Source of the DNA: a virus
DNA length: 26,396 bases
Virus record (IMG/VR): IMGVR_UViG_3300032677_000147
Span: 1 to 26,396 of that record
Reading direction: 5' to 3' (one strand)
Shown: positions 1 to 26,396 of the stretch, piece after piece
Layout: each line of letters begins with the position of its first letter
Position numbering within the stretch: the first letter of the stretch is position 1
Made by a program: the position numbers and the translations under genes
The notes under the pieces: model-generated
The model's input: the letters and a program-made list of their open reading frames with translations, nothing else
What the model was told of the DNA's origin: nothing
Databases searched by the model: none

Positions 1-1176
1 GCATCATCTTCTGGAATAGTAGTAAACCCACAAACTGCATTGCAGGCATCAACTGTCTATGCTTGCGTACAAGTTTTATCGCAATCGATTGCGATGCTAC
101 CTTGCACTTTGTACCAAAAGAATAAAGACGGATCTAAAACAATTGCGGAAAATCATCCGTTATTTGCTTTACTTCACGATCAGCCAAATGACTGGCAAAC
201 CAGCGTTGAATTCATGGAAATGCTGATCGCAAGCCTTTGTTTGCGTGGTAATGCTTATGCTTATATCAACAGAACATCATCTGGTCGAGTAGTTGAATTA
301 CTCCCATTGCACCCTGATATGGTTCGGGTCAATATGGGAACGGGATTTAAATTAGATTACCAAGTGACGCTACCAGATGGCAGCTTTCAAAGCCTTGGCC
401 CTGGAGAGTTATTCCATATTAGAGGCTTAACGCTTAATGGATGGCTTGGAATTTCTCCGATTGCTTATGCTCGTGAGTCAATCGGACTATCTTTAGCAAC
501 TGAAAAATTTGGTTCCCAATTGTTCCGTAATGGCGCAAAGATGGGTGGTGTTTTAGAGCATCCCAATAAGATTGGACAAGAGGCTTATAGTCGTTTAAAA
601 GACTCGTTTGATAACGCTTATAACGGCGAAAACTCTCATAAAACTGCCATTCTTGAAGAGGGAATGAAGTTTACGAAAATTAGTATGTCAGCAGATGACA
701 GTCAATTTTTAGAAACTCGTAAATTTCAACGCTCAGAAATAGCCTCAATTTTCCGTGTGCCTCCACACATGATTGGTGATTTAGAACGTGCCACCTTTAG
801 CAACATTGAACAAATGTCTCTTGAGTTTGTTTCTTACACGCTTATGCCTTGGCTGGTTCGATTTGAGAAAGCCATTAAACGAGATTTACTTACGCCTAAA
901 GAGCGTTTGCAATACAACGTGAAATTTAATGTCACATCTTTGTTAAGAGGTGACGCATCAGCCCGTTCTGCTTATTACCATAACGGCATATTAGACGGCT
1001 GGTTAACTCGCAATGAAGCAAGACACGCTGAATCAGAAATCGGAAACATTTTAAATCCGCTTGATGGTTTAGATATTCCATTAATGCCACTCAATATGAC
1101 CGATGGCACAGATGACCCCGATGAACAAGCCGATCTAGCCGAGGGCGAAACCGCAAATACAGAACCAGCAAAGTAG
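1..1176 (+). CDS. Phage portal protein (HK97 family), 5' end cut by window
   Basis: The frame is open from base 1, so the true start lies upstream and 391 C-terminal residues are visible. The portal forms the dodecameric ring at the capsid vertex through which DNA is packaged and to which connectors bind. The early visible stretch (ALQASTVYACVQVLSQSIA) is the standard HK97-portal motif, where the first helices of the portal core begin. Further motifs are the FHIRG segment, FRNGAKMGGVL and the FRVPPHMIGDLE segment followed by SNIEQMSLEF, all typical of the family. The tail is acidic and low-complexity (DGTDDPDEQADLAEGE). It ends with TAG, showing that amber is an ordinary stop in this genome. 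The prohead protease starts 8 bases later, giving the usual portal-protease-capsid order. A methionine-like TTG at 40 is not a real start, because the conserved reading continues upstream of it. Confidence 0.95.
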   Translation, partial: ASSSGIVVNPQTALQASTVYACVQVLSQSIAMLPCTLYQKNKDGSKTIAENHPLFALLHDQPNDWQTSVEFMEMLIASLCLRGNAYAYINRTSSGRVVELLPLHPDMVRVNMGTGFKLDYQVTLPDGSFQSLGPGELFHIRGLTLNGWLGISPIAYARESIGLSLATEKFGSQLFRNGAKMGGVLEHPNKIGQEAYSRLKDSFDNAYNGENSHKTAILEEGMKFTKISMSADDSQFLETRKFQRSEIASIFRVPPHMIGDLERATFSNIEQMSLEFVSYTLMPWLVRFEKAIKRDLLTPKERLQYNVKFNVTSLLRGDASARSAYYHNGILDGWLTRNEARHAESEIGNILNPLDGLDIPLMPLNMTDGTDDPDEQADLAEGETANTEPAK

Positions 1177-1184
1177 AGGTAACT

Positions 1185-1835
1185 ATGGAACATAAAAAAG
1201 TTAGTTTTGAAGTGAAATCCGTAAGCGATACGGGTACTTTTGAGGGATATGGTTCCGTCTACGATGTAGTAGATCAAGGTGATGACATTGTTGCAAAGGG
1301 TGCTTTTACTGAATCCTTGCAAGGTTTAGCGCAAAAAGGCCGTATGCCTGCGTTGCTCTGGCAGCATGATGCAACTCAACCAATTGGTGTCTACACCAAG
1401 ATGATTGAAGATGAGAATGGTCTATATGTAGAAGGCCAGCTTGCATTGAAAACTCAAAAGGGCGCAGAAGCCTATGAGTTGATGAAGATGGGGGCAATCT
1501 CTGGTTTATCCATTGGATTTATGACCAAAAAAGACAGTTTTGATAACAAATCTGGTATCAGAACGATTGATAAAGGTGATTTATGGGAAGTGTCCGTAGT
1601 GACTTTCCCCATGAATGACCAAGCAAGAATTGATGCCGTCAAATCAATTGACGATATTACCGATTTTAAGAGTGCTGAACGCTACCTGAGAGATTCTTGT
1701 GGACTTTCACGCTCGGCATCTGTGGCCTTTGTGTCACGGGTGAACGGTCTAAAACAGAGTGATTCTGGTGTGGACAAAGAAGCAAAGCAGATAGAAGAAG
1801 CCTTACTTGCCAGATTTCTGACAATTAAAGCCTAA
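1185..1835 (+). CDS. HK97-family prohead protease (peptidase U35/S78)
   Basis: 216-residue serine protease that cleaves the capsid protein's N-terminal scaffold (delta) domain and itself during prohead maturation. The N-terminus (FEGYGSVYDVVDQGDDIVAKGAF) is the family signature. The catalytic His is expected in LLWQHD (His61), the Ser in GAISGLSIGF (Ser109), and the conserved LWEVSVVTFP strand (Glu135) follows. Residues after about 155 form a variable helical tail. The ATG is preceded by AGAGGTAACT, a good ribosome binding site. It sits directly between the portal and the capsid gene, as in HK97. The catalytic assignments come from family motifs, not from alignment. Confidence 0.94.
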   Translation: MEHKKVSFEVKSVSDTGTFEGYGSVYDVVDQGDDIVAKGAFTESLQGLAQKGRMPALLWQHDATQPIGVYTKMIEDENGLYVEGQLALKTQKGAEAYELMKMGAISGLSIGFMTKKDSFDNKSGIRTIDKGDLWEVSVVTFPMNDQARIDAVKSIDDITDFKSAERYLRDSCGLSRSASVAFVSRVNGLKQSDSGVDKEAKQIEEALLARFLTIKA

Positions 1836-1875
1836 CTAGAAGCTCAATCCAAACCGCTTATTTAAGGAAAATAAT

Positions 1876-3081
1876 ATGAGCCAAGAAATTATCACTTTGA
1901 TCGAAAAGGGCAATCAAGCCTTTGCTGATTTCAAAAAAATCAATGATGAAGTATCCGCAAAAACTGCTGCTGAAACTAAAGAATCTTTAGAAAAAGCATT
2001 TAACGAAATGAGTTCTTTGAAGTCTACCGTTGAAACATTAGAAGCCAAAATGGGCCGCCCTGGTTTTGCTGGTAACGCATCCCAAGAAGATGCCGCACAA
2101 GCTGAACACAAGTCTGCTTTTAATTCATATATCCGAAAGGGTGTTGAGTATGACAAGACTGTAGAAGTTAAAGCTTTGGCAACTGGTTCAAACTCTGGCG
2201 CTGATGGTGGCTATGCAGTTCCTAAGACTATCGATGCAATGATCGAAGAATTGATCGTTAACGTATCGCCTATTCGTGGTTTGGCTGACGTTCAACAAAT
2301 CTCTACACCAGACTTCCATCGCATCGTTAACGTGCGTGGTACTGCTTCTGGTTGGGTTGGCGAAAGCGATGCTCGCACAGCTTCTGCAACTCCACAGATC
2401 AAAGATGTTAAGCCTACTATTGGAGAACTCTATGCAAATGCCCAAGCTACTCAACAAATGCTTGACGATGTATTCTTCAACGCTGAACAATGGCTTGCTG
2501 ACAATATCGCTTTAGAATTTGGTCGTGCTGAAGGCGCTGCATTTATTAACGGTACAGGCACAAATCAACCAACTGGTTTCTTGTCAGGCACTATCGCTGC
2601 AACTGATGACGCTACTCGTGCATTCGGTTCATTGCAATATGTACCTACAGGCGTTTCTGGTGACTTTGCTGCATCAAACAAGGCTGATATTCTGTTTGCA
2701 GCAGTAAGCAAACTTAAAGCTGGCTATCGTCAAAACGCTTCTTGGGTAATGTCCAAATCAGTATTATTTGAATTGGCAGCATTGAAAGATTCAAACGGTC
2801 GTTATTTGTTTGATTTCTCTACAGTTCCAGGCAAGCCAAATCAATTGTTAGGCTATAACGTAACTGAAGCTGAAGATATGCCAGGCAAATCTGCTGGTTC
2901 TTACTCAATCGCTTTCGGTGACTTCAAACGTGGCTACTTGATCGTTGATCGTGTTGGCACTCGTGTTGTTCGTGATCCGTTCTCAAATAAACCTTATATC
3001 GGATTCTATGTGACAAAACGTACAGGTGGAGCCGTAGTGAACTCTGAAGCAATTAAGGTTGTAAAATTCTCAGCTAGTTAA
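1876..3081 (+). CDS. Major capsid protein (HK97 fold)
   Basis: 401 residues. The first roughly 100 form a predicted helical, charged delta/scaffold domain (residues 1-60 are coiled-coil-like), followed by the HK97-fold core that starts near GGYAVPKTIDAMIEEL (111-126). Core motifs include SPIRGLADVQ, GWVGESDAR, the LYANAQATQQMLDD segment, EGAAFINGTGTNQPTGFL and the C-terminal FGDFKRGYLIVDR and YIGFYVTKRTGG segments, all typical of the phage major capsid family. The delta domain is presumably removed by the upstream protease; the exact cleavage site cannot be fixed by eye but should lie around residues 95-112. TAAGGAAAATAAT before the ATG is a strong ribosome binding site. A terminator follows immediately, which fits a highly expressed gene. 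Confidence 0.96.
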   Translation: MSQEIITLIEKGNQAFADFKKINDEVSAKTAAETKESLEKAFNEMSSLKSTVETLEAKMGRPGFAGNASQEDAAQAEHKSAFNSYIRKGVEYDKTVEVKALATGSNSGADGGYAVPKTIDAMIEELIVNVSPIRGLADVQQISTPDFHRIVNVRGTASGWVGESDARTASATPQIKDVKPTIGELYANAQATQQMLDDVFFNAEQWLADNIALEFGRAEGAAFINGTGTNQPTGFLSGTIAATDDATRAFGSLQYVPTGVSGDFAASNKADILFAAVSKLKAGYRQNASWVMSKSVLFELAALKDSNGRYLFDFSTVPGKPNQLLGYNVTEAEDMPGKSAGSYSIAFGDFKRGYLIVDRVGTRVVRDPFSNKPYIGFYVTKRTGGAVVNSEAIKVVKFSAS

Positions 3082-3101
3082 CAGTTGTAATTGTATGGAA
3101 T

Positions 3102-3130
3102 AAGGGAGGGCTTCGGCTCTCCCTTTTTTA
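3102..3130 (+). terminator. Rho-independent terminator after the capsid gene
   Basis: An eight-base-pair stem (GGGAGGGC with GCTCTCCC, one G-T pair; 3104-3111 and 3116-3123) closed by a stable TTCG loop is followed by six T. AA/TT pairs at 3102-3103 and 3124-3125 can extend the stem. It lies 20 bases past the capsid stop and inside the late operon, so it probably reduces rather than ends downstream transcription. Confidence 0.9.
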
Positions 3131-3141
3131 TTGGAAAAATT

Positions 3142-3336
3142 ATGCGTCAAATTAAATATGTAGCCACTAACGAAGTGGTAGTTGTAGAAGATCAAGTTGC
3201 TTTAGATGCCATTATTTCAGGCTCAGCAATTCCTAATTTTGACCAAATATCCGCAGCAGAAGTTAAGCCAGAGCCAAAAGCAATTGCTCAAGCTCCAGAA
3301 GTAACTTCTTTTGCACAAGCACCAGAAATTAAATAA
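3142..3336 (+). CDS. Small unknown protein between capsid and connector genes
   Basis: 64 residues starting at the ATG just past the terminator; TTGGAAAAAT before it gives a modest ribosome binding site. The frame stays open upstream through the terminator to 3091, but that start would lie within the hairpin and is rejected. The N-terminal half (MRQIKYVATNEVVVVEDQ) looks like a small beta domain. The C-terminal half is a Pro/Ala/Glu/Lys-rich tail with a repeated pattern (AQAPEV, AQAPEI). I do not recognise the family. Small head-associated proteins (head-tail or decoration factors such as lambda FI) occupy this slot in related phages, but nothing here proves that role. The next gene's ATG abuts its TAA. 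Confidence 0.7.
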   Translation: MRQIKYVATNEVVVVEDQVALDAIISGSAIPNFDQISAAEVKPEPKAIAQAPEVTSFAQAPEIK

Positions 3337-4008
3337 ATGCCATCTAAACTATTAACCCCGCCAAGTGTTGAGCCGATTTCACTAACAGAAGCAAAGGCTC
3401 ATTTGCGGGTTGATATTGATGATGATAATTCCCTGATACAGGGATTAATTTCTTCCGTTAGACAGCAAGCGGAGCAAATTTGCCGTAGAGCATTTATTAA
3501 TCAGCAATGGCTAGTGACGCTTGACCAGTTTCCATCACCATCAATGAACGTTGGAAGTGCAAACTGGTATGGGCCACAATGGGGTGATTCTCCAGGGCCA
3601 TTAACAGTATTAAGTCCAGATGGACGCACAAATTACGAGATTTATTTGCCTTATTCCCCACTCATTAGCGTGGACTCTATTCAATATATCGATCAAGATG
3701 GAGTTCAGCAAACGCTAGATCCATCGCTTTATAAAGTAGATGATGTTTCCGAACCAGCTAGAATTTTGCCAGCTTACGGAACTACTTGGCCTGCAACAAG
3801 AAATGAAATAAATGCAATTGCAATTACTTTGACTGCTGGTTGGGTCAGCCCATCAGCGGTTCCTCAACCAATTAAATCTTGGATGTATTTAAGAATTGGC
3901 GCCATGTATGAAAACCGTGAGTCCGATATTGTTTTACAACGTGGAACCGTAGATTCTATGCCTTTTGTAGACCAATTACTTGCACCCTATAGATTAATTA
4001 CTTATTAA
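3337..4008 (+). CDS. Head-tail connector protein, gp6/phiE125 gp8-like
   Basis: 223 residues. The N-terminus (PISLTEAKAHLRVDIDDDNSLIQGLISSVRQQAEQ) is the signature of HK97 gp6-like/phiE125 gp8-like connector proteins, which form the ring under the portal. The central part has the usual beta-rich segment ending in PATRNEINAIAITLTAGW, where this family typically reads N-x-I-x-I-x-F/L-x-A-G-W. The last part (PIKSWMYLRIGAMYENRES) is a C-terminal helix also common to the family. The ATG directly abuts the stop of the preceding small gene (TAAATG), suggesting coupled translation. Its place before head closure and gp10-like genes matches the family's usual order. Confidence 0.88.
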   Translation: MPSKLLTPPSVEPISLTEAKAHLRVDIDDDNSLIQGLISSVRQQAEQICRRAFINQQWLVTLDQFPSPSMNVGSANWYGPQWGDSPGPLTVLSPDGRTNYEIYLPYSPLISVDSIQYIDQDGVQQTLDPSLYKVDDVSEPARILPAYGTTWPATRNEINAIAITLTAGWVSPSAVPQPIKSWMYLRIGAMYENRESDIVLQRGTVDSMPFVDQLLAPYRLITY

Positions 4009-4009
4009 T

Positions 4010-4336
4010 ATGCAATCTGGTCTATTACGCAAGCGTTTAACAATTCAGCAGCGCAGCACATCTCAAGATGATTATGGTCAACAGTTGACCTCATGGACAG
4101 ATTTTGCAACGGTTTGGGGTGAAGTAGTGCCATCAAGCGGAAGAGAGAATATCTCTGCTGAAGCATTGCAATCTAGCGAAACGCATATTGTCACCATTCG
4201 CTATCGCTCTGGCGTAACCCCAAAAATGAGAATTATGTATGGATCTCGTATTTTGGATATTCAAAGCGTATTAGATGAAAACGAACGTCATAGAACAATG
4301 AATTTATCTTGCGTCGAGGGATTATCGGATGGCTAA
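4010..4336 (+). CDS. Phage head closure protein (head-tail adaptor, SPP1 gp16-like)
   Basis: 108 residues with the typical opening of the family (GLLRKRLTIQQRSTSQDDYGQQL), then WTDFATVWGEVVPSSGRE and the conserved end segment in which ILDIQSVLDENERHRTMNLSCVE corresponds to the I..V.d...r.r.l.l.c.E pattern of head closure proteins. These small beta-barrel proteins bind below the connector and seal the filled head before tail joining. The start is one base past the preceding stop, and the 3' end overlaps the next gene by 8 bases, so it is translated as part of the connector block. Confidence 0.88.
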   Translation: MQSGLLRKRLTIQQRSTSQDDYGQQLTSWTDFATVWGEVVPSSGRENISAEALQSSETHIVTIRYRSGVTPKMRIMYGSRILDIQSVLDENERHRTMNLSCVEGLSDG

Positions 4337-4904
4337 CAATGTGGTCATGGATGGTTGGGCAGAGTTAGATACAAAATTACTTGGACTCTCCGCCAAGATT
4401 GCAAAACAAGCATTAAAACAAAGCGTTTCTGCAGGCGCAAAGTTTATGCAAAAGGCTGTAAAAGATAAAGCCCCAGAATTAAATGGATTTACTTGGGGTG
4501 AGCATCAGCCCCCTGGAACATTAAAAAGATCCATCATTACCGTATTTTGCCCAGAACTATCAAATGATTACGAGGCAACCTATAAGGTAGCGGTAAAGAT
4601 GGGAAAAAAATACCGCAACAAAGGTAAAAAAGGCAATCTTAGTCAAGATGCTTTTTATGCTGAATGGGTAGAGCGTGGTCACTATTACGTTCCGCCAAAT
4701 CCTAACTTTACGATTTCTGACCGAGGAATTCGGCATGGATCAAATTGGGAAGCACATCGAACAAGCGCAAGATCATTATCAAATGCCAGATTTGTTCCAG
4801 CACATCCATTTATGAGGCCAGCTTGGGACGTTGAAAAAGATCAGGCGCTGGAAGTTATTAGGCAACAGCTTGAAACAAAAATAGAAGAATTGGCTGCTAC
4901 ATGA
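4329..4904 (+). CDS. HK97 gp10-like head-tail/tail completion protein
   Basis: 191 residues, Lys-rich. The family pattern is visible: an N-terminal helix with LLGLSAKIAKQALKQSVSAGAKFMQKAVKDKAP, then a beta region with YKVAVKMGKKYRNKGKKG, and near the end the conserved FVPAHPFMRPAWDVEKDQA, which corresponds to the P-A-x-PF-(L/M)-RPA motif of HK97 gp10-like minor structural proteins. These act at the head-tail junction or the end of the tail. The gene overlaps head closure by 8 bases and the next gene by 4 (ATGA). The segment around residues 120-155 (a tyrosine/proline-rich stretch followed by RGIRHGSNW) looks like an insertion in a variable loop. Confidence 0.83.
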   Translation: MANNVVMDGWAELDTKLLGLSAKIAKQALKQSVSAGAKFMQKAVKDKAPELNGFTWGEHQPPGTLKRSIITVFCPELSNDYEATYKVAVKMGKKYRNKGKKGNLSQDAFYAEWVERGHYYVPPNPNFTISDRGIRHGSNWEAHRTSARSLSNARFVPAHPFMRPAWDVEKDQALEVIRQQLETKIEELAAT

Positions 4905-5242
4905 ACATGATTCAAACAATTCAAGCTGCAATAGGTGATGTGGTTGGCGGGAGATGTTATCCGTTAACAGGGCCAGATAAACCCGTTCTTCCATATGTTG
5001 TTTATATGCAAGTGTCTAATGCTCCAGAAGTCAATATTGCCAGCACAGTTCCCATTGAAAACACCCGTTTGCAAGTTGATGTTTTTTCAAAAACTTATGG
5101 CGAGGCACAAGATTTAGCAGATCAGATTCGATCTGCAATGCTTAATATAAACGTAACCCCATTATCAGCGGGTGATTTATATGAAGCTGAAGTAAAGCTC
5201 TATCGAGTAACGCAAGATTTTTCAGTTTGGTATCAAAAATAA
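4901..5242 (+). CDS. Tail terminator-like protein (DUF3168)
   Basis: 113 residues with the DUF3168 features: an N-terminal helix, GRCYPLTGPDKPVLPYVVYMQVSN, then TRLQVDVFSKTYGEAQDLADQIRSAM, and a final strand with FSVWYQ. These proteins cap the tail tube at the head-proximal end (equivalent to SPP1 gp17 or lambda U). The start overlaps the preceding stop in an ATGA junction. A double terminator follows, and then the tail tube gene, which is the expected next neighbour. Confidence 0.87.
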   Translation: MNMIQTIQAAIGDVVGGRCYPLTGPDKPVLPYVVYMQVSNAPEVNIASTVPIENTRLQVDVFSKTYGEAQDLADQIRSAMLNINVTPLSAGDLYEAEVKLYRVTQDFSVWYQK

Positions 5243-5263
5243 TTTAGTAGTAACCGCCCAATA

Positions 5264-5286
5264 GCCACCGCAAGGTGGTTTTTTTT
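5264..5286 (+). terminator. First of two tandem terminators before the tail tube gene
   Basis: Stem GCCACC/GGTGGT (5264-5269 with 5274-5279, outer pair G-T) with a GCAA loop, followed by a run of eight T (5279-5286). A classic intrinsic terminator, 21 bases past the DUF3168 stop. Confidence 0.85.
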
Positions 5287-5289
5287 CAG

Positions 5290-5309
5290 CCGCCTTTGGG
5301 CGGTTTTTT
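5290..5309 (+). terminator. Second tandem terminator before the tail tube gene
   Basis: Stem CCGCC/GGCGG (5290-5294 with 5299-5303), loop TTTG, then six T. The 3' arm can alternatively pair with ACCGCCC at 5253-5259, which would enclose the first terminator hairpin; see findings. Confidence 0.8.
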
Positions 5310-5327
5310 CATTTATGGAGAATTAAC

Positions 5328-5750
5328 ATGACTTCAACCGCTATTTCAGCACAAGGAACTACCTTTTCTGTTGACACCGCTATTTCTGGTGGCCCAACTT
5401 ATACAGCCGTCGGCAATATTAAAACTTTCTCAGGTTTTGATGGCTCATCTTCTGAGCTTGACGTTACAAACTTGGCAAGTACAGCTAAAGAATACCGCTT
5501 GGGTCTTGAGGATAATGGTCAATTCTCTATTGAGCTAGACCGTGATTTCTCTGATGCAGGACAAACTCAATTATTGGCTTTGCGTGATAGCCAAGTTGGA
5601 AAAACTTTTAAATTGCTTTTGTCAAATGGCGAAAACGCTATTTTTACTGGTTATGTTAAGAAATTTTCTGTAGCTGGCGGCGTTGATGCAATCGTTAAAG
5701 GTTCTGTTGATATTCGTATCTCTGGAGCTGTTGCTTGGGCTTCCATCTAA
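5328..5750 (+). CDS. Major tail tube protein
   Basis: 140 residues. It polymerises into the inner tube of the non-contractile tail, through which DNA passes. The sequence shows the tail-tube pattern: N-terminal strand SAQGTTFSVDT, then VGNIKTFSGFDGSSSELDVTNLASTAKEYRLGLEDNGQFSIELDRDF, where the D-x-T-x-L-x-S-x-A-K-E-y segment is common to siphophage tube proteins of this group. GGAGAATTAAC before the ATG is a good ribosome binding site and follows a double terminator, so the gene may also have its own promoter, though I cannot point to one. Its TAA overlaps the next ATG (TAATG). Confidence 0.88.
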   Translation: MTSTAISAQGTTFSVDTAISGGPTYTAVGNIKTFSGFDGSSSELDVTNLASTAKEYRLGLEDNGQFSIELDRDFSDAGQTQLLALRDSQVGKTFKLLLSNGENAIFTGYVKKFSVAGGVDAIVKGSVDIRISGAVAWASI

Positions 5751-6151
5751 TGTCTAAAAAACTCTTATCAAAAGCGGACATTATTGCCGCTAGTGATTTA
5801 AAGCGTGAAGAAGTAGACGTTCCAGAGTGGGGCGGTAAAGTTCTGGTAACCAGCTTTTCTGCTGATGCAAAAGACGCTGTGGAATACAAGCTTTATAACA
5901 TGAACAACAAAAGCGGCATTGGTATTCGTGCCGCTTATGTTGGACTTGCATTAGTTGATGAATTTGGTCAGCGTCTATTTACAGATGAAGAGTTACCAAT
6001 GCTTGGCACAAAGTTTGCTGGCGCTGTTGATCGGGTGTTTGAAGTTGTTTCTAGGATTAATCGGATCTCTAAAGAGGATCTTGAGGAACTGGAAAAAAAC
6101 TCCGCAGCCGTTACTGGAGACGGCTTGCCTTCCGACTCTGCCTTAAGTTAG
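5750..6151 (+). CDS. Tail assembly chaperone, short form (gpG-like)
   Basis: 133 residues from the ATG that overlaps the tail tube stop by one base; an upstream in-frame ATG at 5735 lies inside the tail tube gene and is rejected. This is the short product of the G/GT pair, which coats the tape measure protein during tail assembly. Motifs seen: DLKREEVDVPEWGGKVLV, the RAAYVGLALVDEFGQRLF segment and FAGAVDRVFEVVSRINRIS, all typical of phage tail assembly chaperones. It ends at TAG. The A AAA AAC slip site at 6094-6100 sends a fraction of ribosomes into the -1 frame to make the long form. Confidence 0.88.
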   Translation: MSKKLLSKADIIAASDLKREEVDVPEWGGKVLVTSFSADAKDAVEYKLYNMNNKSGIGIRAAYVGLALVDEFGQRLFTDEELPMLGTKFAGAVDRVFEVVSRINRISKEDLEELEKNSAAVTGDGLPSDSALS

Positions 6152-6459
6152 GCGTAATTCATCCAGATGTATTACTAAAGCAGCTTAGTTCGGCTCAAAT
6201 GGCTGAATGGGCTGCTTATTTTCAGATTGAGCCAGACGCAGATAGCCGTGTTGATTCTTTGTTATCGCAACAGCTTGCGATGCTAGGAAATATCAATCGA
6301 TCAAATGAAAAAACTGAACCATTTACTCCAATGGATTTTATGCCTTGGGTTGAATTGCCAGAAAAAGAAGTTGTAAAACCAAAAGAGCCAGAACCCATTG
6401 ATCCAAAAACTCAATCGGTAAGGTTAAAAGCGTTGTTCAGCAAAAAAGGGAAGCAATAA
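5750..6459 (+). CDS. Tail assembly chaperone, frameshifted long form (gpGT-like)
   Basis: Predicted 236-residue fusion. Residues 1-117 come from the gpG frame up to the slip site at 6094-6100; reading then moves back one base and continues from C6100 to the TAA at 6457-6459. The -1 frame is open across the whole stretch 6100-6456. It encodes WRRLAFRL, then LGVIHPDVLLKQLSSAQMAEWAAYFQIEP, which is the hallmark of the T extension of lambda-like GT proteins. The first ATG in that frame (6199) lies inside this conserved segment, so a separate gene starting there would lose half the motif. In lambda the T domain recruits tail tube protein while G binds the tape measure. The TAA overlaps the tape measure ATG. 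Confidence 0.85.
6094..6100 (+). promoter_or_regulatory. Programmed -1 ribosomal frameshift site A AAA AAC
   Basis: In the gpG frame the codons are GAA AAA AAC, so the heptamer A AAA AAC sits in exactly the X XXY YYZ phase needed for tandem -1 slippage. It is 51 bases upstream of the gpG stop, in the place where lambda and relatives shift from G to GT. Confidence 0.88.
6106..6125 (+). promoter_or_regulatory. Hairpin downstream of the slip site (frameshift stimulator)
   Basis: Perfect six-base-pair stem AGCCGT/ACGGCT (6106-6111 with 6120-6125) with an eight-base loop, starting five bases after the slip heptamer. That spacing fits a stimulatory element for -1 frameshifting. I did not find a convincing pseudoknot partner by eye. 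Confidence 0.65.
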
Positions 6460-8738
6460 TGTCTACAAGTATTGGCGCACTCAATATCTCGATGTCAGCT
6501 AATACATCATCTTTGCAATCGGACTTTTCTCGTGCTGCTGAGATTGCCAGGCGTGGCGGTAGTGACATTAAAGCTTCTATGTTGGACGCTGCTAATGCGG
6601 CAGAGCATGGTTTTAAAAGCGTTGCTGATTCTATGGGTTTGTTAGAAAGCCCAATTTCAAAAGCGTTAGAAGGATTTGGCGCAGTAGGTTTAGCTTTAGG
6701 TGCGGTAGCTGGTGGCGGATTTGTCTTTAAAGAGCTTGTGGGCGGCGCTATTGAAATGGGTGAGTCAATGGCTAACCTATCCATCAAAACGGGTCTTAGC
6801 GTTGAATCTATTAGCAAATTTACGCTAATTGCTAGTCTTGCTGGAACCCAGATGGACACCGTTGCGGGATTGATGAAGAAATTAGAAATTTCCGCATCGC
6901 AAGCCGCAAATGGCAATAAAAATTTAGCCGCAGTTTATACGGCTTTGGGCATTAGCGTACAAGAACTTAAAACGTTGGCTCCAGATGAGCTAATGACACG
7001 AGTTGCTAAATCCATTCAAGGATTAGACCCTAACACCGTTCAAGATGTAATGAAATCTATTGGGGGCAAGGGTGGGGCAGAGGCTTTAGTGTTTTTGCGT
7101 GAGTTAAATGAAAGATTTGACGATACTCACTCAAAAATATCTACTCAATTTGCTGCTGATGCCAAAGAATTTGGCGATAACATCAAAATAATGACCGAAA
7201 ACACTAAGTATCTTGGTGTTGAGTTCGCATCGCATTTAGTACCTAGCATCAATATTGCTATTGAAGCTTTCAATGAAGCGAGAAAAGCTGGAGATGGATT
7301 CTTTACCAGCCTTTATAACGCAGCCAATTTAAAATTATCGTTATCGGGCGTTGACTTTACTCATGTAGGCGATGAAATTACTTCCGCCCAGGCAAAGATT
7401 GATAAATTAAAAGCTGATGATGCCAGCGCTTCCTCCAATCCTGGAGTTGTGCGTTTAGGCGGAAACAATAGTGAGCTTATCAAAACCCTTGAAGATAGAC
7501 TAACTATCCTTAAAGATTATCAAAAGAAGAATGCGGCAGCTTTGGCAAATCCAGTCGATGCCGATAAAAATAATGATGTTAATGCTGCCCTAGGATTGAA
7601 AAATAATTCTGCTGGTAATAACTTTTTAGCAGCGCTTAAGGCTCAATCCACTCAAGTTGAATCTAACAAAATCGCAATGCTGGAGCTGCAAGCTTCAGAA
7701 AAAGGCGTAGCAGATCAAGCAGCGCCATTAATTGCAAAAATTAAAGAATTAGACGAATCAAGAGGTGTAGATGCCTATGCCAAAAACTTAGAAATTCAAA
7801 ATTCAGACTTAGGATTTCAACAGCAATTAATCGGAAAAAATGTTCAAGAAGTTGAAATTTTAAACATTGAACATAAAAATACGGTTGATTTAGAAAAGCA
7901 AAAGGCTCAACTTACTAAAGAATACGGCGATTTATCGGAAAAAACTTTACAGCGAATGACTGATCTGACGCAATCGGCAACTAGACAGCAAATTGATGCT
8001 GTTCGCCAACGTCAGGCCGCAGAAACTTCATGGAGCGCTGGCGCTAGTAAATCTATTGCAGATTATTCTTATGCCGCTAACAACGCAGCAACAGGCGCAA
8101 GCACCGCTTTTAGTAACGGCTTTAAAAACATGGAAGATGCTGTTGTGAACTTTGCCATGACAGGAAAGCTTAATTTTTCTAACTTTGCAACCAGCGTAAT
8201 AAGCGATTTAATTCGTATTCAAGCCCGTGCCGCTATTTCTGGAATTGCAACTAGCTTAGGTCAAGCCATTGGATTAGGCGGCTACGGATCTGCCACAGAA
8301 GGAAGTTCCAATTTTATTGGCCCATCTTCAGCATTGGCAAACAAAAGCGCAAACGGAAATATTTTTAGCGGCGGAAATGTAATTCCATTTGCTAATGGCG
8401 GCGTTGTTTCAACTCCAACATTATTTCCAATGGCAAATGGTGGAACAGGGTTAATGGGGGAGGCTGGAACAGAGGCCGTAATGCCGTTAACTCGTGACGG
8501 ATCTGGAAAGCTTGGGGTGAAGTCTCTAGGCGCACAAACACCTGGAAACGTCATAAATATTACTGTAAATAATGAAGCTGGTGGAGATGGATACACAGCA
8601 GTTGCCACAGCCAAGAAAAATGATAGCGGAATTGATGTAGAAGTATTAGTTAAAAAAGCAATGGCAACAGACCTTAGAAATAACGGAGCAATGTCTCAGC
8701 AAATGGCAAGCGTTTTTGGTCTTAGAAGGGCAATGTAA
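6459..8738 (+). CDS. Tail tape measure protein
   Basis: 759 residues. It spans the tail lumen during assembly, sets tail length and helps DNA pass into the cell. Residues 1-60 are helical. A glycine/alanine-rich hydrophobic segment near 68-95 (GFGAVGLALGAVAGGGFVF) could cross a membrane on ejection. There follows SLAGTQMDTVAGLMKKLEISASQA, a typical tape-measure segment. Residues 390-530 are long charged helices. Around 560-600 the stretch MEDAVVNFAMTGKLNFSNFA is the lambda gpH C-terminal domain signature, and the MGEAGTEAVMPLTRDGSGKLGV motif near 670-690 is also characteristic. At about 0.15 nm per residue, 759 residues suggest a tail of roughly 110 nm. It starts in a TAATG overlap with gpGT and ends in another with the gpM-like gene. 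Confidence 0.93.
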   Translation: MSTSIGALNISMSANTSSLQSDFSRAAEIARRGGSDIKASMLDAANAAEHGFKSVADSMGLLESPISKALEGFGAVGLALGAVAGGGFVFKELVGGAIEMGESMANLSIKTGLSVESISKFTLIASLAGTQMDTVAGLMKKLEISASQAANGNKNLAAVYTALGISVQELKTLAPDELMTRVAKSIQGLDPNTVQDVMKSIGGKGGAEALVFLRELNERFDDTHSKISTQFAADAKEFGDNIKIMTENTKYLGVEFASHLVPSINIAIEAFNEARKAGDGFFTSLYNAANLKLSLSGVDFTHVGDEITSAQAKIDKLKADDASASSNPGVVRLGGNNSELIKTLEDRLTILKDYQKKNAAALANPVDADKNNDVNAALGLKNNSAGNNFLAALKAQSTQVESNKIAMLELQASEKGVADQAAPLIAKIKELDESRGVDAYAKNLEIQNSDLGFQQQLIGKNVQEVEILNIEHKNTVDLEKQKAQLTKEYGDLSEKTLQRMTDLTQSATRQQIDAVRQRQAAETSWSAGASKSIADYSYAANNAATGASTAFSNGFKNMEDAVVNFAMTGKLNFSNFATSVISDLIRIQARAAISGIATSLGQAIGLGGYGSATEGSSNFIGPSSALANKSANGNIFSGGNVIPFANGGVVSTPTLFPMANGGTGLMGEAGTEAVMPLTRDGSGKLGVKSLGAQTPGNVINITVNNEAGGDGYTAVATAKKNDSGIDVEVLVKKAMATDLRNNGAMSQQMASVFGLRRAM

Positions 8739-9100
8739 TGACAACCCCAACCCTTCCAACATACGCAAAAATACTTTTTAATGGCTATCAAGAGCAAAGA
8801 GAGTCCGCTATTCTGAGGTCGGATATGGAATCTGGGCCTCCAAGACAAGCTAAAGTTCGATCTACTGTCATGATGACAAGAACTTGCAATATTTATATTG
8901 AAGGTTTGAGCAATTATCTGGCATTTAAAACCTGGTTCTCTAGCACTCTAAGCGAAGGAGCTTCTTGGTTTAACTATTCTGATCCAGTAACGGGAACGGT
9001 AGTTCAAGCTCGTTTTGTCAATGGTGGATTTACCGCAACCCCAATGTTAGGTGGAATGTCCGCCTGGCAAGTGCAAGCAAAAATAGAGTCTTGGGGTTAA
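8738..9100 (+). CDS. Minor tail protein, gpM-like
   Basis: 120 residues starting in a TAATG overlap with the tape measure gene. Placement directly after the tape measure and before DUF1833, NlpC/P60 and tip genes is that of lambda gpM, a tail tip component. The visible pattern fits: an N-terminal YAKILFNGYQEQRESAILRSDMESGPPRQ, a central FKTWFSSTLSEGASWFNYSDP, and the end MSAWQVQAKIESWG. Many siphophages have this R-S-x-M-D/E-x-G-x-x-(K/R)-(Q/R) and W-F-x-Y-x-D-P pattern. The gpM label rests mainly on position and general form. Confidence 0.75.
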   Translation: MTTPTLPTYAKILFNGYQEQRESAILRSDMESGPPRQAKVRSTVMMTRTCNIYIEGLSNYLAFKTWFSSTLSEGASWFNYSDPVTGTVVQARFVNGGFTATPMLGGMSAWQVQAKIESWG

Positions 9101-9103
9101 TAA

Positions 9104-9580
9104 ATGACACGAGCATATTCGTCCGCTTATAAGTCAACACTTTCATCTGTTAGCGCACAAGAAGCGCCATTAGTTTTATTGGAAATCGATCATCCTTTAT
9201 TAACCGTTCCCGTTCGAGTCATAAACGATACGCAAGACTTAGTAAGCAATGGAAATACTTTTATTGCTTGTCCGTTTAGATGTATTTTGCCAGATGACTA
9301 TGAAAGCCAATTGCCAAAAGCAAAGTTAGCTGTTGATAACGTTGGGCAAGATTTAATGTATTGGATCGAAACAAGTAATGGCGGACAGGGAAGCACCGTT
9401 AAATTCATGCAAATCATGCGATCAAGGCCTGATTTAATTGAATGGCAAATTACCATGAATCTTTATAACGTAAACGTCACAATGCAAGAAGTAACGGCAG
9501 ATTTAGGTTTTGACAATCTATTTTCTCGGCCTGCAATTTGCATTCAATATCGACCAGATAACTCAAGCGGAATTTTTTAA
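9104..9580 (+). CDS. DUF1833 minor tail protein, gpL-like
   Basis: 158 residues, beginning three bases past the preceding stop. The opening (AYSSAYKSTLSSVSAQEAPLVLLEIDHP), the VRVINDTQDLVSNGNTFIACPFRCILPDD segment and LPKAKLAVDNVGQDLMYWIE match the DUF1833 pattern of tail tip proteins that occupy the lambda L position. In lambda, L is part of the tail tip complex on which the tube grows. A segment QEVTADLGFDNLFSRPAIC near the end is also typical. Its TAA is followed directly by the TTG start of the next gene. Confidence 0.8.
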   Translation: MTRAYSSAYKSTLSSVSAQEAPLVLLEIDHPLLTVPVRVINDTQDLVSNGNTFIACPFRCILPDDYESQLPKAKLAVDNVGQDLMYWIETSNGGQGSTVKFMQIMRSRPDLIEWQITMNLYNVNVTMQEVTADLGFDNLFSRPAICIQYRPDNSSGIF

Positions 9581-9970
9581 TTGCATTGGTCATCCAATTA
9601 CATCGGAGATCCTTATGTCTCTGGTGAAGCTGATTGCGCTCGTCTTTTAAGTCGTGTAAGGCGTGAAGTTTTCAAGCTTCCAACCCCTGAAGAAATAGAA
9701 GTTGCAAGAGCATCTTCAAGGCTTGGTCGGGTAGGGCAAATGACTGATTTAGTCGCTATTTATGGCGAAAAAACTAATGACCCAAAAGAAGGGGATGCTG
9801 TTCTCATGATTTGCGCTGGTAGACCTGGGCATATTGGAGTTTTTTGCATAGTAAATGGCGATAAATGCGTACTTCATGCTATGGAAAACGCAGGAATGGT
9901 AGTGCTGCACAAAATTCGAGATTTAAGCAAATTTTTCTTAATGGTAGAGGGATATTACAAGTGGAAGTGA
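9581..9970 (+). CDS. NlpC/P60-family tail protein, gpK-like
   Basis: 129 residues. The frame's preceding stop is the TAA at 9578-9580, so TTG at 9581 is the first usable codon, and the family N-terminus (HWSSNYIGDPYVSGEADCARLL) begins right there, making TTG the likely start. The catalytic Cys is expected in EADCARL (Cys19) and the His in PGHIGVF (His84), with a second conserved His in VLHAME. These cysteine peptidases sit at the tail tip and are thought to cut peptidoglycan cross-links during DNA entry. The position between gpL-like and the tip protein gene matches lambda K. The stop overlaps the next gene's ATG (TGATG). Confidence 0.85.
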   Translation: MHWSSNYIGDPYVSGEADCARLLSRVRREVFKLPTPEEIEVARASSRLGRVGQMTDLVAIYGEKTNDPKEGDAVLMICAGRPGHIGVFCIVNGDKCVLHAMENAGMVVLHKIRDLSKFFLMVEGYYKWK

Positions 9971-12900
9971 TGAACGCTACAAATAGCCCTTTGATGAATG
10001 CTATGGATGTTATTTGGCATCCCCATCCAGTCTTAATAGGAGCAGATCGTAAAGTTATCTCTAAAGAGGTTGCACAAGGATCGACAGTTAGAGAAATATT
10101 GCTCGAAACGGGAATTGATGACCGTCAATCAATTATTGTCCTATTAGATGACCGCTTATTAACTGTAGATGAGTGGGATATTATTTGCCCAAAAAACGGG
10201 CAGTTAATTAACGTTCAGGCGGCAGCTAGTGGCGGTGGCGGTGGCGGCGGTGGATCAAACCCATTGCAGATTGTTGCTTTAATTGCGGTAGTTGTTTTAT
10301 CGGTTTATACGGCGGGAGCAGTAGGCGCTGCCTATGGCGCTGCGTGGGGTGCTGCTGCTGGTGCAGCTATTAGTATTGCTGGCTCGATGGTGGTTAATGC
10401 TATCTTTAAAGCCGTTGTTCCAGGAACTGACACAAGCTCAACTAGCGGCGTAAATTCCCAATCTTCACCTACCTATAGCATTACGGGTGGAAGTAATCGG
10501 TCTAGGCCATATGAGTCTATGCCCGTCGTAATGGGAACAATGCAATTTTTTCCAGATATGGGAGCAAAACCATATACAGAGTTTCAAGGTGACGATCAAT
10601 ACTTATATCAGATTTTTAACCTAGGTTTATCTGATTTAGCTCTAAGTAATTGGCAGATTGGAACCAGTCCAATTACAGATTACACAAATTACGCCTGGTA
10701 TGGTTGCGATTCCCAAGGAAGAATAACTTCTTTTCCTGGAAATGTAGATACCATTTCAGGCGGCGTTCTTACTAATGCAAGCGGATGGATGACACGCTCA
10801 AGCTCTACAGATTCTTACAAGCTTGGAATTGATGTTATTACAACCCTTTACTATGCAAATAATAATGGTGGATTAGACTCAACTAGCGTTTCTTTAACTA
10901 TTCAACATAGGCCAACTGGCACATCTTCTTGGATTAATTCAACCATTGAAAATGAAGTTAGCAATACTGTCATTATTTCTGGCGCATCCCAAAGCCCAAT
11001 TAGAAAAACTTACTATATTGACGTTGCAAATGGTGCTTATGACGTAAGAATTTTAAGAAATACCGCAGATTCTACAGATTCCAGAACCCAAAACGCAACT
11101 ACTTGGGACACCTTAAGAAGTTATCAATTAGATACCTCTACTTATGTTGGGCAAAATAGAATTGGCTTGGTAATTAAAGCGTCCGATCAATTAAATGGAA
11201 CGGTTCAGCAGCTTTCGGTCACGGCGATTGCAAATGCTAATTACTGGAACGGTTCATCTTGGGTTTATGGACAGACCAGTAACCCTGCACATTGGTTTAT
11301 GGATTTTTCCAAAGGAAGATTTGATAGCGCTGGAAAACTTCTGTATGGCGTAGGAATGCCAGATTCCCAAATTGATTTGGATGGGCTACATTCTTGGGCT
11401 GCATTTTGTGATGCTGAAAGTTTAAGCTTTAATGCTGTCTTTGATAGCACTCAGACCGCAGCGGATGTACTTACAACAATTGCAAGATGTGGTTTTGCTT
11501 CACCATCATGGGCAACAGGAAAAATAGGCGTTGTTTGGGATCAAAGAAACGCATCTCCAGTAGCTGCATTTGGAATGAGCAATATTTTGCGAGGAAGTTT
11601 TTCAGTTAATTACATAACGGAACAGCTTGCAGAAGAAGTCATTGTTACTTACGTTAATCCAGCAAATAACTGGGTTCAAGATCAAGTTAGGGTAATTGTT
11701 CCAGGCGTAACAAGCCCATCCAGATCAAGCTCGATTAATTTGCTTGGCTGTACCAATCAAGCAATGGCTGGTAAATTTGCAAATTACATTGCCGCACAGC
11801 AATACTACAGAACTCGTCGAATTCAATGGGATTGCGATTTTGAAGGATTTGTATGCCAACGTGGTGACGTAGTGTTGCTATCTCACGACCTTACCCAATG
11901 GGGGTATTCTGGTCGAGTTATTAGCCATACTGGAAACACATTAACAATAGATAGAACTGTTCCAAGAAGTGGAAAAACAGACTATTTAATGCTTAAAAAG
12001 CCAGATGGAACAATGACTACATACACAGTCGTTTCTGGTAGCGGAGATTCAAACTCCTTGACATTAAATGTCGCTCCAGATTTTGAAACTGGAACGTTGG
12101 ATATGGATCATATTTGGTTTTTCTCTCCATTGCCAACTCCAGGAAAGCTAGTAAAAATACTTTCTGTTCAGCCTTCAAGCGAATCTAGGGTTACTGTAGT
12201 TGCAACCGATGAAGATCCAGAGTTTTATTCAGCTTGGGATGGAACTTGGAATGCCGCTTATTCAAATACTTTATTGCTTAATAGCACCCCAATGGTTAAC
12301 TCCGCAACTATTAGCGAGTTGGTGTATATGGGAAGTGATAACAACGTTTTATCGTTAATTACTGTTAGTTTTTATGCGTCTAATTTTGAAAAAGGCGATG
12401 TGAAATGGAGAATTAATGGAGGCGCTTGGAATAGGTTGACTACATATACAAATCAATTTGATTTGACGGTAGACCAAACTGGTTCTTTGGATATTCAAAT
12501 TTTACCCACTTCTGGGACGTTTGCTGGGTCAGTATTTTTACAATCATTTACCGTAAATGGTCAGCCACTTATTCCGCCAGATGTTACGGCAATTACAGAG
12601 CTTTTAATACCAACTGGAATTCAATTAACTTGGAATCAGGTTCCATTACCATCTCTTTATGATTATGAGATTAGGCAAGGAAGCTCTTGGGGAGCATCTT
12701 CTTTAGTTGGATATTACAAAGGTAGCACCGTAACACTTCCACCAAAATCATCGGGTTCTTATACATACTTTATTAAAGCTAGAAACAATAAAAATAGCGA
12801 GTCTACAAACGCTGCACAAGTTTCTGTAACCATTGGGACACCAGCAACCCCAACGTTAAACACAAGCATTATTGGGCAAAATTATGTTTTAAATTGGACT

Positions 12901-14349
12901 ATTCCTCTTAGCACGTTCCCTATAGACCATTACATTATTTCAAATGGCGCTACATTAGCTGCTGCAACTCAAATAGCAATTGCATATTCAACTCAATATC
13001 AAAGTGCGGTTACTTATGGTGGGTCGCAAACATATTGGGTAGCTGCCGTAGATGTAGCAGGAAATATTGGTGGGTATGCATCACAAAGTTTGACGATACC
13101 AGCACCTTCATCTCCATCAATAGCCTCATCGTTTAATGGTGAGAATTATGTATTAAGTTGGACTAATGCTATTACTGCGTTGCCAATTGACCATTACATT
13201 ATCAAATCAGGTGCAACATTAGCTTTAGCAACAGATGTAGCGCAATCTTATACAAATCAATACCAAGCACCAGCAAACTTTGGCGGATCTAATACTTTTT
13301 GGGTTGCTGGTGTTGATGTAGCGGGAAACATCGGAAGCTATGGTCAGGTTCAAGTTCTAGTAATACCTCCAGCGCCAACAGTTATTACTGCTCAAGTAAT
13401 TGATAATAATGTTCTTCTTTATTGGACGGATTCAACTCGTTCATTGCCCGTTTCTTCTTATGAAGTGCGAAAAGGCACGGACTATAACTCCGCTTTTGTT
13501 CTTGGAACAAAATCTGGTCTGTTTACCACCGTTTTTGAAACAGCCGCTGGAAACTATACATATTGGATCACGGGTATTGATAGCGCTGGTAATTATGGAA
13601 CGCCGTCGCTAGTCACAGCATTAGTAAATCAGCCCCCTGATTACATATTACATTCCGATTTATACAGTATTTTTAATGGCACAAAAAATAATGCAATTAC
13701 TGATTCTGGATCGTTAATTCTGCCTATTGATACATCCTCAACCTTTGCTGCACATTTTTCTACGCATGGTTGGAATACTTTACAAGATCAGATAAATGCT
13801 GGTTATCCTGTTTATGCTCAACCATCACTATCAAGCGGATACTATGAAGAGCTAATTGATTATGGTGCGGTAATTTCATCATCAAATGTAGCAGTAAACA
13901 TTACAAGTGATGTAATTTCAGGATCTCCAACTTTATCAACAACCATAAGCTCAAGTGCTGATGGGGTTACTTGGATAGATTATTCAAATACTACTCAAGC
14001 CTATTTAACGAATTTTAGATATGTTAAATATAGAGTTACAGTAACGTCATCTGATAATTTATCAATAATCAGAATTGATTCTCTTGAATTTAAATTAGAC
14101 GTTAAATTAAAAAACGACGCTGGAAATGTAAATTGCCTAGCATCTGATAGCGGCGGAACTGTAGTTAATTTCTTTGTTCAATTTGTTGATGTTATTTCTA
14201 TTCAAGTAACACCAAAATCAACTACACCAATAACCGCAATCTATGATTTCTTAGATGCCCCTTATCCAACCAGCTTCAAAATTCTTTTATTCAATTCCTC
14301 TGGAATTCGTGTCAACGGCACGGTTTCTTGGGCAGCTAAAGGCTATTAA
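9970..14349 (+). CDS. Central tail tip/host specificity protein, gpI+gpJ-type (TipJ)
   Basis: About 1459 residues from ATG 9970. GTG at 9961 is an alternative start with a better-spaced AGAGGG upstream; ATG is chosen for its TGATG overlap. Residues 10-80 (VIWHPHPVLIG...) form a small beta domain like the N-terminus of lambda gpI, followed by eight glycines and a hydrophobic Ala/Gly-rich region (about 98-150) able to cross a membrane. The segment RPYESMPVVMGTMQFFPD opens the gpJ-type tip core, which includes the FCDAESLSFNAVFD and VGEVIV-like EELAEEVIVTYVN regions. From about residue 870 come fibronectin-III-like repeats; two of them (nucleotides 12838-13368) are near copies. The unique C-terminal 230 residues are probably the receptor-binding part. 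It nucleates the tail and contacts the host receptor. Confidence 0.9.
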   Translation: MNATNSPLMNAMDVIWHPHPVLIGADRKVISKEVAQGSTVREILLETGIDDRQSIIVLLDDRLLTVDEWDIICPKNGQLINVQAAASGGGGGGGGSNPLQIVALIAVVVLSVYTAGAVGAAYGAAWGAAAGAAISIAGSMVVNAIFKAVVPGTDTSSTSGVNSQSSPTYSITGGSNRSRPYESMPVVMGTMQFFPDMGAKPYTEFQGDDQYLYQIFNLGLSDLALSNWQIGTSPITDYTNYAWYGCDSQGRITSFPGNVDTISGGVLTNASGWMTRSSSTDSYKLGIDVITTLYYANNNGGLDSTSVSLTIQHRPTGTSSWINSTIENEVSNTVIISGASQSPIRKTYYIDVANGAYDVRILRNTADSTDSRTQNATTWDTLRSYQLDTSTYVGQNRIGLVIKASDQLNGTVQQLSVTAIANANYWNGSSWVYGQTSNPAHWFMDFSKGRFDSAGKLLYGVGMPDSQIDLDGLHSWAAFCDAESLSFNAVFDSTQTAADVLTTIARCGFASPSWATGKIGVVWDQRNASPVAAFGMSNILRGSFSVNYITEQLAEEVIVTYVNPANNWVQDQVRVIVPGVTSPSRSSSINLLGCTNQAMAGKFANYIAAQQYYRTRRIQWDCDFEGFVCQRGDVVLLSHDLTQWGYSGRVISHTGNTLTIDRTVPRSGKTDYLMLKKPDGTMTTYTVVSGSGDSNSLTLNVAPDFETGTLDMDHIWFFSPLPTPGKLVKILSVQPSSESRVTVVATDEDPEFYSAWDGTWNAAYSNTLLLNSTPMVNSATISELVYMGSDNNVLSLITVSFYASNFEKGDVKWRINGGAWNRLTTYTNQFDLTVDQTGSLDIQILPTSGTFAGSVFLQSFTVNGQPLIPPDVTAITELLIPTGIQLTWNQVPLPSLYDYEIRQGSSWGASSLVGYYKGSTVTLPPKSSGSYTYFIKARNNKNSESTNAAQVSVTIGTPATPTLNTSIIGQNYVLNWTIPLSTFPIDHYIISNGATLAAATQIAIAYSTQYQSAVTYGGSQTYWVAAVDVAGNIGGYASQSLTIPAPSSPSIASSFNGENYVLSWTNAITALPIDHYIIKSGATLALATDVAQSYTNQYQAPANFGGSNTFWVAGVDVAGNIGSYGQVQVLVIPPAPTVITAQVIDNNVLLYWTDSTRSLPVSSYEVRKGTDYNSAFVLGTKSGLFTTVFETAAGNYTYWITGIDSAGNYGTPSLVTALVNQPPDYILHSDLYSIFNGTKNNAITDSGSLILPIDTSSTFAAHFSTHGWNTLQDQINAGYPVYAQPSLSSGYYEELIDYGAVISSSNVAVNITSDVISGSPTLSTTISSSADGVTWIDYSNTTQAYLTNFRYVKYRVTVTSSDNLSIIRIDSLEFKLDVKLKNDAGNVNCLASDSGGTVVNFFVQFVDVISIQVTPKSTTPITAIYDFLDAPYPTSFKILLFNSSGIRVNGTVSWAAKGY
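12838..13368 (+). repeat. Tandem near-identical Fn3-like repeat pair in the tip protein
   Basis: Two units of about 265 bases (12838-13100 and 13101-13368) encode the same series of motifs: NYVL(N/S)WT, FPIDHYII / LPIDHYII, GATLA, then YWVAAVDVAGNIG / FWVAGVDVAGNIG. A third, more diverged unit follows to about 13635, and a fourth lies before (about 12580-12837). This indicates expansion by tandem duplication, with the middle pair the youngest. Confidence 0.8.
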
Positions 14350-14351
14350 TT

Positions 14352-15398
14352 ATGTCTAGTTCTGATTTTAATAAACCGATCACATCTGATAACTATGTCA
14401 ATATTCCAACAGAAATTAAATCAACTGCTATTGACCTTGCTTTAGGATTAGACCCAGCAACAACAAGCCCAGCAAACACTCCAGTAAATGCAATTCGCTG
14501 GAATTCAGCAAATTCCTATTGGGAAAAGTTTTCTGGATCAGCATGGTCTGCCCTAACTGCAACTTATGCAATCGTAGTTTCACAAGCTATAAAGCTAAAA
14601 AACGCATTTGCATTAAATATTTCTGGGGATATAACAGGATCAGTAAACATTGATGGGTCTGGACCTGTAACATTAATATCAACCCTAACATCAGTCAATT
14701 CTAATGTCGGTGGGTTTGGATCATCTGTAACAGTTCCATCATTTACTGTGGATGCAAAGGGAAGAATTACATCTGCTAGTGGGGTTGCCATAAATGTTAT
14801 TTCTGCTCTTGGGTATACCCCATACAACTCTACCAATCCAAGCGGTTATCAGACATCTGCTGGTAGCGTTTCTTATGCTACTAGCTCTGGATCTGCAAGT
14901 TCAGCATCTACTGTTCCCTGGTCTGGAGTGTCTGGAAAACCATCGGTAACTACATGGAATTGGGCATGGTCTGGTCAAGGTGGGCAGCCAACCTGGTTAT
15001 GGGGTGGTAGTGACGGGGTAAATTTTTACGTCTATAACCCAGCAAATTTTTCGGTAAATTACGCCAATAGCGCTGGATCTGCGGGATATGCAGCCTCCGC
15101 TGGATCTGCTGGAAACGGTGGAGTGACATCCGTTAATGGTCAAACTGGCGCAGTTACCGTTACTTCTCCGACATATACCAGTCAACTAACAAATAACAGC
15201 GGTTTTATTACAGCAGCCGCAAACGTAGCAAGCGCAAACTATGCGGGATCTGCTGGAAACGGGATTTCAAGCGTTTCTTCTTGGAGTTTTTATAGCGGAA
15301 CGACTACCTACAACTTTCAAAGAATAACCATATCCAATGGAAATTATTTCGATACGCCTATTAGCTCTGTGAATACCGCTGGTAGTGGCGGTGGATAA
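14352..15398 (+). CDS. Tail fibre protein (first fibre)
   Basis: 348 residues, starting two bases after the tip protein stop. The N-terminal half carries segments widespread in phage fibres: TPVNAIRWNSANSYWEKFSGSAW, then SGDITGSVNIDGSGPVTL, then VTVPSFTVDAKGRITSAS followed by ALGYTPYN. The second half is rich in Ser/Ala/Gly (SAGSAGYAASAGSAGNGG), contains SVNGQTGAVTV, another common fibre motif, and ends with a small domain and a Gly-rich tail (NTAGSGGG). Such proteins form trimeric beta-structured fibres attached to the tail tip. The receptor is unknown. A glycine-rich end is often the exposed receptor-binding tip in other fibres, but that is inference here. Confidence 0.82.
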   Translation: MSSSDFNKPITSDNYVNIPTEIKSTAIDLALGLDPATTSPANTPVNAIRWNSANSYWEKFSGSAWSALTATYAIVVSQAIKLKNAFALNISGDITGSVNIDGSGPVTLISTLTSVNSNVGGFGSSVTVPSFTVDAKGRITSASGVAINVISALGYTPYNSTNPSGYQTSAGSVSYATSSGSASSASTVPWSGVSGKPSVTTWNWAWSGQGGQPTWLWGGSDGVNFYVYNPANFSVNYANSAGSAGYAASAGSAGNGGVTSVNGQTGAVTVTSPTYTSQLTNNSGFITAAANVASANYAGSAGNGISSVSSWSFYSGTTTYNFQRITISNGNYFDTPISSVNTAGSGGG

Positions 15399-15416
15399 TT
15401 TTTTAAGGAAATACAC

Positions 15417-15599
15417 ATGAAATATGCAAGTACTTTTATTAATAACGAAATTGAAAAAGTTGTTGTTTTATTAAACTTAGATCAAGTTCCGCAATTTGAT
15501 CCAGAAAATCCTCATCCTCAAACTTATGTTGTAGAAGATAGCGTTGAAGTTGGATGGATAAAGGATGACACAGGAAAATTTATAGCCCCACCAGCTTAA
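15417..15599 (+). CDS. Small fibre-associated protein of unknown function
   Basis: 60 residues with a strong ribosome binding site (TTTTTTAAGGAAATACAC before the ATG). The end, DSVEVGWIKDDTGKFIAPP, is a pattern seen in many short proteins next to phage fibre genes, some of which are fibre assembly factors; VGW followed by a short F-x-x-P segment is the common element. It is the last gene before a terminator, so it belongs to the same transcript as the first fibre. No enzyme or membrane feature is visible. A chaperone or small fibre subunit role is plausible but unproven. Confidence 0.75.
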   Translation: MKYASTFINNEIEKVVVLLNLDQVPQFDPENPHPQTYVVEDSVEVGWIKDDTGKFIAPPA

Positions 15600-15616
15600 C
15601 CGTAATTACAAAACCC

Positions 15617-15638
15617 AACCCGCTTCGGCGGGTTTTTT
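15617..15638 (+). terminator. Rho-independent terminator after the first fibre cassette
   Basis: Seven-base-pair stem AACCCGC/GCGGGTT (15617-15623 with 15628-15634) with a TTCG loop; T run at 15633-15638. Eighteen bases past the preceding stop. Confidence 0.9.
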
Positions 15639-15656
15639 ATTGCCTAGAAAATTTCT

Positions 15657-16172
15657 ATGATTGATAAGGATGCTGAGTTAAAGCTCAAAAAATCACAATA
15701 CGATTCTGAGTACGTTAAGCGTGAGGGCGTAAAAGAAAGAAAATTAAAAACTTCTGCTGAGCATTATCAAAAAAATAAAGAAAAAGTATCTATACGGTCT
15801 GCAATTAGATACAAGGCTAAAAAAGCTGCAATTCTAATAAATTCAAAAATTGACTACTCAAAAAATAAAGATCAAAGACAGCAAAAGAAGAGAGCATGGA
15901 AAGCTATTAATAAACATAAGCTGACCTTATATAGAGCAAATAGAAGAGCAGCATTATTAAACGCAACACCAAGATGGGCTAATAAATTTTTTATTGAAGA
16001 AATTTATGAGATTGCCAAAAAAAGAAGCGATGTAACCGGAGTCAAATGGCATGTTGACCATGTTATTCCGTTGATTAATAAAAAGGTTTGTGGTTTGCAT
16101 GTTGAATCTAACCTTCAAGTTATTACATCTATTGAAAATTTAAAAAAATTCAACACATTTATTCAGGAATAA
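15657..16172 (+). CDS. HNH endonuclease (probable free-standing homing endonuclease)
   Basis: 171 residues, strongly basic (very Lys-rich in the first 100). The C-terminal nuclease core reads VKWHVDHVIPLI (His132, Asp134, His135), then VCGLHVESNLQVIT (His148, Asn152) and NLKKFN (Asn161), a complete HNH/beta-beta-alpha-metal motif. The N-terminal Lys/Arg-rich helices probably bind DNA. It sits directly after a terminator, between the first fibre and the holin, and has a poor ribosome binding site (GCCTAGAAAATTTCT). Placement as an insert in a late operon and lower GC than its neighbours suggest a selfish mobile gene. Its target is unknown, and a packaging role is less likely because it is far from the terminase end. 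Confidence 0.85.
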   Translation: MIDKDAELKLKKSQYDSEYVKREGVKERKLKTSAEHYQKNKEKVSIRSAIRYKAKKAAILINSKIDYSKNKDQRQQKKRAWKAINKHKLTLYRANRRAALLNATPRWANKFFIEEIYEIAKKRSDVTGVKWHVDHVIPLINKKVCGLHVESNLQVITSIENLKKFNTFIQE

Positions 16173-16177
16173 CATTC

Positions 16178-16483
16178 ATGGAAAAAGATCCTACGTCATA
16201 TTCAATTATCACTTATGGGTGGGTTTTCTCACTTGCTATTTTGGGTGGGATTGTTAACTTCATGCGTAAGTTAGCCCTAGGTCAAACACGCATTTTCAAT
16301 ATTGCCGAATTAGTCGGAGAAATAGTCACATCAGGATTTGCGGGAGTTCTGACGTTTTGGCTATGCGAAAACTCACAAATAGCGCCTTTGGTAACTGCTG
16401 CATTAGTCGGCATATCAGGACACATGGGAAGCAGGGCGCTTTTTTTGTTTGAAGATTTCTTGAAATCAAAATTTCCAGCATAA
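16178..16483 (+). CDS. Probable holin (LydA/phage holin superfamily III-like)
   Basis: 101 residues with three hydrophobic segments: roughly 9-28 (IITYGWVFSLAILGGIVNFM), 43-62 (LVGEIVTSGFAGVLTFWLCE) and 67-90 (IAPLVTAALVGISGHMGSRALF). The GWVFSLAILGGIVNFMRKL opening and the A-A-L-V-G-I-S-G-H-M-G-S-R motif are typical of LydA-like holins. It would make the inner-membrane lesion that triggers lysis. AGGAATAACATTC before the ATG is a fair ribosome binding site. The gene is separated from the spanin and endolysin genes by the 4-kb second fibre cassette, which is an unusual split of the lysis genes. Confidence 0.78.
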   Translation: MEKDPTSYSIITYGWVFSLAILGGIVNFMRKLALGQTRIFNIAELVGEIVTSGFAGVLTFWLCENSQIAPLVTAALVGISGHMGSRALFLFEDFLKSKFPA

Positions 16484-16491
16484 GGACAGAT

Positions 16492-16815
16492 ATGACCATT
16501 AGCCTTCCAGACTTTAAAAAAGGTGATTCGTTTACCGTTAATTGCACTTATTTGCAAAACGGCGTTCCATACGACATTACAAACATAGATATTAAAAGCC
16601 AAATTCGAGAAGCTGCGGTTTTAGTAACGGATCTAGTAATAACCAAAGCGGATCAAACAAATAATCCTGGCGTTTTTATTTTGACACCATCAAATTCAGA
16701 TACGTCTACATGGCCTTCTGGAAACTTGCTTTGTGATATTCAATTTACAGAGCAGGGAATAGTTAGATCAACAGAAACCTTTTACGTCTCACTCATTGAA
16801 CAGGTAACACTATGA
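16492..16815 (+). CDS. Small Ig-like/BppU-N-like protein ahead of the second fibre
   Basis: 107 residues. The sequence alternates short strands and reads like a single beta-sandwich: FKKGDSFTVNCTYLQNGVPYDITNIDIKSQIRE, then VFILTPSNSDTSTWPSGNLLCDIQF and a final STETFYVSLIEQVT. This K-G-D-(T/S)-F ... I-x-S-Q-(I/V)-R ... W-P-x-G-x-L-x-x-D-I pattern is common in small proteins encoded just before phage fibre genes and resembles the N-terminal domain of baseplate upper proteins. I infer that it joins the fibre to the tail tip. AAGGACAGAT precedes the ATG. The stop overlaps the ATG of the large fibre gene (ATGA), so the two are translated together. Confidence 0.72.
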   Translation: MTISLPDFKKGDSFTVNCTYLQNGVPYDITNIDIKSQIREAAVLVTDLVITKADQTNNPGVFILTPSNSDTSTWPSGNLLCDIQFTEQGIVRSTETFYVSLIEQVTL

Positions 16816-19800
16816 CCTTATCGGTAGAAATCCAACCAGTACAACTAAATTCGGTTGCGCTAGAGGTAACAGATAGCAATTTTACCGTTGAGCTTAACTT
16901 AGCCCCCATTGGAGTTAAAGGTGATATTGGAGAAGTAAATCCCATTACCATCGCAAATGCTGTGGCATCATCAGCATCAGCTACTAATGCCGCAAATTCA
17001 GCTACAGCATCTGCCACATCTGCCACCGCCGCCGCTGGATCAGCAACAGCAGCAGCTACTCAAGCAACCAATTCCGCAAACTCTGCCGCAACCGCTACGA
17101 CTCAAGCAACTAATGCAACGAATTCTGCTACTACAGCCACTACTCAGGCTGGTATAGCTACTACAAAAGCTACGGCAGCATCTGGATCAGCCACCGCAGC
17201 CGCAACATCAGCCACAAACTCCGCAACTAGCGCTACTAATTCGGCAAATAGCGCTACGGCTGCTGCTGGTTCAGCTACCAGCGCATCTTCATCTGCAAAT
17301 AGTACAGCCGCCTTACTTGCTTCTTTTAGAGGTGCGTTTTTAGGTTCTTTTGCATCAGATTCTGCTGCTGCTACTTTTGCATCTGCCAATAGCATTGCGC
17401 TAAACAATGGCATCATGTACGAAAATAACAGCGTATCTCCAGAAAAATTTCGTATATATAACGGAACTGCTTGGCAAGATTACGATGCAACTGCTCAAGC
17501 GTCTCAATCTGCCGCAGCATTAAGTGCTGCAAATGCCGCATCTAGCGCATCCAATGCTGCCAGTTCCGCAACTACCGCAACAACTCAAGCTACTAATGCT
17601 GCTGCATCTGCAACAAGCGCATCAGGTTCAGCAAGCACCGCCACTACTCAAGCTACTAATGCATCAAATAGCGCAACAGCAGCAGCGGGTTCGGCTACAA
17701 CGGCTACAACTCAAGCTACCAATGCCGCTAATAGCGCTACTGCATCTGCGGGATCAGCTTCCGCAGCAGCAGGATCGGCAAGCACCGCTACTACACAAGC
17801 TGGAATAGCAACTACCAAAGAATCTTCTGCAACAACATCAGCTACTAATGCAGCAACCAGCGCAACTAATGCAGCTAACTCTGCTACATCTGCTTCTGGA
17901 TCTGCATCGACCGCCACTACGCAAGCTGGAATAGCAACTACTCAGGCAACCAATGCAGCAGCTTCAGCTACATCTGCGTCTGGTTCAGCAAGTACAGCTA
18001 CTACCCAAGCTGGAAATGCCTCTACATCCGCTACAAATTCGGCAAATTCAGCAACCGCAGCGGCTGGATCAGCAACAACAGCATCTACACAAGCTACTAA
18101 TGCTGGTAATTCAGCCACCGCAGCGGCTACATCTGCAACAAATGCATCAAATAGCGCAACAGCAGCAGCAGCAAGCGCAGCCTCTATTAACCCTTCAAAC
18201 GTAGCAATTACAGGCGGAAATATTAACGGCGTTGCTATTGGCGCTACTACTCCAGCAACGGGTAAATTTACGACCCTTACATCTACTGGTGAAACAAACG
18301 CTGGTAGCTATACATTTACTGGTACTGGTAACCGCATCACTGGTGATTTTAGTAACGCTACTATAGCTAGTCGTGTTGCATTTCAAACAAGTACAGTTAA
18401 TGGAACAACTACATTAACACTTGCCCCCAATGGCACGTCTGTTAATTCAAACTTTTCTGCTGAATCTGATCCGCTATTAGTAAATTCATCTTTTGCACAA
18501 CTCGCAATTTTAGGTGGAAGTGATGCTCGTATTACGTCTTCAATTCGTGGAACAGGCACATACTTACCACTAACAATGTACACAGGCGGTAGCGAAAGAA
18601 TGCGTATTGATACAGGTGGTTTAGTTGGTATTGGTACTTCTACGCCATCAGGAAAACTCGATGTAACTGGAGGTGACGTAGTATTTAAGTCTGCATCAGA
18701 ACAATTTGTATTTATAAAAAGAACAGACACAGCAGTAGCAAATAACTATATTGGCGATATACGTTTTGATGGTTTAAATTCGTCGTCTGCAAATATACCT
18801 TACGCAAAATTTAATACTCAGATGACTGGTATTACGGCTGGCTCTGAAGCGGCTTATGTATCGCTTCAAGCAGTACGCTCTGGCTCATTATCTAACTTTC
18901 TAACTTATGATGGCTTAAATAATGTTTTAGCTTCCTATACTTCTGGTTTAGAAAGAATGCGTATTGACTCTGCTGGTAACGTAGGTATTGGTACTACTAC
19001 GCCTAACTTTGGTGGAAATACAGTTGCTTTAGCAGTAAATGGTTCATCGACTTCAGCGCTAAATTTAAAGGTAGCAGATGTAGGTGCGTTTACAGCTTCT
19101 TCAGGATCGGGCTATACCGCTATTGCAGATTCAAGAGCATCAGTAAATATGCAATTTGTTGTTGGCGCTTCAGAACGTATGCGTATTGATACTTCTGGTC
19201 GTTTGCTTGTTGGTACAACAGCAGCATCAGGATCTAATCTTCTTCAAGTTTCTACGGATGCTTTAATTCACGGCATTACTGTTGGTTTAGGTGGTGGTAG
19301 TCAGTCTTTAGGAACAGTGTTTGGGTATCAATCTTTAAGTAACAATACCACTGGGACTAATTTAAGTATTGGCTATCAAGCAATGAGTACCAATACAACT
19401 GGTGATGCGAATACCGCTGTTGGTAGATTTAAACCTTTATTTGCAAACACTACTGGCTCTAATAATGTGGCTATTGGTGACCAAGCAATGTTAAGTAATA
19501 CAACTGGAAGTTTAAATACCGCTATTGGTACACAAGCTCTTGTGTCAAACACCACTGCTTCTAACAACACCGCAGTAGGCTATCAAGCTGGTTATAGTAA
19601 TACTACTGGATATGAAAATACTTATATTGGAACTACTTCAGGATATGGAAGTACTATAGGAGTACAAAATTCTGCTGTTGGAAAAGATGTTTTGTATGCA
19701 AATACAAGTGGTTCATGTAATGCTGGATTAGGATATGCTGCGCTAAGATTAAATACAACTGGTGGGAATAATACTGCTTTAGGATATGAATCCTTATTTA

Positions 19801-20498
19801 ACAACACCACAGCATCTAACAACACCGCAGTAGGTTATCAAGCTGGGTATAGTAATACGACTGGGACATCAAATACTTATTTAGGTTATATAGCAGGAAC
19901 AAGCGCAACAGGGTCTGGAAACACTTTTATAGGTTTTTCTGCTGGGAATGGAGCTACATCTGGCGCATACAACACATCATTAGGTTATGCAGCAGGAAAT
20001 AATTTAACAACTGGAACTGGTTGTGTTTATATAGGAGTTAATCCATATAACGGAGCCTCTGGAGCAGCATCAAATGAAATAGTAATATGCTCCGTTTCAA
20101 TTGGAGGGAAAGGAACAAATACAGGATTCATTTCTCCAAATGGCGGTGCTATGTACCAAGGAAATAACTCTACCCTTTGGTCCATTACTTCTGACCAGCG
20201 TATTAAAGAAAATATTGTAACTCTTGAAAATGGGCTATCTACAATTATTGCTTTACGTCCAGTAGAATTTGATTATATCGAGACTAAAAAGCATGACATT
20301 AGTTTTATTGCTCAAGAATATCAAAAAGTATTGCCCAATCAAGTTAGCGAACACGCTGCGTCTTTAGCAGAAAAAGAAATAACAGGTGTGGATACTCTAT
20401 TGGGATTAACACCTAATCTTATCCCATATCTTGTAGCAGCAATCCAAGAACTCAACGCAAAAGTAACTGCCCTCGAATTACAATTAGGAGCTAAATAA
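16812..20498 (+). CDS. Large tail fibre with alanine heptads, beta-roll and S74 chaperone domain
   Basis: 1228 residues. Domains in order: an N-terminal beta domain (1-46); Ala/Ser/Thr heptad block 1 (about 49-168); a small globular insert ending in FRIYNGTAWQDYD (169-227); heptad block 2 (228-459); a segment with three ERMRID-x-x-G-x-(V/L)-(G/L)-(I/V)-GT units (about 595, 715 and 788); a roll of roughly 17-residue NTTG-x-x-NTA-(V/I)-GYQA repeats (about 836-1090); and a C-terminal Peptidase_S74 intramolecular chaperone (about 1120-1228) with the SDQRIKENI motif, Ser1127 and Lys1132. In endosialidase-type fibres the S74 domain trimerises the fibre and then cuts itself off at that serine. The whole looks like a trimeric adhesin-like fibre carrying a receptor-binding roll. 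Confidence 0.9.
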   Translation: MTLSVEIQPVQLNSVALEVTDSNFTVELNLAPIGVKGDIGEVNPITIANAVASSASATNAANSATASATSATAAAGSATAAATQATNSANSAATATTQATNATNSATTATTQAGIATTKATAASGSATAAATSATNSATSATNSANSATAAAGSATSASSSANSTAALLASFRGAFLGSFASDSAAATFASANSIALNNGIMYENNSVSPEKFRIYNGTAWQDYDATAQASQSAAALSAANAASSASNAASSATTATTQATNAAASATSASGSASTATTQATNASNSATAAAGSATTATTQATNAANSATASAGSASAAAGSASTATTQAGIATTKESSATTSATNAATSATNAANSATSASGSASTATTQAGIATTQATNAAASATSASGSASTATTQAGNASTSATNSANSATAAAGSATTASTQATNAGNSATAAATSATNASNSATAAAASAASINPSNVAITGGNINGVAIGATTPATGKFTTLTSTGETNAGSYTFTGTGNRITGDFSNATIASRVAFQTSTVNGTTTLTLAPNGTSVNSNFSAESDPLLVNSSFAQLAILGGSDARITSSIRGTGTYLPLTMYTGGSERMRIDTGGLVGIGTSTPSGKLDVTGGDVVFKSASEQFVFIKRTDTAVANNYIGDIRFDGLNSSSANIPYAKFNTQMTGITAGSEAAYVSLQAVRSGSLSNFLTYDGLNNVLASYTSGLERMRIDSAGNVGIGTTTPNFGGNTVALAVNGSSTSALNLKVADVGAFTASSGSGYTAIADSRASVNMQFVVGASERMRIDTSGRLLVGTTAASGSNLLQVSTDALIHGITVGLGGGSQSLGTVFGYQSLSNNTTGTNLSIGYQAMSTNTTGDANTAVGRFKPLFANTTGSNNVAIGDQAMLSNTTGSLNTAIGTQALVSNTTASNNTAVGYQAGYSNTTGYENTYIGTTSGYGSTIGVQNSAVGKDVLYANTSGSCNAGLGYAALRLNTTGGNNTALGYESLFNNTTASNNTAVGYQAGYSNTTGTSNTYLGYIAGTSATGSGNTFIGFSAGNGATSGAYNTSLGYAAGNNLTTGTGCVYIGVNPYNGASGAASNEIVICSVSIGGKGTNTGFISPNGGAMYQGNNSTLWSITSDQRIKENIVTLENGLSTIIALRPVEFDYIETKKHDISFIAQEYQKVLPNQVSEHAASLAEKEITGVDTLLGLTPNLIPYLVAAIQELNAKVTALELQLGAK
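16956..17315 (+). repeat. 21-base heptad-encoding repeats, block 1
   Basis: About 17 tandem seven-residue units of the form (N/G/T)-(S/Q)-A-T-x-A-x, with Ala at both core positions, encoded by degenerate 21-base units rich in GCA/GCT, ACT and AAT codons. Recurrent words include ACTCAAGCAACTAATGC. Confidence 0.85.
17493..18188 (+). repeat. 21-base heptad-encoding repeats, block 2
   Basis: About 33 further units of the same alanine heptad. Here the DNA is more homogeneous: ACTCAAGCTACTAATGC and GCAAGCACCGC-type words recur, and TTQAGIATT occurs in both blocks. Some units differ only by silent changes, suggesting repeated unequal exchange. Confidence 0.85.
19548..19610 (+). repeat. 63-base repeat, copy 1, in the fibre beta-roll
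   Basis: Encodes the series NTTASNNTAVGYQAGYSNTTG. It is nearly identical to copy 2 at 19803-19865, exactly 255 bases (five 17-residue units) away. Confidence 0.85.
19803..19865 (+). repeat. 63-base repeat, copy 2, in the fibre beta-roll
   Basis: Same protein sequence as copy 1 (19548-19610) with only a handful of silent or near-silent base changes, and in the same register of the roll. Confidence 0.85.
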
Positions 20499-20499
20499 T

Positions 20500-20838
20500 A
20501 TGAATACATACACATATAAAATTGCAGCACTCGATACAGCTAAATCTGTAGATGGATTAGTTGACGTAGTAGTAACGGCACATTACACAATTAACTGCAC
20601 AGACGGAACAGATTCTGTTGGCACTTATGGAACCGTAGGATTTGAATCACCAGATGCAGCCTCGTTTAAACCGTATGAGTCATTGACAGAAGAAGAAGTT
20701 GTAGGCTGGGTTAAAGAGAAAATTGATGTAGCGGGATTAGAGACATACCTAGATAAAGATCTTGAAGATAAAAAGAACCCCCCAATTGTGCAGTTGCCTA
20801 TTCCTTGGATTCCAGTAATTGATCCAGTAGCAGCTTAA
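20500..20838 (+). CDS. Conserved phage protein of unknown function after the fibre
   Basis: 112 residues, starting one base past the fibre stop, with AGGAGCTAAATAAT (inside the fibre end) as a good ribosome binding site. The N-terminal half is beta-rich (TYTYKIAALDT, VDVVVTAHYTINCTDGTDS, YGTVGFESPD). The C-terminal half has the segment LTEEEVVGWVKEKIDVAGLETYLDKDLEDKKNPP, followed by a Pro-rich LPIPWIPV. I have seen this layout in short proteins near the end of fibre operons in aquatic phages but do not know a function. A fibre-bound accessory or assembly protein is possible. A terminator follows 22 bases after the stop. Confidence 0.75.
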   Translation: MNTYTYKIAALDTAKSVDGLVDVVVTAHYTINCTDGTDSVGTYGTVGFESPDAASFKPYESLTEEEVVGWVKEKIDVAGLETYLDKDLEDKKNPPIVQLPIPWIPVIDPVAA

Positions 20839-20860
20839 ATACTTTCAACGCATCAATCTA

Positions 20861-20882
20861 ACCGCCTACGGGCGGTTTTTTT
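20861..20882 (+). terminator. Rho-independent terminator after the second fibre cassette
   Basis: Stem ACCGCC/GGCGGT (20861-20866 with 20871-20876) with a TACG loop and a run of seven T (20876-20882). The arms are almost the same as those of the 5253-5304 element. Confidence 0.9.
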
Positions 20883-20900
20883 ACGTCTAAAGGAAATGTA

Positions 20901-21143
20901 GTGGACTCCATTAAAGAGTTATTCAGAAATATATTTACAGAGCCAGACAACGCCACTTTTTGCATTGTCAAAATTGGCGCTGGGTTAACGGTGGTTTATG
21001 CACTTGCGACAGCCGCATTTCATCACTTATATCTTAGAGAATCTTTTGTTATTCAAGATTTTGGCGTGGGAATGGGCGCAGTTTTTGCAGGGGTTGGTGT
21101 TGCGCTAGGTCTTAAAAAAGATACTCCAGAAGGAAAGTTATGA
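20901..21143 (+). CDS. Small membrane protein in the lysis block (possible second holin/antiholin)
   Basis: 80 residues from a GTG start; AAAGGAAATGTA before it is a good ribosome binding site, and the nearby ATG (20896) runs straight into TAG. Two hydrophobic segments are visible: about 21-42 (FCIVKIGAGLTVVYALATAAFHH) and 52-70 (FGVGMGAVFAGVGVALGL), with a charged tail (KKDTPEGKL). It overlaps the i-spanin gene in an ATGA junction. Its size, two membrane spans and place just before Rz fit a holin, antiholin or pinholin. I do not recognise the family, and a clearer holin exists at 16178-16483, so the role is open. Confidence 0.7.
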   Translation: MDSIKELFRNIFTEPDNATFCIVKIGAGLTVVYALATAAFHHLYLRESFVIQDFGVGMGAVFAGVGVALGLKKDTPEGKL

Positions 21144-21616
21144 ACATACTCCCATTTATGCCGCAATCGCTATTAATGAAAGTTTTTGGCGTAATGATTG
21201 CGGCTGGAATTGCTATTGGATCTTTATTAATCGCCATACATCATTTTGAAAGTATCGGCTATGAACGGCGTGTTTCAGAGGATGAGATTGGTCTAAATAA
21301 AGACCTCGTACAAGCTCAAACCCAAACCTTGCTACTTCAACATCAACTAAATGAGGCTCAAAATGCACTTTCTAAAGCTAAGTCCGATTTACTTGCTATT
21401 AATACTGTTAACCGTAATGCTGTTAACGGGTTGCGGGTCAGTAACACTTCCTTCAACAGCGGTTTGCCCACAGATACCAGAGAGGCCCTTAGTAGGAGAA
21501 TCGCATCCCTCTCAAGCGTGGTCGAAGATTGTTCAGCAAGACTTGTCGAAGTGGCAAACGATGCTGATATCGCAATAGCAGAAGTCAATATGCTAGAAAG
21601 TGCATGGGCTAAATGA
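21140..21616 (+). CDS. Rz: i-spanin (Rz-like)
   Basis: 158 residues. Residues 13-33 (KVFGVMIAAGIAIGSLLIAIHH) form one N-terminal membrane span, followed by a long charged helical region (VSEDEIGLNKDLVQAQTQTLLLQHQLNEAQNALSKAKSDL) and a second helix near the end. This is the i-spanin layout: anchored in the inner membrane, with a periplasmic coiled coil that binds the o-spanin and fuses inner and outer membranes at lysis. The strongest evidence is the o-spanin gene nested inside it in the +1 frame. It starts in an ATGA overlap with the previous gene and ends in another with the endolysin gene. Here the spanin precedes the endolysin, the reverse of lambda's R-Rz order. Confidence 0.85.
   Translation: MNILPFMPQSLLMKVFGVMIAAGIAIGSLLIAIHHFESIGYERRVSEDEIGLNKDLVQAQTQTLLLQHQLNEAQNALSKAKSDLLAINTVNRNAVNGLRVSNTSFNSGLPTDTREALSRRIASLSSVVEDCSARLVEVANDADIAIAEVNMLESAWAK
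21363..21578 (+). CDS. Rz1: o-spanin lipoprotein (Rz1-like), nested within Rz
   Basis: 71 residues, fully inside the i-spanin gene in the +1 frame. The signal peptide (HFLKLSPIYLLLILLTVMLL) runs into the lipobox LTGC, so Cys24 would be lipidated and a mature lipoprotein of 48 residues would sit in the outer membrane. The mature part has several prolines (LPSTAVCPQIPERPL), as is usual for Rz1. ATG 21363 is preferred because GAGG lies six bases upstream; ATG 21351 is an alternative adding four residues. It pairs with Rz to link the two membranes during lysis. Genes nested in this way are easily missed by automatic annotation. Confidence 0.85.
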   Translation: MHFLKLSPIYLLLILLTVMLLTGCGSVTLPSTAVCPQIPERPLVGESHPSQAWSKIVQQDLSKWQTMLISQ

Positions 21617-22080
21617 CTAATAACGAAAAAGCATTTTTAGACATGATTGCCCACTCTGAAATAGGCGCTGCCTTGCTTGCTGTTTCAGACAATGGCTATA
21701 ACGTCATTGTTGGCAGTACAGCACAGCACCCAGACTTATTTACTTCTTATGTAAGTCACCCTAGAAAGCTAGTAAGACTAAGTGACACGCTGCAATCTAC
21801 GGCATCTGGAAGATACCAACTACTATCACGTTATTACAGCATCTACTGTATTCAGCTAGGCATCAAAGATTTTTCCCCAGCCAGCCAAGACATCATCGCT
21901 TTACAACAAATTAAAGAACGCCACGCATTAGATGACATCAACGCAGGGCGGTTTGAAGATGCTGTACGCAAATGCAACAACATCTGGGCAAGTTTGCCAG
22001 ATTCAACTTATGGGCAACACACCAACAAAATGAGTGATCTAAAAGCAGTATATGTAGAGGCTGGCGGCTCAATAGCATGA
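21613..22080 (+). CDS. R: Endolysin, lambda gpR-like lytic transglycosylase
   Basis: 155 residues that follow lambda R nearly from end to end: KAFLDMIAHSE, NGYNVIVGS, LFTSYVSHPRKLVRL, LQSTASGRYQLLSRYY, QLGIKDFSPASQDIIALQQIKERHAL and CNNIWASLPDSTYGQH all match the family. Glu16 (in AHSE) lines up with the catalytic glutamate of lambda endolysin, which cuts glycan strands to leave 1,6-anhydromuramic ends. It has no signal peptide, so it needs a holin to reach the cell wall. Start and end overlap neighbours in ATGA junctions. The length is close to lambda R (158). Confidence 0.93.
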   Translation: MTNNEKAFLDMIAHSEIGAALLAVSDNGYNVIVGSTAQHPDLFTSYVSHPRKLVRLSDTLQSTASGRYQLLSRYYSIYCIQLGIKDFSPASQDIIALQQIKERHALDDINAGRFEDAVRKCNNIWASLPDSTYGQHTNKMSDLKAVYVEAGGSIA

Positions 22081-22814
22081 AGATATTGCTGCTGGATATT
22101 GAAACGAGTCCTATGGAGGCGCTTGTATTTGGCTTATGGGATCAGAATATTAACTTCAAAAATATCATCGCAGAAGGTACTATTCTCTGCTGGGCTGCTA
22201 AGTAGTATGGATCAGATGAGATTATGTTTGATTCAGTACATCAATCTAGCCCTAGGGAAATGATTAAGGGGATACACGAACTCTTAAATGAGTGTGATGC
22301 TACCGTTACCTATAACGGGATTAACTTTGACCACAAGCACTTAAACGCCCAATTCTTACTGCATAAGCTAAAACCCCCAGCACCATATAAAACGATTGAT
22401 CTACTCAGAACCATGAAGGGTAGGTTTAAATTTCCATCGAACAAGCTGGACTACATCACCAGACGGCTCAATATTGGGAAAAAAACAGAGCATCAAGGGA
22501 TGGAACTCTGGCAAAAGTGCATGGCTGGTAATAAAGCAGCTTGGCGCACGATGCGGGAATATAACGAGAATGACGTACTGATTATGGAGGAGGTTTACAA
22601 GGCTGTTTTACCTTGGATTAAATCTCATCCTAATATGAACCTACTTTCAGAGGATCGATGCTGCTCTACTTGTGGCAGCCATTCCCTGCAAAAACGGGGC
22701 AACTCAATAAGCTCAGTAGGCACATATCAACGGTATCAATGTTTAACCTGTGGCTCATGGTCGCAAAGCTCAAATACTATTTTCGGTAGAGCAAAAATCA
22801 AGGCTGCGGCATGA
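22077..22814 (+). pseudogene. 3'-5' exonuclease (RNase H-like, DEDD type) with in-frame amber codon
   Basis: One continuous frame interrupted by TAG at 22203-22205. The first part (42 residues from ATG 22077, ATGA overlap with R) holds the ExoI motif LLLDIETSP (Asp7, Glu9). After the TAG the same frame continues with the ExoII motif TYNGINFD, the ExoIII motif YNENDV, and a C-terminal zinc ribbon (CSTC...CLTC). Protein similarity reads straight through (CWAAK-stop-YGSDE), and a Trp (TGG) at the stop would be natural for this family. The nearest restart (ATG 22224) yields 196 residues without the metal-binding Asp/Glu, so it would be inactive. The gene is thus a nonsense pseudogene, a suppressor-dependent gene or a sequencing artefact. 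Intact relatives would be ssDNA-trimming nucleases. Confidence 0.78.
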
Positions 22815-23251
22815 AGTTTTCGATCCGCAAGGCAAACATTAAATCGCCAAGGGTTAGGGCGCTAATTCTAAGGTTGCAAAAAGAAACCCTGCCACTCGAT
22901 CAGCCATATGAACCTATTAAAGGTGTCTGGTTTATCGCCTACTCAGAAAATGGAGATGCAGCCGGATATGCTGGGCTAGTTCAATCTACCCAATGGTGGG
23001 ACACGGCTTATTTATGTAGGGCAGGGGTTAGCTACAAATACAGAGGAAATGGACTCCAAAAACGGATGATTAAAGCCCGTATAAGAGCCGCTAAGACGAT
23101 GGGATTTAATTGGTTAATAAGTGATACATCCGATAACTCACCGTCTGCAAACAGCCTAATTAGCGCTGGATTCCGAATGTATGACCCATCTAAACCCTAC
23201 GCATTAAATAGCAGCCTATATTGGAGATTGAAATTGAGAGCATCAGAATGA
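22811..23251 (+). CDS. GNAT-family N-acetyltransferase
   Basis: 146 residues. The acetyl-CoA loop reads YKYRGNGLQKRMIKARIRAA (residues 75-94), with the R-G-x-G-L-Q core of GNAT motif A, preceded by a strand (TAYLCRAGV) and followed by LISDTSDNSPSANSLISAGFRMYD, the usual late GNAT segment (N-x-x-S-x-x-x-L-x-x-x-G-F). Substrate unknown; phage GNATs of this kind can modify host or phage proteins, small molecules or toxins. It starts in an ATGA overlap with the exonuclease-like gene and ends in another with the zinc-finger gene, so all three form one tightly coupled accessory set. Confidence 0.85.
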   Translation: MKFSIRKANIKSPRVRALILRLQKETLPLDQPYEPIKGVWFIAYSENGDAAGYAGLVQSTQWWDTAYLCRAGVSYKYRGNGLQKRMIKARIRAAKTMGFNWLISDTSDNSPSANSLISAGFRMYDPSKPYALNSSLYWRLKLRASE

Positions 23252-23463
23252 CAGACATATTCGATCAAGCATCAGACATTGAAGAACAGCACCGTGAACT
23301 TTCAATACGGGCGGCACGATTTAAGAATCAACCGATTAAATTTACAGGTCGATGTCTATATTGCAATGAAGAAGTTTCCAATGGAAGATTTTGCTATGGC
23401 GGGGATTGCAAAGAAGATTGGGAATTTGAGCAGAAAATCTCAAAAATCAAAGGTTTGCGCTAG
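23248..23463 (+). CDS. Small zinc-finger protein
   Basis: 71 residues from the ATG that overlaps the GNAT stop (ATGA). The cysteines form CLYCNEEVSNGRFCYGGDC (C-x2-C-x9-C-x4-C), one zinc site, followed by EDWEFEQKISK. Related short phage proteins end in R-F-C-x-x-x-C-x-x-D-W-E; here the second pair has four residues between the cysteines instead of the common three, a small variation. The N-terminal part is acidic and helical (DIFDQASDIEEQHRELSIRAA). Regulatory or DNA-end-binding roles have been guessed for such proteins; none is shown here. It ends in TAG and is the last plus-strand gene before the 448-base gap. Confidence 0.78.
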   Translation: MTDIFDQASDIEEQHRELSIRAARFKNQPIKFTGRCLYCNEEVSNGRFCYGGDCKEDWEFEQKISKIKGLR

Positions 23464-23530
23464 TTACCAATGGGGTAAAAAAGAATCATAAATGAACCCT
23501 TATAGCGGTTAAAGATCGTTTTATGAATCT

Positions 23531-23544
23531 TTCCATATCGGGAA
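23531..23544. promoter_or_regulatory. Operator-like dyad 1, TTCC-N6-GGAA
   Basis: TTCCATATCGGGAA. It shares outer halves with the dyad 49 bases downstream (23580-23593). Possible repressor or integration-regulator site; the binding protein is unknown. Confidence 0.4.
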
Positions 23545-23579
23545 GTTTTTGCTCATTTGGTCACATTTTTAACCATTTA

Positions 23580-23593
23580 TTCCCATTTGGGAA
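23580..23593. promoter_or_regulatory. Operator-like dyad 2, perfect palindrome
   Basis: TTCCCATTTGGGAA, a perfect 14-base palindrome of the same TTCC-N6-GGAA form as dyad 1. Confidence 0.45.
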
Positions 23594-23594
23594 A

Positions 23595-23617
23595 TGCGAT
23601 ATAGGGGGTATATCGCA
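23595..23617. repeat. Perfect 9-base inverted repeat around GGGGG
   Basis: TGCGATATA, five G, TATATCGCA. After one mismatch at each edge, further partial pairing extends outward. It has no T run, so it is not a terminator; it is operator-like. Confidence 0.55.
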
Positions 23618-23677
23618 ATTTCATTTATGATCTACAAGTTGAAAAATAATATAAATTCCGCAATTTCGGCACTAAAA

Positions 23678-23718
23678 ATCCCGCTAAAATAGCACCCGAA
23701 TTCCCGCTGTTTTCCCGC
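23678..23718 (+). repeat. Left set of TCCCGC boxes (possible integrase arm sites)
   Basis: Three direct copies of TCCCGC at 23679, 23702 and 23713; the last two are 11 bases apart. The first lies within the 13-mer ATCCCGCTAAAAT (23678-23690), which recurs exactly at 23882-23894. Confidence 0.6.
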
Positions 23719-23753
23719 AATGACCATTAAACCCCATATAACATATAGCTCTT

Positions 23754-23774
23754 TGGTGCCGGCCTCGGGCACCA
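23754..23774 (+). other. Candidate attP core (tRNA 3'-end-like)
   Basis: TGGTGCC, GGCCTCG, GGCACCA: two 7-base inverted arms around a 7-base centre, the geometry of tyrosine-recombinase core sites. CCGGCCTCGGGCACCA (23759-23774) reads like the 3' end of a bacterial tRNA (acceptor strand, discriminator A and CCA), most like a tRNA-Leu or similar whose 5' acceptor is GCCCGAG. No T-loop (TTCRA) lies upstream, so this is not a tRNA gene. It lies between the two sets of TCCCGC boxes and 138 bases before the integrase gene. Confidence 0.6.
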
Positions 23775-23881
23775 TAATTTCCTTTTTAATTCCCACTAAA
23801 AAGAAATAAGTAGTAAATACAAGGGTTTGCAGGTTGCCGTTTCTTCTTGTTTCCATTAAATTGGAAGAAATTAAACAATAG

Positions 23882-23911
23882 ATCCCGCTAAAATCCCGCA
23901 AAACATCCCGC
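23882..23911 (+). repeat. Right set of TCCCGC boxes abutting the integrase start
   Basis: Three direct copies of TCCCGC at 23883, 23894 and 23906, spaced 11 and 12 bases (about one helical turn). The last ends on the base before the integrase ATG. Confidence 0.6.
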
Positions 23912-24946
23912 ATGGCTTACATTAGAAAAACTCTTAAAGGCTATCGAGCCGAGATCGAAATACAAGGTGTACGCAAGAGCGCCTCCTTTGTGACTAAGCG
24001 GGAAGCCTTATTGTGGGTCGCTAAAGAAGAAACAGCTATTCGTGAAGATTCTAAAACTGCGCCAGCCCATAAGTACACCTTAAAAGATGCGCTGGTTAAA
24101 TACCGTGATGAGGTAAGCCCAGACAATGCGGGATCCAGATGGGAGCAAATTCGGATTGATGCGTTTTTAGCTCATCCTGAATGGTTGCCGCTATCCAAGA
24201 AGATTGGACTTATTAACCCTACTGACTTTGAAAACTTTTCTAAAGAACGATCTAAGACCGTCAAAGATGGCACTATTTTGCGGGAATTAGGAATGCTCTC
24301 AGGCGTGATGGAGACCGCTAGGCTGCGTTGGCAATGGGTCAAGGAAAATCCCGTGCGGGATTCTAAGAAGCCAAAAGAGCCGCCAAGTCGTAAAAGGTTA
24401 ATTACTAGACCAGAAATTAAAGCAATCTTAAGGGGTCTTGATTACAGCCCTATAGCGCCACACATCAATTCTTTAACTCAATCTATTGCCGTTTGTTTCT
24501 TATTGGCTCTGCGTACGGGAATGAGGGCAGGGGATATGACGGGACTGCATTGGAGCAACGTCAAACCCCGCCACCTAGTCATAGAGATCGATAAAATTGG
24601 CAGAAGGACGGGAATGGGGCGAGATGTACCCTTGTCTAAAAAAGCCGTTCGCATAGTCAATAAAATGCGTGGTTTTGATAAAGAATCTGTTTTTTCCCTT
24701 AAACCGCAAACTTTAGATGCCCGTTTTAGAACCATTCGAGAACGCCAAGGCTTATCAGGGTTTACTTTTCACGATACACGCCATACTGCGGCAACTTGGA
24801 TGGCTGGTAAATTTAAAAGCAATAAAGACGTAACTGCCCAGCAAGCTATTTTTGATATGTGCAAAATCTTTGGATGGACAGACCCCAAAAGGGCGTTGGA
24901 ATATTACAATCCAAATCCTGAAGATGTGGCCTCCAGATTAGATTAG
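23912..24946 (+). CDS. int: Tyrosine-family phage integrase
   Basis: 344 residues. The N-terminus (MAYIRKTLKGYRAEIEIQGVRKSASFVTKREA) is the typical arm-binding/AP2-like domain of phage integrases. The middle (about 60-150) is the core-binding SAM-like domain. The catalytic domain has Arg205 (in TGMRAGD), Lys228 in the beta turn, His287-x-x-Arg290-His291 (in HDTRH), Trp322 in place of the second His, and Tyr331 or Tyr332 (in LEYYNP) as nucleophile. All catalytic residues are present. There is no ribosome binding site before the ATG; instead the TCCCGC boxes run up to it. The 3' end overlaps the convergent minus-strand gene by 4 bases. It would join attP to a host tRNA 3' end and, with an excisionase, reverse this. 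Confidence 0.95.
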   Translation: MAYIRKTLKGYRAEIEIQGVRKSASFVTKREALLWVAKEETAIREDSKTAPAHKYTLKDALVKYRDEVSPDNAGSRWEQIRIDAFLAHPEWLPLSKKIGLINPTDFENFSKERSKTVKDGTILRELGMLSGVMETARLRWQWVKENPVRDSKKPKEPPSRKRLITRPEIKAILRGLDYSPIAPHINSLTQSIAVCFLLALRTGMRAGDMTGLHWSNVKPRHLVIEIDKIGRRTGMGRDVPLSKKAVRIVNKMRGFDKESVFSLKPQTLDARFRTIRERQGLSGFTFHDTRHTAATWMAGKFKSNKDVTAQQAIFDMCKIFGWTDPKRALEYYNPNPEDVASRLD

Positions 24947-25167
24947 CTTGCTAAATAACGTCTAATTTCTGATCCAGTTATACGGCCATCAACAGAACGT
25001 ATTTTTCCTTCTAAAATTCTTTTAGTTAACGTCTTTGGTGTAATGCCAATTTGTTTTGCAGCATCTTTAAGGTTGTATGAAACTAGGGCGCTTATAGCCT
25101 TTTCTGCCCCTGCCTGGGCAGCCGCAAATAACATTGAACTTAATTTTGATTCTTCTATTGTAATCAT
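24943..25167 (-). CDS. Small HTH protein, excisionase/MerR-like
   Basis: 74 residues. The C-terminal 40 read LKDAAKQIGITPKTLTKRILEGKIRSVDGRITGSEIRRYL, a winged-helix pattern of the MerR/excisionase type (A-A-x-x-(I/L)-G-(I/V)-T-x-x-T-L-x-x-x-I-x-x-G-x-I). The N-terminal 30 residues form an alanine-rich helix. It lies tail-to-tail with the integrase, their ends overlapping by 4 bases, and is the last gene of a minus-strand set joined by short overlaps. Both the fold and place support an excisionase or recombination directionality factor, but a plain transcriptional regulator is also possible. Confidence 0.72.
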   Translation of the reverse strand: MITIEESKLSSMLFAAAQAGAEKAISALVSYNLKDAAKQIGITPKTLTKRILEGKIRSVDGRITGSEIRRYLAS

Positions 25168-25436
25168 TTGACATTACCCCGTAATCTTTCTGCGACCAAT
25201 GTTGCATAGCCAGCAATGTCATGCCATGAATCATCATAATTTGGATCGCCATTAAGAATTCTGGCGATTTTATGAACAATCATGTCTAAAGACTCCATTT
25301 GATCTGGGTGCAATTTAGACCAATTAGGAGTGGTTTGCATTACATACTTTAAATTCTGAGAGATCGATGCGTGATCTACAAACTTCCCGTAGCGAGTTCC
25401 ACGTTCTTCTAAAGTCTTGTTAATGTTAGTCATCAT
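25164..25436 (-). CDS. DUF6378-like phage protein
   Basis: 90 residues. It shows the strongly conserved pattern of this family: ERGTRYGKFVDHASISQNLK, then LHPDQMESLDMIVHKIARILNGDPNYDDSWHDIAGYATLVAE. The H-K-I-A-R ... D-S-W-H-D-I-x-G-Y arrangement of charged residues resembles metal-binding helices in MazG-like/nucleotide-related proteins, but no function is established that I know of. Two ATG codons lie in a row; the first overlaps the previous stop in an ATGA junction (start 25436). It overlaps the HTH gene downstream by 4 bases, so all are probably one early transcript. Confidence 0.8.
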   Translation of the reverse strand: MMTNINKTLEERGTRYGKFVDHASISQNLKYVMQTTPNWSKLHPDQMESLDMIVHKIARILNGDPNYDDSWHDIAGYATLVAERLRGNVK

Positions 25437-25684
25437 GCGATCCTATGGCGCTTAATACTGGTAATGCCCTCTGGCAATGGGGCTTCTTCTTGAGCGAGAA
25501 ACTTACTTTCACAATCTCCATTAACTGCTTTTGCATAGTCAATTTCTACTTTTGCAGTATTGATAATTGTTTGACCAACATCACTAATGGCTTTTGCAGT
25601 TTCTAGCGCAATCGATCCGTCTTTTAATCCACGCATCGTATCGAATAAATACTGCCTTAATTCTTCAATATTATTTTTGCTCAT
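25433..25684 (-). CDS. Small conserved phage protein, function unknown
   Basis: 83 residues. The N-terminal part (NNIEELRQYLFDTMRGLKDGSIALETAKAISDVGQTIINTAKVEIDYAKA) is one long helical region of a type common in temperate phages of Proteobacteria, with the L-R-x-x-L-F-x-T-(M/L)-x-x-L-K-D-G-x-I and (I/A)-Q-x-I-I-(N/D)-(T/S)-A-K-V-E segments. The C-terminal 30 residues are variable and basic at the very end. No catalytic motif is visible. It overlaps the upstream HNH gene by 14 bases and the DUF6378-like gene by 4. Confidence 0.78.
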   Translation of the reverse strand: MSKNNIEELRQYLFDTMRGLKDGSIALETAKAISDVGQTIINTAKVEIDYAKAVNGDCESKFLAQEEAPLPEGITSIKRHRIA

Positions 25685-26324
25685 GTTTTGTTCTCTTATT
25701 TATCTGTCTTGTTAATGCGCCCTTTAATTGCAACAAAAGAGCAATTTCTTTTGGATAGCGATGGTATGTATTTCGATCCATTAATTCGTCCCTGGTCAAA
25801 AGTTCTAAATTTGATATATCGCAATTTTGTTTATTGCCATCTTTAAATACCAACGCCATACCTTTTGGTGGATATTCACCGTGTTGTTTTTTCCAGTTTT
25901 CACGATGGAGCAATCTCCATTGATGCAATCCCTCGGCAATTTTTATTTCTACATATCCATCAACAGATACTCGGGTACTTCCAACTGGCCTATGATTGAT
26001 TGGTTTTGAACCAGGCTTAAAGCGTGTTTCTATGCCACCAATTTGTAAACCTTTCATACCTTTGTTCCAGGGTTTCACACCTTTTACAAATCTTGAGCAA
26101 GCACCTTGTTTCCCATTAGTTCGACCAGAAACAGGAGAATTAAAAAATTCATCAGATTTTTTTAATCCAAGGGAATATGCCTTGTTGTAAATTGACTCAA
26201 TGACAACGCCAATATCTTTAGCAATAATTTCTGATTTCTCATTTGGGTAACGGTTTCTTAAAATCGCGATTTGTTCATCAGTCCAAATATGTCTTTTGGC
26301 CATAAGATTTCGGCTTTTTGTCAT
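25671..26324 (-). CDS. HNH homing endonuclease with HTH and NUMOD-like segments
   Basis: 217 residues. Residues 13-57 (IWTDEQIAILRNRYPNEKSEIIAKDIG...) are a Myb/SANT-like helix-turn-helix. Residues 65-110 contain FVKGVKPWNKGMKG and FKPG, NUMOD-like DNA-binding segments with the PWNKG pattern. The HNH core follows: WRLLHRENW (His140), LVFKDGNKQNCDISNLELLT (Asp162, Asn167, Asn172). This is a typical free-standing phage HNH homing endonuclease. It starts at ATG 26324, overlapping the upstream gene's stop in an ATGA junction; ATG 26303 is a possible second start. Its tight overlaps on both sides suggest it has been fully absorbed into the operon, unlike the HNH gene at 15657. Confidence 0.88.
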   Translation of the reverse strand: MTKSRNLMAKRHIWTDEQIAILRNRYPNEKSEIIAKDIGVVIESIYNKAYSLGLKKSDEFFNSPVSGRTNGKQGACSRFVKGVKPWNKGMKGLQIGGIETRFKPGSKPINHRPVGSTRVSVDGYVEIKIAEGLHQWRLLHRENWKKQHGEYPPKGMALVFKDGNKQNCDISNLELLTRDELMDRNTYHRYPKEIALLLQLKGALTRQINKRTKHEQK

Positions 26325-26396
26325 GCCGCCATCCCATAAAAAGCCGTCATTAACGGATGCTGTTTAATTTCGGCACGTTTAAAAACTGGCGCTGCG
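26321..26396 (-). CDS. 3' end of a further minus-strand gene, cut by window
   Basis: The last 24 codons of a gene whose start lies beyond the right edge; TGA at 26323-26321 overlaps the HNH start (ATGA). The visible end reads FKRAEIKQHPLMTAFYGMAA. A K-H/Q-x-x-M-T-x-x-Y-G string occurs in some phage replication enzymes, but too little is visible to name it. Confidence 0.65.
   Translation of the reverse strand, partial: AAPVFKRAEIKQHPLMTAFYGMAA

Follow-up and report, generated by a model that had tools for sequence, protein, structure and literature searches.

Positions 23678–23911 of the window, the whole 26,396-nt stretch of viral DNA analysed here, are almost certainly the attachment site (attP) of a lambda-type temperate phage with a Polynucleobacter-like host, an explanation that extends to the recombination mechanism proposed below. 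The decisive evidence is the attP/attL/attR trio of one phage, which bears out the central claim of the initial annotation, that an attP of a lambda-type integrase lies here next to int. What began as a guess from sequence alone is now an attP mapped precisely, together with the host tRNA and the junctions at either end of the prophage.

Integrated copies define both junctions

Two viral contigs, L002 (IMG/VR 3300032665_000749) and L003 (3300032561_000288), encode an integrase identical to that of the window. From 23759 towards the right, neither differs from the window over the stretch compared, and to the left of 23759 both bear a complete tRNA-Leu(UAA) gene; this junction is attL. The complementary junction, attR, lies in L095 (3300032665_000711), a contig that shares its sample with L002 and was retrieved through a 21-base word from the P arm. 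It matches the window over 16196–23774 with two mismatches (16474 and 17540) and continues into other DNA from 23775. The sequence common to the two junctions is exactly 23759–23774 (+), CCGGCCTCGGGCACCA, the same 16 bases that had been singled out as a core resembling a tRNA 3′ end; bounded by the attL and attR divergence points, this attP/attB identity block is the 3′ end of tRNA-Leu(UAA). When viral contigs were scanned with the 16-base core, L095 (attR) and the known attL contigs were, among the matches listed, the only ones analysed. Because L002 and L095 share a sample and have complementary junctions, we infer that they represent opposite ends of a single kind of integrant. Integrated relatives had been predicted to split at this core, and they do so in L002, L003 and L095 and in the related prophages G004, G086 and G149. 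A nucleotide search of phage records returned only a short match at about 25200–25290, in a hypothetical gene and not in int or the attachment site.

The window was described as unintegrated, and the record does hold the attP junction, with endolysin and other late genes on its left and int and further phage genes on its right. The caveat is that the junction between tandem prophages has the same sequence as attP and would look alike, and integrated copies of this phage do occur in other records. Even so, it is unlikely that the window represents a tandem-prophage junction or an assembly join rather than the attP of a free phage: it contains no tRNA gene, and its P and P′ arms agree at every base around the core with those of the integrated copies, which makes a chimaeric join improbable.

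Among the other genes of the window, 16812–20498 encodes, as judged by eye, a long Ala/Ser/Thr-rich repetitive tail-fibre-like protein with SATNAANSATA repeats and a C-terminal stretch resembling the S74 chaperone domain. A GNAT acetyltransferase gene (22811–23251; PF00583, 9.2e-7), situated between the lysis region and attP, is a possible cargo gene.

Host and target tRNA

A host tRNA gene was expected to carry the core, and tRNA-Leu(UAA) does: the 126 bases leading to the attL core find a match at the tRNA-Leu locus of 179 of the 186 genomes in the group around Polynucleobacter sp. MWH-Berg-3C6. Over the attL host side, leader included, identity is 91–99% in the best-matching genomes of this Polynucleobacter group. 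Because both the tRNA and its leader match that group, the host appears to be a Polynucleobacter-like bacterium, and at that level a host link is gained for a freshwater phage so far seen in metagenomes only. No genome of the Polynucleobacter-centred group matched the 93 bases beyond attR, which is why an exact empty attB was not seen; the DNA 3′ of the tRNA-Leu locus varies from genome to genome in this group.

Arm boxes are paired across the core

The six direct copies of TCCCGC lie, as first reported, three on each side of the core on the + strand. The P arm (23678–23718, +) consists of three boxes of the form [AT]TCCCGC[TA], with hexamers at 23679–23684, 23702–23707 and 23713–23718, and the P′ arm (23883–23911, +) of three boxes starting at 23883, 23894 and 23906, the last abutting the int ATG. 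The 13-mer said to be shared between the sets, ATCCCGCTAAAAT, is exact at 23678–23690 and 23882–23894, and [A/T]TCCCGC[T/A] describes the boxes better than bare TCCCGC. A spacing of 11–12 bases within sets holds for three of the four intervals and not for the fourth (23 and 11 in P; 11 and 12 in P′). TCCCGC is absent from the rest of the + strand of the window, its six copies in 234 bp are the top count among the window's non-simple hexamers, and 100 dinucleotide shuffles gave at most two copies of it and at most five of the best hexamer of any kind. These boxes are putative arm-type integrase sites. Four GCGGGA words inside int (23998–24360) were set aside as extra sites, being in opposite orientation and within coding sequence. 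Left of the P arm, a hairpin, TGCGATATAGGGGGTATATCGCA, at 23595–23617 is followed by T-rich DNA and is a candidate terminator for the genes on its left.

Related integrases show how these boxes behave. The family set comprised about 30 further members from viral contigs and others from genomes of the class. First, prophages with 57–71% identical integrases occupy the same tRNA in G004 (attL 105,583, attR 90,778), G086 (attL/attR 671,571 and 708,862, 37.3 kb apart) and G149, and each has its own arm box, ATTCCCCCA / TTCCCCCA, ATCCCGA and ATTCCGT, respectively, which occurs both in the P′ arm, ahead of int, and in the P arm at attR.

Second, for 23 attPs the 80 bases that precede int (P′) were compared with the core-free P flank, and the highest-scoring ungapped match was recorded; in G005, P′ was taken as the corresponding stretch beyond the core. 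The scores of each phage's own P′–P pair sum to 254, versus a permuted mean of 180 (sd 9.9), a value reached in none of 20,000 permutations; with the P arm reverse-complemented as a control, 2749 of 20,000 reach the observed value, which is not significant. In each phage, thus, boxes on the two sides of the core form a matching set of the same orientation. The proposal that TCCCGC itself would be conserved among phages with this integrase holds only in part: the literal letters are not conserved among related integrases, because they change from phage to phage, and each phage has its own box in both arms, so that the reading as arm sites stands in an improved form.

Third, box similarity follows the identity of the arm domain once the contribution of the catalytic domain is removed (partial r 0.22, permutation p 0.012), a small effect among related sequences. 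The 23 attPs with paired arms are a ready data set on the joint change of integrase arm domains and arm sites.

Fourth, in G005 (L006, L008 and L012) the integrase is 66% identical and its gene is flipped, with the 3′ end towards the core; the core, the conserved spacer and the boxes nonetheless retain their order and orientation. With int flipped and the arms in place, the boxes serve recombination and not merely int expression, and are part of attP. The promoter would then be a layer separate from the attP boxes.

These observations also bear on whether the boxes might be operators of a regulator of int, or of the phage, next to a core whose likeness to a tRNA is incidental. The P′ boxes do extend from the promoter-like site as far as the int ATG, at the Shine-Dalgarno position, but the P arm carries the same box some 200 bp off, across the core, the G005 boxes stay with the core when int is flipped, and in integrated copies the break falls between the two sets of boxes. 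We consider this account very improbable: the attL/attR pair refutes an operator as the sole function, and regulation by Int at the boxes would be a by-product of attP, not an alternative to it.

Core and spacer

The inverted repeat TGGTGCC-GGCCTCG-GGCACCA, described as 7-base arms around a 7-base centre, is exact at 23754–23774. Its left arm, TGGTGCC (23754–23760, +), is the phage-side half and the candidate C half-site, missing from attL and present in attR; its right arm, GGCACCA (23768–23774, +), from the tRNA acceptor end plus CCA, is the C′ half-site. Given this C-7-C′ geometry, the centre GGCCTCG (23761–23767, +) is the presumed 7-bp overlap in which strands would be exchanged. Aligned on GGCACCA, the cores of relatives show the same 7-7-7 arrangement of half-site, seven bases and half-site, with GGCACCA exact in 18 of the 23 attPs. 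The half opposite ranges in the family from the perfect complement found in the window to TTTCC-like sequences; the TGGTGCC position reads CGTTTCC in G086 and CGATTCC in G149. Because TGGTGCC is not kept in all relatives, the perfection of the inverted repeat is in part peculiar to this phage.

That the repeat and its T-rich tail are an intrinsic terminator of the late operon instead of a recombination core has next to no chance of being right: a scanner flagged 23754–23774 as terminator-like (7 pairs, 5 of them G-C), but its right arm is a tRNA 3′ end, integration splits it, relatives retain GGCACCA often without the complementary arm, a proper T-run is missing after it (TAATTTCCTT), and the attL/attR junctions refute termination as its main role.

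Between the recombination core and the candidate int promoter lies a conserved spacer (23775–23833, +) with a short inverted repeat, CTTTTTA..TAAAAAG, followed by AAATACAAGGGTTT. It is conserved also in the relative with flipped int and is likely to be a binding region for a host factor or a recombination directionality factor (RDF). An IHF-like site (WATCARNNNNTTR, at most one mismatch allowed) was absent from 23600–23911; other host factors are possible.

Integrase, promoter and candidate RDF

The int gene (23912–24946, +) encodes a 344-aa tyrosine integrase with approximate arm-binding (1–50), core-binding (55–150) and catalytic (160–344) domains. It matches PF00589 (6.5e-16) and phrog_1 (4.8e-41), and, of the conserved catalytic residues, it carries R205, H287, R290, W322 and Y331. 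The AlphaFold2 model (pLDDT 88.8 overall) predicts a b-b-b-a N-terminal domain, with strands at 2–7, 10–17 and 20–26 and a helix at 29–48 (pLDDT about 90), and the solved structure that it matches best is that of full-length lambda Int bound to core DNA (1z1b, E 7e-11). By this model, the protein folds like lambda Int, including a predicted three-strand arm-binding domain. Pfam and NCBIfam gave no named family above cut-off for the N-terminal domain, and Pfam Arm-DNA-bind_4 matched one relative only (E 0.089). In the L015 integrase (G086), the arginine of the catalytic HxxR is replaced by lysine (HDTKH versus HDTRH), which may leave this 37-kb prophage incapable of excision by its own integrase.

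A promoter-like sequence, TTGCCG-N17-TAAATT, precedes int at 23834–23862 (+). The pattern TTGNNN-N17-TAWAWW aligns in the window and in each of the other five members compared whose int is read away from the core, and is missing where int is flipped (G005); in a generic promoter scan the window's copy falls below threshold and is weak by consensus. An SD-like tetramer precedes 1 of 22 family int genes, versus 11 of 26 other genes of the window. P′ boxes running up to the ATG with no Shine-Dalgarno sequence suggest weak translation of int, with room for repression.

Downstream, a 74-aa winged-HTH protein (24943–25167, −) is a candidate excisionase/RDF; genes for homologues lie close to int in L005, L006 (int flipped), L015, L219 and L220. 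RdfS and Pukovnik Xis are among its top fold matches, at E of at least 0.1, and Pfam and NCBIfam gave no named family above cut-off. Because no fold match is better than E 0.076, the RDF role is a reasoned guess.

Targets of the integrase family

The tRNA genes that precede family int genes are Leu (several anticodons), Thr, Phe or Arg, and nearly always end in GGCACCA. In L231, L237 and L245 the exact tRNA-like half, TGGTGCC, sits on the P side, so the tRNA there may point the other way. An automatic core search gave no convincing core for the distant relative L246. It is possible, although we hold it only tentatively and think it rather doubtful, that these proteins make up a little-described integrase family in which one half-site is fixed as GGCACCA, tRNAs of several amino acids are targeted, arm boxes turn over quickly with the N-terminal domain, and the att module stays in place upon inversion of int. 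If true, the family would be a natural set for reading the recognition code of arm domains.

Three loci are of separate interest. In L296 (G244:C48, 946–1232), a family integrase lies behind a tRNA-Leu-like 3′ half that is preceded by a group I intron family match (45.1 bits, gathering 50, E 3e-10); this attachment site is probably an intron-bearing tRNA-Leu. A third copy of GGCCTCGGGCACCA stands without arm boxes at G004:C24:87801-87815 (L011), 3 kb past attR, and may mark where an older element at this tRNA ended. L305 and L310 (G547) have the same sequence upstream of int and different tRNA genes (Leu-CAA and Arg-CCT), which share the GGCACCA end and differ in the preceding seven bases; a tolerance of mismatches in the overlap is possible.

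Proposed mechanism

We propose that the N-terminal three-strand domain of Int binds the TCCCGC arm boxes, and that its core-binding and catalytic domains bind the half-sites TGGTGCC/GGCACCA. Strands would be exchanged inside the seven bases GGCCTCG, with attP and the host tRNA-Leu(UAA) 3′ end as partners. Insertion would yield attL, an intact tRNA adjoining P′ and int, and, at the opposite end, attR, made up of the P arm and a repeat of the 16-bp core. Because the putative int promoter is placed between the core and the P′ boxes, bound Int, and probably the winged-HTH candidate RDF, would repress int.

Comparison with known systems

The site is a further member of a well-known kind, the lambda-type, tRNA-targeting attP. 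Like lambda, this phage has a three-domain tyrosine integrase with an N-terminal arm-binding domain, by fold match, and, at the sequence level, arm-type boxes that flank a core whose inverted half-sites, different in sequence from the boxes, surround a presumed 7-bp overlap. Unlike in lambda, no IHF site was recognized in 23600–23911, and sequence identity is 18% over the fold alignment; the attB of lambda is not a tRNA gene.

Another close system is the prophage of Polynucleobacter sp. MWH-Berg-3C6 (L005/G004), which shares a 71% identical integrase, tRNA-Leu(UAA), the spacer and the RDF-like gene, and differs in its arm box, ATTCCCCCA, and in having its two core copies only 14.8 kb apart. 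Mycobacteriophages of Clusters K and L likewise combine a tRNA core, putative arm-site pairs on either side and a lambda-like integrase (PMC10865867), but in mycobacteriophages the anticodon loop is a common place for the core, whereas the window core is a tRNA 3′ end with CCA.

In KplE1 of E. coli, attL overlaps the int promoter, and Int (IntS) and TorI repress int (PMC2951348). The order and orientation of tRNA, core, int promoter (a promoter-like site here), P′ boxes and int, termed 'STI', are those of KplE1 IntS/TorI, and the tRNA stands ahead of int in the same orientation after integration in L002, L003, L014, L015 and L017. If the candidate RDF and the promoter-like site are what they seem, the window phage would also share with KplE1 a separate RDF and an att region overlapping the int promoter. 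The two systems differ in the target, tRNA-Leu(UAA) here and argW in KplE1, and in the arm boxes, the P′ sites of IntS carrying TAAA (PMC2951348); unlike in KplE1, the window boxes lie between the promoter-like site and the ATG, touching the ATG, and one close relative of the window phage, G005, has the convergent (OC) arrangement instead of STI. By analogy with KplE1, the STI arrangement of the window phage predicts that Int autorepresses int.
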